In this document: piece by piece, positions 1 to 64,000 of the stretch
Position numbering within the stretch: the stretch's first letter is position 1
Layout of the letters: the number at the start of each line of letters is the position of its first letter
Assembly (NCBI GenBank): GCA_001899175.1
Contig: MKVH01000024.1
Location: forward strand, 744,001-808,000
Reading direction: 5' to 3'
DNA length: 64,000 nucleotides
Source: Candidatus Kapaibacterium thiocyanatum
GTDB lineage: Bacteria; Bacteroidota; Ignavibacteria; Kapaibacteriales; Kapaibacteriaceae
Made by a program: the position numbers and the translations under genes
Notes under the pieces: model-generated
Told to the model about the DNA's origin: nothing
What the model saw: only the letters and a program-made list of their open reading frames with translations
Database searches by the model: none

Positions 1-2
1 GC

Positions 3-644
3 TATCTCATTGGCTCGATTCCTACGGCGTTGATCATCAGCAAAAAGGTTTTCGGCTTCGACATCCGCCAGAAGGGTAGCGGCAATATGGGCAGTACGAA
101 TGCCTTCCGCGTCCTCGGCTGGAAGTGGGGCGTTGTCGTCCAGGTTGCCGATATTCTCAAGGGACTCGTCGCGGTACTTCTGGTGGCACTGTTCTTCGAT
201 ACGCAGATGCCATTCCAGAACCGTACTCCGTTCGAGGATGCGACGGTCGTGAAGCTCATCGCCGGGTTCTCGGCCGTGGTCGGTCATATATGGTCCGTCT
301 TCGCCGGTTTCCGTGGTGGCAAGGGCATCAATACGTCGGTAGGCCTGCTCATCGCGGTGGCTCCCATCGAAGTGTCCATCGCTGCCGGTATCTTCCTCTT
401 CGCCCTGTTCGCATCGGGATACGTCTCTCTCGGAAGCATCATCGCCGCCATGAGCGTACCCGGAACGATGGCCATCCGGCACAATATCTTCGGTGTCGAG
501 ATAGAAGGCTATCATGTCCTCGTTCACTTCTGCATCGTCCTGTCCTTGCTCGTGATCTACGCCCATCGTACGAACATCAAGCGATTGCTGGCAGGCACGG
601 AAAACCGGTTCTCCCGGATGCAGATCTTCAAGAAGAAGTCCTGA
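3..644 (+). CDS. plsY: Glycerol-3-phosphate acyltransferase PlsY (5' end missing)
   Basis: Membrane acyltransferase that moves an acyl group from acyl-phosphate to glycerol-3-phosphate, the first step of phospholipid synthesis. The frame is open from base 3 with no start in the window; it begins YLIGSIPTALIISK, the classic PlsY first helix, followed by the conserved KGSGNMGSTN substrate-binding motif. A second family motif, GHIWSVFAGFRGGKGI, lies mid-protein. Several hydrophobic segments fit the multi-pass family. About 213 residues are visible, so only a short N-terminal part is lost. The ATG at base 30 lies after the first helix and is not the true start. gpsA, which makes the glycerol-3-phosphate substrate, begins 15 bases downstream, a sensible pathway pair. 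Confidence 0.95.
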   Translation, partial: YLIGSIPTALIISKKVFGFDIRQKGSGNMGSTNAFRVLGWKWGVVVQVADILKGLVAVLLVALFFDTQMPFQNRTPFEDATVVKLIAGFSAVVGHIWSVFAGFRGGKGINTSVGLLIAVAPIEVSIAAGIFLFALFASGYVSLGSIIAAMSVPGTMAIRHNIFGVEIEGYHVLVHFCIVLSLLVIYAHRTNIKRLLAGTENRFSRMQIFKKKS

Positions 645-659
645 CCCCTCCAGATCGCC

Positions 660-1652
660 ATGCATGATATGCACGTTGCCATTCTCGGTGCCGGAGCATG
701 GGGAACGGCACTGGCCGCCGTCGCCTCGGACAATGGCAATTCCGTTGCATTGTGGGCGCGCAAACAGGACGTCGTCGACGAAATCAATACGCGTCGAACG
801 AACGAACGCTTCCTGCCCGGTGCCGTCCTCTCCACGTCCGTTACCGCCACGACCGATCTGTCGGACGTCCGCAGAGCCGACCTCGTCGTCATCGCCATAC
901 CGACGCAGTTCATCCGTCCCGTACTGACGGCCACTCCTGGCATCCTCGCCGGAATGGACGTCGTGAACGTGGCCAAAGGCATCGAACTGAAGACTCATCT
1001 CCGCGTCTCGCAGATACTCGACGATGCCGGGATCGGACATCGCAGCTATGCCATGCTGAGCGGCCCGAGCCATGCCGAGGAAGTCGTTCTCCGCATGCCG
1101 ACGACCGTCGTGGCCGCAAGCCTCGATACGGTCTTCGCCGATACGGTGCAGCGCGTGTTCTCGACGAAGGATTTCAGGGTCTATACCACCGACGACGTCG
1201 TCGGTGTGGAAACGTGCGGCGCATTGAAGAACGTCATCGCCATCGCCGCCGGTATCGTCGACGGTCTAGGTCTCGGGGACAATACGAAGGCCGCCCTCAT
1301 CACGCGCGGTCTGGCCGAGATATCCCGCCTTGGCGTCGCCATCGGTGCGCAGCAGTCCACCTTCTTCGGGCTCGCCGGCCTCGGGGACCTTTTCGTGACG
1401 TGTACGTCGCGGCACAGCCGGAATCGTTACGTCGGTGACGAGATAGGGAAGGGACGCACGCTGACGGATATCCTGTCGGGGATGAGTGCCGTCGCCGAAG
1501 GGGTGCCCACGACGCGATCCGCGCTCGAACTGGCGGCGGCAGTGAATGTAGAAATGCCTATCACGGAGAAGGTCGGTTCGATCCTGTTCGACGGAGAGGA
1601 TCCGAGAACGGCGATCCGCGATCTGATGATGCGGCCGCACAAGGCCGAATGA
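660..1652 (+). CDS. gpsA: NAD(P)-dependent glycerol-3-phosphate dehydrogenase
   Basis: Cytosolic enzyme reducing dihydroxyacetone phosphate to sn-glycerol-3-phosphate for phospholipid synthesis. The N-terminus carries the Rossmann motif GAGAWGTALA. Further family motifs are the catalytic-lysine segment VETCGALKNVIAIAAGI and the conserved GLAGLGDLFVTCTS. The 330-residue length is normal for GpsA. An alternative start three codons in (ATG at 669, giving MHVAILGAG) is equally plausible because no clear Shine-Dalgarno supports either. It follows plsY, which uses its product. Confidence 0.96.
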   Translation: MHDMHVAILGAGAWGTALAAVASDNGNSVALWARKQDVVDEINTRRTNERFLPGAVLSTSVTATTDLSDVRRADLVVIAIPTQFIRPVLTATPGILAGMDVVNVAKGIELKTHLRVSQILDDAGIGHRSYAMLSGPSHAEEVVLRMPTTVVAASLDTVFADTVQRVFSTKDFRVYTTDDVVGVETCGALKNVIAIAAGIVDGLGLGDNTKAALITRGLAEISRLGVAIGAQQSTFFGLAGLGDLFVTCTSRHSRNRYVGDEIGKGRTLTDILSGMSAVAEGVPTTRSALELAAAVNVEMPITEKVGSILFDGEDPRTAIRDLMMRPHKAE

Positions 1653-1673
1653 CCCGGTAGGGTACAAGCAGGT

Positions 1674-2240
1674 TCAGGGACGTGACCGGAGCGATTCCAT
1701 ATGGATGCGTACGGCTTCCTGATCGGCGGCCGAACGGTTCTGTCCCATCTTGTGCTTGCCCTGCAGTTCCCGTACCCTCATATCCACCATCACGATGCCG
1801 CCGAGAAGAGGGTCCACCAGATCCGGCGTCAGACGTTCCCACAGGCCGGGATCGGCGTCGTGAATCTCGATCAGTGTCCTGAGGCGGTCGCGGACGGCCT
1901 CGGCGTCGGTGACGATGGCCGAGTCGCCATAGGCATGAACAGTCGTGTAGTTCCAGGTCGGAACGTCGATGGCCGTATAGATCGACGGCGGAATGTAGGC
2001 GTGGTCGCCGGAGAAGATGACGAGCGTCTCGCCCCCGGTGAGCTCCTTCCAGTGGTCGTTGGCGCGTGAAAGGTGGAACGTGCAGACGACGTCGTCGTTC
2101 CGTTGCCGGACGACGACGGGCATATGCGTCGCGACGGGCCTGCTGCCGCTGCCGGAAATCACGATGGCGAAGGGATGGTCCTGCATGAAGGCGATCATCT
2201 CGTCGCGATCGGTCATGAGGTTATGCTTCGGGACGTACAT
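1674..2240 (-). CDS. PaiB-like FMN-binding split-barrel protein
   Basis: Belongs to the PaiB / FMN-binding negative transcriptional regulator family, a flavin-binding split barrel; in Bacillus PaiB affects sporulation and protease genes. From the chosen start it reads MYVPKHNLMTDRDEMIAFM, a near-consensus PaiB opening, followed by the family blocks VIFSGDHAYIPPSIY and VPTWNYTTVHAYG. A longer open frame to 2273 exists, but the family starts at the MYVPKH methionine, so 2240 was chosen. It overlaps the 3' end of xseB by 20 bases and is probably in the same transcript. What it regulates here cannot be told from sequence; a simple flavin reductase role is equally possible. Confidence 0.85.
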   Translation of the reverse strand: MYVPKHNLMTDRDEMIAFMQDHPFAIVISGSGSRPVATHMPVVVRQRNDDVVCTFHLSRANDHWKELTGGETLVIFSGDHAYIPPSIYTAIDVPTWNYTTVHAYGDSAIVTDAEAVRDRLRTLIEIHDADPGLWERLTPDLVDPLLGGIVMVDMRVRELQGKHKMGQNRSAADQEAVRIHMESLRSRP

Positions 2241-2433
2241 CGCCGGTGAGTCGCTCGATGGTGAGTTCGGCATTGGTGAGATACGATCTGCAGTCGGCCG
2301 CCAGCTTCATGCCTTCCTCGAAGGCCTTGAGCTGGGCGTCGAGCGGTTGATCTCCTGCATCGAGCATACGCGCGATGTCTTCGAGACGCCTGAGCTGATC
2401 CTCAAGCGAGGGTTGTTCCTTGGTCTTCGCCAT
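2221..2433 (-). CDS. xseB: Exodeoxyribonuclease VII small subunit
   Basis: Small helical subunit that assembles in several copies on XseA to form exonuclease VII, which degrades single-stranded DNA from either end. The 70-residue protein has the family pattern LEDQLRRLEDIARMLDAG followed by a second helix with KAFEEGMKLAADC. It overlaps the 3' end of xseA by 32 bases, as often happens for this pair, which supports both identity and start. Confidence 0.92.
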   Translation of the reverse strand: MAKTKEQPSLEDQLRRLEDIARMLDAGDQPLDAQLKAFEEGMKLAADCRSYLTNAELTIERLTGDVRPEA

Positions 2434-3670
2434 CGATGTTCTCCGTTAAGGGCGTTGTTGCTTGAATGAGCGCCATGCTGACGTCGGCGTGGCGGCGTAT
2501 GGTGACGGTCTCGCCCGGCTGCAGCATCTCGTCGGTCATCACGACGTGGCCATTGCGTTCGACCACGGCGAAGCCACGGCGCAGCGGGGCCAGTGGATGG
2601 AGGGACCTGCATAGCGTGACGGCATGGTCGACGCGTTGCGTAAGCATGGCGAGACGATGACGAACGCTGCGTTCGTAACGCACCGTGAGCTCGTCGATCC
2701 GCTGGGCACGAAGATGGATGCGTTCCATCAGACGCTGCGCCGCCGTGCCGTCCAGGAAGTCCGTGACCATTTCCATCAGGTCGTCCACGCGTTCCGTCAT
2801 GGTGTCGATCATGCTCAGGCGCGCTTCGTCGATGGACATCAGCAGATCGTCGATCGTTACCGGAGTGGCCAGGACGGCAGCGGCCGTCGGTGTAGCGGCA
2901 CGGACGTCCGCGACGAGATCGGCGATGGTGACGTCCGTTTCGTGCCCTACGGCCGAGATCACCGGTAGTCGCGAGCGATAGATGGCCTCGGCGACCGGTT
3001 CGGTGTTGAAGGCCCAGAGGTCTTCCAGGGACCCACCACCACGGCCGGCGATGATGACTTCGGCGTCGGTGAGATTCATCTGGTCGATGGCCAGCGCGAT
3101 ATCCTCGGCTGCCCCGTCGCCCTGGACGAGGGCCGGACGGAAGATGACGCGCGCGGCAGGGAACCGGCCGGCGATCGTGGACATGATGTCCTGCACGGCA
3201 GCCCCGGTCGGCGACGTGATGACGCCGATGACGACGGGCATACGTGGCAGTGGCCGCTTGCGTTCCCAGGCGAAGAGCCCTTTCGCGTCGAGCCTGCGTT
3301 TCAGCGCCTCGAAGGCCTGATGGAGGTCTCCGATACCGGCCGGACGCATGAGGGCGCAGTCGATCTGATACCTGCCCTGTGGCGGATAGACGGTCAGACG
3401 TCCGAATATCACGACCCGCATGCCGTCTTCAGGCACGAAGGACACGGAGCGGGTACGCCACATGACGCAGGCGATCTGGGCTTCGGAGTCCTTCAGCGTG
3501 AAGTAGCGATGCCCGGATGTATGATGCTTGTAGTTCGATATCTCGCCTTCGACGACGACGTCGCCGATTCCTTCCGTGAGCAGGGCACGGATGGCATTGG
3601 TAAGATCACTGACACTGACGGCTTCATCGATCATAGGGCGTGCAATTTCGTAGTTTTCCGCTTCGTTCAC
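2402..3670 (-). CDS. xseA: Exodeoxyribonuclease VII large subunit
   Basis: Catalytic subunit of exonuclease VII. The N-terminal OB-fold contains the family blocks VVVEGEISNYKHHTSGH and YFTLKDSEAQIACVMWR. The nuclease domain has IGVITSPTGAAVQDI, a GRGGGSLEDLWAFN motif and the conserved VGHETDVTIADLVAD. A shorter C-terminal region with helical character precedes the ending block RRGFAVV. At 422 residues it is of normal size. The annotated start is a GTG at 3670 with no clear Shine-Dalgarno; an ATG at 3634, 12 codons in, would also keep the whole OB-fold. It is divergent from ispF with only 14 bases between starts. Confidence 0.95.
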   Translation of the reverse strand: MNEAENYEIARPMIDEAVSVSDLTNAIRALLTEGIGDVVVEGEISNYKHHTSGHRYFTLKDSEAQIACVMWRTRSVSFVPEDGMRVVIFGRLTVYPPQGRYQIDCALMRPAGIGDLHQAFEALKRRLDAKGLFAWERKRPLPRMPVVIGVITSPTGAAVQDIMSTIAGRFPAARVIFRPALVQGDGAAEDIALAIDQMNLTDAEVIIAGRGGGSLEDLWAFNTEPVAEAIYRSRLPVISAVGHETDVTIADLVADVRAATPTAAAVLATPVTIDDLLMSIDEARLSMIDTMTERVDDLMEMVTDFLDGTAAQRLMERIHLRAQRIDELTVRYERSVRHRLAMLTQRVDHAVTLCRSLHPLAPLRRGFAVVERNGHVVMTDEMLQPGETVTIRRHADVSMALIQATTPLTENIDGEDQGTTLA

Positions 3671-3684
3671 GAAGGAAACATGTA

Positions 3685-4155
3685 ATGGTCGGATTCGGCT
3701 ATGATGTCCATCGCCTCGCCGAAGGCGAAACGCTCGTTCTTGGCGGAATCACCATTCCGTCGCCACATGGTACCGTCGCCCACAGCGACGGCGACGTCGT
3801 CCTGCACGCTCTCGTGGACGCCCTCCTGGGCGCCCTGGCGCTGGGCGATATCGGCGAGCATTTTCCCGATACCGATCCGCGGTGGCGCGGTGAGCCGAGC
3901 GGTACCTTCGTTCGCCATGCTGTGAAGCTGGTGCGCGAATCGGGGCATCGTATCGTGAATATCGACGCCACGCTCATCCTTGAATCCCCGAAGATCCTTC
4001 CCTACAAGCAGTCGATGCGCGAGTGCATGGCCGATCTGTGCGGACTCCCGCTCGAACGCGTGAGCATCAAGGCCACGACGTCCGAACGTCTGGGATTCGC
4101 CGGACGCAAGGAAGGTGTGGAAGCCTACTGTATCTGTGAGGTCCAGCCGCAATGA
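3685..4155 (+). CDS. ispF: 2-C-methyl-D-erythritol 2,4-cyclodiphosphate synthase
   Basis: Zinc enzyme of the non-mevalonate isoprenoid pathway that forms the cyclic diphosphate. The protein opens GFGYDVHRL with metal ligands Asp7 and His9; the third ligand is His41 in HSDGDVVLHALVDALLGA. FPDTDPRW and the C-terminal KATTSERLGFAGRKEG complete the family signature. The 156-residue length is typical. An upstream in-frame ATG at 3640 exists, but the ATG at 3685 has GAAGGA (3671-3676) upstream and gives the canonical N-terminus. Its stop overlaps the start of the histidine kinase in an ATGA arrangement. Confidence 0.96.
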   Translation: MVGFGYDVHRLAEGETLVLGGITIPSPHGTVAHSDGDVVLHALVDALLGALALGDIGEHFPDTDPRWRGEPSGTFVRHAVKLVRESGHRIVNIDATLILESPKILPYKQSMRECMADLCGLPLERVSIKATTSERLGFAGRKEGVEAYCICEVQPQ

Positions 4156-6434
4156 TGCGGAAGCTGATCGTTGTCCTTCTCCTTTCCGCCCTGCCATCGC
4201 TGCGTGCGGTAGCGGACGATTCGTACCCACTCACGCTGCGGCCCGTCAGCCGCATCGCCGGTACCATGCTTCCTGCCGATGAGGAGGGGACGTTGTGGTA
4301 CGTCGTGGAACAGCGATCCGTATGGGATGTGAACGCTCCGTCGCTACGGACCATCGACGCGGAGGGCCGGCCGAAACGTCACGTGCGTTCGGGCATGGAG
4401 ATACGTGCGGCGATGCCGCTGAGAGATGGGATCGCCGTCGTGATCCGTGAAGAAGGTCAGCAGCACTGGCTCGCCGTCTTCGACAAGACTCTTACCGAGC
4501 GCAGTCGATCCAGGCTCGAGGGCACGGGGACGATGGTCGAGATCAGCGGACGACCGGACAGCGATGTCGTCTACGTCAGCATCGGCGGGACCCTCACTGC
4601 GTGTACGCTGGGAGAGAAGACCATCACGACAAGGGTGTTCGACGATCATATCAGCGGACTCCTGTCCTTGAGCGGCAGGGAAGGTCTGGACGTCGCCTAT
4701 ATCCATCCCGTCGGTACGTTGTCCTATCTCACCGTCCTCGATACCACGCAGCGCGTGCGGACGTATGTCGTCGTTCCCATGGCACCGCAATCACGTCTCG
4801 AACAGGTCGGAACCGCCATCGTGGTCTATACGCCGATCGACGATGTCCGCGGCACGCAGATCACGATCGTCGATCCCGCTACGTCGCGGTCGCAGTTCCT
4901 TACGGTGGACGTGCCGCCGCAGTTGATCACGAGCTACATGCAGAACGGCCAGATCACGTCGGCCATCGTCCGGTTGCAGAACGGACGGTACGATCTGTGC
5001 GTCACGTCGCTGCGCCAGCTCGGAACGCTGGCCTCGACCGATGGCGAGACGATCAACGGCGCCTATGGGCGCCCCCTCCTCGTCCGGCATATCGCAGACT
5101 CCCTGGTGATCTGCTGCACGGGCGGCATCCTGGCCGCGACGGCACACGGTGAAGTATTGTCGAGCGATACGCTGACGGTCGACGGCGAAGCCACGAATCT
5201 CGCCGTCCATCGGCATCCCGCAGGCTTCATCATCGCCGGAGCCCAGGGAAGCATCGTCATCGCCCGCGAGCATCAGATATTCTGGCGCATGATACGGTTC
5301 GGACGGGACGTCCTTACCTACGTCGTACCGATCCTGATGGGACTCGGTCTGCTGTTCATGCTCAGCATCAATTTCCGTCAGCGCCGGCTGCTCGGCGCGA
5401 TGATGGAACTGCCGGGCGCAGGCCTCGTGATCCATCTCGATGCGAACGGACGTCTGCTCCGCACCAACGACCGTGCGGCCCACCTTCTCAAGATCACGAG
5501 TAGTGTTCCGATGCGCAGGCTCTTCCGTACCTATGCCCTGCACGATGGCGTCGGAGATCTGCTCGACTTCGTCAATCAGGTGCAGAGCATCCGTACGGCA
5601 GTCTCCGACAAGGTCGTCATCACCGACGGTGAAGCGTCGAGAGAGTATGTCTTCTCCGCGGTGCCGCTCCGTGGGGCCTTCGGACGATACAACGGCTGCG
5701 TCATCACCGGTGTGGACATTACCGAAGCATTGGAACGCAGGCGTATCGTGAACTGGGCACAGCTCGCCCACGACATGCAGACCAATCTGTCCACCATTCG
5801 CCTCAATGCGGAACAGCTCGATGTGGACGGCAACGACGTGACGCGTGAGCGCCGCAGGCGCATTCTCTTCCAGGTCGGAGTCCTCATCCAGCGCGTACGC
5901 GACCTCGTCAGCGTCGGCCGCAGTGAGGAGTTGAATCGTCTGCCCGTCCATTCCGCCGAACTGTGCACGGAGATACGTCACGAGTTCGATCCGACGGTGT
6001 TCCCGCACGTCACGTTCTCGATGAAGCTTCGCGGGACGATGATGAACGTGGACAGACTCAAGATCTCCCGTGCGATACGGAATGCGGTGGAGAACGGCAT
6101 CAAGGCCATGCGCGGTCAACCCGGTACGATCGAGATCGCCACGTGGTTCGACCGCACGAACGTCTACGTCAGGGTGAGCGATACGGGAGCAGGAATGGAC
6201 GACGAAACGATGACGAACATGATGAAGCCCTTCTTCACGACCTCGAAGGATGGAAGCGGAACCGGAATCGGAACGATGATCATGCAGCACGTCATGCATC
6301 AGCATGGCGGATCGTTGCGCGTGACGAGCGAGGTAGGGAAGGGGACGCAGGTCATCTTCCGCATCCCTCACGGCATGGAAGGACCACGTCTCCGCAACGC
6401 CCAGTTCGCCGTTACTGACGAGGAGCCGGTATGA
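4152..6434 (+). CDS. Membrane sensor histidine kinase with PAS-like domain
   Basis: A 760-residue two-component sensor. Residues 1-22 form a signal sequence. Residues about 25-385 look extracytoplasmic and beta-rich, possibly a propeller-type sensor, though I see no named repeat. A single transmembrane segment lies at about 386-406 and a PAS-like region follows. The phospho-acceptor segment is AHDMQTNLSTIRLNAEQL with His540. The ATPase domain contains the N-box RAIRNAVENGIKAM, the G1 box DTGAGMD near residue 677 and a later GSGTGIGTMI box. It sits between ispF and ruvX with 4-base overlaps at both ends, so it is translationally coupled to housekeeping genes. No response regulator is nearby, so its partner and signal are unknown. 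Confidence 0.9.
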   Translation: MMRKLIVVLLLSALPSLRAVADDSYPLTLRPVSRIAGTMLPADEEGTLWYVVEQRSVWDVNAPSLRTIDAEGRPKRHVRSGMEIRAAMPLRDGIAVVIREEGQQHWLAVFDKTLTERSRSRLEGTGTMVEISGRPDSDVVYVSIGGTLTACTLGEKTITTRVFDDHISGLLSLSGREGLDVAYIHPVGTLSYLTVLDTTQRVRTYVVVPMAPQSRLEQVGTAIVVYTPIDDVRGTQITIVDPATSRSQFLTVDVPPQLITSYMQNGQITSAIVRLQNGRYDLCVTSLRQLGTLASTDGETINGAYGRPLLVRHIADSLVICCTGGILAATAHGEVLSSDTLTVDGEATNLAVHRHPAGFIIAGAQGSIVIAREHQIFWRMIRFGRDVLTYVVPILMGLGLLFMLSINFRQRRLLGAMMELPGAGLVIHLDANGRLLRTNDRAAHLLKITSSVPMRRLFRTYALHDGVGDLLDFVNQVQSIRTAVSDKVVITDGEASREYVFSAVPLRGAFGRYNGCVITGVDITEALERRRIVNWAQLAHDMQTNLSTIRLNAEQLDVDGNDVTRERRRRILFQVGVLIQRVRDLVSVGRSEELNRLPVHSAELCTEIRHEFDPTVFPHVTFSMKLRGTMMNVDRLKISRAIRNAVENGIKAMRGQPGTIEIATWFDRTNVYVRVSDTGAGMDDETMTNMMKPFFTTSKDGSGTGIGTMIMQHVMHQHGGSLRVTSEVGKGTQVIFRIPHGMEGPRLRNAQFAVTDEEPV

Positions 6435-6901
6435 TCGATCTCACCACTTTGCGCGGAAAACGCCTCGCAGCCTTCGACTACGGTATGGCCCGCATCGGCG
6501 TGGCCGTCTGCGACGAATTCCATATCGTGGTCAGCACACGGCCAGTGATCGTCAATGATGCAGCGACCATATGGACGTCGATCCAGGAACGTCTCGCAGC
6601 CGATCGCATCGACGTGCTCCTCGTCGGCGTGCCCCGGCGTCATGACGACCAGAAGACGGAAATCATCGAAAGGATCGAAGCCTTCATCGAGGAACTCCGC
6701 ACGCGTATCGCCATTCCCGTGATGCCCGTGGACGAGGCCTTTTCGACGAAGCGCGCTCGTGAACTCATGCTTGTAACAGGAATGAAGAAAAAGCGTCGTC
6801 AGACCAAGGGCACGAAGGATGTCGTGGCGGCGGCCATCATCCTTCAGGACTTCCTGAAAGAGCTCGACTATCTTCCCAAGCCTCCATCGACATCGCCATG
6901 A
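6431..6901 (+). CDS. ruvX: RuvX/YqgF-family Holliday junction resolvase-like nuclease
   Basis: RNase H-fold nuclease of the YqgF/RuvX family, implicated in Holliday junction resolution and in pre-16S rRNA maturation. It begins with the first acidic strand LAAFDYGMARIGVA (Asp16), continues with VGVPRRHDD and VDEAFST, and ends with the third acidic segment containing DVVAAAIILQDFL. At 156 residues it is slightly longer than the usual 135-145 because of a C-terminal tail. Start and stop overlap the neighbours by 4 bases, so it belongs to the ispF-to-GWxTD transcription unit. Confidence 0.92.
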   Translation: MIDLTTLRGKRLAAFDYGMARIGVAVCDEFHIVVSTRPVIVNDAATIWTSIQERLAADRIDVLLVGVPRRHDDQKTEIIERIEAFIEELRTRIAIPVMPVDEAFSTKRARELMLVTGMKKKRRQTKGTKDVVAAAIILQDFLKELDYLPKPPSTSP

Positions 6902-8283
6902 AACACAGCGTTCTCGTTCCGACGATCATCTCGATGTTCGTGTTTACCATCGGTACACTGGCCCAGCCGAGAGGCATGCGCGACCAGACGATCTTCGTGG
7001 ACTACGGAGACCGCTTCTATGCGGAAACCTACGTCCTGCCCACGAAGGGCGCCGACTCGGCGCAATTGACGGTCTTCTTCAGGATGGCGAGCGACTTCCT
7101 GACCTTCGTCAAGGTCACGGACAGAAGCGACATCGGCGGCAACTACAAGGCCGACATGCCGGTGAACATCGAAGTACGCGATTCGCTCGGAGTGATCAGG
7201 AACAGGCAGTTGTGGAGAGGTACGGCCTATACGAATTCGTTCGAGGAGACGAACAACAAGAACGAGTTCCACTACGGATGGGCGCAGATGACGGTAGGCC
7301 CTGGCACGTATACCGTATCGCTGGAGATCAGCGCGCAGAAGGAAAGCAATCAGAAGAAGCTCAAGCTTCCTCCCGTGACGTTCAGTCCGGGACGGCGCGG
7401 CGGCCAGCTCTCGCCGGTCATGTTCGCCGATCCGCAGGAAGGACCGTATGGTGATCTCGTCAGTCCCTTCGTCTTCACGGGCAATCTGCCCTTCGTAGCC
7501 AGGGACGCCGTCGCGCTGCTCTTCGTGGCCGACGAGACGCCGCAGACGTACGACTACAGCATCAGGCAGCTTCCGCCCGATGCACGTGATATCCGCTGGT
7601 GGCAGGTCTCGGATGTCGTCGAATCCGTGACGTCGCAACCCGGCATCGTGCCGGTCATCAGTACGCGTTCCACGTCGGACAAGCCCTTCCTCGAATTCCG
7701 CAAGCTGGATGCGATGACGCATCCGATCGCTACCATGCGCATTCCCGTTCCGGTGACGGCGCTGGTACCAGGCCGTTACGAACTGCGCCTCGTCAGACGC
7801 GGGACGTCCGACACCATCGCGACGAAGTTCCAGATCCTCTGGGAAATGATGCCGCTGAGTCTCCGGAATCTCAACTACGCCGTCGACATCATGCGCTACA
7901 TCCTCACGGACGAGGAGATGGACAGGATCGACGACGGTCCGGATTCCGAGCGTCGTGCCAAGCTCATGGATTACTGGCGAAGGCAGGATCAGACCGGAGC
8001 CACCACGTACAACGAACGTATGGCCGAGTACTTCAAGCGTGTGGACCAGGCCTTCTTCGCCTTCAGTACGATACAGGAACCCGACGGCGCGAAGAGCGAA
8101 CGTGGAAAGATCTACATCCTTCACGGCCCGCCGACGAACGTGAGCCGCAAGCCGACGTCAGGCGATCGCCCGGTGGAGATCTGGACCTATGCCAATGCCG
8201 TGAACAAGACGTTCACGTTCGAGATCGACGACAAGGGCATCTACCGGTTACGCAAGATCGCGGCCACGACGGGCGATCACTGA
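6898..8283 (+). CDS. GWxTD-domain-like secreted protein
   Basis: A 461-residue protein with an N-terminal signal sequence ending near ALAQ-like residues 20-22, hence exported. The C-terminal third resembles the GWxTD domain common in Bacteroidota and Chlorobiota: LMDYWRRQDQT, then NERMAEYFKRVDQAFFAF, then ERGKIYILHGPPTNV. The name-giving Gly-Trp-x-Thr-Asp is not kept; the corresponding stretch reads EPDGAKSERG. The region before it is beta-rich and unassigned. The start overlaps the ruvX stop in ATGA. The function of this family is not established; envelope or gliding-related roles have been suggested from context only. Confidence 0.75.
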   Translation: MKHSVLVPTIISMFVFTIGTLAQPRGMRDQTIFVDYGDRFYAETYVLPTKGADSAQLTVFFRMASDFLTFVKVTDRSDIGGNYKADMPVNIEVRDSLGVIRNRQLWRGTAYTNSFEETNNKNEFHYGWAQMTVGPGTYTVSLEISAQKESNQKKLKLPPVTFSPGRRGGQLSPVMFADPQEGPYGDLVSPFVFTGNLPFVARDAVALLFVADETPQTYDYSIRQLPPDARDIRWWQVSDVVESVTSQPGIVPVISTRSTSDKPFLEFRKLDAMTHPIATMRIPVPVTALVPGRYELRLVRRGTSDTIATKFQILWEMMPLSLRNLNYAVDIMRYILTDEEMDRIDDGPDSERRAKLMDYWRRQDQTGATTYNERMAEYFKRVDQAFFAFSTIQEPDGAKSERGKIYILHGPPTNVSRKPTSGDRPVEIWTYANAVNKTFTFEIDDKGIYRLRKIAATTGDH

Positions 8284-8690
8284 TCGGTGCCTCTCGGTTC
8301 CCATGCCTCGCCGCCGCAGGGAACGTAGTCGTCCGTTACGTGTTCGTCGAGGATCGAGCAGAGCTGGTTCGTGGGATTGAAGTACCGGCATTTCCCGCAG
8401 AGCGTTTCCTCGGAGATACGTTCGATATGCTCGTTGAAGCGCTGGTACTGGACGTAGGCGGGATAGACGCCGATACCCCAGATCAGGAAGAGGGTGATGT
8501 ACCAGGTATAGTCCGAATACGTGTTGGCGTTGTAGATCATGGCTGCGATGCCGATGATAGCCACACGGAAGATGGCTGCGGCGACGATCGATCCCGTCGT
8601 GTAGTACGGTCGGTCGGTAGCGTATTCCGGCTCCCTGGTGCGGAGCAGGAACATGTCCAGTATCTGCTCGCCTGTCGAAGGTCGTGTCAT
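8277..8690 (-). CDS. Small membrane protein with a C-terminal four-Cys cluster
   Basis: Unrecognised 137-residue protein. Two hydrophobic segments (roughly residues 31-50 and 59-77) are followed by a soluble tail with four cysteines in the spacing C-x2-C-x8-C-x14-C (ETLCGKCRYF, NQLCSIL, DDYVPCGG), which looks like a metal or iron-sulfur site. The start at 8690 was chosen because AGGA lies 5 bases upstream; ATG at 8696 and an open frame to 8741 are alternatives. Its 3' end overlaps the convergent GWxTD gene by 7 bases. Confidence 0.65.
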   Translation of the reverse strand: MTRPSTGEQILDMFLLRTREPEYATDRPYYTTGSIVAAAIFRVAIIGIAAMIYNANTYSDYTWYITLFLIWGIGVYPAYVQYQRFNEHIERISEETLCGKCRYFNPTNQLCSILDEHVTDDYVPCGGEAWEPRGTDQ

Positions 8691-8786
8691 GGTCATCCTG
8701 CGTTGACGTTCGATCGGACATCCCATTTTGTATGGGATCATCTCTCTATCTTGACGTATCCGAATAATACCACTCTTGCGTCAGAC

Positions 8787-10601
8787 ATGGCTTCCACCAT
8801 CAGGATCCTCTCGGATCATCTCGCCAATCAGATTGCCGCCGGTGAAGTCGTGCAGCGCCCAGAATCCGTCGTCAAGGAACTCGTCGAGAACAGTATCGAC
8901 GCCGGGGCCCGGAACATCACCGTCGTGGTGAAGAATGCGGGCAAACAGCTCCTCCATATCGTGGACGATGGCGGGGGAATGTCGAAGGAGGACCTTCTCC
9001 TGGCGCCCGTGCGCCATGCCACGAGCAAGATCGCGTCCGAGCAGGACCTCCATTCCATCCGTACCCTCGGATTCAGGGGAGAGGCGTTGTCCTCGATCAC
9101 GGCCGTCGCCGACGTCGAGATACGCAGTCGTCAGGCCGGCGACGACACGGGGTGGTCCCTTACGGTGCGCCCCGGAGTGGAAGCGGAGATCAGACCCGTT
9201 GCCGGCGACGTAGGGACGCAGATATTTGTCCGTAACCTTTTTTACAATGTGCCGGCGCGGAGGAAGTTCCTCAAGTCCGACCTGACGGAATTCCGCCACA
9301 TCTCCGAAACGATGCAGCGTCTGGCATTGTCGCGTCCGGATCTCCGGTTCACGTTCCATGACGGAGACGTGCTGGTATTCGACGTGAAGCCGGGCGATCT
9401 GCGCGAGCGGATCGCCATGATCATGTCCCTGGACGCCACGCATGGCCTCCTCGCCGTGGAGGGGGAGGAGGGCGGCATCTCGGTGCGTGGCTACGTCGGC
9501 ATGCCATCGCTGTCGCGCCAGAGCAGGAGTGGACAATTCATGTTCATGAACGGCAGAGGCATCGTGAGCCGCGCGCTCGCCCATGCCGTAGCCTCCGCTT
9601 ACGAACATCTGCTCGATCCCGGCCAGCACCCGGTCTTCGTCCTTCATTTGACGCTGGATCCGCAGCGCGTCGACGTGAACGTCCATCCGCAGAAACATGA
9701 GGTGAAGTTCGACGACGAGCGCCTCGTCTACCTGCTCGTGCAGCAGAGCGTCGCCACCGCGCTGCAGAAGGCCAACGTCGTACCGTCCTTCATCGGCGAT
9801 GCGGGACTGGCGAATGCACCGTTGCAATCCCTTCCGCGTTCGCCGCAGGGAGCGCCCTTCATCCTGAACAGGTTGACCGGCGAATTGCAGCCCGCACCGT
9901 CACAGGGTACGTCATGGTCGTTCGGTGGTGGTACCGGCAGTGGTTCCTACCAGGCACACCAGACCGAGCGGCCCTTCACCGAAGCGGCCCGGCGAGGATA
10001 TCAGGAACTGTTCGCAGGGACGACCGCGGGCGACAGTTCCGTTTCGACGATCCTGTCCGCCTCCGGGGGATATCTCGTGACCACATCTGCCGAAGGCATC
10101 GTCGTCATCGACCAACAAACGGCCCATGAGCGCGTCCTGTACGAACGGGCATTGCGGCAGACGGCTCCGGCGGAAGCGGCGGGCCAGGCTCTTCTGTTCT
10201 CCGTACGCCTGAGGTTGTCGCCGTCGCATGGAGCATTGTTGCGGGAGTATCACGACGAGTTCATGGCGCTCGGCTTTCGCCTCGATGTGGAAGCGGATGG
10301 CAGTGTGGATATCCATGCCGTTCCGTCCGACGTCCGTCCTGGTAACGAGGAAGACACGCTGACCCATATCCTCGCGACCTTGGAAGATGCCGGCAGGCTT
10401 CCTCCCGAGCGCCGCAAGGAAGGTCTGGCGGGCGCCTTCGCACGACGGCAGGCCGTACGGCGGTCCGACCGCCTGCAGGGTGCCGAGCAGCAGGCTCTGG
10501 TGCGCGACCTGTTCAGTTGTACCGTGCCCCATACCAGCCCACGTGGCGAGCCGACCTACGTGGTGATCACCTTCGACGAGCTTGTCCAACGTTTCCGCTG
10601 A
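8787..10601 (+). CDS. mutL: DNA mismatch repair protein MutL
   Basis: 604-residue mismatch repair ATPase. The GHKL ATPase motifs are present: VVKELVENSIDAGA, DDGGGM, RHATSKI and LGFRGEAL. The C-terminal dimerisation domain contains an endonuclease-type metal motif at residues 442-453, DQQTAHERVLYE, against the consensus DQHAxxExxxxE: His and Ala are replaced by Gln and Thr while the Asp and both Glu remain. The second motif (usually Ala-Cys) reads ARRQAV at 552-557. The ATG at 8787 gives the usual MutL N-terminus directly before the ATPase domain; the frame is open far upstream but that part is antisense or out of frame to other genes. Confidence 0.95.
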   Translation: MASTIRILSDHLANQIAAGEVVQRPESVVKELVENSIDAGARNITVVVKNAGKQLLHIVDDGGGMSKEDLLLAPVRHATSKIASEQDLHSIRTLGFRGEALSSITAVADVEIRSRQAGDDTGWSLTVRPGVEAEIRPVAGDVGTQIFVRNLFYNVPARRKFLKSDLTEFRHISETMQRLALSRPDLRFTFHDGDVLVFDVKPGDLRERIAMIMSLDATHGLLAVEGEEGGISVRGYVGMPSLSRQSRSGQFMFMNGRGIVSRALAHAVASAYEHLLDPGQHPVFVLHLTLDPQRVDVNVHPQKHEVKFDDERLVYLLVQQSVATALQKANVVPSFIGDAGLANAPLQSLPRSPQGAPFILNRLTGELQPAPSQGTSWSFGGGTGSGSYQAHQTERPFTEAARRGYQELFAGTTAGDSSVSTILSASGGYLVTTSAEGIVVIDQQTAHERVLYERALRQTAPAEAAGQALLFSVRLRLSPSHGALLREYHDEFMALGFRLDVEADGSVDIHAVPSDVRPGNEEDTLTHILATLEDAGRLPPERRKEGLAGAFARRQAVRRSDRLQGAEQQALVRDLFSCTVPHTSPRGEPTYVVITFDELVQRFR

Positions 10602-10607
10602 AAAGTC

Positions 10608-11222
10608 ATGATGCGACCCCTCCTTGCACTGCTGTTCGTTTTCGTCCTCGGGGTTCCGGGGGCTTTCGCCGCGGAGGACGTGGACTACGACAGACTGGTC
10701 CGATGGATGGAAGGAACCTTCAGCAGCGCGGAACATGCACGGCGGGATACGGCCTTCATGGATATGACGCTGCACGTCAAGCGTATCTGGCCGGACCGCA
10801 GGGACGGGGCATGGTTCTATGTGGAGCTGTCCCGTGTGGATGCGGAGGACAAGCCCGAACGCCAGATGGTATACCAGGTCATGCGTGTGGAAGAGGGAAT
10901 GATCGAGAGCATCGTATGGTCCGTCAGGAATCCCGACGCCGTACGCGGCGCCTGGGCCGACAGTACGATATTCGAAGAGCGCAGCCAGAAGGACCTCGTC
11001 CGGCGTCGTGGCTGCGAGCTGTACTTCCAGACCGATGCCGACCGTTACGTGGGTGGCACGCACGGTATGGCCTGTGCAAGCGACATCAAGGGCGTTTCCT
11101 ACATGACGTCGACCATCACTGTCATGGCGGACGGAATCATGATCTGGGAGCGGGGGTATTCGCCCACGAACGAGCAGCTTTTCGGCTCGAAAAAGCAGGG
11201 CTACGTCTTCCTCCGCAAGTGA
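10608..11222 (+). CDS. CpeT/CpcT-family (DUF1001) secreted protein
   Basis: 204-residue protein with a clear signal peptide (hydrophobic residues 4-20, cleavage near AFA-AED). The mature part matches the chromophore lyase CpcT/CpeT family: WMEGTFSSAEHA near the start, then WFYVELSR and RQMVYQVMRV. In cyanobacteria these proteins attach bilins to phycobiliproteins, but many non-photosynthetic bacteria carry family members of unknown role. Nothing here suggests phycobilisomes, and the signal peptide argues for a periplasmic or lipocalin-like ligand-binding role. It follows mutL by 6 bases and is likely cotranscribed. Confidence 0.72.
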   Translation: MMRPLLALLFVFVLGVPGAFAAEDVDYDRLVRWMEGTFSSAEHARRDTAFMDMTLHVKRIWPDRRDGAWFYVELSRVDAEDKPERQMVYQVMRVEEGMIESIVWSVRNPDAVRGAWADSTIFEERSQKDLVRRRGCELYFQTDADRYVGGTHGMACASDIKGVSYMTSTITVMADGIMIWERGYSPTNEQLFGSKKQGYVFLRK

Positions 11223-11224
11223 GG

Positions 11225-11255
11225 TTGGCCGCCGAGGATCGTCTTCCTAACTTTG
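11225..11255 (+). promoter_or_regulatory. Bacteroidetes-type promoter for the enoyl-ACP reductase gene
   Basis: TTG at 11225-11227, a 20-base spacer and TAACTTTG at 11248-11255 match the TTTG/TAnnTTTG (-33/-7) pattern of Bacteroidetes primary sigma factors. Transcription would start near 11260, about 30 bases before the ATG at 11290. Confidence 0.6.
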
Positions 11256-11289
11256 CAACGGCAATTTTTCGGTACACATCGCGGATACC

Positions 11290-12117
11290 ATGGCAGCTTC
11301 GACCAATCTCTACGCTCTCATTCTCGGCGCATCCAGCGGCTTCGGCCGCGCCGCCGCACGTGCGCTCGCCCAGGATGGCATCAACATCATCGGAGTGCAC
11401 CTGGATCGTGCCGCCGGCATGAAACAGGTCGAGGAACTGCAGGCCGAGCTGACCGGACTTGGCGTGGAACATCACTTCTACAACATCAATGCCGCCGATG
11501 CGGAACGCCGCGCCGAGCTGATGCAGCACATCAGGACGCTGTTCGAAGGCAAGCCGGGAGCCACGATCCGCCTCCTCCTGCATTCGCTGGCCTTCGGTAC
11601 GCTCAAGCCCTTCATCGCCGATACGCCGAACGATGCGATCTCCCAGAAGAACCTGGAGATGACGCTCGACGTGATGGCCAACAGCGTGATCTACTACACG
11701 CAGGACGTCGTCCGCCACGGCCTCATGGGTCCCGGCGGCCGTATCGTCGGTCTGACCAGTGCCGGTGCCACGCGGGTGCTGCCGATGTACGGCGCCGTCT
11801 CCGCCGCCAAGGCAGCGATGGAATCGTACATGCGCCAGCTCGCACTGGAACTCGCACCTCTCGGCATCACGGCCAATTCGATCCGCGCGGGTGTGACGCA
11901 TACGCCGGCCCTGGCCAAGATTCCGGGCAGCGACGTGATCATGAACAACGCCTTCATGCGCAATCCCTACCACCGTCTCACGACGCCGGAAGATATCGCC
12001 AACGTACTGCGTCTGCTGGTCAAGCCCGAAGCCAACTGGATCAACGGTGAAGTGCTCGGTGTGGACGGCGGTGAAGACGCCATCGATCTCACGTGGTGGA
12101 AGCCCGGACAACAGTGA
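11290..12117 (+). CDS. Enoyl-ACP reductase of the FabI/FabL type (SDR family)
   Basis: 275-residue short-chain dehydrogenase/reductase. The N-terminal cofactor motif is GASSGFGRAAA. The catalytic pair is Tyr167 and Lys174, a Tyr-(x)6-Lys spacing that is the hallmark of FabI and FabL enoyl-ACP reductases rather than the Tyr-(x)3-Lys of most SDRs. LLLHSLAFG resembles the FabI HSIAFA block, and the C-terminus ends INGEVLGVDGGED in normal SDR fashion. It probably catalyses the last reduction of fatty-acid elongation. It has its own promoter and is followed by a strong inverted repeat. Exact subtype (FabI or FabL) is not settled by reading alone. Confidence 0.75.
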   Translation: MAASTNLYALILGASSGFGRAAARALAQDGINIIGVHLDRAAGMKQVEELQAELTGLGVEHHFYNINAADAERRAELMQHIRTLFEGKPGATIRLLLHSLAFGTLKPFIADTPNDAISQKNLEMTLDVMANSVIYYTQDVVRHGLMGPGGRIVGLTSAGATRVLPMYGAVSAAKAAMESYMRQLALELAPLGITANSIRAGVTHTPALAKIPGSDVIMNNAFMRNPYHRLTTPEDIANVLRLLVKPEANWINGEVLGVDGGEDAIDLTWWKPGQQ

Positions 12118-12128
12118 AATGATACGAC

Positions 12129-12160
12129 GTGGCGGGAGGTTCCACGGAACCTCCCGCCAC
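12129..12160. terminator. Bidirectional hairpin between convergent genes
   Basis: A near-perfect inverted repeat (arms 12129-12142 and 12147-12160, 14 bp, loop CACG) sits between the stop of the plus-strand reductase gene and the stop of the minus-strand cystathionine beta-synthase gene. There is no obvious T-run on either side, so termination may rely on the hairpin alone. Confidence 0.6.
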
Positions 12161-12166
12161 CCGTCG

Positions 12167-13528
12167 TCACAGATATTCGATCACATCGTGGCGGGTGAGC
12201 ACACCGCCGACACGGCCGAACTCCTTCACGACGACCATCGGCACATCCTTCAGAAGATTGATTCCCTCCTGAACGTCCGCATGGGCATCGAGGATCGGCA
12301 TCGGCCGTTCCATGAAGTCACGGATGTCGCGTTCGATGGTGGCCCGGTTCTCGATCACGGCACCCATGAGCTTGTTCTCGCGAACGGTTCCCACTACCTC
12401 TTCGCCATCGATGACGGGAACGTCGGAAACCTCGTATTCGCTCATCAGCGACAGCGCTTCCTGTACCGTCGCGTCGGAGGGCAGGGAAATCAATGCGGGC
12501 AGCTTGCCTCGCGTACGCTTGGAAGCGATGACGTCGCGCAGCGTAAGGCGGTTGTTCTCGAGCAGATCCTTTTCCTGCAGCCACTCGTCGCTGTGGTGCT
12601 TCGTGAGATAGCGTTCGCCGGTGTCGCAGACGATGGCGACGACGACGGCTTCCTTCGGGAGGAGCTTGGCCACCCGCAGGGCTCCGGCTACGTTCATGCC
12701 CGATGATCCGCCGCAGAAGATGCCTTCCTCGCGTGCCATGGCACGCGCCGTCATGAAGGCTTCCTTGTCTGGGATGTTGATGATCTCGTCGATGAGATTG
12801 AGATCGAGGTTCTGCGGGATACGCTCCTGCCCCACACCTTCGATGAGGTAGGGAAGGGCTTCCACCAGACGTCCCGTGTCCTTGAAGGTCTTGATGGACG
12901 ATCCCACGGGATCGGCGCCGATGACCTTGATGGAGGGGTTCTGGTGCTTGAGGTACCGTGACGTGCCGGTGATGGTACCGCCCGTACCGATGCCCGATAC
13001 GAAGTGCGTGATGGTGCCGTCCGTGTCGCGCCAGATCTCCGGGCCCGTCGTCATTTCATGGATGGCAGGATTGGCCGGATTGTCGTACTGGTTCAGCATG
13101 ATGGCGTTGGGGAGCTCTTCGCTCAGACGCTTGGCCGTGTTCCAGTAGTATTCGGGCGAGCTCATCTTGGCAGCGCTCGAGACGATAAGGACGTCGGCGC
13201 CGAGGGCCTTGAGGTAACGCACGCGCTCCTGCGAGGCCTTGTCCGTCATGATGAAGAGGCAGTTGTAGCCTTTCAGCCGGGCCGCCAGTGTGAGGCCGAT
13301 ACCCGTGTTGCCGCTCGTGGGCTCGATGATGAGTGCACCGGGCTTGATGCGGCCTTCACGTTCGGCCGCTTCCAGCATGGCGATACCGATACGGTCCTTG
13401 ACGGAGCCACCGGGATTCCTGCTTTCCAGCTTGACGTAGATGGTGGCATCGATTCCCTTCGTGATCCTGTTGAGCCGGACGAGTGGAGTATTGCCGATGA
13501 GTTGGAGGACGTTGTCGTATACCGTCAT
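12167..13528 (-). CDS. Cystathionine beta-synthase with CBS-domain pair
   Basis: 453-residue PLP enzyme of the cysteine synthase/cystathionine beta-synthase family. The catalytic domain opens IGNTPLVRLNRI; the PLP lysine lies in NPGGSVKDRIG; the phosphate-binding blocks are PTSGNTGIGL and SGIGTGGTITG. From about residue 335 a regulatory tandem CBS domain follows (for example SDVPVIDGEEVVGTV), as in cystathionine beta-synthases and not in plain CysK. It would condense serine and homocysteine to cystathionine. Its ATG overlaps the TGA of the ABC exporter gene by 4 bases, so the two are coupled. Confidence 0.9.
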   Translation of the reverse strand: MTVYDNVLQLIGNTPLVRLNRITKGIDATIYVKLESRNPGGSVKDRIGIAMLEAAEREGRIKPGALIIEPTSGNTGIGLTLAARLKGYNCLFIMTDKASQERVRYLKALGADVLIVSSAAKMSSPEYYWNTAKRLSEELPNAIMLNQYDNPANPAIHEMTTGPEIWRDTDGTITHFVSGIGTGGTITGTSRYLKHQNPSIKVIGADPVGSSIKTFKDTGRLVEALPYLIEGVGQERIPQNLDLNLIDEIINIPDKEAFMTARAMAREEGIFCGGSSGMNVAGALRVAKLLPKEAVVVAIVCDTGERYLTKHHSDEWLQEKDLLENNRLTLRDVIASKRTRGKLPALISLPSDATVQEALSLMSEYEVSDVPVIDGEEVVGTVRENKLMGAVIENRATIERDIRDFMERPMPILDAHADVQEGINLLKDVPMVVVKEFGRVGGVLTRHDVIEYL

Positions 13529-15285
13529 GATAGCTCTTCTTCCAGGAGTTGTCGTTCGTACATATCGGCATAGATGCCGCCCTTGGCCACGAGTGTCGCA
13601 TGGTTGCCTTCTTCGGCGATCCTGCCGTCGTCGAGGACGACGATGCGCGTGCAGTCTTTCACGGTGGAGATGCGGTGCGAGATGAAGAGCGTGGTACGGT
13701 TCTTCATCACGTTCCTGAGTCCACTCAGGATGCGCTCTTCCGTGTCGGTATCGACGGCGGACAGCGAGTCGTCGAGGATGAGGATGCTCGGATCGGAGAG
13801 GATGGCCCGGGCCAGGGATGTGCGCTGCTTCTGGCCACCCGACAGCGTGATGCCGCGTTCGCCCACGACCGTTTCGTAGCCGAGGGGAAGCGTCTCGATA
13901 TCCTTCGCGAGCTGGGCCGTTTCGGCTGCACGCTCGACGTCGGCATCGGCTGCGTCCGGGCGTCCGAAGCGGACGTTGTTGCGGATCGTTTCGGAGAACA
14001 GGAATGACTCCTGGGGCACGACGGCGATGCCGCCGCGCAGGACGCTCAGCGGGATGTCGCGTACGTCGTGACCGTCGATCGTCACACTGCCGCCCGTGAC
14101 GTCGTAGAGTCTGGGAATCAGGTTGATGAGCGACGACTTGCCGGCGCCGACGGCGCCGACGATGCCGAGCGACGTGCCCGCCGGAACGTGGATGGAGATG
14201 TCGTGGAGTACGGAACGTTCACCGTAGCTCAGCGAGACGTTGTCCAGTCTGAGGTCGCCCTTCAATGCCGTGATGGACGTGTCGGTCCGCTCCGAATCGG
14301 CGATCTCCGGTGCATGGCTGATGATCCGGCCGAGTCTGCCGATGGATGCCGCACCGCGCTGGATCATACCGGTCACCCAACCGATGGCCGCGATCGGCCA
14401 GAGGAGCTGGTTGAGGTAGATGAAGAACTGCGTGAGTTCACCTACGGACAGCGCCTGCTGCATCACCTGCCATCCGCCGACGGCGATGACGACGATGTAG
14501 GAGATGTTGAAGAGCACCGTCATGGACGGCATCATGAGCGACTGGATCTTGGCCAGGCCCATGTTCTTCCGGTAGTAGGTCTGGCTCAGTTCGTCGAACA
14601 GGACGGATTCGTGGTCTTCCCTCGAATACGCGCGCACGACGCGGACGCCGGAGAAGGTCTCCTGGGCATGGGTCGTGATGTGCTCGTATTCTTCCTGTAC
14701 GGAGCGGTACAATTCGTGGATACGGCGTCCCAGCTTGTACGTGGCCCATGCGATGAAGGGCACCGGAACGAGGATGGCGACCGTGAGGGTGGCGTTGAGC
14801 ATCATCATCCACGAGAGCGCGAAGGCGAAGGTCGTGATCGTATTCGCCGTATACATGATGGCCGGGCCGATGAATTCGCGCACCGCACCGATGTCGTTGG
14901 TGAAGTGGGCGAGCAGCGATCCCGTGCTGCGATCATGGAAGAACCGCTGGGCCTGCACCTGGAGTGCGGCCACGAAGTCGTTCCGCAGGTCTTCTTCGAT
15001 GAGGCGCGACATCAGGATGATGGTGCGCCTCGTGGCATACATGAAGATGCCGCTGCCGATGGTCAGCAGCAGGATCTGGGCGATGAGCCACCAGATGTCC
15101 CCCGCCGTCGTCGTCGTTTTCAGCGTGTCGATCGTCTGCCCGACGACGCGCGGAATCGTCGTGGAGCATACGTTCGACAGCGTGATGAAGACGAGGCCCC
15201 AGACCATCTTCGACCGGTACCGCCGGAGATAGGGGAGGAGGCGGCGCAGTTCGCGCAGCGCCGATTGTTTCGGTTGATCGGCCAT
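13525..15285 (-). CDS. ABC exporter, fused membrane and ATPase domains
   Basis: 586-residue type IV (MsbA/YheI-like) half-transporter: six hydrophobic segments in the first 320 residues, then an ATPase domain with Walker A GAVGAGKSS (near 377-385), signature LSGGQKQR (near 481) and Walker B ILILDDSLSAVD (near 500-511). The residue after the Walker B Asp is Asp, not the usual catalytic Glu, a feature of the degenerate site in heterodimeric exporters of the YheI/YheH kind. No partner half-transporter lies in the window. The start at 15285 is chosen because its ATG overlaps the aldolase stop (TGATG); an in-frame start at 15309 would run into the aldolase gene. Substrate unknown. Confidence 0.88.
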   Translation of the reverse strand: MADQPKQSALRELRRLLPYLRRYRSKMVWGLVFITLSNVCSTTIPRVVGQTIDTLKTTTTAGDIWWLIAQILLLTIGSGIFMYATRRTIILMSRLIEEDLRNDFVAALQVQAQRFFHDRSTGSLLAHFTNDIGAVREFIGPAIMYTANTITTFAFALSWMMMLNATLTVAILVPVPFIAWATYKLGRRIHELYRSVQEEYEHITTHAQETFSGVRVVRAYSREDHESVLFDELSQTYYRKNMGLAKIQSLMMPSMTVLFNISYIVVIAVGGWQVMQQALSVGELTQFFIYLNQLLWPIAAIGWVTGMIQRGAASIGRLGRIISHAPEIADSERTDTSITALKGDLRLDNVSLSYGERSVLHDISIHVPAGTSLGIVGAVGAGKSSLINLIPRLYDVTGGSVTIDGHDVRDIPLSVLRGGIAVVPQESFLFSETIRNNVRFGRPDAADADVERAAETAQLAKDIETLPLGYETVVGERGITLSGGQKQRTSLARAILSDPSILILDDSLSAVDTDTEERILSGLRNVMKNRTTLFISHRISTVKDCTRIVVLDDGRIAEEGNHATLVAKGGIYADMYERQLLEEELS

Positions 15286-16349
15286 CAGGCGACCGTTACT
15301 TCGTTGCACAGATAGACGTCCTGAATGGCGTTCAGGATGGCGACGCCGTCGCCGAGCGGCTTCTGGAAGGCCTTGCGGCCGCTGATGAGCCCCATACCGC
15401 CGGCGCGCTTGTTGATCACGGCCGTCGTGATGGCTTCGTTGATGTCGTTGTTACCGGAAGGGCCACCGCTGTTGATGAGGCCGATGCGGCCCATATAGCA
15501 GTTGGCGACCTGATAGCGGCAGAGATCGATGGGATGGTCCGTAGCCAGTTCCGTGTACATGCGCTTGTCGATCTTGCCGTAGCTCGAACCACCCATGTTC
15601 AGCGCTTCGTAGCCGCCGTTGTTCTCGGGGAGTTTCTGCTTGATGATGTCGGCCTCGATCGTCACGCCGAGATGGTTGGCCTGTCCCGTGAGGTCGGCCG
15701 ACACGTGGTAGTCCTTGTCCGTCTTGAATGCGCTGTTGCGGATGTAGCACCAGAGGATGGTTCCCATGCCGAGTTTGTGGGCCAGAGCGAAGGCCTGTGC
15801 GATCTCGACGATCTGGCGTCCGCTCTCCGGCGAACCGAAATAGATGGTGGCTCCGATGGCGGCCGCACCCATGTCGTGGGCCTGCTTCACGGTACCGAAG
15901 AGTATCTGGTCGAACTTGTTGGGATACGTCAGCAGTTCGTTGTGGTTGATCTTGACGATGAAGGGGAACTTGTGCGCATACTTCCGCGCCACGCTGCCGA
16001 GAACTCCGAAGGTGGAGGCTACGGCATTGCAGCCGCCTTCGATGGCCAGGCGGACGATGTTCTCCGGATCGAAGTACATCGGATTCTTCGCGAAGCTGGC
16101 GCCCGCGCTGTGTTCGATACCCTGATCGACGGGCAGGATCGAAACGTATCCCGTACCCGCCAGACGTCCGGTATTCAGGATCCAGTTCAGGTTGCGAAGG
16201 ACGTGCGTCGAACGATCCGAAATACCGAAGACGGAATCGATGCTCGTGGAAGACGGAACGTGGAGATTCGCCCTGGGAATCGTGGTGGACGTGTGGTTGA
16301 GGTAGTAATCCGATTGACTTCCGAGAGCTTCGACGATACGGTTGATCAT
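15285..16349 (-). CDS. fbaB: Class I fructose-bisphosphate aldolase (FbaB/DhnA type)
   Basis: 354-residue glycolytic/gluconeogenic aldolase of the DhnA-like class I family. Visible family blocks include [27 protein letters not shown] and [12 protein letters not shown], the last holding the likely Schiff-base lysine by analogy with E. coli FbaB, and a C-terminal [13 protein letters not shown] phosphate-binding loop. The ATG at 16349 was preferred over the frame opening at 16382 because the family begins there and a TAnnTTTG element lies just upstream. It is the first gene of a three-gene unit with the ABC exporter and cystathionine beta-synthase. Confidence 0.93.
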
Positions 16350-16379
16350 GACGGTATTCGGGAGAATGGAAATGAAGCG

Positions 16380-16387
16380 CAAAGATA
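16380..16387 (-). promoter_or_regulatory. TAnnTTTG -7 element upstream of the aldolase
   Basis: On the minus strand TATCTTTG lies about 30 bases before the aldolase ATG. The -33 position falls in the terminator hairpin of the upstream gene and shows no good TTG match, so only the -7 half is supported. Confidence 0.45.
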
Positions 16388-16398
16388 CGGAAACAACG

Positions 16399-16424
16399 AA
16401 GGGCCTTGCATGCGCAAGGCCCTT
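16399..16424 (-). terminator. Hairpin terminator of the VWA surface-protein gene
   Basis: Arms 16399-16409 and 16414-16424 form an 11-bp GC-rich stem with a 4-base loop; on the minus strand it is followed by the T-rich run CGTTGTTTCC. It lies 47 bases past the stop of the VWA gene. Confidence 0.7.
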
Positions 16425-16470
16425 GACGTAGTCGGACGATATTTCTTACACGAATCCCTGCTCAACCATC

Positions 16471-19400
16471 CTACTTGACGACCGTGAAGACACGCGTCGT
16501 CGTGTACGGTCCGGACAACATCCGCAGATAGTAGATGCCGTTGGCCAGATCCCGCGTGTCGATGTCCAGGGAGTACTCGGCCGACGGACCGACGTCCGTG
16601 GTGATGGTGCGGACGATGTTGCCCATGCCGTCTACCACCTCGAACATCGTGGCCAGCTCGATACCCGTCGTATACGTCACGGACACCATGTCCTGGGCCG
16701 GGCTCGGATACGGAGCCATGAGGCCGAACTGCTGCGCTCCGAACCTGACGAGGCGGCCTGCCGTGAAGCAGACGCGCTTCATTTCGATCTCTCCCGAGTC
16801 TCCCGATGGAATCAGGCAGGACAGGTTGGTGGCGAGGTCGGCGGTGATAGGAAGTGTCGAGTCGATGTTGAGGAAGACGTCGAACATCGGCGTCATGAAG
16901 TCGCCGTTCTGCAGATACGTGCCCGGTGCCGCCGTTGCGCGGACCGTCAGCTCACCCGGTACGGACTGGTCGGGCGAGAACGTCCATCCCGTCTGTTGCG
17001 GATTGATGAAGGTGCCGTTGAAGCGCATGTAGCGGGCCGGATACGTGAAGCGTACCGTGACGTCCGTGATCCGGACCGTATCCAGGTCGGGGAAGGTAAC
17101 CCGGACCGGGGTGGGAACGGCCTGGCCGACGATACCCGAGGGAATCGTGCCGAAGCGCAGATCGATCGGCGTGCGTACACCGCGGCCCGTGGCGTTGATG
17201 TTCAGGCCCAGCCCCTGATCGTTGGGAATCGAATAGGAGACGTTGTAGGTCATCACGGCCGTCGGGCTGAAGACCAGCTCCAGCGTGCGGTTGCCTCCGG
17301 CGGGAACGATGAAGGCGCCCATCTCGGAGAGCGAGAAGTTGGCGACGTCACCGGTGGCGACTGGGGCCTGGCAGACGAGGGGGAACTGTGGATTCGGATT
17401 CTGGATGACGATCGTGGAAACGGTCTTCGTCGCACAGGTCAGTACGTCACCGAAGTCGACCGGTGGCAGATCCGAAGGCTTGGTGCCGACGCCCGTGACG
17501 TCGACGCACGACTGCGCATAGGGCGGCATGTCGTCGGGTCCCGGCTTGCCGTCGTGCATGATGCAGACGCTTACCGTGCGTATACCTTCGGCCTGCGGCG
17601 TGAAGCGTACCTGGAGTGTGAGCGGAGTTCCGTTCGGCTGGATGGTCACGGCCGACGACGGTGGGGGAGATACCCACGTGAAGTCGGCTTGCGACGCCGC
17701 GAAGTCCACGCTGTAGATGGTGAGCGGGCTTTCCGCATCGGAGTTGCCGATCACGACCGTCCCGATTTCGGGCGATTGCTGAAGTACCGTCCACGGGCCG
17801 AAGGTATAGCCCTTCGGATCGATGACGGGCAGATAGCCCTTGCCCTTGGCTTCACCCACGAGCGGCGTGGACTGACCGGCGACGGCTGCCGTTACGGTCA
17901 CGACGTGACTGTTCCTGTCCTGCGGTTCGTAGCGGACGGGAATCGGCAACGTGTCGCCGGGTTGGAGGGTGCGCGGAGTGCCGGGAAGTGTGAGCTTCAG
18001 ATGCGGATTATTCGGATCCGACGGCGTCAGCGACGTGATGGTGGCCGGATCGCTGCTGAGGTTGCGGATGACGATGACGTCGTTGTTCACGGTGAGGAGG
18101 CGGCGCAGACCGAAGTCCACGTTCGAGATGCTGAGCTCCGGTGCGAGGATCTGTGCACGCAGGTCCGTGATGGGCGTGCCGCATTCCGTAGGCAGACCGT
18201 AGGAAATGACGGCGGAGCGGACACCGCTCGTGCCCACGACCGGTGTGAACGTGATGTCGGCCGTCAGGCAGCCGCCCGGAGGAATGTTGAACGGACCCGA
18301 CGGGGTCACGACGAATTCACCGCCCGGCGCTACGCTGAGGGTACCGGACAAGGGCGTGGGGCTATCGTTGCGCAGCAGGCAGACGCCCGTGATGCTGAGA
18401 GGCGTGCCGATGATGGTCTTGCCGAGATCGGCCACTTCCTGGACCTTCCAGGTGCATGGAGCGAGGCCGTTCCCTTCGAGAACGAGCTGTGCCACGGTAT
18501 TGCACGTGCCTTCGACCGTCAGGGTGCCGGTCCGCATGCCCGTTCCCGTCGGCTTGAACTCGAATTCGATGGCGATGCACTGTCCTGGTGCGAGGCGTAC
18601 GTTCCTGAGCTCGCCCACCACACGGAAGTCTCCACCGTTCGGACCACCGACCGTGGCCGTGGAAACGACGACGGGATAGTCACCGGTGTTGCAGAGCAGG
18701 GCGGTGAAGGCCTTGGACGAGGACTGGCCCTGTGCTGTGGGGTCCATCGTGACGGACGGCGACGAGAAGGACAGTTCCGGTGCGAGGACCTTGAAGGAGG
18801 AATCGCTGGCATCCTGCGAGGCCGGTGCCGCACAGAACTTGGAAACGAAGACGTCGGTCAGACCGTTGTTCGGCAACGTGATCGTGCTTGCGCCGGCGAA
18901 GGTCCTGGTACCGGTATAGGAATCCGTTTCGTAGACGCAGCCAGCGGCATCGGTGACGCGCTTCGAGCTGTACTGGAAGCTCGGCGGAGCCCCGGCGTTC
19001 GGCGTCAGCCGCGCATAGCCGTCCTTGTCGTAGATCACGTAGTAGGAGCGGGCATTGTTGTCGTTGTAGCGTACTTCCTCGTACTGCATGGTACCGCGGT
19101 TGATGCCTACGCGGATGAAGCCCGTGAACCGGCCTGCGACGACCACTTCGGGGTCACCCGTCGCATTGTAGCGGATACCGATGGCACTCGCGTCGGCGGT
19201 ACAGCGGCTCAAGCCGTTCCCCGTGCCGTAGGCGCCCCAGTCGAGGGCGCCGTCGGCCCTGAACCTGAACACGAACATGTTGCGCGTATCGAGGTCGTTG
19301 GGAGCGAAGGACAGCGGCAGCGAGCCGAAGAGGGCGTTCTTGCTGCTGAAATATCCTGCCACATAGACGTTGCCGGCACGGTCCACGACGTGCCCGATCA

Positions 19401-21174
19401 CCCGCTCGTCATTGTTGCCGTTTCCTGTGAGGAGCGTCGTCTTGACGATCTTGCCATCGGCATCCATCTCGACGAAGTAGCCGTCGGTATTGCCTGCCGT
19501 ATTGTTCACGACCTGCGTGCCGAACCTCGACGGTCCGTCGAACCAGCCGGAAGCATAGACCTTGATGCCATCCTGGGTGACGGCTACTGCCGCAGCCGTT
19601 TCTGCGCCTGCGCCACCGAGTTGCGTGGCCCAGAGATAGCTGGGAGTGGCCGATACGCTGACGCGCACGCGATACCGTATGCCCGGGCGTGGCGGAAGCC
19701 ATTTGTAGCTGAGACCCGTGACGTCGGCCTGGATGGTGTTCCATGTCTGGCCATCATCCTCGGAGAACTGGAGCAGGACGGGCGTCGTGGGTTGAACTCC
19801 GGCCCACTTGATGGTGACGGTGTCGCACGACGAGACGATCTCTCCACCGTTGGGGGAAGAGAGTACGACCTGTCCCGTACCGCCCACGAGCGTGATGGCC
19901 TGTGGGCACGGGCTGCCGTTCAGCATAAGCTGTGCCGTGCGGAACTGGCGCATGCCCTGCTGGGTGAAGCGCACGACGATCGTCGCTTCCACGCCCACCG
20001 GCAGCGTCATGTTGACGGGATTCGTATTGCCGTTGATCGAGACGAGGGAGAAGTACGTGCTCGGTGTCACCGTCGCCGACGTGATCGTGAACGGTGTGTT
20101 CTGGGGCGTGATCTTCACCGTCGCCGTCTGAGAACTCGCCGGTGCGGGGTCGCCGCAGTACAGAACGGGATCCGATATCAGTACGGAGGCGAGACTTCGT
20201 GGTGGAGTCACGTATTGTACCGTTGCCGACGGACTGGGGTTGCCCCGGAGAAGCGTTACCACCGCAGTGCGCAGGCGAGCCTGGTCATTGCATACGAAGG
20301 GGGAGCGCCATTCCAGCGTACAGATGCGGCGGACCTGGGTTTCGAGCGAGAGGTAGCTGTAGAGATCGACGAGCTTGTCTTCCGTCGTGACGATGGCCTT
20401 GCCGCCCGTGTTGTCGCAGATCTGCTGCAGCACCGGGTGGGTCGTCGTTTCGAGGATCGTGATACCGTAGATCTTGATGCCCTGGGCATTGGCGCTGTCG
20501 GACGTTCTCTTGACGAATTCGTTCGGCTTGTCCATCAGCGGGTTCGGGTGGCCGTCCGTGAGGAAGAAGACGAACTTCGGGACGTCCTGGGGACGCGTGC
20601 GCATCATGGCGAAGACGTTCGGCTCGCCGTCGAAGCACATCTCGTACTTGGTGGCCGTACCGGGCTGGATTTTCTTGATGGAATCGATGAGGACGTTCGG
20701 CCGTTGCTCCCAGTCGCAGATCAATCTGCTGATGCCGTCGAAGCCCAGAATGGCCACGCTCGTGTTCGGCGTGAAGCGTATCCTGTTGATGAAGGCCGTC
20801 ACCGCGTCCTTCACGTATTCGATGCGCTTCTTGTTGCCGACCGTCTCGCCCATGGAGTTGGAGACGTCGACGACGAGCAGGATGCTGGCGGCCGGATCTC
20901 CCACGATGTCGCGGCAGCGTTGCTGCACCGTCGCGGTAAGATCCTGTGGTGCGCCGTTGGCAGCCGTTTCCACGACACGGAAGTCCGTGCTCTTCAGATC
21001 GGTGTATCCATTTCCGGCCGGATCGAGGGCGATGTAGTCGGCCGTGATCGTAGGAAAGTTGGCGGTGTTTACGTTGTACACCGCAAAGTTCTGTGCCCTC
21101 ATCGCAGCGCCCGACAGCAGGCATGCGATGACCATGATGCACAAGTATCGAGCGAAGCGTATCGTTCGAGACAT
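16471..21174 (-). CDS. Large secreted VWA-domain protein with T9SS sorting domain
   Basis: 1567-residue exported surface protein. A signal peptide covers residues 1-27. A von Willebrand A domain occupies about 95-300 with the MIDAS motif Asp103-x-Ser105-x-Ser107 (DVSNSMGE) and FFLTDG at Asp207. A stretch with SPNGGEIVSSCDTVTIKWAG and DDGQTWNTI follows, then a region of Gly/Asn-rich repeats such as DRAGNVYVAGYFS, and several choice-of-anchor-D-like Ig modules. The last ~85 residues (APYPSPAQDMVSV to the end VFTVVK) have the T9SS type A sorting-domain pattern. A strong AGGAGG Shine-Dalgarno just upstream fixes the start. Probably binds a ligand or matrix at the cell surface; partner unknown. 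Confidence 0.85.
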   Translation of the reverse strand: MSRTIRFARYLCIMVIACLLSGAAMRAQNFAVYNVNTANFPTITADYIALDPAGNGYTDLKSTDFRVVETAANGAPQDLTATVQQRCRDIVGDPAASILLVVDVSNSMGETVGNKKRIEYVKDAVTAFINRIRFTPNTSVAILGFDGISRLICDWEQRPNVLIDSIKKIQPGTATKYEMCFDGEPNVFAMMRTRPQDVPKFVFFLTDGHPNPLMDKPNEFVKRTSDSANAQGIKIYGITILETTTHPVLQQICDNTGGKAIVTTEDKLVDLYSYLSLETQVRRICTLEWRSPFVCNDQARLRTAVVTLLRGNPSPSATVQYVTPPRSLASVLISDPVLYCGDPAPASSQTATVKITPQNTPFTITSATVTPSTYFSLVSINGNTNPVNMTLPVGVEATIVVRFTQQGMRQFRTAQLMLNGSPCPQAITLVGGTGQVVLSSPNGGEIVSSCDTVTIKWAGVQPTTPVLLQFSEDDGQTWNTIQADVTGLSYKWLPPRPGIRYRVRVSVSATPSYLWATQLGGAGAETAAAVAVTQDGIKVYASGWFDGPSRFGTQVVNNTAGNTDGYFVEMDADGKIVKTTLLTGNGNNDERVIGHVVDRAGNVYVAGYFSSKNALFGSLPLSFAPNDLDTRNMFVFRFRADGALDWGAYGTGNGLSRCTADASAIGIRYNATGDPEVVVAGRFTGFIRVGINRGTMQYEEVRYNDNNARSYYVIYDKDGYARLTPNAGAPPSFQYSSKRVTDAAGCVYETDSYTGTRTFAGASTITLPNNGLTDVFVSKFCAAPASQDASDSSFKVLAPELSFSSPSVTMDPTAQGQSSSKAFTALLCNTGDYPVVVSTATVGGPNGGDFRVVGELRNVRLAPGQCIAIEFEFKPTGTGMRTGTLTVEGTCNTVAQLVLEGNGLAPCTWKVQEVADLGKTIIGTPLSITGVCLLRNDSPTPLSGTLSVAPGGEFVVTPSGPFNIPPGGCLTADITFTPVVGTSGVRSAVISYGLPTECGTPITDLRAQILAPELSISNVDFGLRRLLTVNNDVIVIRNLSSDPATITSLTPSDPNNPHLKLTLPGTPRTLQPGDTLPIPVRYEPQDRNSHVVTVTAAVAGQSTPLVGEAKGKGYLPVIDPKGYTFGPWTVLQQSPEIGTVVIGNSDAESPLTIYSVDFAASQADFTWVSPPPSSAVTIQPNGTPLTLQVRFTPQAEGIRTVSVCIMHDGKPGPDDMPPYAQSCVDVTGVGTKPSDLPPVDFGDVLTCATKTVSTIVIQNPNPQFPLVCQAPVATGDVANFSLSEMGAFIVPAGGNRTLELVFSPTAVMTYNVSYSIPNDQGLGLNINATGRGVRTPIDLRFGTIPSGIVGQAVPTPVRVTFPDLDTVRITDVTVRFTYPARYMRFNGTFINPQQTGWTFSPDQSVPGELTVRATAAPGTYLQNGDFMTPMFDVFLNIDSTLPITADLATNLSCLIPSGDSGEIEMKRVCFTAGRLVRFGAQQFGLMAPYPSPAQDMVSVTYTTGIELATMFEVVDGMGNIVRTITTDVGPSAEYSLDIDTRDLANGIYYLRMLSGPYTTTRVFTVVK

Positions 21175-21215
21175 GTTCTCCTCCTACTCCATCGTCGTAA
21201 AACGGTAATTCAAAT

Positions 21216-22208
21216 TCACGCGTGTGTCACCGCATCTTCCAGCAACCGCAGCGAGCGATTGTCGGCGTCCAGTTCGGCCTGGACGCCGAGGGGAAGCACG
21301 AGCTTGCTCTTGACGTGGCCGAAGGGCAGACCGTAAACGGCAGGCAACTTCAATGACGAAATACGATCCTGAATGACTTGCTGCAAGGGGAACGACGGTT
21401 CGGACCTGCTCGTACCCTTCGCTTCGCAATCCCTGAAGTTGCCGAGGGCTATCCCTGCACACTGCTGCAATTTCCCTGCCAGCCATAGTTGCGTCAGCAT
21501 CCGGTCGATACGATAGGGCTCTTCGTTGATCTCTTCGAGAAAGAGAATGGCTCCGTTCGTATCGATCTCGTACCTGGTGCCCAACGTGCTCACGATCATC
21601 GCGAGATTACCTCCCGTCAGCCGTCCGCGCGCCAGACCAGGAGAGAGGACGCGGACCTGCGGATCGGAAAATGCCGATGAGCGTCGTTCGGCTTTCGTCG
21701 GTGCCTGCAGGACGACATCCGTCATCGCTGTCGTCGTGAAGGCATCGAATGTGGAAGACGCCACCGGACCATGGAATGTGACGAGGCCACTCAACTGCTG
21801 TACGGCGATGAGCAGCGCCGTGATGTCGCTGAAGCCCATGATGATCTTTCCCGCTGCCCGTATGGCCTGGAAGTCGAGCATCGGCAGGATGCGCATCACG
21901 CCGTATCCGCCGCGGCCGCAGACGATGGCGTCCACCGTAGGGTCGTTCACGAAGTCCATCAGTTCCCTGGCCCGTTCCTCGTCGGGTGCGGCCAGGTAGC
22001 CGTAGCGCTTCGACACATTGGCGCCCAGTTTGACCGTGACGTTCCATCGTTGGCAAAGAGTGATGAAGTCCGACAGCTCCTTCGTCATGACACCACTTGC
22101 GGGGCAGACGATACCCACTGTCTGGCCCGGTGCGATGGCGCCAGGACGTATCAGAGGGCCTGCCGTTCCTTCGCTTGCGGTCGTTTCCGAACCCTTGTCG
22201 CGAGTCAT
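21216..22208 (-). CDS. LD-carboxypeptidase (peptidase S66) family protein
   Basis: Serine peptidase of the LdcA/MccF family, which cuts the L,D bond after diaminopimelate in murein tetrapeptides during recycling. The nucleophile Ser is in IMGFSDITALL; the catalytic Glu and His lie in LFLEEINEEPYRID and YGLPFGHVKSK. The first ATG is at 22208, but the frame continues upstream with a twin-arginine signal (see the separate entry at 22209-22298), so the real product is probably exported and longer. Other S66 enzymes are cytoplasmic or exported. It is separated from the VWA gene by 41 bases. Confidence 0.85.
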   Translation of the reverse strand: MTRDKGSETTASEGTAGPLIRPGAIAPGQTVGIVCPASGVMTKELSDFITLCQRWNVTVKLGANVSKRYGYLAAPDEERARELMDFVNDPTVDAIVCGRGGYGVMRILPMLDFQAIRAAGKIIMGFSDITALLIAVQQLSGLVTFHGPVASSTFDAFTTTAMTDVVLQAPTKAERRSSAFSDPQVRVLSPGLARGRLTGGNLAMIVSTLGTRYEIDTNGAILFLEEINEEPYRIDRMLTQLWLAGKLQQCAGIALGNFRDCEAKGTSRSEPSFPLQQVIQDRISSLKLPAVYGLPFGHVKSKLVLPLGVQAELDADNRSLRLLEDAVTHA

Positions 22209-22298
22209 GGAGGAGGCTACGGCGGGAAGCGCCGTTGCCGCGGCCAGGCTGGTTATGAAGCGACGTCGATTCAGACTCGTCCCCGGATTGCGTTGGAT
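22209..22298 (-). other. Tat-signal N-terminal extension of the LD-carboxypeptidase, lacking a standard start
   Basis: In frame with the peptidase, the codons upstream of ATG 22208 spell TSLNRRRFITSLAAATALP and then AVASS, a good twin-arginine signal. The frame is closed by TGA at 22304-22302. A consensus AAGGAG (minus strand, 22311-22306) stands exactly 7 bases before an ATC codon at 22298-22296, where a start is expected; the only other candidate is a CTG at 22274. So either ATC/CTG is used, or the sequence carries a base error or mutation that destroyed an ATG. Confidence 0.55.
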
Positions 22299-22314
22299 CG
22301 TTCAACTCCTTCAG

Positions 22315-22322
22315 CAAATGTA
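22315..22322 (-). promoter_or_regulatory. TAnnTTTG -7 element for the LD-carboxypeptidase
   Basis: Minus-strand TACATTTG, 16 bases upstream of the ATC at the expected start. Its position predicts transcription beginning near 22310, leaving too short a leader for any start much further upstream. No matching -33 element was seen. Confidence 0.4.
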
Positions 22323-22471
22323 CGAATGTGAGGGAGTTGGACAGAGGCCTTTTTCTGGTCGTACAATATCAATAACTCACGGTATCACGTACGGTTACGG
22401 TGGAATGCACCGATGGGGAAAACTTTTCTCCACGCGATTCTTCCATTCCGAAACCGTATATTCGTGGCTAC

Positions 22472-22558
22472 GGAAAGGTGCAAGAGTGGTTGAATTGGCA
22501 CGCCTGGAAAGCGTGTGTACCGGCAACGGTACCGCGGGTTCGAATCCCGCCCTTTCCG
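22472..22558 (+). tRNA. tRNA-Ser (anticodon GGA)
   Basis: An 87-base class II tRNA. The acceptor stem pairs GGAAAGG (22472-22478) with CCTTTCC (22551-22557), with discriminator G at 22558. The anticodon GGA is at 22506-22508 in the loop CTGGAAA. A long variable arm (GTACCGGCAACGGTAC) and the T arm GCGGGTTCGAATCCCGC are present. The 3' CCA is not encoded (sequence continues CAACC). A TATATTCG box at 22457-22464 may be its -7 element. Confidence 0.96.
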
Positions 22559-22589
22559 CAACCGTCCCTCCGGGGTCATCGAGCCGCAT

Positions 22590-23228
22590 ATGAAGGAAGT
22601 TTCGCAGCAGGCAATGGAGTCGTCAGCCGAGGATGAAGCAGTCATACGCGACATCCTGGCCGGTCATACGAATGCCTTCGCAAAGCTGGAACGGAAGTAC
22701 CGCCGGATCGTCTCCTTCCTGATCCGGAAGATGATCCGCAACGAAGAAGATGTGGAAGATCTCGTACAGGAGACCTTCGTAAAGGCTTATGCGGCCCTAC
22801 CGTCCTTCCAGTTCGAATATCCCTTCTCACGCTGGCTGTACAAGATCGCATCGAACCGATGCATCGACCATCTGCGGAAGCGCCGCTTCCAGTCCGTTTC
22901 ACTCGACGAGCCGATCGCTACCCGCGATGGCGGGGATCTGTACATGGATCCAGCCGACAAGGGGCATACGCCCGATACGGCATTGCTGGCGAAGGAGCGG
23001 GCACAGTTGCTGCGTGAGGCACTGGAGACGATGCCGGAGAAGTACCGCGAAGTCATCCGCCTGCGCCACGAAGAGGAACTGGACTATCTCGAGATCGCCG
23101 AACGACTGAAACAGCCTCTCGGCACGGTCAAGGCCCATCTCTTCCGCGCCCGCAAATTGCTCTACAAGAAGCTGCTCCGTCATGGAAGCCACTTCGAGGA
23201 GTACATGACCGACGAGGACAGGGAATGA
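22590..23228 (+). CDS. Sigma-70 family (ECF-type) RNA polymerase sigma factor
   Basis: 212-residue sigma factor with regions 2 and 4 only. Region 2 includes EDVEDLVQETFVKAYAALPSF and YPFSRWLYKIASNRCIDHLR; region 4 includes MPEKYREVIRLRHEEELDY and the helix-turn-helix EIAERLKQPLGTVKAHLFRA. An ATG at 22590 gives a sensible N-terminus; ATG 22614 is possible, and the frame is open into the tRNA but that cannot be coding. The stop overlaps the start of a LytR_C membrane protein by 4 bases. No classic anti-sigma factor is adjacent, although the membrane protein downstream could be considered. Confidence 0.9.
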   Translation: MKEVSQQAMESSAEDEAVIRDILAGHTNAFAKLERKYRRIVSFLIRKMIRNEEDVEDLVQETFVKAYAALPSFQFEYPFSRWLYKIASNRCIDHLRKRRFQSVSLDEPIATRDGGDLYMDPADKGHTPDTALLAKERAQLLREALETMPEKYREVIRLRHEEELDYLEIAERLKQPLGTVKAHLFRARKLLYKKLLRHGSHFEEYMTDEDRE

Positions 23229-23677
23229 CGGCGAAGCGCCGCCGGCCGTTATGGCCGTGGGTGCTCATTGGCTTGCTGGGCCTGGTCGTGATCGTTCTGC
23301 TCGGCTCGTTCGTCTGGCGACTGTTCAATCCACCCGTGACGCCCTTCGTGGAAGGTGACGGGAACGGAGCCGGACAGCGGCAGGTCATCCAGGTGAACAT
23401 CGTCAACGCTTCCAGGGTCGATGGCGCGGCACAGCGTGCCATGGCCTTCCTTCGGGAACGTGGCTTCGACGTCGTCGAGATTTCTTCGGACCCGGCAACG
23501 GCGCAGCGTTCCCACGTCATCGACCGGCTCGGCGACAGACTGTCGGCCGAAAAGGTAGCGAGCGTCCTCGGTATCGCCGATACGCTCGTCGTCTCCGATA
23601 TCGATTCCATGATGTTCGTCCGCGCCAGCGTGGTGCTCGGTACGGACCTGGAATCGCTCCCGCTCTTCAACGATTGA
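23225..23677 (+). CDS. Membrane-anchored LytR C-terminal domain protein
   Basis: 150-residue protein: short basic N-terminus, one transmembrane helix at about residues 10-32, a linker, then a LytR_C-type domain (VIQVNIVNASRVDGAAQRAM, then a final segment DTLVVSDID and VVLGTD). LytR_C domains occur at the end of LCP cell-wall ligases but also alone, as here; their role alone is unknown. The ATGA overlap with the sigma factor and 23-base spacing to rsfS place it in the sigma-rsfS-argS unit. Confidence 0.78.
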   Translation: MTAKRRRPLWPWVLIGLLGLVVIVLLGSFVWRLFNPPVTPFVEGDGNGAGQRQVIQVNIVNASRVDGAAQRAMAFLRERGFDVVEISSDPATAQRSHVIDRLGDRLSAEKVASVLGIADTLVVSDIDSMMFVRASVVLGTDLESLPLFND

Positions 23678-23687
23678 TACTTATTCC

Positions 23688-23693
23688 AGAGGA
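23688..23693 (+). promoter_or_regulatory. Ribosome binding site deciding the TTG start of rsfS
   Basis: AGAGGA ends 7 bases before TTG at 23701. This favours TTG 23701 over the earlier in-frame TTG at 23674, which lacks a Shine-Dalgarno and overlaps the previous gene. Confidence 0.65.
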
Positions 23694-23700
23694 ACATTCT

Positions 23701-24117
23701 TTGGCCGGATATACGAAACCCCGTACGCAGAAAGGTCGCGCAGTCCTGTGTGCACGTATCGCCCAGGACAAGCTGGCACACGATATCCTGATCCTCGACC
23801 TGTCCGAGATCGAAAGCGCACCCGCCGATTTCTTCGTCATCCTTACCTGTGATTCCGAATCGCAGATACGTGCCGTCGTGGACGCCATCGCCACGAACGT
23901 GAAGCAGGTCGGCTTCGGCAATGCCCGCACCGAAGGACGGAACACGTCGTCGTGGGTCATCCTCGACTACTTCGACATCGTCATCCATGTCATGCTTCCC
24001 GATGCCCGTGACTTCTACAAGCTCGAACGCCTGTGGGGAGATGCGAAGGCCTTCACGCTGACGTCTGCCGGTGCCGCCAAGGCGGTCGCGACGACGAAGG
24101 CACGGAGGGCCGAGTAA
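23701..24117 (+). CDS. rsfS: Ribosomal silencing factor RsfS
   Basis: 138-residue RsfS/YbeB/Iojap protein, which binds ribosomal protein L14 and blocks subunit joining when nutrients are poor. Family blocks seen are ADFFVILTCDSESQIRAVVD, SSWVILDYFDIVIHVM and the ending FYKLERLWGDA. It starts at a TTG supported by AGAGGA. A short Ala/Lys-rich tail follows the domain. It is followed after one base by argS, with argS's Shine-Dalgarno (GGAGG, 24104-24108) inside the rsfS end. Confidence 0.92.
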   Translation: MAGYTKPRTQKGRAVLCARIAQDKLAHDILILDLSEIESAPADFFVILTCDSESQIRAVVDAIATNVKQVGFGNARTEGRNTSSWVILDYFDIVIHVMLPDARDFYKLERLWGDAKAFTLTSAGAAKAVATTKARRAE

Positions 24118-24118
24118 G

Positions 24119-25762
24119 ATGATGCAGCAGTATATCGAGCCGCACATCCGCACCGCCCTGACGTCCATCGGCGTCGATGCCGACACCCCGATCCATTTCG
24201 AGATTCCGCGTCAGGAGGGGCATGGCCACCTCTCGACGACGGTCGCCATGTCGCTCGCGAAGATCCGCAAGAGCAATCCCCGCGCACTGGCCCAGGAACT
24301 CGTGACGGCGATCGGAGAGAACGTGCCTCTGGTCGAACGTATCGATATCGCAGGTCCCGGCTTCATCAACATCACCTTCGCACCGGCCGTCTACCATGCC
24401 ATGCTGCGCGATCTCTCCGCACTTGGCGCGACCATCGGCAGGAGTGACGTGGGTGCAGGCCGTACGGTCAACGTCGAATACGTGAGCGCCAACCCGACGG
24501 GGCAGCTTCATGCAGGACATGGCCGCAACTGCGCCGTCGGCGATACGCTGGCCAACCTGTTCCAGTGGTGCGGTTATCATACGACCCGCGAATACTACTT
24601 CAACAACGCCGGCAACCAGATGAACATGCTGGGCAAGAGTATCTATGCCCGCTATCGTCAGGTGCTCGGCGACGAAGACTACCCGTTCCCCGAAGACGGA
24701 TATCATGGCGACTATCCCCGCACGATCGCCGAGGAGATCCGGAACGAAGTGGGCGATCGCTATCGCGAGGAATCCGCCGAAGCTCTCGTCTTCTGCCGCA
24801 AGCGTGGAGAAGAATGGTGCTTCGCCGCCATCAAGCGTACGCTCGACGTGCTGAACATCCATCACGACGTATTCTTCAACGAGGACTCGCTCTACAGCAG
24901 CGGCAGGGTGGAACAGACCATCGCCGATCTCCGCGCGAAAGGACTCGTCTACGAGAAGGATGGTGCTACGTGGTTCGCACTGTCGCAGCTCGGACAGCAG
25001 CAGGACAAGGTGATCGTGAAAAGCACCGGCGAGCCGACGTACAGGCTTCCCGACATCGCCTATCACCGCGACAAACTGGAGCGAGGTTTCGACGTCATCG
25101 TCGACATCTTCGGCGCCGATCATATCGCGACCATTCCCGACGTCCTGGCCGGTGTGCAGGCCCTCGGCTACGATACGTCGCGCGTGAAGGTCGTCATCCA
25201 TCAGATGGTGTCGTTCATCGAGAACGGCGAGGCCGTCAAGTTCTCCAAGCGCTCGGGCAAGTCCTTCACCCTCGACGATCTCATCGATGAAGTGGGAGCG
25301 GACGTCGTCCGGTTCTTCTTCATCATGCGTGCCGTGGGTACGCACCTCGAATTCGATCTGGGACTCGCGAAGGAGGAAGGGGACAAGAATCCCGTCTTCT
25401 ATCTTCAGTATGCCCATGCCCGTATCTGCTCCATCCTGCGCAAGGCCGCCGAGAAGGGCGTCGCCATCGACGAAGGAGCGGACGTCGGCGTACTCGTCCA
25501 TCCGAAGGAGATCGAACTGATCACGCTGCTGTCCCGCATGCGCACCGTCGTCGAACGGGCCTGCGAGCATCTCGAACCGCATACGCTGGCCGAATACCTG
25601 CGCGATCTCGCAGCCGCGTACCATAACTTCTATCATGACTGCCGCATCCTCGGAAGCGAACCCGCCCTGGAATCGGCCCGTCTCCTGCTGGCCGATGTCA
25701 CCCGTCGTGCCATGTACAACGGCCTGATGATTCTCGGCGTGAAGGCTCCGGAAGTGATGTAA
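24119..25762 (+). CDS. argS: Arginyl-tRNA synthetase
   Basis: 547-residue class I synthetase charging tRNA-Arg. The N-terminal additional domain precedes the HIGH-type signature NPTGQLHAGHGRN. The KMSKS equivalent is KFSKRSGKSF. The C-terminal anticodon-binding domain (for example LQYAHARICSILRKA and AAAYHNFYHDCRIL) ends in the conserved MYNGLMILGVKAPEVM. Start at 24119 rather than 24071 because GGAGG lies 10 bases upstream and the longer form would overlap rsfS with an arginine-rich, non-family N-terminus. Confidence 0.96.
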   Translation: MMQQYIEPHIRTALTSIGVDADTPIHFEIPRQEGHGHLSTTVAMSLAKIRKSNPRALAQELVTAIGENVPLVERIDIAGPGFINITFAPAVYHAMLRDLSALGATIGRSDVGAGRTVNVEYVSANPTGQLHAGHGRNCAVGDTLANLFQWCGYHTTREYYFNNAGNQMNMLGKSIYARYRQVLGDEDYPFPEDGYHGDYPRTIAEEIRNEVGDRYREESAEALVFCRKRGEEWCFAAIKRTLDVLNIHHDVFFNEDSLYSSGRVEQTIADLRAKGLVYEKDGATWFALSQLGQQQDKVIVKSTGEPTYRLPDIAYHRDKLERGFDVIVDIFGADHIATIPDVLAGVQALGYDTSRVKVVIHQMVSFIENGEAVKFSKRSGKSFTLDDLIDEVGADVVRFFFIMRAVGTHLEFDLGLAKEEGDKNPVFYLQYAHARICSILRKAAEKGVAIDEGADVGVLVHPKEIELITLLSRMRTVVERACEHLEPHTLAEYLRDLAAAYHNFYHDCRILGSEPALESARLLLADVTRRAMYNGLMILGVKAPEVM

Positions 25763-25871
25763 GGTCCTGGTGTTACGGGGACCTGGCCGATTTCGGACGA
25801 TACGGGTGAAAACTCAAAACCGGCGAGAATCGTCCACATCGGTCGGGTTCCACCAACCATGAAGAACTGCA

Positions 25872-26765
25872 TTGTCCACGCGTGAATACTTTTACGACCT
25901 TTCCGACAGAGGTATACTGTCGCTGAACGGTCTGGAACAGGACGATCCCTGGTTCGTGGATTTCTTCTACAGGCGTCTCGCACCCACGGCCAATCCGATG
26001 TTCCCGGACTACCCGTTCGTCAGCCGCTGCGGCGACGAAATGAACTACGTCAAGCCTGCCGATACTCCCATCGTGTTCACGAGAATGGAACAAGGACGTC
26101 TGTTCTATGGCATCTCGTTATCCGTTCCCTTCAATGCCGCGAGTCTGGTGTACTCACCCGATGGCGTTCTCTATCACGCAGCGCCGGTAGGTGAACGGGG
26201 CCGCCTCGTTCCCGCTCTGGCGACGGAGCTGGGATGTCATATCGAGCACTGGGGCCCCATGTACGCTCTCCACGATCCGTCGACGGGTGTAGCGACCGTG
26301 ATCCCGCCCATGACGATTCCCGACGGCCTGCATCTGCTGAGGCCGAAGGAAGATAACATGTGCGTCGGCTGCGGCATGGCCAATCCGTGGTCGCTGCGGT
26401 TGAGCTTCGTCTTCGATGAAGGGGATGGAGTCGTGCGCACGTGGCTCGCTCCGAACGAACGCATGAATGGCGCCATGGAAACGGTACATGGTGGCTTCGT
26501 GTCGTTGCTGCTCGACGAAACGATGGGCAAGTCCCTGAGCGTTCGTGGTATCAAGGCGCCGACGGCACAGTTGAACGTCCGGTTCCGTGCGCCGATGATG
26601 ATGCATGTCCAGCATGAAATCCGTTCGTGGATCGAACGGATCGATGGCAGGAAGAACTTCCTCAAGGGTGTGATCTGCAGGGCCGACGACCCCGATCGTG
26701 TCGTCGCCGAGGCCGATGCTCTCTTCATCACCGTTCGTCCCGAGTCGATTCCACAAATCGTATGA
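25872..26765 (+). CDS. UPF0598/DUF4505-like domain fused to hotdog thioesterase
   Basis: 297-residue protein in one uninterrupted frame with two parts. Residues 1 to about 155 closely resemble the UPF0598 family, named for a human protein (C8orf82): REYFYDLSDRGIL, DFFYRRLAPT, YPFVSRCGDEMNYVKPADTP, VFTRM and GVLYHAAP. Residues about 165-297 form a PaaI-like hotdog thioesterase: MCVGCGMANPWSLRL, then TVHGGFVSLLLDETMG, then a strand with APTAQLNVRFRAP. Start is a TTG; the in-frame TGA at 25860 excludes longer forms. The metallophosphoesterase start overlaps its stop (ATGA). Function of UPF0598 is unknown; the fusion hints at acyl-CoA or related thioester chemistry. Confidence 0.75.
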   Translation: MSTREYFYDLSDRGILSLNGLEQDDPWFVDFFYRRLAPTANPMFPDYPFVSRCGDEMNYVKPADTPIVFTRMEQGRLFYGISLSVPFNAASLVYSPDGVLYHAAPVGERGRLVPALATELGCHIEHWGPMYALHDPSTGVATVIPPMTIPDGLHLLRPKEDNMCVGCGMANPWSLRLSFVFDEGDGVVRTWLAPNERMNGAMETVHGGFVSLLLDETMGKSLSVRGIKAPTAQLNVRFRAPMMMHVQHEIRSWIERIDGRKNFLKGVICRADDPDRVVAEADALFITVRPESIPQIV

Positions 26766-27991
26766 ACCCTCCGAATCTGATAACGTTCTCCATCTGGGTC
26801 GGTGTCATCCAGGCCGTCATGGATCTCTACGTCCTGTCGAGATGGACGTCCTTCGTGCGCGGTAACGACATGAATCGATGGTGGTACCGATCCTCCTGGA
26901 TCGTCGCCGCCGTGATGTTCTGCATCTACTGGTACGTCGTCTATCGTCGTCACTTCTTCCGCATGGATGGCTTCGATGTCTTCCTGTTCGGCATCGTGAC
27001 GCTGTGGACATTGCCCAAGATCGGCATCCTGCCCGTCCTGCTCATACGCGACATCGTCCAGGGAATCCGTTGGATCGTCGGGAAGATGCGCAGACCGGCA
27101 GCGAAGGTGTCGCCCGTGGAAACGCAGGCGACCCACGACGGTACGCGTCGTGCATTCCTCTCGAAGGCGGGATGGGCTACCGCCGTGGTGCCGTATGCCA
27201 TGGTAGGCAATGGAATGTATCGGACGCTCTACGACTTCAAGGTCCATCGCATCGACGTTCCGCTGCCCAATCTTCCGAAGGCCTTCGACGGCATGCGCAT
27301 CGTCCAGATCTCGGACGTCCATGCTGGCTCCTTCCCCGACCACCGGCCGTTCCAGGAAGCACGCAGGATGATCGACGAGCTCAAGCCGGATTCGATCGTC
27401 ATCACGGGCGACTTCGTCAACGCCCTTCCGCGCGAACTCACGACGCTCGGACGCGAGCTCGAGCTCCTGAAGGCGCCCGAAGGCGTCTATGCATCGCTCG
27501 GTAATCACGATCATTACAATACCGCCGAAGAACATCGACAGTTGATCAAGGCTATCGAGGACCGGGGTATCGACCTCCTCGTCAATCGCCATCGTCGTCT
27601 GTCGATCGGTAACGAGTCCATCGTCATCGCAGGTACGGACAATACGGGATTCAAGCAGCAGTATGCCCGGCTGGGCAGTACTCTCGACGGTGTGAGCGAG
27701 AACGATGCCGTCATCCTGCTGGCGCACGATCCGACGTACTGGGAAAAGGCGATTCTCGGCAAGACGCCTGTGGGCCTCATGCTGAGCGGCCATACGCACG
27801 GTGGACAGTTCGGGGTGAATCTCCTCGGCTTCGAGTGGAGTCCGGCGCAGTACGTCTACAAGCAATGGGCCGGACTGTATCGTACCGGTTCGCAGTACGT
27901 GTACGTGAATCGTGGCCTCGGCACGGTCGGACCTCCCTTGCGTATCGGAGTGCCGCCGGAGATCACCGAGATCACGCTACGTAGAGCGTGA
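26762..27991 (+). CDS. Membrane-anchored metallophosphoesterase (YkuE/YaeI-like)
   Basis: 409-residue protein. Three or four hydrophobic segments occupy residues 1 to about 100, with a further Tat-like patch TRRAFLSKAGWATAVVPYA at ~122-145 just before the catalytic domain. The calcineurin-type metal motifs are all present: ISDVHAG, ITGDFVN, LGNHDHYN and SGHTHGGQFG. Relatives include periplasmic-facing phosphoesterases such as YkuE and YaeI (UDP-diacylglucosamine-type or lipid substrates in some). The ATG overlaps the stop of the upstream fusion protein. Substrate not determinable. Confidence 0.88.
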   Translation: MNPPNLITFSIWVGVIQAVMDLYVLSRWTSFVRGNDMNRWWYRSSWIVAAVMFCIYWYVVYRRHFFRMDGFDVFLFGIVTLWTLPKIGILPVLLIRDIVQGIRWIVGKMRRPAAKVSPVETQATHDGTRRAFLSKAGWATAVVPYAMVGNGMYRTLYDFKVHRIDVPLPNLPKAFDGMRIVQISDVHAGSFPDHRPFQEARRMIDELKPDSIVITGDFVNALPRELTTLGRELELLKAPEGVYASLGNHDHYNTAEEHRQLIKAIEDRGIDLLVNRHRRLSIGNESIVIAGTDNTGFKQQYARLGSTLDGVSENDAVILLAHDPTYWEKAILGKTPVGLMLSGHTHGGQFGVNLLGFEWSPAQYVYKQWAGLYRTGSQYVYVNRGLGTVGPPLRIGVPPEITEITLRRA

Positions 27992-28021
27992 GAATTTCCG
28001 TATCCATTACAGCAGGTGAGT

Positions 28022-28543
28022 ATGTCCGGGGATATCGACCGTACCTCGAAGGATAACCGTGACGGACAACGTTCCGTCGGCGGAGGTTTGACGAAGTGGG
28101 ACTACATCTTCGGTCTCACCGTTACGATCTTCGGATCGGTAGGGGCGGGCCTGCTATGGAATGCACTGGGATTCCATGAAATGAAATTCGGCATGGCTGC
28201 CGGGATAACGGCCATCGTCCTCATGCATGGCCGACCCCACCTGCGGCGTTCGTTCCGCTACTGGGCATTGCGCACCATCGTCTTCGCCATCGCAATCGTC
28301 AGCGGTCACCTGGTCCAGGGTGGCGTCACCATATGGCTCGAGACCACTGCTTCCGACATGCCGTCGTGGTTGGCAGGCTTCCCGGGTACCCTCATGGGAA
28401 TATGGATCGTGGCCGCCATCCTGCTCACGACCACGGAGCGTATCTCGAGACGGAACACGATCAGGATGCTCCTGACCTGGGCTCCCGTCGTGGCGGTGGT
28501 ATGGACGATCATCAACTATACGAGTCAGGCCCTGTTCGGCTGA
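28022..28543 (+). CDS. Hypothetical membrane protein
   Basis: Unrecognised 173-residue protein with a polar N-terminus of about 25 residues and four hydrophobic segments (about 28-46, 56-68, 83-103 and 121-140, with a further one near 150-168). No conserved motif is visible. The start could be the ATG at 28022 or GTG at 28016; an AGGTG just upstream serves either. It converges with the amidohydrolase gene, overlapping it by 19 bases. Confidence 0.7.
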   Translation: MSGDIDRTSKDNRDGQRSVGGGLTKWDYIFGLTVTIFGSVGAGLLWNALGFHEMKFGMAAGITAIVLMHGRPHLRRSFRYWALRTIVFAIAIVSGHLVQGGVTIWLETTASDMPSWLAGFPGTLMGIWIVAAILLTTTERISRRNTIRMLLTWAPVVAVVWTIINYTSQALFG

Positions 28544-29709
28544 CCTGCGAGATAGTCGAAGGCCACACCGGCCAGCATGGCCGCTCCGTAGATCATGGCC
28601 CGTTCCTCGGGTGCGAACTTCGGATTGTGGAGGCCGGGCATGTGATCCATGCCGTCGGGGCGTCCACCGAGCATCCAGAAGCATGCCGGCATATGCTGCG
28701 AATAGAAGGCGAAGTCCTCCGCCCACATCTTCGGTTCGAAGTCCGATACCTTGTCCATGCCGAACATGGATTCGGCGACGTTCCGCGCGAAGCGCGTGGC
28801 GTCCTCGTCGTTGATCAGAGGGGGATATCCCTTCACGATGTCGATCGTACCTTCACATCCGTGCAGGGCGCAGTAGTCGCGCGTCTGTCGCTCGAGATAC
28901 TCCCATGCCTGTTCACGCCACACATTGTCGAAGGCGCGCAGCGTTCCCTTCATTTCCACGACGTCGGGAATGATGTTCGTGGCCGTTCCGCCGTGGATGC
29001 TGGCGATCGTCAGCACGCCCGGATCGAGCGGATTGCGGCGCTTGGTGATGAGGGTCTGAAGATGCTGGATCAGTCCTGCGGCCGCGAGGATGGGGTCCTT
29101 GCCCTTGTGCGGCTGTGCCGCATGTGCCGCGAAGCCGCGTATCGTCCAGTACAGTTCATCCGCGGATGCGAGCATCGGGCCGCTCACGAAGGATACTTCA
29201 CCGAACGGTACTTCGGGGTTGATGTGCTGACCGAAGATGACGTCGGGTCTCGGTCCTTCCAGTGCACCTTCGGCGATCATGATGTTGGCCCCACCCGGTA
29301 CCTTTTCCTCACCGGGCTGGAACAGCAGCTTCACGATGCCGTTCAGTGACGATTCGTTCTGCTTGAGCATGCGGGCCGCGGAGAGCAGCATCGTCGTATG
29401 CGTGTCGTGTCCGCATGCATGCATGACGCCCGGACGTTCCGAGCTGTATGGCAGGCCGGTCTCTTCCGTGATCGGCAGTGCGTCGATGTCGGCACGGAGC
29501 GCGACGCATCGACCCCCGCTGCCGATATGTGCCACGATGCCGGTGCCGGCGACGACGCGATGGTCGATGCCCATGTCCTCAAGCTGTTTCCGGATGAAGG
29601 CCGACGTCTCGAATTCCTGGAACGACAGTTCCGGATTGCGATGCAGGTGCCGACGGATATCGACGGCCTGCGGAAACATGGTTTCGCTGAGGGAGAGGAA
29701 GGGAAGCAT
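28525..29709 (-). CDS. M20-family metal amidohydrolase
   Basis: 394-residue zinc amidohydrolase of the hippurate/IAA-amino-acid hydrolase type (peptidase M20D). Characteristic blocks are RRHLHRNPELSFQE at the N-terminus, LRADIDALPI, the metal site MHACGHDTHTTMLL, LLFQPGEE, and HGGTATNIIPD in the dimerisation region. Substrate is probably an N-acyl amino acid or N-acetyl-diaminopimelate-like compound. It lies 27 bases downstream of dapF, so an involvement in diaminopimelate or peptidoglycan amino-acid metabolism is possible but unproven. Confidence 0.9.
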   Translation of the reverse strand: MLPFLSLSETMFPQAVDIRRHLHRNPELSFQEFETSAFIRKQLEDMGIDHRVVAGTGIVAHIGSGGRCVALRADIDALPITEETGLPYSSERPGVMHACGHDTHTTMLLSAARMLKQNESSLNGIVKLLFQPGEEKVPGGANIMIAEGALEGPRPDVIFGQHINPEVPFGEVSFVSGPMLASADELYWTIRGFAAHAAQPHKGKDPILAAAGLIQHLQTLITKRRNPLDPGVLTIASIHGGTATNIIPDVVEMKGTLRAFDNVWREQAWEYLERQTRDYCALHGCEGTIDIVKGYPPLINDEDATRFARNVAESMFGMDKVSDFEPKMWAEDFAFYSQHMPACFWMLGGRPDGMDHMPGLHNPKFAPEERAMIYGAAMLAGVAFDYLAGQPNRA

Positions 29710-29736
29710 GGGATAGGGGATCGCTCTTGGTGGATG

Positions 29737-30576
29737 TCAGTGATGAAGGGTCGGCGCATGGTCGTAGATGGCATCGCCCGTGAGGTCCAGCGAACGGATG
29801 TCTCCATGATCCTCGTGGATCGTGACGAACAACGGACGTCTGCTCGGCGGGATTACACGTGCCGTAGGGCTCGACCGTTCCGATAGCCACGCGGCGATGG
29901 TGGTGCTCAACGCGCCGGTACCACAGGCGCCGGTCTCCGCTTCCACGCCACGCTCGAAGGTACGGACATGGATCGTTCCGTCCTCGTCGACGGCATAGAC
30001 ATTGACGTTGACGCCACGTGCGAAGGCCGGGTGATGCCGGAAGGGGAGGGCGATGGTGTCGAGATCGGACGTTCTGAGATGCTCGAAGGCGATGCCGAGA
30101 TCGGGTCCGTAGAGAACGATATGGTCGGAATTGACGTTCACGTAGACCGACGGCACGGAAATGCCGTGCAGCTCTCCTGGAGCCAGTTGGCGTACTTCCT
30201 TCGGTGCGGGGAACTCCAGCGTGACCATGTCGTTGCCGGAGAGCGTGGCCGAATATCCTTCTCCGGACAGGGTGAAGTCGATGACGTCGTCAGCATTCGT
30301 CTCGGCCCCGTTGTCCAGCGCGAAGCGCACGATGCATCGTCCCCCATTGCCGCACATCGCACCGTGCGAACCATCGGGATTGAGGAATTCGCCGTTGAAG
30401 CCTCCAGGCATGACGTCCTGCAGGACGAGCAGGCCTTCCGCCGGCGGGAGATGGAGATGCCGTCTGTCGCACAAGGCCGGTGCCAGGGCGTGGAGGCGGG
30501 TGAGGTCGAGATGTTCGACGCGGTTGTCGATCACCACGAACCGGTTTCCTGCGCCCGACATATGATGGATGGTCAT
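29737..30576 (-). CDS. dapF: Diaminopimelate epimerase
   Basis: 279-residue PLP-independent racemase converting LL- to meso-diaminopimelate for lysine and peptidoglycan. The two active cysteines are Cys75 in GAMCGNGGRC and Cys218 in ETGACGTGA. The N-terminal HMSGAGNRFVVID motif is present. The start at 30576 was chosen because it overlaps the stop of the upstream inositol-monophosphatase gene (ATGA) and gives the family N-terminus; the longer open frame is arginine-rich shadow. It lies upstream of the M20 amidohydrolase. Confidence 0.94.
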   Translation of the reverse strand: MTIHHMSGAGNRFVVIDNRVEHLDLTRLHALAPALCDRRHLHLPPAEGLLVLQDVMPGGFNGEFLNPDGSHGAMCGNGGRCIVRFALDNGAETNADDVIDFTLSGEGYSATLSGNDMVTLEFPAPKEVRQLAPGELHGISVPSVYVNVNSDHIVLYGPDLGIAFEHLRTSDLDTIALPFRHHPAFARGVNVNVYAVDEDGTIHVRTFERGVEAETGACGTGALSTTIAAWLSERSSPTARVIPPSRRPLFVTIHEDHGDIRSLDLTGDAIYDHAPTLHH

Positions 30577-31361
30577 CGCTGGGCTCCTTCGAGAATGGCG
30601 ACGAGTTCGTCGTGGATGATGCCGTTCGTGGCGACGATGCTGTCCTTGCCGAGTACGAACGGACGATTGTCGTAATGCGTCACGGTGCCCCCCGCTTCCT
30701 GTACCATCAGGACGCCGGCAGCCATATCCCATGGATGCAACGATACTTCCCAGTAACCGTCGAATCGGCCTGCGGCCACGTAGGCCAGATCCAGTGCGGC
30801 ACTTCCGAGACGACGGATGGGAATGCCCTGTCGTATCATCGATACGAACTGATCGATGCAGTGGTCCGGGTTCTCGTTCACGTTGTAGGGGAAACCCGTC
30901 ACGAGAATGGACTCACGGACGAACTCCGTGGCCGTTACGTGCAGGCGTCGTCCGTTCAGCCAGGCGCCTTGACCCCTCGTGGCCGTGAACAGTTCGTCGA
31001 GGGATGGATTGTAGATCGCGCCACAGACGAGCTCTCCGTGGATGACTGCGGCGATGCTGACGCAGAAGACGGGTATGCCGTGAGCGAAGTTCACCGTCCC
31101 GTCCAGGGGATCGATGACCCAGTGAAGATCGGCATCGGCACGGGAGGCTCCGCCTTCCTCGGCGGTGAAACCGCTGTCTGGGAAGACGGACCGGAGATGG
31201 TCGACGATCAGCTGCTCGCAGCGGATGTCGTATTCGGTCACGATGTTATGGAGACCTTCCTTGGACCGGCGTTCCATGACCGTGCCGAACCCCTCGCGCA
31301 GGAGAAGGCCGGCCGTACGGGCCGCCTGGACGGCGGCGGCGAGGAGATTGTCGTGGTTCAT
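30573..31361 (-). CDS. Inositol-monophosphatase family phosphatase
   Basis: 262-residue Mg-dependent phosphatase of the SuhB/inositol monophosphatase family. The metal-binding motifs are WVIDPLDGTVNFAHG and LHPWDMAAGVLM; EEGG after FTAE supplies the first Glu. Substrate may be inositol phosphate, or another sugar or nucleotide phosphate. The ATG at 31361 lies only 4 bases after a TAAATTTG box, so the message may be leaderless or nearly so. It is the first gene of the dapF unit. Confidence 0.92.
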   Translation of the reverse strand: MNHDNLLAAAVQAARTAGLLLREGFGTVMERRSKEGLHNIVTEYDIRCEQLIVDHLRSVFPDSGFTAEEGGASRADADLHWVIDPLDGTVNFAHGIPVFCVSIAAVIHGELVCGAIYNPSLDELFTATRGQGAWLNGRRLHVTATEFVRESILVTGFPYNVNENPDHCIDQFVSMIRQGIPIRRLGSAALDLAYVAAGRFDGYWEVSLHPWDMAAGVLMVQEAGGTVTHYDNRPFVLGKDSIVATNGIIHDELVAILEGAQR

Positions 31362-31365
31362 GCAA

Positions 31366-31373
31366 CAAATTTA
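31366..31373 (-). promoter_or_regulatory. TAnnTTTG -7 element for the phosphatase-dapF unit
   Basis: Minus-strand TAAATTTG. With the usual spacing the transcript would start at about the ATG of the phosphatase gene (31361). No good -33 match was seen. Confidence 0.4.
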
Positions 31374-31388
31374 CCAATGGCTGGTTCG

Positions 31389-31396
31389 TATCTTTG
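31389..31396 (+). promoter_or_regulatory. TAnnTTTG -7 element for the polysaccharide-export genes
   Basis: TATCTTTG upstream of the export-protein gene. Transcription would begin near 31401, leaving the first ATG (31405) almost at the transcript end and making the ATG at 31426 the better start. The -33 element is not evident. Confidence 0.4.
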
Positions 31397-31425
31397 CCCT
31401 ATTCATGTCCAATACTCGCAACGGC

Positions 31426-33108
31426 ATGCAACATTGTTCGCACCCTACGGCGGTGTCGTGGTGGCCACGGCTGATCGTGGCCCTGTTCATGGGGATCTGT
31501 ACGCTGCCGTCGATGGCACAGTACAACAACTTCGCCACTCCCAGGTTCATTCCTAAGGGACCCAACGACTACGATACGACGGGAGTGAAGCGCGCTACCA
31601 GGTTGTCCGAAGAATCGTCCGGTCTGCTCGAGCGGGAAGTCGACGCATCGACCTACGTGCTCGGACCGAACGACGTGCTGACCATCAGCGTGTGGGCGAG
31701 CGAGTCCGTCCACCTCGACCTGCCGATCACGCCGGAAGGCAAGATCGTCATCCCGCGTGCCGGAGTGGTATCCGTCAAGGGGCTCACGCTGGACAAGGCC
31801 CGGATCCTCATCACGGAAGAGATGTCGAAGGTCTATCGTTCGGCGAAGATCGACGTTTCCCTCAAGCGCCTTCGTCAATTCAAGGTCTATGTCCTCGGTG
31901 CCGTCCGTGTACCGTCCGTCGTATCGGCGACGGCCGCGGACCATGTCTTCGACGTATTGCAGAAGGCAGGAGGGACACTCGATACGGGATCGGTGCGTGC
32001 CATCACGGTCATGCGTGAGGGCGAGCGTATGCCGCTGAAGGTGGACCTGCAACGCTATCTGTCGAACGGCGATCCGAACGGCAATCCGACGGTGCTGGGC
32101 GGAGACCGTATCATCGTTCCGCTGCGCACCCACAAGAATGTGATCGAAATCAGCGGCGAGGTGCCGCGAGAGGGGACCTACGACTTCGTCGAGGGAGACT
32201 CCGTGTCCACCCTCATTCGCTTCGCCGGCGGCTTCCTGCCGTCCGGTGTGCTCGACTCCGTGCTCCTCGTCAGTATCGAGGACGACGGCCGCCATCTCAA
32301 GGAACAGTTCCTGGATCTTACGTCGTGGCGCGATACATGGTATACCGGCGGAGCACTGCCAGGCGATCTTCCGCTCCGTTCGGGGGACCGTCTCTACATC
32401 AGGGCCATTCCACGGTGGAAGGAACGCGAAAGCGTCGTGATCGCAGGTGAGGTGACCTATCCCGGAAAGTATCCCGTCACTCCGCAGGTGACGCGGGTCA
32501 CGGACGTGATCATGGCCGCGGGGGGATTCACGGACAAGGCTTCGATCGAAGACGCCGTCATCATCCGTACGAGCGAACTGAGCCTCGAGGACAAGGAATA
32601 CGAGCGTCTCAAGCGCCTTCCGCCATCCGAAATGAGCCGGAACGAACTTCAGTACTACAGGACGAAGTCGCGTGAAGTCAAGGGCATCATGTCCGTGAAC
32701 TTCAAGGATCTGTTCGAGAACAACAGCAAGGAGAACAATCCGGTCCTGCGCGATGGCGACAGCATCTACGTGCCCAAGCACAATCTGTACGTGAACGTCA
32801 CCGGCAGTGTCCGCAATCCGGGTCGTATCGTCTACAAACCCGGACTCGGATACAGCGACTACATCTCGCTGGCCGGCGGATACGGATTCCGCGCCGACGA
32901 AGCCGCCACCCTCGTGATCAAGGTAAAGGGTGATCAGTTCCCGGCGGATTCGAAGAACTACATCATCGAACCGGGTGACAACATCCTCGTTCTGGACGAA
33001 CCCGAAACGCGGTTCATCGACATCTTCACGACGTCGCTGACCGTGGCCACGCAGCTCGTCACCATCGTCGGTGTCGTACTCACGATCGTGAATCTGAGCA
33101 ACAGGTAA
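31426..33108 (+). CDS. Polysaccharide export protein with repeated SLBB domains
   Basis: 560-residue Wza/GfcE-like outer-membrane export protein. A signal sequence (hydrophobic WPRLIVALFMGICTLP ending SMAQ) is followed by the polysaccharide export domain (YVLGPNDVLTISVW, then LDLPITPEGKIVIPRAG) and at least three SLBB-type beta-grasp repeats (FKVYVLGAVRVPSVV, IEISGEVPREGTYDF, VVIAGEVTYPGKYPV, LYVNVTGSVRNPGRI). A hydrophobic segment near the end (VTIVGVVLTIVNL) may be a C-terminal membrane helix. ATG 31405 is an alternative start. It is followed 5 bases later by a Wzz-like protein, the usual capsule or exopolysaccharide pair. Confidence 0.85.
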   Translation: MQHCSHPTAVSWWPRLIVALFMGICTLPSMAQYNNFATPRFIPKGPNDYDTTGVKRATRLSEESSGLLEREVDASTYVLGPNDVLTISVWASESVHLDLPITPEGKIVIPRAGVVSVKGLTLDKARILITEEMSKVYRSAKIDVSLKRLRQFKVYVLGAVRVPSVVSATAADHVFDVLQKAGGTLDTGSVRAITVMREGERMPLKVDLQRYLSNGDPNGNPTVLGGDRIIVPLRTHKNVIEISGEVPREGTYDFVEGDSVSTLIRFAGGFLPSGVLDSVLLVSIEDDGRHLKEQFLDLTSWRDTWYTGGALPGDLPLRSGDRLYIRAIPRWKERESVVIAGEVTYPGKYPVTPQVTRVTDVIMAAGGFTDKASIEDAVIIRTSELSLEDKEYERLKRLPPSEMSRNELQYYRTKSREVKGIMSVNFKDLFENNSKENNPVLRDGDSIYVPKHNLYVNVTGSVRNPGRIVYKPGLGYSDYISLAGGYGFRADEAATLVIKVKGDQFPADSKNYIIEPGDNILVLDEPETRFIDIFTTSLTVATQLVTIVGVVLTIVNLSNR

Positions 33109-33113
33109 CCAAC

Positions 33114-34292
33114 ATGAATGAACCGACCGGACCGACCGAAGAACAGGAGCCGATGTATCTGCTCGCAGCATATCGCACGTACCGTGGCACCTACGTCAAG
33201 GTCTGTGTCGTCGCCCTCGTCGTCGTCATCGGTTTCAGCTTCATCATGCCGTATACCTACAAGAGCGGCACGACCATCATGCCGCCGGAGCAGAAGACCG
33301 GCGCCGGTGGCCTCTCCTCGCTCATGCAGGCCGCTCCGATCTCCATCGGCCTCGGCGGAGCCGAATCCAACCGGGGATCCCTGCTTTTTGCGGAAATCCT
33401 GCGCTCGCGGACGCTGCTCCTCGGTGTGGCCGATACGCTCAAGCTTCGCGAGACGCCGTTCTTCAACGACATGAACGACGAAGAGCTGGTCAAGGACCTG
33501 GACTCGCGCATCGCCGTCGATACGCGCAAGACCGGCACCATCAGCGTCGACGTCCAGATCAGTACGGGCTGGTTCCCGTTCGGGGACAAGACGACGCTGG
33601 CGGCGAAGACAGCGGCAGACGTCGCCAACGCATGCCGTGTCGTACTCGACAGGTTGAACCGCGAGAAGACGGTGACGCAGGCACGGAGGTCGCGTCAGTA
33701 CATCGAACGCGTGATCGCTTCCAACAGGGCATTGATCGATTCCCTGCAGGCCGTGCAGGAGAAGTTCCAGAAGGAGAACAAGATCATCGCCCTCGACGAA
33801 CAGATGATGGCCATCGTACAGAATGCCGTCATGGTCGGTACGGAACTGGCGAAGGCCGAGCTCGAGCTCGCGATGGTCCAGCAGGACTTCCAGCCGTCAT
33901 CGCAACAGACGATCCTGCTCCAGCGCAAGGTCGAAGCCCTGCGCACGCAGTACGACAAGGTACAGCGTGGTGGCCTGGTCCAGACGGACGGCTTCTCGAT
34001 CCCGCTCGAAAACGTTCCCGCGCTTACGAGGACCTATACGAATCTCCTCCGCGATCTCAAGATCAAGGAGCAGCTCAACGCCTACCTCGAGACGCAGCGG
34101 ATGCAGGAGTTGATCCAGGAAGCGAAGGACACTCCTACGGTCGTCGAACTGGATGCCGCCGTAGTGCCGCTCAAACGGGCTTCGCCGTCGCGTGTGCTGA
34201 TGGCCGCGCTGACGCTGCTCCTCGTCACGATGGGCTTCGCCGCATGGGTGCCGTTGTCGGCCGTACTGCGATCGAGGAAGGCTACCGTATGA
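33114..34292 (+). CDS. Wzz-like chain-length determinant protein
   Basis: 392-residue polysaccharide co-polymerase. Topology is typical: a first transmembrane helix at ~27-45 (VKVCVVALVVVIGFSFIMP), a large periplasmic part with long coiled-coil helices (about 170-310) and a second helix at ~361-380 (RVLMAALTLLLVTMGFAA). No C-terminal tyrosine kinase is fused. It lies 5 bases after the export protein. Downstream genes of a polysaccharide cluster (glycosyltransferases, Wzx, Wzy) are absent here; a low-GC orphan gene follows. Confidence 0.82.
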   Translation: MNEPTGPTEEQEPMYLLAAYRTYRGTYVKVCVVALVVVIGFSFIMPYTYKSGTTIMPPEQKTGAGGLSSLMQAAPISIGLGGAESNRGSLLFAEILRSRTLLLGVADTLKLRETPFFNDMNDEELVKDLDSRIAVDTRKTGTISVDVQISTGWFPFGDKTTLAAKTAADVANACRVVLDRLNREKTVTQARRSRQYIERVIASNRALIDSLQAVQEKFQKENKIIALDEQMMAIVQNAVMVGTELAKAELELAMVQQDFQPSSQQTILLQRKVEALRTQYDKVQRGGLVQTDGFSIPLENVPALTRTYTNLLRDLKIKEQLNAYLETQRMQELIQEAKDTPTVVELDAAVVPLKRASPSRVLMAALTLLLVTMGFAAWVPLSAVLRSRKATV

Positions 34293-34311
34293 AAGACTTG
34301 GGTGTCTGAGG

Positions 34312-35193
34312 ATGAAAGGGACGGTGAATAAGGGATTTGTCTGTCTCCTAGATGTGTTGGGCTTTAAGAGCCTAACAGACGATCAGATGGTACGTGTGGT
34401 AGATACTTTAGAAGATATCTGGAAGAGGATACTACCTGATGCACTGTCGGCCCATATTGGAAACGAACGGAGGTTGGAAACCCCTACAGCATTGTTATTC
34501 CAGGATACTATCGCGATTGCTTTCCCTCTCACGGGAGATCGTGTTATCGCACAGACAGTATTTTATGCAATAAACAATAGTATCGGTTTGCTCTATTGCT
34601 GTTTGTTGGCTGATGGCATTAAGGTGCGGGGAGCGGTTGGATATGGTACTATATACGTCAGAGAACACGGAGTCTTTGGTACGGCAGTGTATGATGCGAG
34701 CTCAGAATATGAACGAGCAAACTGGGCCGGGATCCACTATACACCTGAAGCTGCCAAACTGATAGCAGGATGGATAGGATGGGCGGCAAGGGAAGGTACC
34801 AACGTGTCAATTCCATATCAGGGAACGGACCACCATGAGTTCGAGATACAGTTTCCGTTCTTCCGTATTCCATTCAAGGATGCTGACAATAGTAAGAGCG
34901 TATGTGATCCGAATGTACAGAGGCGAGAATCTCGAGTTGCCATACCATGGCCCAAGGACTATCGGCTCGTCATGTCGACAGCGCAAATCCTAGGTGTTGA
35001 TCGTCGAACGGTGAGTACACAGATCCATGCTATTCTTGACCCGGAATTGGAACATGCAGATGATTGTGTAAAGTTGAAGATTGCTAATACCTTGGAGTTC
35101 TGCGATAAGTATCTTCACAAGTTTCCACAGGTCAATTCGCCAGTGGAATGGTATGGCCCGCTGCCACCACCAATGAAAGAGTCTTCTAGTTGA
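34312..35193 (+). CDS. Orphan low-GC protein resembling a class III nucleotidyl cyclase domain
   Basis: 293-residue soluble protein of unknown function. Composition is visibly different: bases 34321-34380 have 27 G+C of 60, while neighbours are near 60%. The opening FVCLLDVLGFKSL and the later LLFQDTIAIAF recall the two metal-binding aspartates of class III (adenylate/guanylate-type) cyclase domains; here they are Asp14 and Asp65. RGAVGYGTIY (Arg106) and FGTAVYDASSEY resemble the later strands of cyclase-like proteins such as the Pycsar cyclases. No effector gene, signal peptide or transmembrane segment is visible. It lies 19 bases after the Wzz-like gene and may be a transferred cargo gene. 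The start ATG has GAGG directly adjacent; GTG 34324 is an alternative. The identification is by motif reading only. Confidence 0.55.
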   Translation: MKGTVNKGFVCLLDVLGFKSLTDDQMVRVVDTLEDIWKRILPDALSAHIGNERRLETPTALLFQDTIAIAFPLTGDRVIAQTVFYAINNSIGLLYCCLLADGIKVRGAVGYGTIYVREHGVFGTAVYDASSEYERANWAGIHYTPEAAKLIAGWIGWAAREGTNVSIPYQGTDHHEFEIQFPFFRIPFKDADNSKSVCDPNVQRRESRVAIPWPKDYRLVMSTAQILGVDRRTVSTQIHAILDPELEHADDCVKLKIANTLEFCDKYLHKFPQVNSPVEWYGPLPPPMKESSS

Positions 35194-35268
35194 TGGAGTG
35201 GTCTGGTTCGCTAGAATTCTGAGGTGATACTACGAAGCGAATGAGGATGCTCTTCTTCCAAAGTACCC

Positions 35269-35889
35269 TCACCCCAGGAACTTGTTCGCTTCCTTGCGTA
35301 TTTCCGCTGCCAGATGATGAAGGCCACGATTCTGCGTGGCATCGGCGAGGGGAAGGTAGCGTTCGAACGTATTCCGCACGTAGATCAGCGGATTCCGCTT
35401 CAGGTTGAAATAGAGACAGCGGAAGTTGTCCAGCCGGGCTGCGAGCTTGATCAGCAGACAGTCCTCACCGGCCGACTTGAGGACCTCGGCATGAGCGATG
35501 TCGACGGTGTCCGGATCGGTCTTGTGCTTGGAAAGATCCTTCGTGAGCGTCACGACCAGATACGTCACATAGCTGCCGAAATTATAATCGAGGACAGCTT
35601 TCGTGATGGTGTCGGAATCCTCGAGAACGTCGTGCAGCAGGGCAGCGATGAGAAGGTCCGTATCGTAGGCGCCGAGCTCGTCCATCAGGATGCGGGCCAC
35701 ACGTGTGCTGTGATAGAAGTAGGGCGTACCGTCGTTCCGTTTCTGGAATTCGTGGACGTTTCGGGCCATTTCGTATGCGTCGAGGACGCGCGAGATAGCG
35801 AGGGGTTCCACCTTCGCAGCGAGCCGTGCTTCCAGTTCCTCGTAGGAGAGGAAGGTCCTGTTGTAGAGATATGAACCCGGGTCGAGCAT
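35269..35889 (-). CDS. RelA/SpoT-type HD domain protein (small alarmone hydrolase-like)
   Basis: 206-residue single-domain protein similar to the hydrolase domain of SpoT and to Mesh1-type small alarmone hydrolases, which degrade (p)ppGpp. The first His is at residue 60 (YFYHSTRVA), the HD pair is His86-Asp87 (ALLHDVLED), and FGSYVTYLVVTLTKDLSK is family-like. The fourth metal ligand, normally the Asp in KLADRLHN, is replaced: the stretch reads KLAARLDN at 148-155. Activity is therefore uncertain. It lies 10 bases from recN on the same strand and convergent with the low-GC orphan gene. Confidence 0.78.
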   Translation of the reverse strand: MLDPGSYLYNRTFLSYEELEARLAAKVEPLAISRVLDAYEMARNVHEFQKRNDGTPYFYHSTRVARILMDELGAYDTDLLIAALLHDVLEDSDTITKAVLDYNFGSYVTYLVVTLTKDLSKHKTDPDTVDIAHAEVLKSAGEDCLLIKLAARLDNFRCLYFNLKRNPLIYVRNTFERYLPLADATQNRGLHHLAAEIRKEANKFLG

Positions 35890-35899
35890 GATCTACCTG

Positions 35900-37573
35900 T
35901 TACCGTTTGCGCGTTGCGGTTCGCCGTCCCATGAGCTCACGGGCTCCGTCGAGGGCGGCCGAGGTGACGTCGACGCCACTGAGCAGCCGTGCCACTTCCG
36001 TAAGTGCGGCGTCGGTATCGATGACGGAGGCCTGTACTTCCGTGATGCCGTCGTGTTCGGTCTTGCGTACGCTCACGAAGGCATCGGCCAGCGATGCGAT
36101 CTGCGGCAGGTGCGTGATGCAGATGATCTGATGGCGTTCGGCCAGACCTTTCATCACGTCGCCGACATGACGGGCCACACGGCCACTGATACCGGTATCG
36201 ATTTCATCGAAGACCATCGTCGCCATCGCTCCCTGACGTGCGATGGCGCGTTTGACGGCAAGCATGACGCGTGAGAGTTCACCGCCGGAGGCCACCCTGC
36301 CGAGCGGTTTGGGCGATTCGCCGGCATTGCCCGAAAGCAGGAATTCGATCCTGTCGATTCCCGTAGAACCGAGTTCGCCGGTGACGTGGTGGACGTTGAA
36401 GACGGCCGACGGCATACCCATTTCGTGCAGACCATCGTTGACGAGCTTCTGGAAGTCCACGATGAAGGTGGTCCGCTTCTTCGAAAGCTTCTTCGCCAAC
36501 GTCATGGCGGCGGTACGTGTCTCTTCCAGGCGGCGCTCCGCGGCGGCCATGGCTTCATCCATATGCTCGAGCGTATGGACGTCCTGCTCGAGGCGCTGGC
36601 GTTCCTCCACCGCACGATCGAGCGTGCCGTACTTGCGTACGAGGCGTTGCAGCAGGACCTGCCGTTGACGGAGTTCTTCCAGACGTTCCGGACTGAAGTC
36701 CTCCGGGTCGGCATAGGCGGCGACGGCCTTGGCCGTTTCCTTGATGCTGACGAGGGCGGCATCGAGTTCGGGCAGGAAGCGTTCGAGATCGGGCGCGAAG
36801 CCCGTCAGTGCCTTCAGATGCTGATGGGCGTTCGTGATGTCGTCATAGGCACTGCCTTCTCCGGTATAGAGAGCGCTGTGGGCGGCGGAGGCATGGGCGA
36901 CGACCTGTTCACTCGATTCGGCGCGTCGCAGTTCTGCCGCGATATGCTCGTCTTCACCCGGTTCCGGGCCGATACCGGCGATCTCGTCGAGCAGGAACTG
37001 CAGGCGTGTACGTTCGGCATCGACGGAATCGGAGCGATCCAGGATCGTCTGCAAGGCCGTGCGTGCGGCCGTGACGGTCGACCATGCCGTACGTACGGCA
37101 TCGGCATCGGCTGACAACCCGGCAGCGGCATCCAGCACTTCGAGATGACGTGCGGGACTCAGCAGGCCATGCGTATCGTGCTGACCATGGAAGTCCATGA
37201 TGTGTTCGGCGAGGTCGCGTACGACCGTGGCCTGTACCGGTGTGTCGTTCACGAAGCAGCGCGACGTGCCCGACGAGGTGAGTTCGCGGCGGAAGACGAC
37301 GTCGGTACCATCCCATCCCAGTTCCTTGTCCTGGATGGCCTTCACGAGGGCGGGCATCGACGAGGAGTCGAAGGTGGCTTCGACCACGGCCTTGCGTGCT
37401 CCAGAGCGGAGCATGTCGGACGACATGCGCTCACCCAGGGCGGCGGCCAGGGCATCGATGATGATGGATTTTCCCGCACCCGTTTCACCCAGCAGAACGG
37501 TCATACCGTGCCCGATATCGAGATCGACGGTCCCAATCAGGGCAAAGTCACGGATCGACAGATGGCGCAGCAT
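35900..37573 (-). CDS. recN: DNA repair protein RecN
   Basis: 557-residue SMC-like ATPase for double-strand break repair. The N-terminus has LSIRDFALIGTVDLDIGHG and the Walker A GETGAGKSIIIDALAAALG. A coiled-coil centre (about residues 150-380) is followed by the ABC signature region VASGGELSRVMLAVK and Walker B TMVFDEIDTGISG, then HLPQIASLADAF. Normal size for RecN. Upstream on the same strand is a 54-residue membrane protein and hflX. Confidence 0.95.
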   Translation of the reverse strand: MLRHLSIRDFALIGTVDLDIGHGMTVLLGETGAGKSIIIDALAAALGERMSSDMLRSGARKAVVEATFDSSSMPALVKAIQDKELGWDGTDVVFRRELTSSGTSRCFVNDTPVQATVVRDLAEHIMDFHGQHDTHGLLSPARHLEVLDAAAGLSADADAVRTAWSTVTAARTALQTILDRSDSVDAERTRLQFLLDEIAGIGPEPGEDEHIAAELRRAESSEQVVAHASAAHSALYTGEGSAYDDITNAHQHLKALTGFAPDLERFLPELDAALVSIKETAKAVAAYADPEDFSPERLEELRQRQVLLQRLVRKYGTLDRAVEERQRLEQDVHTLEHMDEAMAAAERRLEETRTAAMTLAKKLSKKRTTFIVDFQKLVNDGLHEMGMPSAVFNVHHVTGELGSTGIDRIEFLLSGNAGESPKPLGRVASGGELSRVMLAVKRAIARQGAMATMVFDEIDTGISGRVARHVGDVMKGLAERHQIICITHLPQIASLADAFVSVRKTEHDGITEVQASVIDTDAALTEVARLLSGVDVTSAALDGARELMGRRTATRKR

Positions 37574-37597
37574 GCGCAGAACCTTCGGTGAAGCGGA

Positions 37598-37762
37598 TCA
37601 GAGGCGCGTAAGGCGCGTCTGGAAAAGTTTGAATGCGCCATAGGATACCAGCGCGAACAGCAGGATCGCAACGACGGGATGCACTTCCTGTCCGATGACG
37701 ACGAGACCGATGGTGACGGTGTATGTCACGATGGCGATGAGTGCGATCCAGATTGCCGTCAT
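37598..37762 (-). CDS. Small two-helix membrane protein (54 residues)
   Basis: A short gene in the gap between hflX and recN. It opens MTAIWIALIAIVTYTVTIGL and continues into a second hydrophobic stretch (VAILLFALVSYGAF), ending in a basic tail LFQTRLTRL. It starts with ATG after a GGATACC stretch, ends 24 bases before recN and starts 24 bases after the hflX stop, so it fits the same transcript. Codon use looks like the neighbours. Function unknown. Confidence 0.6.
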   Translation of the reverse strand: MTAIWIALIAIVTYTVTIGLVVIGQEVHPVVAILLFALVSYGAFKLFQTRLTRL

Positions 37763-37786
37763 GTCGTGGTATCCAGTAGTACGGTG

Positions 37787-39082
37787 TTACTCGAAGGATT
37801 CGTCGTGGTGCCTGATCACGAATCCGCCGTAGCGGGCCGTGAACCCGGTCAATTTATCGCTCTGTACGCGGACAGCCAAGTACACGCCCGCATCCTTTTC
37901 CTCGCGGCTCAGGATTTCGGCGTCCTGATAGAGCCGGGCGACCTCCTTCATGCGGTCGTAGGGAATCATCAGCGTCTGCGTCACGGCATGCTCTTCGAAG
38001 GTCTCCTGCATGCGGACGAGCAGGCGCTGGATGTTGATGCCACGCTCTGCGGAAACGAAGACGCAGCCCGGATATTCCGTTTCGACATCATCGAGAAGAT
38101 GGCGCTCTTCCACGGCATCGATCTTGTTGAATACGAGGAGCATTGGAATGTTCTCGGCGCCCAGGTCATGTAACGTTTCCGTCACCACCCTGATGTGGTC
38201 GCGGAAGTGTTCGTTGGCGACGTCGACGACGTGGAGGACGACGTCGGCTTCGAGTGTTTCGGCAAGCGTCGTGCGGAACGAAGCCACCAGTTGGGTCGGC
38301 AGCTTGCGGATGAAGCCTACGGTGTCGGACAGCAGGGCGCGTTGTCCGCTCGGTAGCGCGAAGGCGCGTACGGTGGTGTCGAGCGTGGCGAACAGTCGGT
38401 CCTCGATATGGACGTCGCTTTCGGTGATGACGCGCATGAGGCTGGACTTGCCGGCATTGGTATAGCCCACGAGAGCGAAGCGGGGCATGCCCTCGCGTGA
38501 CTTGCGCTGTACCGAGCGCTGGGAGTCGATGTCGGACAGCTTGGCCCTCAGACGCTGGATGCGTGTGCGGTACATGCGTCGGTCGGTCTCGATCTGCGTT
38601 TCGCCCGGGCCCTTCGTTCCCACACCCCCGAACTGCTTCGACAAGTGCGTCCACATCCGCGTCAGGCGGGGCAGGAGGTATTCCAGTTGGGCCAGCTCCA
38701 CCTGCGTGCGCGCCTCGACGGAGCTGGCGCGCGAGGCGAAGATGTCGAGAATGACGCCGCAGCGGTCCAGAACCTTGACTTCCAGGGCTTTCTCGAGGTT
38801 GCGGACCTGGGCCGGGCTCAGGTCGTCGTCGAAGACGACCATGCTGCAGCCATTCTCCACCACCAGTTCCTTCACTTCCTCGATCTTGCCCTTGCCGATC
38901 GCCGTCGAGATGTCCGGGCGCTCGCGCTCCTGATAGAGGCGTGCTGCCACGTCCGCACCCGCCGTGTCAAGCAGGAGCGTAAGCTCGTCCAGGTGTTCGG
39001 TGACGATGGCCGGGTCGGATCCTTTGCGGACGACGGCCACGATGACGGCCCGCTCACGCGGGAGAGTTGCGATTTCGTACAC
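37787..39082 (-). CDS. hflX: GTPase HflX
   Basis: 431-residue Obg-family GTPase that splits stalled or heat-damaged ribosomes. The N-terminal HflX domain has GKGKIEEVKELV, FDDDLSPAQVRNLEKAL and DRCGVILDIFASRA. The linker signature is GVGTKGPGETQIETDRR; the GTPase motifs are VGYTNAGKSSLM, DTVGFI and VFNKID. The start is taken as GTG 39082, since the open frame to 39181 runs into the divergent promoter region and has no family support. A TAATTTTG box lies upstream at 39120-39113. Confidence 0.93.
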   Translation of the reverse strand: MYEIATLPRERAVIVAVVRKGSDPAIVTEHLDELTLLLDTAGADVAARLYQERERPDISTAIGKGKIEEVKELVVENGCSMVVFDDDLSPAQVRNLEKALEVKVLDRCGVILDIFASRASSVEARTQVELAQLEYLLPRLTRMWTHLSKQFGGVGTKGPGETQIETDRRMYRTRIQRLRAKLSDIDSQRSVQRKSREGMPRFALVGYTNAGKSSLMRVITESDVHIEDRLFATLDTTVRAFALPSGQRALLSDTVGFIRKLPTQLVASFRTTLAETLEADVVLHVVDVANEHFRDHIRVVTETLHDLGAENIPMLLVFNKIDAVEERHLLDDVETEYPGCVFVSAERGINIQRLLVRMQETFEEHAVTQTLMIPYDRMKEVARLYQDAEILSREEKDAGVYLAVRVQSDKLTGFTARYGGFVIRHHDESFE

Positions 39083-39112
39083 GATGAAAAGAATACTCCA
39101 GGAAGGTGTCTG

Positions 39113-39120
39113 CAAAATTA
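39113..39120 (-). promoter_or_regulatory. TAnnTTTG -7 element for hflX
   Basis: Minus-strand TAATTTTG about 30 bases before the chosen hflX GTG start. It lies back to back with the plus-strand TAGTTTTG of the OstA-like gene. No -33 match seen. Confidence 0.4.
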
Positions 39121-39136
39121 TCACGCGGCGGGCACG

Positions 39137-39144
39137 TAGTTTTG
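39137..39144 (+). promoter_or_regulatory. TAnnTTTG -7 element for the OstA-like gene
   Basis: TAGTTTTG ends 5 bases before the ATG at 39150, so transcription would begin close to that ATG and the message could be leaderless. No -33 match seen. Confidence 0.4.
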
Positions 39145-39149
39145 AGGAT

Positions 39150-40451
39150 ATGACGCGTTCAGCATCTTTTCTTCTGGCCATCGCCGCGGTCCTGTGCTGC
39201 CTCGTACCCGTTACGGCACAGGACGATATGGGGCCGGAGCAGCCCCTGATCTATACCGGCAGTTCGGAAACGATGATCGGGACCGGGCCGACGGAGTCAG
39301 GCACACGGGAATATATCGGCAAGGTACGGTTCCAGCAGGGGAACGTCATCGTCACCTGCGACCGTGCCTTCCACTACCTTCTGCTCAACCGGGTAGAGCT
39401 CTACGGCAACGTCAAGGTAGTTCAGGGGACGATGACCATGCTCGCACCGCTCGCCACGTATGACGGCGGCAACTTCATGACCGACGCCCGTGGAGGTGTG
39501 ACGGTGATCGACGGGAACAGGACCATCAGGTCGACGAAGGTCTCCTATTCCACCAAGGCCCACGTGGCCACATTCGTCGACTCCGTCCGCGTGATCGACG
39601 ACTCCACACGCATCTGGGCCGATACCGTCATCCACGAACGCGACACGCGCATCAACAGGGCGATGGGGCGCGTCGTGATATCCGATTCCGTCGGTACGGC
39701 CTGGCTGTCCGGCGCGCGCGCCTATCACGACCGGAACAGGGGCTACATGCAGATCACGGGTGATGCTTCGGCATGGCAGTGGGATCCGGACGAACAGGAT
39801 ACCATGCACATCCGCGCCGACTCGCTCGAGACATGGCGGGGCGACTCCGCGTTCTATCTGGCCAACGGGAATGCGGAAATGGTCCGGGGCTCGGTCTCCG
39901 CACGAAGCCGGCGAATGAAGTATGCGATGGACTCGGGAATCATCATGCTCGAACAGGATCCGATCCTCTGGAGCGATTCCATGCTGCTCAAGAGCGACAC
40001 CATACGTGTGGACGCGCCGCAGCACGCCCTGCACAAGGTCACCGGAACGGGAAATGCCATCATGGTCAATCATACCGATACCGTCCATCCCGACCGGTTC
40101 GATCAGATCAGCGGGCGGGAAATCGTCATCGGCATCGTAAAGGATACCGTGCGGAAGCTCACGGCCGTCGATAACGCCAAGAGCATCTATTTCCGTACCG
40201 AGGATGAACGGGGAGAAGGAGTGGCGCGGTTCACCAGCGATACGATCGTCGTCGACTTCATCGAGGGTCGTCCCGAAGACATCTACTGGCTCGGTGGTGT
40301 GGCCGGTGAACATCATCCGGAGAATCTCGTCATGGGGCGTGTCGAGGAATTCCGTCTTCCCGGTTTCCTGTGGCGGACGGACCGACCGCGCATGAGGGCC
40401 CTGCCCATACCCTTCAAAGCCGTGGAAATAAAAACCGGCGAGGGGATGTAA
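39150..40451 (+). CDS. LptA/OstA-like lipopolysaccharide transport protein
   Basis: 433-residue exported protein with signal sequence SFLLAIAAVLCCLVPVTAQ at about residues 5-23. The mature part is built of OstA-type beta-jellyroll repeats, for example YIGKVRFQQGNVIVTCDRA and LYGNVKVVQGTMTM near the N-terminus and NGNAEMVRGSVSARS later. Family members (LptA, LptD N-domain) carry LPS across the periplasm. This protein is longer than LptA and has no LptD barrel, so it is an OstA-like component rather than a typical LptA. It ends about 52 bases before a large surface-protein gene. Confidence 0.75.
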   Translation: MTRSASFLLAIAAVLCCLVPVTAQDDMGPEQPLIYTGSSETMIGTGPTESGTREYIGKVRFQQGNVIVTCDRAFHYLLLNRVELYGNVKVVQGTMTMLAPLATYDGGNFMTDARGGVTVIDGNRTIRSTKVSYSTKAHVATFVDSVRVIDDSTRIWADTVIHERDTRINRAMGRVVISDSVGTAWLSGARAYHDRNRGYMQITGDASAWQWDPDEQDTMHIRADSLETWRGDSAFYLANGNAEMVRGSVSARSRRMKYAMDSGIIMLEQDPILWSDSMLLKSDTIRVDAPQHALHKVTGTGNAIMVNHTDTVHPDRFDQISGREIVIGIVKDTVRKLTAVDNAKSIYFRTEDERGEGVARFTSDTIVVDFIEGRPEDIYWLGGVAGEHHPENLVMGRVEEFRLPGFLWRTDRPRMRALPIPFKAVEIKTGEGM

Positions 40452-40503
40452 CCAAATTCCCGAACGTTAGTTATCATCGTCGTGAGCCACCTACGGAGGG
40501 ACA

Positions 40504-43500
40504 GTGCTGCGGCGTTGTTTACTGTGTACACTTCTGTTCGGTTTGCTGGCCGTGCATCTTTCCAGGGCACAGCAGGAGAGGATATTACCCAGGAAGGGCG
40601 GATCGTCTCTCGAAGGAACACGGTTCATCGTCGGCTTCATGCAGAACGAACTGGAAGAGTTCCGCGCCGCGCCGCGCCTGCAGATTTTCATCGCCTCCCA
40701 GTTCGATGCCGTGGTCACCATCGACTATCCGGTATTCGGTCCCGTCGTCCGCTATGTCCGCGCCAACTCGGTATTCACCGAAACGGTACCAGCGTCCTAT
40801 GCTGCCATATCGTCGGAAACGGTGCAGGAACTCGGCATCGGCATCACGTCCGACGTTCCCGTCGTCGTCTATACGGTGAATACGCTGGCGGCATCGACGG
40901 ACAGTTACATCGCCATTCCGATCAAGCATCTCGGAACGGACTATCTCACCGTCTGCCGTCCTAACGACCGGTACAACCTGTCGTCTCCATCGGCCACGCT
41001 GGATACCGTGGTGCGTTCCAGTGAATTCATGGTCCTCGCTCCCGAGGACGGCACGGTCATCGAGGTCACGCCCTCCGTCCGGACATACCGAGGACAGGCA
41101 GGCGTTACACAGACCGTGACATTGAACAGGAATCAGACCTACTTCGTGAAGTCCGCAAGGACACCGGTCGGTACGGGTGATCTGAGCGGAAGCAGGATCA
41201 GGTCCTCCAAACCCGTCGCCGTGCTGTCGGGCCACATGCGTACCTCCATACCGAGGCGGGATGTGTACTCGAAGGACCACCTGGTCGAAATGTTGCCCCC
41301 GATCGCGAAATGGGGGAAGCGCTATGCCACGACGCCGTTCGCCCTGGTACGGAACGGTGACTACGTGCGCATCGTCGCTTCCGAGGACAATACGCAGGTC
41401 ACCTTCTCATCCGAACTCGGCTCTGCATCCGTGCAGTTGAACTCCGCCGGTGAGAGCATCGAGTTCCAGAACGTCGACATCCCCATCCTCTGGTCGAGCG
41501 ACAAACCGTTCCTCGTCGTCCAGTTCATGCCGAGCAGGCAGCCGACGGACACGACGGAGAACATCGATCCCGCCATGGTCGTGGTGCCGCCGATCGAACA
41601 GTTCGTGAGTTCGGCGCTCATACAGTTCCCTACACTTGAAAAGCAGGACGACATACCGGGGCAGACCTTCCATTTCTTCATCAACCTCGTCGTCGAGGAA
41701 ACGGCCCTGCCTACGCTCACCATCGACGGGACGCTTGCCACGACGATGGTGCCCGCACTCGCGACGCAGGTGATGGCGGGTACGACGCTGCACTGGGCCC
41801 AGGTGCGCCTGCAGCCCGGCGTGCATTCACTGACGTGCGAGGAAGGCACGTTCTCGGGCGTCATGTATGGAACGAGCCGGTTCGACTCCTATGCGAATCT
41901 GTTCGGCGTATCCTACGAGCCACAACCGGTCGAGGATCGATCGCCGCCGACCTACAGGCTCACCGTCAACTGCGGTACGGTGGAAGGGACGATCCAGGAT
42001 ACGAGCCGCACGAACGTGCCGAAGGTCGACAACGTTACCGTGCAGACGGCCTATACCACGAACTTCCGCTGGAACATCTCGCCGCCGCTCGATACGAACG
42101 GTACTACGGAGTTCTATGCGAGTGTGAAGGATCCGTGGCAGGACGGCGTGATCACCATCCATTCGTACGACGACCAGGGGAATGGTCGCGAATGGGTCTA
42201 TCGCTACGATGCTCCCGACATCGCCGTGCCTCGCGACGTCCAGCTCGCCTCCGTCACGGGCGGGGACTGCGACACGGTGTGGATACGTAATCAGGACAGT
42301 ACACCCGTGCATATCAGGAACGTGAGGCTGATCGGAGATGTGCGATTCTCGGTGACTCCATCGAGGAGGGACACGACGCTGGCCGCGCACGATTCGATCT
42401 TCGTCATCGTGTGCTTCAGGCCCGATTCGACGGGAGACGTAGGACAGGCCACGCTTGCGGTGGATCTGCCATGCGATCTCAGGAAGGACATCGATGTACG
42501 CGTGACGACATCCGCTTCTCTCGTGGCGCACGATCTCGACTTCGGTCCGGTGCGGATCGGCGATACGGCCTGTGCTCGGGTGGCGGTGGTCAATACCGGA
42601 AGTGTCTCCATCGTCGTCGACACGCTGTCGCTCGCCGGGTCCTTTCCGCAGTTCGTCGTCGACGCCGCCGCTGCAGGACTTCCGAAGACGCTCGCTCCGG
42701 GTGATACGATCCTCGTCCGGGTGTGCTTCACGCCGGATAGCATCAGGACATATTCCCGTACGGATACCGTCGAGTCGACACCGGCCATCAACCCGCGCAT
42801 GTCATATCGGGGACGCGGGATACGACCCGATGTCCATGACGTCGTGATCGACTGGGGACGTCGCCGCATCGGAACGATCAACGACACGACGATCACGCTG
42901 GCGAACCTCGGCGAAGCGGCCTGTACCGTCATGATCGTCCGGGAGGAAGGTCGGACCGCCCCCTTCGTGATGACCAGATTCAGGAATCGTAGGCTGTCGT
43001 TCTCCGGCAACGATCGCGTGGCGGACCTGGGGAGTTTCCAGCCGGTGCAGGTCGGGCCGTTCGAAGCGCGATACAAGGCGGTCGTGGACTGGCGCTATCA
43101 CGATACGGTAACGATAACGTTGAGAGGTGTCGGAACGCTGCCCGAAATCACACCGTTCGATATCGATATGGGATCCGTTCTGGTGAATACTCCGAAGGAC
43201 TCCATCGCGACGGTGCTGCACAGCGGCGGGAATGAGCCCCTGACGCTTCACGCCTTCAGGATCAGCGGTCCGGACGTCGCGGCATTCACCATCGACCCGG
43301 CCATGCTCGCACCCGGACAGCAGGGGACGAATCTCGACCGCAATGGACTCATACGTTTCGTGCCCACGCGTTCCGGCGATCACGTGATGTACATCGATGT
43401 CGATCATGACGCGGCACCCGCCTATGCGACGATGACATCGCGCATCACCATCAGGGGGCGTGGCAGGACCATCGACGAGAAGGACTACATCTCTTCCATG

Positions 43501-44481
43501 ACGGCACCCGCTTCCGCGATCGCCTGTCATGATGTCCCGTATTCGGTTTCGTTCCGCAACACCGGTGACGTCGACGTCGTCATCGACAGTATCGACGTGA
43601 ATGCGGGGGGAATACCGGTTCCGCTCGACGTCGTCGTCTTCCCCGATACCATCATGCCCGGGCAGGAACGGACGTGGACGGGAACGACCGTCTTCGATCG
43701 AACGACACCATCGAAGATCACGGCTCACATCGTGGGGCGCGACATCGACATCGTCCACGAGAAGAACGTCAGGATCATCTATTCGCCGTCGCAGACGGCG
43801 ATCACACCGCAGATCACCACCGAGCCGGGCAAGTCGTTCAGCGTCGACATGGCATGGCATACGGCTGCGACTCTCGCATCGTCGCAACCCCTGACCATCA
43901 CGGCAACCGTGCCGCGCTCGCGTCTCGTCGTCGAAGCTGCGACGGTCGACGCCATCGTGACGCACAACGGAATACAGACCCGTACGACGGTGCGGATCGA
44001 GCAGAATGAGCAGCGCTTCGTCATGACGTTCGACAGCATGGCCGTGCCTGCCGACATCACGTGGAGCGTGCCGTTGCTGGCCATGCTCAAGGATCCTGCA
44101 CAGTTCACGATCATCCTGCAGGCCGGTGAGACGTCGTGTATCGACGGGTCATCGGCGGTGGCGGGAATCGTGGCCGAGCAGTGTGCATCGGGCCTGCGGA
44201 TGGTGCGGCTCGGAACGATACCGGTCGTGCATGCGGCCGTCCATCCGCAACCTGCATCGGAAAGTTTCGACCTCGAGGTTTTGTCGACGCTGGAAACGGT
44301 CGTGAATGTGCATATTGTGAACGTAGCCGGCGATGTTGTGGCACTTGGGCAAAATTTGTCCTTGATAAAAGGCTCGCAGCATTTTAAATTCACGCATTCC
44401 GGTTTATCGTCTGGCCTTTACCGGTTAGTCGTTCAGCATGGGAGCGGGGAAGTGAGCGTCCCCGTAATTATCGTCAACTAG
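40504..44481 (+). CDS. Large secreted IgGFc-binding-like surface protein with T9SS-type C-terminus
   Basis: 1325-residue exported protein starting with GTG, supported by GGAGG at 40495-40499. Signal peptide: LLCTLLFGLLAVHLSRAQ. Residues about 30-480 resemble the IgGFc-binding N-terminal domain (GSRIRSSKPVAVLSGHMRT, DYVRIVASEDNTQVTF). The rest is a series of choice-of-anchor-D-like modules with DFGPVRIGDTACARV-type strands. The last ~85 residues (VHPQPASESFDLEVLSTLE to the end) have a T9SS sorting-domain pattern. Similar in architecture to the protein at 48842-53302. Likely surface adhesion or mechanical role; substrate unknown. Confidence 0.78.
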   Translation: MLRRCLLCTLLFGLLAVHLSRAQQERILPRKGGSSLEGTRFIVGFMQNELEEFRAAPRLQIFIASQFDAVVTIDYPVFGPVVRYVRANSVFTETVPASYAAISSETVQELGIGITSDVPVVVYTVNTLAASTDSYIAIPIKHLGTDYLTVCRPNDRYNLSSPSATLDTVVRSSEFMVLAPEDGTVIEVTPSVRTYRGQAGVTQTVTLNRNQTYFVKSARTPVGTGDLSGSRIRSSKPVAVLSGHMRTSIPRRDVYSKDHLVEMLPPIAKWGKRYATTPFALVRNGDYVRIVASEDNTQVTFSSELGSASVQLNSAGESIEFQNVDIPILWSSDKPFLVVQFMPSRQPTDTTENIDPAMVVVPPIEQFVSSALIQFPTLEKQDDIPGQTFHFFINLVVEETALPTLTIDGTLATTMVPALATQVMAGTTLHWAQVRLQPGVHSLTCEEGTFSGVMYGTSRFDSYANLFGVSYEPQPVEDRSPPTYRLTVNCGTVEGTIQDTSRTNVPKVDNVTVQTAYTTNFRWNISPPLDTNGTTEFYASVKDPWQDGVITIHSYDDQGNGREWVYRYDAPDIAVPRDVQLASVTGGDCDTVWIRNQDSTPVHIRNVRLIGDVRFSVTPSRRDTTLAAHDSIFVIVCFRPDSTGDVGQATLAVDLPCDLRKDIDVRVTTSASLVAHDLDFGPVRIGDTACARVAVVNTGSVSIVVDTLSLAGSFPQFVVDAAAAGLPKTLAPGDTILVRVCFTPDSIRTYSRTDTVESTPAINPRMSYRGRGIRPDVHDVVIDWGRRRIGTINDTTITLANLGEAACTVMIVREEGRTAPFVMTRFRNRRLSFSGNDRVADLGSFQPVQVGPFEARYKAVVDWRYHDTVTITLRGVGTLPEITPFDIDMGSVLVNTPKDSIATVLHSGGNEPLTLHAFRISGPDVAAFTIDPAMLAPGQQGTNLDRNGLIRFVPTRSGDHVMYIDVDHDAAPAYATMTSRITIRGRGRTIDEKDYISSMTAPASAIACHDVPYSVSFRNTGDVDVVIDSIDVNAGGIPVPLDVVVFPDTIMPGQERTWTGTTVFDRTTPSKITAHIVGRDIDIVHEKNVRIIYSPSQTAITPQITTEPGKSFSVDMAWHTAATLASSQPLTITATVPRSRLVVEAATVDAIVTHNGIQTRTTVRIEQNEQRFVMTFDSMAVPADITWSVPLLAMLKDPAQFTIILQAGETSCIDGSSAVAGIVAEQCASGLRMVRLGTIPVVHAAVHPQPASESFDLEVLSTLETVVNVHIVNVAGDVVALGQNLSLIKGSQHFKFTHSGLSSGLYRLVVQHGSGEVSVPVIIVN

Positions 44482-44490
44482 GGTGCACGT

Positions 44491-45303
44491 ATGAGGAGAC
44501 TCGTTTACTTCGTCCTCCTGTTGATCTTCGGATCCGCAGGGATCGTTACGGCTCAGCAGGAACTGGCTGATCCTCTCATCCCGGCCAAGAGCAAGCCGCG
44601 GATCTATGTCGGTCCCGTAGCGGGATACAATCGTTCACTGCACTCATCGGGATTCCAGTCGGTCGCCGGTGACGTCCTGTGTCCGGATTTCACGACTGGT
44701 ACTGCCAATGGTTACTACTTCGGCATGTCGGCCGAATACCTCCTTGGGCGTCCCAAGGATTCCAAGTCGTCGATCATTGCGCGGGTGATCTACAACAATC
44801 TGCCCGCCAACTACCGTGTCGATGGAGACCGTCTTCCTTCGGTGGACGAGAACCAGAACATCGTCTACTCGACGGTGCAGCACGTCGCCGAGATCAAGTA
44901 TTCACTGATCGACATCGAAGCGATCTACAAGCTGAACCTTTTCAATTCGAACTTCGGCGTCGTCGTCGGTCCCACGGTCGGTATTCCGATCTCGGTGAGC
45001 CGTGAGCAACGCATGGAGCTGATCGAGCCGCTGAATGCTACGTTCGATCCTTCGCTGTTTCCTCCGGGAAGTGTCGAATACGTCAACGGTGGCCGTGCCA
45101 TCGTCACGGGCCGTGACAACATCCCCGATCGCGCCGGTGTACGTGTGGCCATCAAGGCCGGAGCGCAGTACGAAATGCCGATCGGCCGTCTGCTCCTCGT
45201 CCCCTGTATCTACTACAACTTCGGTATTACCGAAGTGAGCCCCTCCGCGAATCTCCGGATCAACGCGCTGCAGATGGGTGTCGACCTGCGCTTCGCCCTC
45301 TAA
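44491..45303 (+). CDS. Outer-membrane beta-barrel protein (PorT/OmpA-barrel-like)
   Basis: 270-residue exported protein with signal sequence ending VTAQ (residues 1-22). Alternating hydrophobic strands, for example RIYVGPVAGYN and YYFGMSAEYLLG, and a C-terminal LQMGVDLRFAL with terminal aromatic/hydrophobic strand suggest a small outer-membrane barrel of the type seen in Bacteroidota. It starts 9 bases after the surface-protein gene. An immediately downstream sequence (45306-46124) is a homologous but broken copy. Confidence 0.72.
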   Translation: MRRLVYFVLLLIFGSAGIVTAQQELADPLIPAKSKPRIYVGPVAGYNRSLHSSGFQSVAGDVLCPDFTTGTANGYYFGMSAEYLLGRPKDSKSSIIARVIYNNLPANYRVDGDRLPSVDENQNIVYSTVQHVAEIKYSLIDIEAIYKLNLFNSNFGVVVGPTVGIPISVSREQRMELIEPLNATFDPSLFPPGSVEYVNGGRAIVTGRDNIPDRAGVRVAIKAGAQYEMPIGRLLLVPCIYYNFGITEVSPSANLRINALQMGVDLRFAL

Positions 45304-45305
45304 GG

Positions 45306-46124
45306 GTGGACGCGCGTCTCCCTGGTAACTCGAACCTTCGTCGTCGTCGGATTGCTGCTATCATTCGATAGCAGCAATTCGTCGGCACAGCATTCTGCCG
45401 ACGACCCGCTGATGCCGAACGGCATGCCGAGGCTGTACGTCGGCTTCGCCGGAGGATACAATCGAGTCTATCATTCGTCCGGGATGCCGATCTGTTGCCG
45501 GAGACGTCCTGTGTCCGGATTTCACGGACGGAAGAGCCGATGGCTACTATGCAGGTATCACGGCTGAATACTTTTTCGGACGCTCCAGCACTTTCAGACC
45601 GTCCGTCACCACACGAGTCGTCTACGACAAGCTGCCTGCCAACTATCGCGTGAACGGTGACCGTCTTCCTTCGGTAGAGGAGGATCAGAACATCGTCTAT
45701 TCGACGGTGCAGCATGTCGCCGAGGTCGGATACTCGCTGATCGATCTCGATCCCTCTTCGAATTCGATCTGTTCGGTTCAGGATTCGGTGTCGCTGTCGG
45801 ACCCGTGATCGGTGTGCCGGTCTCGGCAAGCCGAGAGCAGCGCGTGGAACTGCTGGATTCTCCGGACGCGAAGTTCGATCCCTCGTTGTTCCCTCCGGGA
45901 AGCGTCGAATACGTCGATGGAGGCAGAGGTATCGTCACGGGCCGCGACGATATTCCCGATCGAACGGATGTGCGCATGGCATTCAGGATTGGTTTGCACT
46001 ACGACATTCCGTTCGGCAGCATGTTCGCCATGTCTACACCATCGGCCTGGCCAACATGAGTCCTTCCGCGAATCTTCGGGTGAATGCGTTGCAGATGGGA
46101 ATGGGTCTGCGCTTCGCACCGTGA
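45306..46124 (+). pseudogene. Frameshifted tandem copy of the beta-barrel gene
   Basis: Nucleotide and protein similarity to the preceding barrel gene runs along the whole length: ADDPLMPNGMPRLYVGFAGG against ADPLIPAKSKPRIYVGPVAG, then NYRVNGDRLPSVEEDQNIVY against NYRVDGDRLPSVDENQNIVY, then FDPSLFPPGSVEYVDGG. It needs three reading-frame changes, near 45495, near 45750-45775 and near 46035, so no full-length protein is made. The 5' signal-like stretch (VVVGLLLSFDSSNSSAQ) lacks an evident start. It reads as a decaying duplicate; sequencing errors at three separate points are less likely but not excluded. Confidence 0.8.
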
Positions 46125-46295
46125 GGACGGCAGGAACCGGATACATCTCTTCGATGGACGGTACGGGATGCAGGCAGGTGCTATTTTTATGGTGCCGTTC
46201 CGCTGTGTCCGGGATCCTGATGTCGACGCTCTCCGAACGAGCAGGGGGCGCGTCTCCCGCGGCGGGCATCGCTCCGTAATACTTGGGTCATATCC

Positions 46296-46802
46296 ATGCA
46301 ACAACTTTGGTCGCCCTGGCGATCCGCATACATCCAGAGCGCCGACGAACGTAACGCCGAAGGCTGCTTCCTGTGCGCATGTGCCGCAGCGACGGAGGAT
46401 ACGCCGGACAATCTCGTCGTAGCGCGTTTTCCATCGACGATCGTGGTCATGAACCGATTCCCGTACAATGCCGGTCATCTGCTGGTGGCTCCGAAGGAGC
46501 ATCATGGCGATCTCGCGACGCTGGGTACGGCCCAGGCGCACGAGCTCATCGGCGCCGTGCAGACGTCGTTGCGCGTCATCGAGCACGTGATGCGTCCTCA
46601 CGGATGTAACGTCGGTGCCAATCTCGGGCGTGGCGCCGGTGCCGGTGTGCCCGATCATCTCCACATCCATGCGGTGCCGAGGTGGAACGGGGATACGAAC
46701 TTCATGCCCGTGCTTGCCGACGTCAAGGTCGTTTCCGACGATCTCGTCGGCCAGTGGCAGCGGTTCCGTGACGCGTTCGCCGAATTGCGCGGAGAAGCAT
46801 GA
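46296..46802 (+). CDS. HIT-family nucleotide hydrolase/transferase
   Basis: 168-residue HIT protein with the histidine triad HLHIHAVPRW. It starts MQQLWSPWRSAYI and has an N-terminal Cys pair (CFLCAC) and PYNAGHLLVAPKEHHGDL. The form matches bacterial HIT proteins acting on nucleoside phosphoramidates or dinucleoside polyphosphates. Its end overlaps the rsmA start by 4 bases. The 171 bases before it hold no gene I can support. Confidence 0.9.
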   Translation: MQQLWSPWRSAYIQSADERNAEGCFLCACAAATEDTPDNLVVARFPSTIVVMNRFPYNAGHLLVAPKEHHGDLATLGTAQAHELIGAVQTSLRVIEHVMRPHGCNVGANLGRGAGAGVPDHLHIHAVPRWNGDTNFMPVLADVKVVSDDLVGQWQRFRDAFAELRGEA

Positions 46803-47632
46803 GCACGTTCGCCCCGAAGAAGCGTTTCAGTCAGAACTTCCTGACGGATCCCGGTACGGCATCCAGGATCGTGGCTGCGGTCGAGGCCGTGGAGGGAGAT
46901 CACGTGATCGAGATCGGACCGGGCACGGGTGTGCTGACGCAGCGTCTGCTCGCCGGCCGGTTGTCACGTCTCGTGGCCGTCGACGTCGATCAGAGGGCTA
47001 TCGATCACGTCGTGGCACAACCCTGGGCGAAGAACGACCGGTTCCGGGTCCTGCACTCGGACATCCTCAAGGTGGACCCGGCCATGGCCTGTCCGGGAGT
47101 CCCTGCGAATCATGTCAAGGTCATCGGCAACATTCCCTATGCCATCACCTCCGATATCCTTTTCTGGCTGTTCGACCATCGGCGTACGGTTTCACGCGCC
47201 GTCATCATGATGCAGCGCGAAGTGGCGCGGCGGTGCGTAGGTCAGCCGGGCACCAAGGAATACGGAATCCTCGCCGTGGCAACGGCCTTCGCGGCCAGGG
47301 CCAAGGTGCTCTTCCATGTGCAGCCGGGAAGCTTCTTCCCGCGACCGGACGTAACGTCATCCGTCGTTCTCTTCGAATTCCGGGAGACGGATCCGTTCGA
47401 CGTCGACATGCCTGCCTACATGAATTTCGTCCGCGCCGCCTTCAGCCAGCGCCGGAAGGTGCTGTCCAACAGTCTCGCTGAATGGTGTGGCCGGACGCTG
47501 GGCGTATCCATCCGTGACCTCGCACGGGAAACCGGTCCGTTCGACCTTGCCAGGACGAGGGCCGAGGAACTCTCGCCGGAGGAGCTCTACCGTTGCTGGA
47601 AGGATCTTGCGGACAAGGCGGGGAGGGCATGA
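46799..47632 (+). CDS. rsmA: 16S rRNA dimethyladenosine transferase RsmA
   Basis: 277-residue methyltransferase that dimethylates the two adjacent adenines near the 16S 3' end. It opens KKRFSQNFLTDPGTA, with the SAM motif VIEIGPGTGVLTQRLL and the catalytic NIPYAITSDILF block. The C-terminal region SFFPRPDVTSSVVLF is family-typical. ATG overlaps the HIT-gene stop (ATGA). Confidence 0.95.
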   Translation: MSTFAPKKRFSQNFLTDPGTASRIVAAVEAVEGDHVIEIGPGTGVLTQRLLAGRLSRLVAVDVDQRAIDHVVAQPWAKNDRFRVLHSDILKVDPAMACPGVPANHVKVIGNIPYAITSDILFWLFDHRRTVSRAVIMMQREVARRCVGQPGTKEYGILAVATAFAARAKVLFHVQPGSFFPRPDVTSSVVLFEFRETDPFDVDMPAYMNFVRAAFSQRRKVLSNSLAEWCGRTLGVSIRDLARETGPFDLARTRAEELSPEELYRCWKDLADKAGRA

Positions 47633-48621
47633 TGGGCATTGCCACGACGACGGACCAGTTGCGGCAGTTCATGGACAAGATTCGTGCATCCATCGTGAGT
47701 TACGACATCTACACGGCCGTCGTCATGGCCATCTACTGCGTACTGGCGCTGGTCTTCTACCCGTACGTTCCGAATGCATCCAGCATCATCCTGCAGGATA
47801 TGCTCATCGGGGTCACGATCATGGCCCTCATTGTGGCATGGGTCACGACCGAACTGCCCGTCTTCGGCTTCCTGCGCCGGTTCTACATCATTCCCGTCAT
47901 CTATCTCATGTACGACCAGGTGCATGCATTCGTACGGATCGTGCATCCCGTCGACTACGACCATCTCTTCATCGCCATCGACAGGGCCATCTTCGGTACG
48001 GATCCCACGAGGTGGCTGGCCCGGTTCAGCGTGCCCGCACTGACGGAATACCTCCAGATCTGCTACTTCCTCTTCTATCTCCTGCCCATCATCCAGGCCG
48101 TCGAGCTCTGGCGAAAAGGGGATGTGGACAGGCTCGACATCTTCGCACGGGGTATGGCCTTCTGTTACTACGTCTCGTACCTCCTGTATTTCGCACTGCC
48201 GGCCATCGGACCCCGGTTCACGTTGCATGATTTCGGCATGCTGGACGTCGATCTTCCGGGCATCATCTTCACACCCCTGTTGCGGGACCTCATCAACGTG
48301 GGCGGGGGAGTGGCCAGGGGCGTCGTCGACGCGGCAGGCCTGGTCAACCGGGACTGCATGCCCAGCGGGCATACGATGATGACCCTGGTCAACATTCTCC
48401 TCGCATTCCGCTTCAGGTCGCGATTCCGGTGGCTGTTCGTCGTCATCGGAGGCAGTCTCATCCTGTCGACCATCTACCTCCGCTACCACTACGTTATCGA
48501 CGTGCTGGTCGGTGCGTTGCTGGCGGTAGCCGTTCTGCCGGTAGAGCCTTGGGTCAACACCCGGTTACGTCGATTCCTGGAGCGCGGGTGTGTGTGGAAA
48601 AAATCTGGCACTTCAATGTAA
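47629..48621 (+). CDS. PAP2-family membrane phosphatase-like protein
   Basis: 330-residue multi-pass protein (at least six hydrophobic segments) with the PAP2 motifs MPSGHTMM and a later LRYHYVIDVLVGALLA holding the third-motif His and Asp. The first KxxxxxxRP-type motif is not obvious to me. Such proteins dephosphorylate undecaprenyl pyrophosphate or other lipid phosphates, or act as inositolphosphotransferase-like enzymes. The ATG at 47629 overlaps the rsmA stop. The gene ends 39 bases before a hairpin terminator. Confidence 0.75.
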   Translation: MMGIATTTDQLRQFMDKIRASIVSYDIYTAVVMAIYCVLALVFYPYVPNASSIILQDMLIGVTIMALIVAWVTTELPVFGFLRRFYIIPVIYLMYDQVHAFVRIVHPVDYDHLFIAIDRAIFGTDPTRWLARFSVPALTEYLQICYFLFYLLPIIQAVELWRKGDVDRLDIFARGMAFCYYVSYLLYFALPAIGPRFTLHDFGMLDVDLPGIIFTPLLRDLINVGGGVARGVVDAAGLVNRDCMPSGHTMMTLVNILLAFRFRSRFRWLFVVIGGSLILSTIYLRYHYVIDVLVGALLAVAVLPVEPWVNTRLRRFLERGCVWKKSGTSM

Positions 48622-48660
48622 CTTTTACCCTGTACCGTTGTTGTTATGGAGTGAGCAGGA

Positions 48661-48685
48661 AAAAGCCCTTGAAAAACGGGCTTTT
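48661..48685 (+). terminator. Rho-independent terminator after the PAP2 gene
   Basis: Arms AAAAGCCC (48661-48668) and GGGCTTTT (48678-48685) with a 9-base loop; the second arm supplies the T run. It ends the HIT-rsmA-PAP2 unit. Confidence 0.75.
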
Positions 48686-48698
48686 ACCATGTTGGTAA
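48684..48698. repeat. Short inverted repeat, possible operator
   Basis: TTACCA and TGGTAA separated by TGT form a 15-base dyad between the terminator and the promoter of the large surface-protein gene. It could be a regulator site or just an extension of the terminator structure. Confidence 0.3.
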
Positions 48699-48706
48699 CA
48701 GACAGC

Positions 48707-48736
48707 TTGGAAATATCTAAGGTTCTGTTATATTAG
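48707..48736 (+). promoter_or_regulatory. Promoter of the large IgGFc-like surface-protein gene
   Basis: TTG at 48707-48709, a 19-base spacer and TATATTAG at 48729-48736 (one mismatch to TAnnTTTG). Transcription from about 48741 would give a 100-base leader before the ATG at 48842. The leader contains no gene. Confidence 0.5.
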
Positions 48737-48829
48737 GCAGTTGACCCGGAGAAAGAGACCTTGAAGGCAGACCCTTCGACACGCTACGAAGAATTCGTTC
48801 AAAACTTCATCTCCATCCAAATCACATTC

Positions 48830-48833
48830 GGAG
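48830..48833 (+). promoter_or_regulatory. Shine-Dalgarno deciding the start of the 48842 gene
   Basis: GGAG, 8 bases before ATG 48842, which begins a clean signal peptide. The upstream in-frame TTG at 48761 has no such site and would add a non-signal extension. Confidence 0.6.
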
Positions 48834-48841
48834 CATATCCA

Positions 48842-51800
48842 ATGCGAGTTGTTTCCTCCACGACACGGACCCTTGTGGTAGCGCTGCTGGCGTTCATCAC
48901 GGGGCTCGGTGTACTCTCGGCTCAGACGACGACGACTGAGAAGAGGGGCACGATGTCGTTAATCGAAGGGCGCCGGTACGTCGTCGCCTTCCCGCAGGTC
49001 TGGGCTAGCCCGACGGAAAAGCCGATGCCCGTGCCGATGATGCTGCTCATCTCCTCGAAGAGCAAGGCAAAGGTGCGCATCACGACGCCGGCCGACCCCA
49101 GTCGTAACAACAACCCTGGCATCAACAGGGAAGTCACGCTCAAGCCGAACGAAGTGGCGAAGATTCCGATCCCCATCGGTTACATGAACGAGGAATCGGA
49201 AACCCGCAAGGGCCATGGTATCATGGTGACGTCGGACAAGCCGATCTCGGTTTCGACGTTCCAGGCTTGGCAGGGTAACGGTGAAATGGCTCGCCATCTT
49301 CCGGTGGAAGCATGGGGCAAGAACTATTTCACGATGAACTTCTATCAGGATCGCTACGGTACCGAAGGCGCCGGTTACAAGAACCGCCCCGGCCAGATCC
49401 TGGTGATCGCCGACAAGGACAACACGGTCGTCACGTATTCGCCGACGGTTACGACCGAAGGTGGTCCGGATGCCGTTTCCACGCCGAAGGGCAGCACGCA
49501 GACGGTAACGCTCGAGCGTGGTGAAACCTTCCTCATCAAGGCCAAGATCGATCCGAACGGTACGAAGGAATGGTCCACGGACCTTTCCGGTACGTATATC
49601 AAGGCCAGCCGTCCCGTCAGCGTCGTTTCCGGTCACACGAAGGTGGCCATCATGCGCTATCCGGACGTTCTTCCTCCGACGGGTGCCTTCGCTGCCGAAG
49701 CTCACTTCGTCCGTAACAACGTTCACGACGCCATGCTGCCGGTCGAAATGGCCGGTACGGAATTCGTAACGGTTCCTTGCCAGTATACGCCGACGCGCGT
49801 CGTCGGTATGGCTTCTCAGGAATTCGGTATCGACGATGACAAGGGTGACGTTATCCGTATCGTCGCTCTCGAAGACAATACGCTCGTTCAGTCGATGCAG
49901 GTCACTGGTGCCGGCCTTCAGAACGAACGTACGCTCCGCAAGGGCGAAAGCTTCCTCGCTACGTCGGTCGAAGTTCCCAAGTTCTGGAAGACCAGCAAGC
50001 CGGCTCTCGTCGGTCACTACGGTAAGTCCTATGCCAAGATCCTTCCTCCCCTCATGGGTCGTTCGGACGATGGCAAGGTCGACCTTCCCCAAGGTCACCC
50101 GACGGTCGAATCCGGTATGCCCATGCTCCAGTACGTTCCCTCGGTCGATCGCTGGGTGAACTACGGTGTGTTCTATGCACCGGACGGTATGGACAACTTC
50201 ATGAACATCGTTTGCCGTGCTGATGAAGTCGGCAAGATCAAGTTCGATGGTCGCGCCCTGTCGTCGGCCTTCTCGCCCCGCCTCCTGCCCGGTACGCCCT
50301 TCGCCTATGTTCGCACGAACATCAGCACGGGTGACCACACCATCGAATCGGACGCTCCGTCCGTGAAGTGGGCTGCATGGAACTACGGTTCGCTCGACGG
50401 TCTGCAACAAGGTCGTGCCTACGGTACGCCGATCGCCATCGATCTCAGCATCGCCTGCGATGATTCGCTCAGCGTCAAGGAACAGATCGTCTGCGGTGAC
50501 GTCGACGCTCAAGGCAAGATCCTGCCCGAAAACACGACGTGCGGTTCGATCTTCGCCGTCTATGCCGACGTTCTCGACAACTACGAACTCATCGTCGACG
50601 AAAACTTCAACAGCGGCGATCCCACGGTTCGCTTCCAGGTGAAGGTTCTCGACAAGACGAAGGATGCAACGGCTACGGTTCTCGTCGTAACGCGCTCCGG
50701 CAAGTTCGTCGAAAAGACGTATACGTATATCGCCGACAAGCTCGCCTTCGATCCCAAGGCCATCGACTTCGGCGTTCTGCCGTACAACACGCCTTCCTGC
50801 AAGGAAATCACCTTCACGAACATGAACGCCAACGCGCCTCTGAACGTGAAGGAAATCAAGGCCAAATACTTCCCTGGCACGTATACCTTCAATCCGACGA
50901 GCTTCACGCTCGCTCCGGGTGCGAGCCAGAAGGTTCAGGTCTGCGCCATGATCACGTCGCCCGAGCTCAAGCTCGACACGGTTCTCGTATCGCTCGACTG
51001 CTTCGACATGCCCGCTACGGAACTCCGTGTCCGCGGTGCCGAACCGAAGGTCAACGTCGGCGATCGCAACTGGGGTACGCTTCCGGCTTCGTCGCCTGGT
51101 GTCCGCCAGCCCGTCGTCATCACGAACGCAAGCAACGTCGACGTCATCATCAAGGGTTATGACAAGACCTACCTCGATGGTGTGAACCATGGTGGTAACT
51201 TCTTCGCTCCGATCGGTCTCGAAGACGACAAGATGCCGATCACGATCAAGGGTGGTGAGCGTTACACGTTCACGGTCATGTACAGCCCGAAGGGTCAAGC
51301 CGATGTGGCTCACCGCGTAGACGTTCCGTTCTACACGAATGCCAAGGAATACGACACGATCGCCGTTCTCGAAGGTATGGGCGTCGCTAACGCACCCTAC
51401 ACCAATCCGCTTACGTGGAACGAGCGCGTCATCGACAACGTCGTGACGGCCAAGGGTATCTCGCAATACGAAACGAAGCTGGTCTTCGGTAACTCCGGTA
51501 ACCAGCCTCTCACCTTCAAGCAACCGGTCATCACGGGTGCTGATGCCGCTGCCTTCAAGATCGTCGATAATGGTAACGTCGGTTCGTTCCCGACCCAGCT
51601 CGCTGCTGGTCCGAACAATGCCGGTGAGCGTTACATCACGGTCGCCTTCGTTCCGAACGAACTGCCGAACCGCGCTGCAGAACGCAACGACTACGTCGCT
51701 GCCGTTCTCTTCGAAACGGAATCCGGTGCTTCGGTCTCGGCTGAACTCACGGCTACCGCATGGCAGCCGCAGGTCAAGGGTGAAGATCACGACTTCGGTC

Positions 51801-53302
51801 TCTTCCAACTCGCAGACGCTCCCAAGAAGTACATGCTCCAGATCGTCAACGAGCATCCCGATGGCACGACCAATCCTACGACTGGCGATGCCAAGGGTAC
51901 GCACTCCGTAACGATCACGGACATCCAGCTTCTCGACAACGCACAAGGCTTCACGATCGATCCGACGTGGCAACGCCCGAGCGTCGCTAACCCCGTCGTT
52001 CTCCAGGCTGGCACGGATGTATGGGAAGTTCCCGTCATCTTCACGCCGTCGCGCCCCGGTTCGTTCACGGTCAAGTACGAAATCACGTCCGATGCTACCT
52101 ACAAGCGTCAGTACACGCTGCTGGCCCGCGTAGAAACGCAAGGCACGTTCATCGTAACCAACCAGGACTTCGAGCACTGGATCTACAACTCCACGGAGAA
52201 GACGGTTACGGTTCGTAACGAAAGCGCGGCCGACATGACGATCGAGATCGGTGACATCACCGGTCCGGACGCCCTCAACTACGTCGTCACGAATCCTCTG
52301 ACCAACACGATGACCGTTCCTGCCGGTGGATCGCGCGACGTCACCGTCCGCTTCACGCCGAACTACGTAACGCGCATCAAGGCCGGTCAGAACCTCGCTG
52401 GCCGTCTGCCGGAACGTGCTCAGGCCTTCACGGCTGCCATCGACTTCAAGGACATCACGAATCCGAGCGGTGCTTCGGAAACCAAGACGTCCCAACTCGT
52501 CGGTAACGGTATCTATCTTGAAACGACCGACTTCATCGGCCGTGACTACAAGACCATTCCTGGCAAGTCCGTCGACGTCGCCGTCGAACTCAAGGCCCTG
52601 CCGGAAGATATCGCCCCGTCGGATCTGACGCAGGTTCGCATCCGTATCTCCTACGATAACACGCTGGTCCGCCCGCGTACGGGTATGAACGACGTCATCC
52701 GCACTGGTCTTCAGATGGATGGCTGGGACATCCTGAAGCTCGACCAGGTCAGTGCCAACATGATCGAAATCGACCTGAAGGACAAGCGCGCCGTCAAGAC
52801 GCCGCTGCGTGACAACGGTACGCCGCTCTTCAAGCTGACGTTCGATGCATTCCTCGCGAAGGGTGCCGATCCGAACAACCTCTTCACGAGCGAACTCCCG
52901 ATCCAGATGTACTGGAACGACCATGAGAGCGAAAACATCGAGCGCAAGGAATACGTTGTCTTCAACAACGAACCTGGCAAGATTGTCGTCGATCCTCAGT
53001 GCGCCAAGGGTCTCCGCCTGGTAGGTATCACGAACACCGCCTTCGGTGTAAAGGGTAGCTATCCGAACCCGGCAAGCTCGACGACGGTCATCAACTACTC
53101 GATCGGTCTCTCGGGTCACACGACCATCGCCCTGTACAACAACATGGGCGAACGTGTCCTCGACATCGTAGATACGGATCTGCAAATGGGTCAGTATGAG
53201 CTGACGGTGGACCTCAGCCTCCTCCCGTCCGGCACGTACTACTATCAAGTGATCTCCGGCCCGTACACGAGCGCACCGCAAGTGCTGAACGTCGTACGCT
53301 AA
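48842..53302 (+). CDS. Very large secreted IgGFc-binding-like surface protein with T9SS sorting domain
   Basis: 1486-residue exported protein. Signal peptide: TLVVALLAFITGLGVLSAQ. The N-terminal ~500 residues resemble the IgGFc-binding domain (DLSGTYIKASRPVSVVSGH, ILVIADKDNTVVTYSPT, VIRIVALEDNTLVQS). Several choice-of-anchor-D-like modules follow (FGVLPYNTPSCKEITFTNM, YETKLVFGNSGNQPLTF). The last ~90 residues (SYPNPASSTTVINYSIGLSG ... QVLNVVR) are a well-formed T9SS type A sorting domain. Codons are strikingly biased toward GGT, CGT, GCT and TTC compared with neighbours, as in highly expressed genes. Own promoter and a perfect terminator flank it. Likely an abundant surface-layer-type or adhesion protein; the exact role is unknown. 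Confidence 0.82.
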   Translation: MRVVSSTTRTLVVALLAFITGLGVLSAQTTTTEKRGTMSLIEGRRYVVAFPQVWASPTEKPMPVPMMLLISSKSKAKVRITTPADPSRNNNPGINREVTLKPNEVAKIPIPIGYMNEESETRKGHGIMVTSDKPISVSTFQAWQGNGEMARHLPVEAWGKNYFTMNFYQDRYGTEGAGYKNRPGQILVIADKDNTVVTYSPTVTTEGGPDAVSTPKGSTQTVTLERGETFLIKAKIDPNGTKEWSTDLSGTYIKASRPVSVVSGHTKVAIMRYPDVLPPTGAFAAEAHFVRNNVHDAMLPVEMAGTEFVTVPCQYTPTRVVGMASQEFGIDDDKGDVIRIVALEDNTLVQSMQVTGAGLQNERTLRKGESFLATSVEVPKFWKTSKPALVGHYGKSYAKILPPLMGRSDDGKVDLPQGHPTVESGMPMLQYVPSVDRWVNYGVFYAPDGMDNFMNIVCRADEVGKIKFDGRALSSAFSPRLLPGTPFAYVRTNISTGDHTIESDAPSVKWAAWNYGSLDGLQQGRAYGTPIAIDLSIACDDSLSVKEQIVCGDVDAQGKILPENTTCGSIFAVYADVLDNYELIVDENFNSGDPTVRFQVKVLDKTKDATATVLVVTRSGKFVEKTYTYIADKLAFDPKAIDFGVLPYNTPSCKEITFTNMNANAPLNVKEIKAKYFPGTYTFNPTSFTLAPGASQKVQVCAMITSPELKLDTVLVSLDCFDMPATELRVRGAEPKVNVGDRNWGTLPASSPGVRQPVVITNASNVDVIIKGYDKTYLDGVNHGGNFFAPIGLEDDKMPITIKGGERYTFTVMYSPKGQADVAHRVDVPFYTNAKEYDTIAVLEGMGVANAPYTNPLTWNERVIDNVVTAKGISQYETKLVFGNSGNQPLTFKQPVITGADAAAFKIVDNGNVGSFPTQLAAGPNNAGERYITVAFVPNELPNRAAERNDYVAAVLFETESGASVSAELTATAWQPQVKGEDHDFGLFQLADAPKKYMLQIVNEHPDGTTNPTTGDAKGTHSVTITDIQLLDNAQGFTIDPTWQRPSVANPVVLQAGTDVWEVPVIFTPSRPGSFTVKYEITSDATYKRQYTLLARVETQGTFIVTNQDFEHWIYNSTEKTVTVRNESAADMTIEIGDITGPDALNYVVTNPLTNTMTVPAGGSRDVTVRFTPNYVTRIKAGQNLAGRLPERAQAFTAAIDFKDITNPSGASETKTSQLVGNGIYLETTDFIGRDYKTIPGKSVDVAVELKALPEDIAPSDLTQVRIRISYDNTLVRPRTGMNDVIRTGLQMDGWDILKLDQVSANMIEIDLKDKRAVKTPLRDNGTPLFKLTFDAFLAKGADPNNLFTSELPIQMYWNDHESENIERKEYVVFNNEPGKIVVDPQCAKGLRLVGITNTAFGVKGSYPNPASSTTVINYSIGLSGHTTIALYNNMGERVLDIVDTDLQMGQYELTVDLSLLPSGTYYYQVISGPYTSAPQVLNVVR

Positions 53303-53327
53303 GCCAAGAGATCGGACGAAACCAGTC

Positions 53328-53368
53328 GACCCCCTTCCGGTATACGCCGGAAGGGGGTCGTTGTTTTT
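53328..53368 (+). terminator. Strong rho-independent terminator
   Basis: A perfect 13-bp GC-rich stem (arms 53328-53340 and 53347-53359) with a 6-base loop, followed by GTTGTTTTT. It closes the large surface-protein gene 25 bases after its stop. Confidence 0.92.
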
Positions 53369-53399
53369 GGTGGGATACCAACAGTTCCAGGGTGATGCG

Positions 53400-54941
53400 A
53401 TGTACCGTATACGTACCACGATTCCTCTTCTGATACTGGCCTGTACGGCCCTGATGGCACAGGACGATCCCCAGCCGGGCACGATACCGATGACTCCCGT
53501 ATCGTCCGTCGGGCTGGTCCGTACCACCATCACCGTCCCGCCCCGCTTCGCCTCCGCGATCTCGTTGCCGTCGCCGACGAACTCCGTGAACCTTCCGGAA
53601 GGCTGGACGGCGTCCGTGTTCTACGCAGCTCCGGTCGCGACCCTGAACAAACCACGCTTCATGGCATGGGGACCGAACGACGTGCTCTACGTCGCCAACA
53701 TGAATCGCGGAAACGTTCTCGCCCTGCCCGACCTCGATCACGACGGTATCGCCGATACGGCCATCGTAGCCGCAACAGGATTCGTGAACGGACATGACGT
53801 GCGATTCTGGCGTGATACGATGTACGTCGGTACGGAGGCGGCCATTCTCAAGCTCTGGCGCAGCGACCCGGACGGATACAGGTTCGACCAGCGGCAGGTC
53901 GTCATCAACAAGGCCGAGCAGCAGAATCAGCTCGGAGGGAATCATCGGACACGCTCCCTCGTGATCGATACCGTGCACCGGAAGCTCTACGTGAGTGTAG
54001 GGTCGAGAGGCAATGCGGATCGCGAGACGGACAGGGCTCTCATAGAAGAGTACGAGATGGATGGCAGCGGACGTCGTCCGTACGCCACGGGAATCCGGAA
54101 CGGAGTCGGCCTTACGCTTCATCCACGGACGGGCAGGCTATGGGGGAACAATAACGGAAGCGATCTGCAGGGCAACGACATCCCGCCCGAATGGGTGGAT
54201 CTCATCAGGGACAACGGATTCTACGGCTATCCCTTCGCCTATCACTATCAACGCTGGTTCGATCTCGATGCATCGGATTACAAGGACATCAAGCCGACGA
54301 CGGCGCGCGATACCGCACTCGTCGCATCCATGCGGCCACCGGCCGCCCTCGTCACTGCTCATTCGGCACCGATGCAGATCGTTTTCACGCATGACAACGT
54401 CCCGCAGCGATGGCGCCACGGAGCCTTCATGGCCCTGCGAGGGTCATGGAACAGACAGCCACTCAGCGGTTCGAAGATCGTCTTCCTGGAGTTCGACGAC
54501 GACAACGATACCGTCGCGAACGTCGCTCAGGACTTCTGTACGGGCTTCATCAACGATACCAACAACAGCGATACGAGATGGGCACGGCCCGTCGGTGTCG
54601 CCGTCGGCAACGACGGTTCGGTCTACGTTTCCATCGACGATCTGAAGCAATGCATTCTCAAGTTGACCCCTCCCCACGATGTGGGGGTCGATGGACGGGA
54701 AGAGCATGGCGACGTTCCGCTCGGCATCTATCCCAATCCTGTCCGTGACCGGTTCAGGATCGCATGGCCGGTGACAGAGCCGTCCGGTATCGAATGGACG
54801 CTCTTCGACGTCGCCGGGCGGCGCATACTGGAGGGAAGAGGAGCCGATATCGATGCATCGCTTTTGCAGTCGGGTGTCTATCAGGTGTATTGCCGTAGTG
54901 GACGGGACCGGCGAACGGCGACGGTCTCCGTCATACACTGA
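53400..54941 (+). CDS. Secreted PQQ/sorbosone-dehydrogenase-like protein with sorting domain
   Basis: 513-residue exported protein. Signal peptide: TTIPLLILACTALMAQ after MYRIR. The main part has the six-bladed propeller pattern of soluble glucose or sorbosone dehydrogenases: RFMAWGPNDVLYVANM, NHRTRSLVIDTVHRKLYVSV, GIRNGVGLTLHPRTGRLWGN and FMALRGSWNRQPLSGSKI. Whether PQQ is bound is not shown. The C-terminus (LGIYPNPVRDRFRIAWPV, then TLFDVAGRRILEG) is a T9SS-type sorting domain. ATG 53400 was chosen as it begins the signal peptide. It converges with waaA, stop to stop with one base between. Confidence 0.78.
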   Translation: MYRIRTTIPLLILACTALMAQDDPQPGTIPMTPVSSVGLVRTTITVPPRFASAISLPSPTNSVNLPEGWTASVFYAAPVATLNKPRFMAWGPNDVLYVANMNRGNVLALPDLDHDGIADTAIVAATGFVNGHDVRFWRDTMYVGTEAAILKLWRSDPDGYRFDQRQVVINKAEQQNQLGGNHRTRSLVIDTVHRKLYVSVGSRGNADRETDRALIEEYEMDGSGRRPYATGIRNGVGLTLHPRTGRLWGNNNGSDLQGNDIPPEWVDLIRDNGFYGYPFAYHYQRWFDLDASDYKDIKPTTARDTALVASMRPPAALVTAHSAPMQIVFTHDNVPQRWRHGAFMALRGSWNRQPLSGSKIVFLEFDDDNDTVANVAQDFCTGFINDTNNSDTRWARPVGVAVGNDGSVYVSIDDLKQCILKLTPPHDVGVDGREEHGDVPLGIYPNPVRDRFRIAWPVTEPSGIEWTLFDVAGRRILEGRGADIDASLLQSGVYQVYCRSGRDRRTATVSVIH

Positions 54942-54942
54942 G

Positions 54943-56178
54943 TTACGGTTCTGTCGTTCGCTTCGGCAAGGCCGCATCGATACGATCGGCGATGATTCCG
55001 CTGCTGCCCGTACGCGACGAGATATAGCGTCCGGCGGTCTCTCCGTCCTGCTTGCGTCTGTCGATATCGACGACGTGCATCGTGATCCATGTCATGGCTT
55101 CTTCCACGGTCGTGACGACATGAAGTGCACCCAGATCGCGTAGTGCGATGGCATCGGCAGCACGGTCGATGCGCGGACCGCAGGCGAGCGGAATCCCGTA
55201 TCCGGCCGGTTCGGCCACGCTATGGACACCGGCACCGAATCCACCGCCCACGAAGGCTGCGTCGGCGATGGCGTAGAGCGAAAGCAGCTTGCCCACACTG
55301 TCCACGACGAGATGACCTGTCGTTCCTGCGGATGCGACGGACAGACGTGTACAGGGGAAGCGTCGTTCGATGCGCTGCAGCGCATCTTCCGTCGGCTCGT
55401 GCGGAACGATGACGAGACGCAGGCCGTGAAGCCGCAACGCAGGAAGAAAGAGGTCCTCGTCCGGTTCCCAGGAACTGCCCAGAACGATCGTCGTGACGCT
55501 CTCGTCACGCAGGGCGAGAATATCGGCCAGGGGATGATGCAGGCGATCCGTGATGCGATCGTATCGCGTGTCGGGGAGTACATCCACGACTCGTTCCGTC
55601 AGCATGTGCAACGTTGCGGCATCCGCTTCCGTGACGGCAGTGATGGACGAGCATCGACGGTAGGTGTCGGCCGTCCAGCTCCGGAGGAATCCCTTGCGTC
55701 CGGACGACGGCATCGTCGCATTGACGAGCATGACGGACGTACCGTGAGCGGAACAGGCCAGGACGTGATTGCGCCACAGGTCGTATCGGCCGACCAGCAG
55801 TACATCCGCGTCGATGGAGCGGACCGTCTTCCTCGCGTTGCGCCGGGTGTCGACGGGGAGGTAGTGGAGGTCGTCGACCAGGCCCGAGCGTCGCTGATGG
55901 ACGAAACCGGATGGTGAATACGCCGTGCCCACGATGTAGACGTCTGGCCTTGATGCACGGATTCTCTGAAGGACCGGAACGAGTTGTTCGAACTCGCCCA
56001 TGGAGGCTGCATGGACCCATAGCGTAGGGCCGATATGGGACGGGACCTTCCAGTCATCGCCGGAAAGTCCCGTGAATCGTTGTCCGGCCTTCGCATTGAA
56101 GATCGCCGCGATGCGGCTGGCGAGTGCCAGCACGGGCATCGCGATCAGGGAATGGATCAGATCGACGATCTTCGTCAT
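54943..56178 (-). CDS. waaA: 3-deoxy-D-manno-octulosonic acid transferase
   Basis: 411-residue WaaA/KdtA glycosyltransferase adding Kdo to lipid A. The N-terminal hydrophobic anchor (LIHSLIAMPVLALASRIAA) is followed by the family blocks LWVHAASMGEFEQLVPVL and VGRYDLWRNHVLAC, and the C-terminal domain has VLGSSWEPDEDLFLPAL and FVGGGFGAGVHSVAEPAGYG. It implies a Kdo-containing LPS. It shares a strand with the enoyl-CoA hydratase, 8 bases apart. Confidence 0.92.
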   Translation of the reverse strand: MTKIVDLIHSLIAMPVLALASRIAAIFNAKAGQRFTGLSGDDWKVPSHIGPTLWVHAASMGEFEQLVPVLQRIRASRPDVYIVGTAYSPSGFVHQRRSGLVDDLHYLPVDTRRNARKTVRSIDADVLLVGRYDLWRNHVLACSAHGTSVMLVNATMPSSGRKGFLRSWTADTYRRCSSITAVTEADAATLHMLTERVVDVLPDTRYDRITDRLHHPLADILALRDESVTTIVLGSSWEPDEDLFLPALRLHGLRLVIVPHEPTEDALQRIERRFPCTRLSVASAGTTGHLVVDSVGKLLSLYAIADAAFVGGGFGAGVHSVAEPAGYGIPLACGPRIDRAADAIALRDLGALHVVTTVEEAMTWITMHVVDIDRRKQDGETAGRYISSRTGSSGIIADRIDAALPKRTTEP

Positions 56179-56186
56179 CTCGTCGT

Positions 56187-56966
56187 TCAGCGTCCGCTGA
56201 ACGATGCCTGCCGCTTCTCGAGGAAGGCTTGCGTACCTTCCTTGAAGTCCTGCGTACCGCAGACACGTGCGAAGATGCTGGCTTCGACGAAGAGACCTTC
56301 GAGCAGTGATGTGTCATCGGCAACCTGCACGGCTTCGAGGCAGCCATACAGTGCCAGGGGAGCCTTCGTTGCCAGCGAGGCGGCGAACGCCTGGGTCGAT
56401 GCAAGGAGCGTGTCCTGAGGATAGACGCGGTTGACCAGGCCCAGGCGCAGGGCTTCGTCGGCTCCTACCATGTCACCCGACAACACCAGTTCCATCGCCT
56501 TCGCAGGGCCGACGAGGCGGCTCAGGCGTTGCGTACCGCCGTATCCCGGAATGATTCCGAGGTTGATTTCCGGCTGGCCGAATCGTGCGTTCTCCGAAGC
56601 GAAGCGGATATGGCAGGCCATGGCCAGTTCACAACCACCTCCGAGCGCGAAGCCGTTGACGGCAGCGATGACGGGCTTGCCGAGACGCTCGATGGCGTTC
56701 AGCACGCGTTGTCCACGCTCCGCGAACAGACGACCGCTATAGGTGTCCTGCCGGTGGAGTTCCTCGATATCGGCACCGGCGGCGAAGGCCTTCGGGCCAC
56801 TGCCGGTCACCACCACGGCATGGATTGTGGGATCGGCCTTGATCTCGGCGAAGGTTGCCTCGAGAGCATCCAGGACGTCCGAATTCAGGGCATTGAGTTT
56901 GTCGGGACGGTTCAGGCTGACCGTCACGTATCCCGTGGCGCGATCGATTAACACTACCGAGCTCAT
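56187..56966 (-). CDS. Enoyl-CoA hydratase (crotonase family)
   Basis: 259-residue crotonase. The oxyanion-hole segments are AFAAGADIEEL and NGFALGGGCELAMA; the catalytic glutamates lie in the latter and in FGQPEINLGIIPGYGGTQR. This arrangement fits a short-chain enoyl-CoA hydratase. ATG 56966 gives the family N-terminus (MSSVVLIDRATGYV); the open frame further upstream is a shadow. A TAGCTTTG element lies at 57009-57002. Confidence 0.93.
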   Translation of the reverse strand: MSSVVLIDRATGYVTVSLNRPDKLNALNSDVLDALEATFAEIKADPTIHAVVVTGSGPKAFAAGADIEELHRQDTYSGRLFAERGQRVLNAIERLGKPVIAAVNGFALGGGCELAMACHIRFASENARFGQPEINLGIIPGYGGTQRLSRLVGPAKAMELVLSGDMVGADEALRLGLVNRVYPQDTLLASTQAFAASLATKAPLALYGCLEAVQVADDTSLLEGLFVEASIFARVCGTQDFKEGTQAFLEKRQASFSGR

Positions 56967-57001
56967 GTTTTCGGTCTTGCATGCAATGGAACAAATCGGG
57001 G

Positions 57002-57009
57002 CAAAGCTA
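57002..57009 (-). promoter_or_regulatory. TAnnTTTG -7 element for the enoyl-CoA hydratase-waaA unit
   Basis: Minus-strand TAGCTTTG about 36 bases before the hydratase ATG. No -33 TTG at the expected distance. Confidence 0.45.
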
Positions 57010-57063
57010 CGAAAAAGGTCGGGCCGACTCGGGGCGCACGACGTAGGTGTTGATATCTGCGGG

Positions 57064-57094
57064 TTGGCTGCCATGCGGTACGATCCTAACTTTG
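57064..57094 (+). promoter_or_regulatory. Bacteroidetes-type promoter for the phosphodiester glycosidase gene
   Basis: TTG at 57064-57066, 20-base spacer, TAACTTTG at 57087-57094; the ATG follows at 57106. Both halves and the spacing match the promoter at 11225-11255 exactly. Confidence 0.6.
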
Positions 57095-57105
57095 AACCCA
57101 AGTGC

Positions 57106-58617
57106 ATGACGACCCCCCACCGGCTACCATATCGTCTTCTCGTTGCAGTGCTCATGGCGCTCGCGTTCTGCATCGCCATACCTCCCAACGTCGAGGCCGG
57201 ACAGAAGGGCAGGAAGAAGAAAGCCGTCGCTTCGGCACAGACCCGGAAGAAGGGCGTGTCTCGGTCCGGGACGAAGAAGGCCGGCAAGACACGGGTAGCC
57301 TCGAAACGGAGCAGACGCGTCCGTGCGCCGCACATACGTAACACGGCCATGACGCGGTTGACCATCATGCGTGAGCATGAACTGTCTCCCGGCGTCCAGT
57401 ACTATCAGTATCGCTCCAATGGAGCAGTGCCTCTCGACGTTCATGTCGTGACGATGGACCGGACCGTTCAGGGCAACGCCGTGCGTATCGTCAAGGCCGA
57501 GAACGCCAACGACGGGCTGGAACGTCTTGCCGATATGTACGGACGGTATAACGAAACGACGAGCAACAACGCCCTGTGTCTCGTCAATGCCAATTTCTGG
57601 CGCGCCTATCGGAATACGCCGATCGGACCCTGCGTCATCGACGGCGAAGTCGTCGAGATGAATCCGTACAAGAAATGGTCGAGTGCCTTCTTCGACATGA
57701 AGAACACGATGATCATCGATACGTTCGCTATCAGCGGTACGGTATCCTTCGGCTACAGGACATTTCCGGTGGCCAATGTGAACCGTCGCATGGACAGTAC
57801 CGGTATCGTGATCTACAACGACTACGGTGGTCCGAAGATCCCGCATGTTTCGGCGAAGGAGGTCCAGAAGTTCTTCGCGGAGGCCGTGAAGGACACGATG
57901 ACGCTGGAAGGGGATTCGTCCGACATCGCCCTCACGCAGGAGCAACTCCGCAATGAGATCGCCGAGGCGCAGCGCGAGGCGAATGCCGAATATCCGATGA
58001 TCAAGATCAGGCTGCGGTACCTGCGTTCGCCCGGTATCAACGTCGCCGTGCCTTGCCAGATCCTCGGTATCGATTCCGGTACGGTGGACATGCCGTTGAG
58101 GGGATGCATCGTGTCGTTCCCGCGCAGTCAGCTGCGCGGCGCGTTCCCGCGCATCGGAGATACGTTGACGATCACGTATCAGACCAACATCCACCGTGGC
58201 ACACGATTCATGAATGCCGTCAGCGGCACCCCGCGTCTCGTCCGCGATGGCGTGGCCAAACATGAAGCCATGTCGGAGGGATCGACGGGACGACGCTTCA
58301 TCCAGCAGAATCTCGCTCGTACGGCCCTTGGTGTCGACCGTCTGGGTAATCGCATCATCATCGCCGCGGTGGAGCCTACACGCTCCGAAGAACATCAGAC
58401 GGGGGCGACGCTGCAGCAGATGGCATCCGTGATGAAGCTGCTCGGAGCATACGACGCCATGAATCTCGATGGCGGCGGTTCCAGCGGGATGATCGTCCAG
58501 GGTGACCATGTCTTCTTCGATGGTACGGATCCTCTCACCCGGCGCATCTCCGTCGGCCTGGCTATCATCAAACGTTCGCATGTGCTACGCACGATCATCG
58601 GTGACCGGCAGGAGTGA
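57106..58617 (+). CDS. Exported phosphodiester-glycosidase-like (NAGPA-domain) protein
   Basis: 503-residue protein with signal sequence at ~9-31 and then a very basic stretch (~residues 34-75, Lys/Arg-rich). The C-terminal half has the NAGPA/phosphodiester glycosidase blocks: RTALGVDRLGNRIIIAAVE and AMNLDGGGSSGMIVQG. In animals such domains remove GlcNAc covering mannose-6-phosphate; in bacteria they act on GlcNAc-1-phosphodiesters, for example exopolysaccharide or wall teichoic-type polymers. Its long N-terminal part, also conserved-looking, is unassigned. It has its own promoter. Confidence 0.75.
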   Translation: MTTPHRLPYRLLVAVLMALAFCIAIPPNVEAGQKGRKKKAVASAQTRKKGVSRSGTKKAGKTRVASKRSRRVRAPHIRNTAMTRLTIMREHELSPGVQYYQYRSNGAVPLDVHVVTMDRTVQGNAVRIVKAENANDGLERLADMYGRYNETTSNNALCLVNANFWRAYRNTPIGPCVIDGEVVEMNPYKKWSSAFFDMKNTMIIDTFAISGTVSFGYRTFPVANVNRRMDSTGIVIYNDYGGPKIPHVSAKEVQKFFAEAVKDTMTLEGDSSDIALTQEQLRNEIAEAQREANAEYPMIKIRLRYLRSPGINVAVPCQILGIDSGTVDMPLRGCIVSFPRSQLRGAFPRIGDTLTITYQTNIHRGTRFMNAVSGTPRLVRDGVAKHEAMSEGSTGRRFIQQNLARTALGVDRLGNRIIIAAVEPTRSEEHQTGATLQQMASVMKLLGAYDAMNLDGGGSSGMIVQGDHVFFDGTDPLTRRISVGLAIIKRSHVLRTIIGDRQE

Positions 58618-58942
58618 ACGGGATCCGGATGCGATGGATCGGCCGAGCGGCGAATCAGGTACATAGGGTCGAAGAATCGGTATACACGGGTGGCGAGGTC
58701 TGAATTCGTCAAGTCATGTATCATCCATGTCATGCGAAGAGGAAGTAGTAGTCCTTTCGCGTTGCCCGAAGACAGGAGATCACGGCAGGTTTACGTAGAC
58801 GACAGATACCCGGACATCAAGAGCGCATTCGATATGTTTCTTGCTGAACCGGCCCCGTTTTGTGTCCATTGGGCAAAACGATTCGGGTCAAACAACGATC
58901 TCGTTCCTCCGGAATGTTCACCGAACGAAGGCATTTATCATC
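58618..58942. other. 325-base intergenic region with no supported gene
   Basis: Between the NAGPA gene and the secreted orphan. A weak open frame starting with GTG at 58690 extends into the next gene in another frame and has no family look. TATGTTTC at 58833-58840 is one base from a -7 element, but no -33 match was seen. Confidence 0.4.
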
Positions 58943-59674
58943 ATGATCACCTACGAAGGGTATCGATCCAGAACGCGATGTCTGCTTCTCGCTTCGATGT
59001 TACTGGCGACACGGATCGCGACACAGGCACAGGAAGTCCATATCGGCGCTCCGGGTAACGGGACGGTCGCCATCGTGAACGACAGTATCCCGATATCGTG
59101 GTCCGTATCGTCCAAGGTGGGCGGTCATGGAAGCATCGCCCTGTGGGATGGAGAGACCGGACGTTGCTGGATTTTGGCAGATAGCGTCGATCTTCGGCAG
59201 AAGATGTTCGCGATCCCGGCTTCGGATCTACCCTGGTCGGCGAAGCTTCGTGTGTTGATCCGGCAGGAGGACAGGACGTGGCTCAGCAATGGATCCTTCA
59301 ACAAGGCTGGCGCCGACGTCGGTGGTCATGCCAGCAGCGCGATCGCCATCGACAGCAGTGCTGGTAGCAGCGGCAACGTGGTGTCGAAGATCGACGTTCG
59401 TCGGAGGGGACGTTGCGTCGACTACGGTCCTGTTCCTGAGCTCACTACGGTCTCGACCGGGATGACGCTCGATTGTCAGGACCTCGGAGGACGTACTCTG
59501 AAGGATGTCGACTATACGATCCACGATGGCATCATCACGGTATGCGATCTGCCCGTCGATACCTATGTCGTCATTCGTCTCGGTACGAAGGATGGTCGTA
59601 TGCTGCGTTCGGAAGTGATACTCCAGGACGAGCGCGCCCTGCTTCAGCGAAGTACGTTGACATCGCCTCGATAG
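58943..59674 (+). CDS. Secreted orphan protein with a possible degenerate sorting domain
   Basis: 243-residue unrecognised protein starting MITYEGYRSRT followed by a signal sequence (CLLLASMLLATRIATQAQ). The first ~90 mature residues have an Ig/Kre9-like look (ISWSVSSKVGG, then GSIALWDGETGR, IPASDLPW). A Gly/Ser-rich linker follows, and the last ~75 residues (LDCQDLGGRTLKDVDYTI, ITVCDLPVDTYVVIRLGTKD) resemble a T9SS sorting domain with changes. Start chosen at ATG 58943 as it is the only one that gives the signal peptide; the longer frame from 58841 is weaker. Confidence 0.6.
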   Translation: MITYEGYRSRTRCLLLASMLLATRIATQAQEVHIGAPGNGTVAIVNDSIPISWSVSSKVGGHGSIALWDGETGRCWILADSVDLRQKMFAIPASDLPWSAKLRVLIRQEDRTWLSNGSFNKAGADVGGHASSAIAIDSSAGSSGNVVSKIDVRRRGRCVDYGPVPELTTVSTGMTLDCQDLGGRTLKDVDYTIHDGIITVCDLPVDTYVVIRLGTKDGRMLRSEVILQDERALLQRSTLTSPR

Positions 59675-59883
59675 AATCGACGGACGATTTCGCGACGCGA
59701 AAAGGCAGTCCGATGGTGACCGCCGCCTACCGCGATCCTTGCCATATGCCGTGCCATCCCATGCGGTGAGCAGGAAACGACCGTTTCGTGCCGCTCATCG
59801 GTAACGACGACGATGAGTGTCGATTGGCTGGCCCGGCCTTCGAATCCGGAGAACATTCCCGGATGGTGTCCATTCCTTCGTAC

Positions 59884-61140
59884 TCAATACAGCAGGTATT
59901 TCTCCCTGCGCTTCAGGAAGTCCTGCAGGCCCGCTACCGCGAGGGCCTCGATATCGGTCCACGAGCCATCGGAAAGGATCAGCGGCAGAATGGCCGATGA
60001 TCCGACGGCCTTGTTGAACATGCCTGCCTGCCTGCTCGATGCGAGTGAATCCGGAAAGAGGGCGGGTTGTGATCTGTGCAGTACGGACAGTAGAGCGAGT
60101 GCGGCACGGAAAGGCTTGACGTCGTCGTTCATCGAGAAGGCGAGGTAGTAGCCCGTGCAGACCTGCCTGGCGAACTTGCCGACGGCAGGATTGTAGCGCG
60201 CGGCCTGGGCGATGACCCCATACCGGGCCAGACGTCGCACGAGGATGGTATCGAATGCAAGTGTCGGGGCGCCGATGACGGTGAATGGCGATGCGGTGCC
60301 GATCCCGATGGAGACGGGACCGAGTTCACCCGTCAATCCGGTGACGGCATAGCCTCGTACGGCATGGACCGTAGGGATGTTCGGTGACGTCGGATACCAC
60401 GGCAGTCCGGTTTCCTCCCACGACATCGAACGCTTCCAGCGCTTGAGCCGCACGACGGTGAGTGAACAGCGTCGTGGCTGCCCTCCCGCACCTTTCGCGA
60501 GCCAGCCTTCCTCGTTCGTCATCGTGGCCAATTCTCCCATCGTGCATCCATGGACGTAGGGAATCGGGAGGCGGCCGATGAAGGAGCGAAGCGCCGGGTC
60601 AGGGAGATTGCCATCGACGACCGTGCCGCCCAACGGATTGGGACGATCGAGAACGATGAGGGGCCTCGAGAACAGTGCGCATGCTTCCATGACTTCCGTC
60701 ATGGTACTGATGTAGGTGTAGGACCGGACCCCGATGTCCTGCATGTCGATGACGACGACGTCGGCATCGGACAGCATGGAGGAATCAGGACGCCGCAGGG
60801 CACCGTAGAGCGATACGACGGGAGTACCACCGAGCGTATCGGAATGGACGGTTTCTCCGGCACTGACGACACCATAGTAGCCATGTTCGGGAGCCAGGAT
60901 GCGCACGAGCCGGATATCCTTGCGGAGCATGAACTCTTCGGCAGTGCTGCGACCGCTGCGCGCACGTGCCGCAGCATGCGTGACGAGGACGACGCGTTTG
61001 CCCTTCAGCAGTGCGAAGTCGGTATCGATGAGATTGTCGATACCGCATTTGACGTCCGCCGTGAACGTAGAGCCAACGACGGCGAAGGTACCGATACCGA
61101 ACAGGAGGGTAACGAGCGACAGACGAAGGAAGGTCTTCAT
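59884..61140 (-). CDS. DUF1343 / NamZ-like exo-beta-N-acetylmuramidase family protein
   Basis: 418-residue exported protein with signal sequence LRLSLVTLLFGIGTFAVVGS. The body matches DUF1343, whose Bacillus member NamZ removes terminal N-acetylmuramic acid from peptidoglycan fragments: LLKGKRVVLVTHAAA, ILAPEHGYYGVVSAGE, VIDMQDIGVRSYTYIS, LIVLDRPNPLGG and WYPTSPNIPTV. It is separated by 3 bases from xerD. Together with the LD-carboxypeptidase and dapF it suggests peptidoglycan turnover. Confidence 0.85.
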   Translation of the reverse strand: MKTFLRLSLVTLLFGIGTFAVVGSTFTADVKCGIDNLIDTDFALLKGKRVVLVTHAAARARSGRSTAEEFMLRKDIRLVRILAPEHGYYGVVSAGETVHSDTLGGTPVVSLYGALRRPDSSMLSDADVVVIDMQDIGVRSYTYISTMTEVMEACALFSRPLIVLDRPNPLGGTVVDGNLPDPALRSFIGRLPIPYVHGCTMGELATMTNEEGWLAKGAGGQPRRCSLTVVRLKRWKRSMSWEETGLPWYPTSPNIPTVHAVRGYAVTGLTGELGPVSIGIGTASPFTVIGAPTLAFDTILVRRLARYGVIAQAARYNPAVGKFARQVCTGYYLAFSMNDDVKPFRAALALLSVLHRSQPALFPDSLASSRQAGMFNKAVGSSAILPLILSDGSWTDIEALAVAGLQDFLKRREKYLLY

Positions 61141-61143
61141 CGG

Positions 61144-62070
61144 TCAGCCACGGGAACGGGGATGGAACAAGGTGTGCACTTCCTTGATATAGGCGCGATC
61201 GATGTGCGTATAGATCTGGGTCGTCGCGATATCCGCATGACCGAGCATCTCCTGGACGGCACGGAGGTCCGCACCGCCTTCGATGAGATGGGTGGCGAAG
61301 GAGTGACGGAACATGTGCGGATGGACGTGCTTCTCGATACCCGCCGACGTTGCCGCTTCGTTGATGATCTTCCAGATGCCCATGCGCGACAGCGGCTTCC
61401 CGCGATAGTTGAGGAAGAGGATGTCGTCCGTTTCGCTCGTCTTCACCAGGCTGCCCCGTGCTTCCGTCTGGTATCGTCGTATCCATTCCAGAGCCGACAG
61501 ACCGATAGGGACGATGCGTTCCTTCGAGCCTTTACCGAAGACGCGGACGATTTCCATTTCCGCAAGGATGTCGCGTTGCCGTAGCGTCGCCGTTTCGCTG
61601 ACCCGCAGTCCACAGGCATACATGGTTTCGAGCATCGCCCTGTTACGCAGGCCGCCGGGAGACGAGAGATTGATGACGTCGAGCAGTCGCTGCATCTCGT
61701 CGACCGTGAGAGCATCGGGCAGATGGCGTTTTCCTCTCGGCAGTTCCATCGCTTCGGTGATATCGGCCGTGGCGCGGCCGGCCGCGACGAGGTAGCGATA
61801 CAGATGCTTCAGTGACGACAGATAGCGCGCCCTGCTCGTCGTACCGATGCCGACATCGGCAAGGGCGACGAAGAAATCGCGCGCCACGGCGAGTGTCGCC
61901 TGGGGGAACGCCGTCATTGCACGGTTCGCCAGGAAGCCGGCGAACTGACGGATATCGTGTTCGTAGGCGACGATCGTCGTTTCGGCCAACCCACGCTCGA
62001 GACGCAGGTAATGGGTGAACTGCGTGATGTCGCGAGTCAACGGCGGAGGAAGCTGCGGTGCTGCATTCAT
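61144..62070 (-). CDS. xerD: Tyrosine site-specific recombinase XerD-like
   Basis: 308-residue tyrosine recombinase resolving chromosome dimers. N-terminal SAM-like domain (FTHYLRLERGLAETTIVAYE). The catalytic Arg is in CGLRVSE, the Lys in GKGSKER, His-x-x-Arg in HMFRHSFATHL and the second His plus nucleophilic Tyr in LGHADIATTQIYTHI. The ATG overlaps the stop of the 7TM-HD gene by 4 bases. No dif site was identified in the window. Confidence 0.93.
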   Translation of the reverse strand: MNAAPQLPPPLTRDITQFTHYLRLERGLAETTIVAYEHDIRQFAGFLANRAMTAFPQATLAVARDFFVALADVGIGTTSRARYLSSLKHLYRYLVAAGRATADITEAMELPRGKRHLPDALTVDEMQRLLDVINLSSPGGLRNRAMLETMYACGLRVSETATLRQRDILAEMEIVRVFGKGSKERIVPIGLSALEWIRRYQTEARGSLVKTSETDDILFLNYRGKPLSRMGIWKIINEAATSAGIEKHVHPHMFRHSFATHLIEGGADLRAVQEMLGHADIATTQIYTHIDRAYIKEVHTLFHPRSRG

Positions 62071-64000
62071 GCCGACGGTGCGGTGTTGTCCTGCGGGTTG
62101 CTCACTTCCTTGTAGCGGACGCGTTGATGTGACGATCCGATGAGGTTGCGTACGAAGGATTCCTTGATGAGCTGCAGGTCCTTCATGGTCAGGGGCGTGT
62201 TGTCGAGCTGACCGTCCATGAAGCGTTCCATGACGATCTTGTCGACCGCGCGTTCGAGGTCTTCGCGCTGACCTGACGTGACGAGGCGTGAGAGCGCTTC
62301 GGTTGCATCGGCCAGCATGACGATGGCCGTTTCTTTCGAGTCCGGTCGTGGTCCCGGATAACGGTAGTCCTGTTCATCGACCGTAGATTCCTTCAGCAAC
62401 GACTCGTCGAGTGCCTTCGCGTAGAAGTGCTTGATGAGGATTGTGCCGTGGTGCATGGGCACGAACTTCCAGATGCGCTCGGGCACCTTGTATTGCTTCG
62501 CGAGTTCGATGCCGTCCTGGATGTGCTGCCTGATGATGGCCGCGCTCTTCTTCGGCGGCAGCTTGTCGTGCTTGTTGTCGATGTCGATCTGGTTCTCGAC
62601 GAAGTATTCCGATTTCTCGAGCTTGCCGATATCGTGGAAGAGGGCGCCGACCTTGGCGAGAAGAGGATTGGCGCCGATGGCGCTCGCAGCCGCTTCACTC
62701 AGTCGTGCTACGGCGAGGGTATGCTGGTAGGTGCCCGGTGCGCGCTCGTTCAGTTGCTGCAGCAGGGGATGCGTCAGATTGTCGAACTCGTCCAGACGCA
62801 GGTCCGTCGCCACATTGAAGACGCGTTCGAGCAGGATGATGGCGGCGAACGTCAGCAGCGGTGAGAGCACGGCATTCACGGTGCCGAGAATGAGCTTCTC
62901 GAGAAGAAGGCTGCCCGGCGTGGAACGTTCCAGATCGACGGCGAGGATCGTGACGACGATACCGACGAAGATGGACAGGATGGACGTGAAGATCTGCGTA
63001 CGGCTCTGGATCCGTGTGACCGAGTACGCTGCGAGCATGCCTGCGATCAGCAGGACGATGGCCGCGGGATAGTCGTTGCCACGAACGCCGGAGACGGTGA
63101 AGGCCATGACGAGCGTGACGACGAAGGCCGTGCGTGCCTCGTAGAGGACGCTGATGAGCATGGACATCGCGGGAATGACGATGGCATACTCCAGCGGAAG
63201 ATCGGTGGGGAGGTTGACGCTCAGCCATCCCATTCCAGCCGTGAGGACGGGAAGAAGGCAGAGGCTCGCGAGCTGTCCGTTCCTGTTGAAGGAATGCCTC
63301 CGCATGAAGTACAGATACAGGATCAGGATGGAGATGATGACGGCCGAGTGGGCGAGGCTGCCCACGATGACCAGGACCGAGAACCGCGTGTTGCTGCGTG
63401 CATATTCGGCGTCGCGGTAGGAGACAAGGCGCGCGAGCGCACGTTGATCCACGCGCATGCCCTTGCGGATGACCAGATCTCCCTTCTGTACGATCTCCTG
63501 CGTCGTGGGTACGGCCAGGGCCGCTTCGTCGCGTGCACGTTCGGTGAGCCCGGCGTCGTACCGGAGGTTCGGCTTCATGGCCGCCATCAGCAGATCGGTG
63601 GCCAGGGCCTGCAGGTCATCGGGGAGCGCTGCCAGACGATCGCCGATGAGCAGGGCACAGCCCGCAGAGTCGACGATGCTGGAGATGGGAACGATCCGCT
63701 CGGTGGAGGGGGTAGGACGCACCGTGAGAACGTCGCCGGATATCGTGGAGTCGTCGATGTCGATGTATCCCGTCGAATAGACCGCGCCGATGATGGCCTG
63801 ACCACGATTGTCGAGAATCGCGCCGAGCTGGCGGCGCGACGGCGTGGAGAGATACTGGATGCGGTCGCGGAGCGACGATCCGAGGCGCGAATTGGAGTCG
63901 ATACCGTCGGAGATGCCGCGGCTGATGTATCGTAACTGTGCCGTTGCCGTTTCCGTGGCGTTACCGTCGGGCACGAAGACGAAGGGCGCTTCCTTCCGTG
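62067..64000 (-). CDS. 7TM-HD receptor-type phosphodiesterase (5' end outside window)
   Basis: At least 644 residues are visible and the frame stays open to the window edge. The N-terminal portion is an extracytoplasmic domain; about seven transmembrane segments follow (LVIVGSLAHSAVIISILILY, then the rest to about 395), then an HD domain with LFHDIGKLEKSEYFVENQ and MHHGTILIKHFY. This is the PgpH/7TM-HDED arrangement, which hydrolyses cyclic di-AMP in Firmicutes. The substrate in this lineage is inferred. xerD and the NamZ-like gene are downstream. Confidence 0.88.
   Translation of the reverse strand, partial: RKEAPFVFVPDGNATETATAQLRYISRGISDGIDSNSRLGSSLRDRIQYLSTPSRRQLGAILDNRGQAIIGAVYSTGYIDIDDSTISGDVLTVRPTPSTERIVPISSIVDSAGCALLIGDRLAALPDDLQALATDLLMAAMKPNLRYDAGLTERARDEAALAVPTTQEIVQKGDLVIRKGMRVDQRALARLVSYRDAEYARSNTRFSVLVIVGSLAHSAVIISILILYLYFMRRHSFNRNGQLASLCLLPVLTAGMGWLSVNLPTDLPLEYAIVIPAMSMLISVLYEARTAFVVTLVMAFTVSGVRGNDYPAAIVLLIAGMLAAYSVTRIQSRTQIFTSILSIFVGIVVTILAVDLERSTPGSLLLEKLILGTVNAVLSPLLTFAAIILLERVFNVATDLRLDEFDNLTHPLLQQLNERAPGTYQHTLAVARLSEAAASAIGANPLLAKVGALFHDIGKLEKSEYFVENQIDIDNKHDKLPPKKSAAIIRQHIQDGIELAKQYKVPERIWKFVPMHHGTILIKHFYAKALDESLLKESTVDEQDYRYPGPRPDSKETAIVMLADATEALSRLVTSGQREDLERAVDKIVMERFMDGQLDNTPLTMKDLQLIKESFVRNLIGSSHQRVRYKEVSNPQDNTAPSA

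Follow-up and report, generated by a model that had tools for sequence, protein, structure and literature searches.

UPF0598 (DUF4505) is the family of human C8orf82, a protein of the mitochondrial matrix that is counted among the uncharacterized proteins where PMC7066081 mentions it. The passages of the 2010 literature that deal with the family restrict it to Metazoa and, citing a personal communication of 2010, unite it with DUF1285 in one superfamily (PMC2954204). In the titles, abstract openings and passages that name C8orf82 or UPF0598/DUF4505, no function is given for either. DUF1285 (PF06938/PF21028) is represented by the structures 2re3 (SPO0140) and 2ra9 (Sbal_2486). The parts of the structure paper that treat its cleft describe a conserved feature with a likely nucleotide-based ligand and name Nudix hydrolases as frequent gene neighbours; the cleft was termed a binding site because it holds no strictly conserved residues (PMC2954208).

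The UPF0598 member described here differs from this picture in being bacterial and in carrying a hotdog domain at its C-terminus. It is encoded in the window, by which we mean the whole stretch of 64,000 nucleotides that was analysed, and the features of the locus are as follows.

24071..25762, plus strand: arginyl-tRNA synthetase gene (argS; PF05746/PF00750/PF03485), the conserved upstream neighbour in the family.
25872-26765, plus strand: UPF0598/DUF4505–hotdog fused open reading frame, 297 amino acids, TTG start, single unbroken frame.
25872..26321, plus strand: UPF0598/DUF4505 domain, residues 1 to about 150, predicted DUF1285 fold (PF14956, AlphaFold2, conservation).
26322..26762, plus strand: hotdog thioesterase domain, residues about 151-297 (PF03061, THEM4 alignment, VIA).
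26763..26765, plus strand: TGA stop codon of the fused gene, overlapping the ATG (26762-26764) of the following gene.
26762-27991, plus strand: membrane metallophosphoesterase, YaeI/LpxG-like, 409 amino acids (PF00149, 55 bits).

The closest in-frame stop 5' of the fused frame is a TGA at 25860, and the window sequence contains neither a stop nor a frame break between the two halves. Against the Pfam models, the N-terminal half reached 61.7 bits with PF14956 (E = 1e-16, cut-off 27.3) and the C-terminal half 23.5 bits with PF03061 (4HBT, cut-off 20.6). The first-pass annotation had proposed from motif blocks that a UPF0598/DUF4505-like domain is joined to a thioesterase in a continuous frame at 25872-26765; the profiles bear out the UPF0598/DUF4505 assignment, and the coordinates given were exact. 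PF14956 matches this one gene in the whole genome, so it is single-copy. The DUF1285 models PF06938 and PF21028 gave no Pfam match in the protein up to E = 10. The link between the window protein and human C8orf82 runs solely through the Pfam model PF14956.

The whole fused protein was predicted by AlphaFold2 with a pLDDT of 95.6 and a pTM of 0.88. Alignment of the complete model with VIA returned hotdogs only, so the UPF0598 half was predicted (pLDDT 95.0) and searched separately. Foldseek then gave exactly three matches at E < 0.001, all of them DUF1285 chains (2re3, 2ra9), and VIA gave Z = 11.1 for 2ra9 (120 residues) and 10.5 for 2re3 (138 residues), the next entry scoring 3.2. The UPF0598 half is thus predicted to share the two-subdomain fold of DUF1285 over 120-138 residues, which supports the superfamily statement of 2010. 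No known enzyme with this fold was found among the solved structures searched, and sequence searches for PDB relatives of DUF4505, with a single sequence or a profile, found none. A profile–profile comparison by hhalign aligned DUF4505 with DUF1285-like spirochaete proteins over 92 columns (E = 2e-5, probability 77%); these proteins lie below the DUF1285 cut-off yet reach 2re3 by profile.

The near-invariant residues of the UPF0598 half are R4, Y6, Y8, D25, C53-G-x-E56-x-N58, Y101-H102 and G110-R111. The motif blocks REYFY..D..G, CGxExN, GxLYHxAP and GR are common to the window protein and other bacterial members, and 34 bacterial proteins, fused and standalone, agree without exception at R4, Y8, G14, C53, E56 and N58; Y101-H102 and R111 vary among the three fused Spirochaetota. 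DUF4505 in this respect contrasts with DUF1285, since it has near-invariant C/E/N/R residues whereas strictly conserved residues are absent from the cleft of DUF1285 (PMC2954208).

For the hotdog half, VIA gave Z = 20.0 to 2ov9 (RHA08564) and 17.3 to 4gah (human THEM4), and CoA-bound hotdogs rank among the top fold matches. A phmmer comparison of this half with THEM4 gave E = 1.2e-8, with H206, D215 and T231 aligned to the His, Asp and Thr of THEM4; the Asp and Thr we take to be the catalytic residues of that enzyme. The motifs comprise CxxCG at 164-168, H206-G-G, D215-E216 and T231, the last three at THEM4 active-site positions; among 35 fused proteins, 34-35 retain each of H206, D215 and T231. 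With THEM4, THEM5, THEM2 and RHA08564 the half has in common the hotdog fold and, in the active site, HGG and Asp, at an identity of about 17-28%; Thr is also present at the THEM4 position. Human THEM4 differs in having another N-terminal region, without DUF4505. The earlier label 'PaaI-like thioesterase' agrees with this fold and motif but not with the NCBIfam model of the PaaI-type domain, TIGR00369, to which the half scored 13.7 bits against a cut-off of 36.6. Because that cut-off is missed, 'hotdog thioesterase domain' is the better name for the C-terminal half, with RHA08564 and THEM4 as its nearest solved relatives.

The occurrence of the fusion was surveyed in related and more distant genomes. 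PF14956 is present in 46 of 99 relatives, in open reading frames of at least 267 amino acids apart from two at contig ends. DUF4505 was found in 18 genomes of a phylum-wide sample (n = 395), all 18 belonging to the order of the window. Every complete DUF4505 gene read from this order is fused. Besides three Spirochaetota, more than 40 genomes of the Kapabacteria order carry this fusion. Public records of DUF4505 loci are labelled mainly Candidatus Kapaibacterium, Ignavibacteria or Chlorobiota. The genome-wide DUF4505 scan took two short conserved peptides as its query, by which diverged members would be missed. A search of 119 genomes of the order with a clade-specific profile of the hotdog half yielded strong matches (E < 1e-34) exclusively in frames of at least 267 amino acids, the next-ranked matches having E = 1e-22 or weaker, and found no close standalone hotdog. 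One genome carries, apart from its main gene, a second and partial fused-type hotdog (G066:C96:93949-94182, 81.5 bits) in an open frame of 77 codons.

The other fused proteins share 34-63% identity with the window protein, indicating deep divergence, and in both halves the computable pairs gave ω values of 0.03-0.16, indicating purifying selection. An assembly or missing-stop artefact was ruled out, as genomes assembled independently of one another contain the same join, and the fusion is confirmed as genuine, old and conserved. In the domain tree one clade holds all fused sequences, including those of the three spirochaetes (support 99/95), which points to a single fusion event with later horizontal transfer. 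The row L045, marked 'alone' in this tree, ends at a contig end with its frame open to the end of the locus. DUF4505 relatives were not found on plasmids (tblastn) or on viral contigs. A record labelled 'Bradyrhizobiaceae bacterium' (L066), which would suggest a transfer of DUF4505 to Pseudomonadota, was not counted as one: its match falls at the same place as G011, a genome of the window's family. The fused genes of this record and of one labelled 'Melioribacter roseus' (L056) are placed within the Kapabacteria clade.

DUF4505 was found in 15 of 247 Spirochaetota genomes. Within Leptospirales it is present in half of the genomes (15/30), and among these 15 it is standalone in 11, joined to the same hotdog in three and joined to a GNAT acetyltransferase in one (L081 1165-2289, genome G573; PF13673, 59 bits). 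GNAT is a second, independent CoA-using fusion partner of DUF4505. No hotdog or thioesterase gene adjoins the standalone Leptospirales genes within the flanks of about 8 kb that were examined. A rhodanese/DUF1858 gene on the opposite strand adjoins the standalone gene in L058 (8454-8999, profile-checked), and a similar neighbour stands in L059, L061, L064 and L067, the profile check being of the L058 copy only.

Within the fused proteins, either half can lose conserved residues separately. The UPF0598 half of genus g25 (L113, L114) has lost R4, C53 and N58 while the hotdog is intact; conversely, the hotdog of one species (G058; L009/L036, at L036 5487-6338) is without HGG, Glu and Thr, and its UPF0598 half is intact. 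Judged from these sequences, the coupling of UPF0598 to the hotdog is therefore not obligatory. Two further species of this genus (L115, L116) are similar in sequence to L113/L114. The contig coverage of L036 is low (3.3).

Gene neighbourhoods of the same-fold family were read at 11 proteobacterial DUF1285 loci, taken from plasmid and chromid records and not a random sample. The gene directly downstream of DUF1285 bears a CoA pyrophosphatase signature at eight of these loci, from six genera; it is absent after DUF1285 in Paracoccus (two loci) and Acinetobacter. Four of the eight were scored against NF007980 and all four lie above its cut-off, one being also so annotated. The loci concerned, with those of two Kapabacteria that lack DUF4505 and have a true DUF1285 gene two genes from paaA (phenylacetyl-CoA epoxidase), are listed here.

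L135, L137-L139, L141-L144: DUF1285 gene followed by a CoA pyrophosphatase gene.
L152, 2839-5245: DUF1285–paaA locus.
L153, 2548-4966: DUF1285–paaA locus.

The CoA pyrophosphatase identity sharpens the published neighbour note, which in the passage concerned says only 'Nudix hydrolases' (PMC2954208). This enzyme (NF007980, NudL type) is a neighbour of DUF1285 but was not found beside DUF4505 genes, the motif being absent near every DUF4505 gene examined. The DUF1285/UPF0598 superfamily is repeatedly tied to CoA chemistry, through the acyl-CoA-type hotdog, the acetyl-CoA-using GNAT and CoA pyrophosphatase, which is an association and not a proof. Fusion to a hotdog or a GNAT domain is common among proteins in general. 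The first-pass annotation suggested a role of UPF0598 in acyl-thioester metabolism, and by this guilt by association the suggestion is a reasonable hypothesis, with a better foundation than a single fusion would give: the GNAT fusion and the CoA pyrophosphatase after DUF1285 speak for it; the mostly standalone state in Leptospirales, the lack of a thioesterase beside those genes examined and the separate decay of the halves speak against it.

The fused gene of the window and the phosphoesterase gene overlap by 4 nt (ATGA). A phosphoesterase gene lies 3' of the fused gene in all 16 loci of the family, at a spacing of −4 to +12 nt and with the 4 nt overlap in ten, and the metallophosphoesterase is a probable translationally coupled operon partner in the family of the window. 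Its scores were 105.4 bits against NF008460 (YaeI, cut-off 188) and 98.6 bits against NF033458 (LpxG, cut-off 350). Outside this family the phosphoesterase coupling is mostly missing: in the majority of the remaining fused lineages a different gene follows.

We favour, at slightly less than an even chance, a protein of two domains that serves acyl-CoA metabolism: acyl-CoA would be hydrolysed by the hotdog, and the UPF0598 half, with a CoA-type nucleotide as its ligand, would regulate the hotdog or feed it. The hotdog domain would cleave the acyl-CoA thioester with D215 together with H206, the glycines next to it and T231, by analogy with THEM4; both the catalysis and the substrate we infer. 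The UPF0598 domain, with its DUF1285-type fold and conserved polar set, would bind CoA, either free or acylated, or one of its breakdown products, and may regulate the thioesterase half or supply it. This putative ligand and the regulation between the halves we infer likewise; the AlphaFold confidence does not bear on functional interaction between them. The 11 standalone genes among the 15 of Leptospirales and the separate decay of the halves count against a tight link to the thioesterase.

These same two observations would suit a historical fusion, in which two housekeeping domains without relation to each other became joined a single time in an ancestor and were passed on together, and UPF0598 stands outside acyl-thioester chemistry, as would the single origin and the general readiness of hotdog domains to fuse. 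Such an accident sits poorly with the retention of the join over deep divergence in an order that has no clade-specific standalone hotdog, and with the independent GNAT partner and the CoA gene neighbours of DUF1285; we regard it as unlikely. The UPF0598 half could instead be an enzyme itself, its near-invariant Cys-Gly-x-Glu-x-Asn, Tyr-His and Gly-Arg residues acting on a nucleotide, CoA-linked or otherwise, with the hotdog performing an adjacent step on the same metabolite. Separate decay would fit two activities, and the six residues invariant over 34 bacterial sequences make DUF4505 look more enzyme-like than DUF1285, in whose cleft the published description sees no strict conservation (PMC2954208). 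The fold, however, is without a known enzyme among solved structures, L113 and L114 are without C53 and N58 and still fused, and Y101-H102 and R111 are variable in the three fused Spirochaetota, so that we give an enzymatic UPF0598 half a distinctly low probability.

The downstream gene would allow a further explanation, an operon for envelope lipids in which the thioesterase sets the supply of acyl-ACP or acyl-CoA and the phosphoesterase acts on a nucleotide-diphospho-lipid. The close spacing in 16 of 16 family loci and the matches to the LpxG and YaeI models agree with it, but both scores fall under the curated cut-offs and the coupling is missing in most other fused lineages; we consider it very improbable. 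In the boldest reading, DUF1285 and UPF0598/DUF4505 would form a superfamily that binds CoA or acyl-CoA and partners CoA-consuming enzymes, and for that reason human C8orf82 might be a mitochondrial CoA/acyl-CoA handling factor. This reading, including the transfer of the role to the human protein, we put forward tentatively, as possible but on balance doubtful. The stable fusion, the DUF1285-like predicted fold and the repeated CoA partners nevertheless give C8orf82 a specific testable role, CoA/acyl-CoA binding, which, if true, would also provide one for the proteobacterial family DUF1285.

The suggestion that UPF0598 serves in quality control found no support beyond translation genes loosely nearby, which code for ArgS, RsfS and a look-alike of D-Tyr-tRNA deacylase, the last named by eye. 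The neighbours of the fused gene in other Kapabacteria differ from those in the window's family. Sequence inspection by eye placed the D-Tyr-tRNA deacylase look-alike upstream in L032, L035 and L038, and a nicotinate phosphoribosyltransferase look-alike downstream in L036 and L040.
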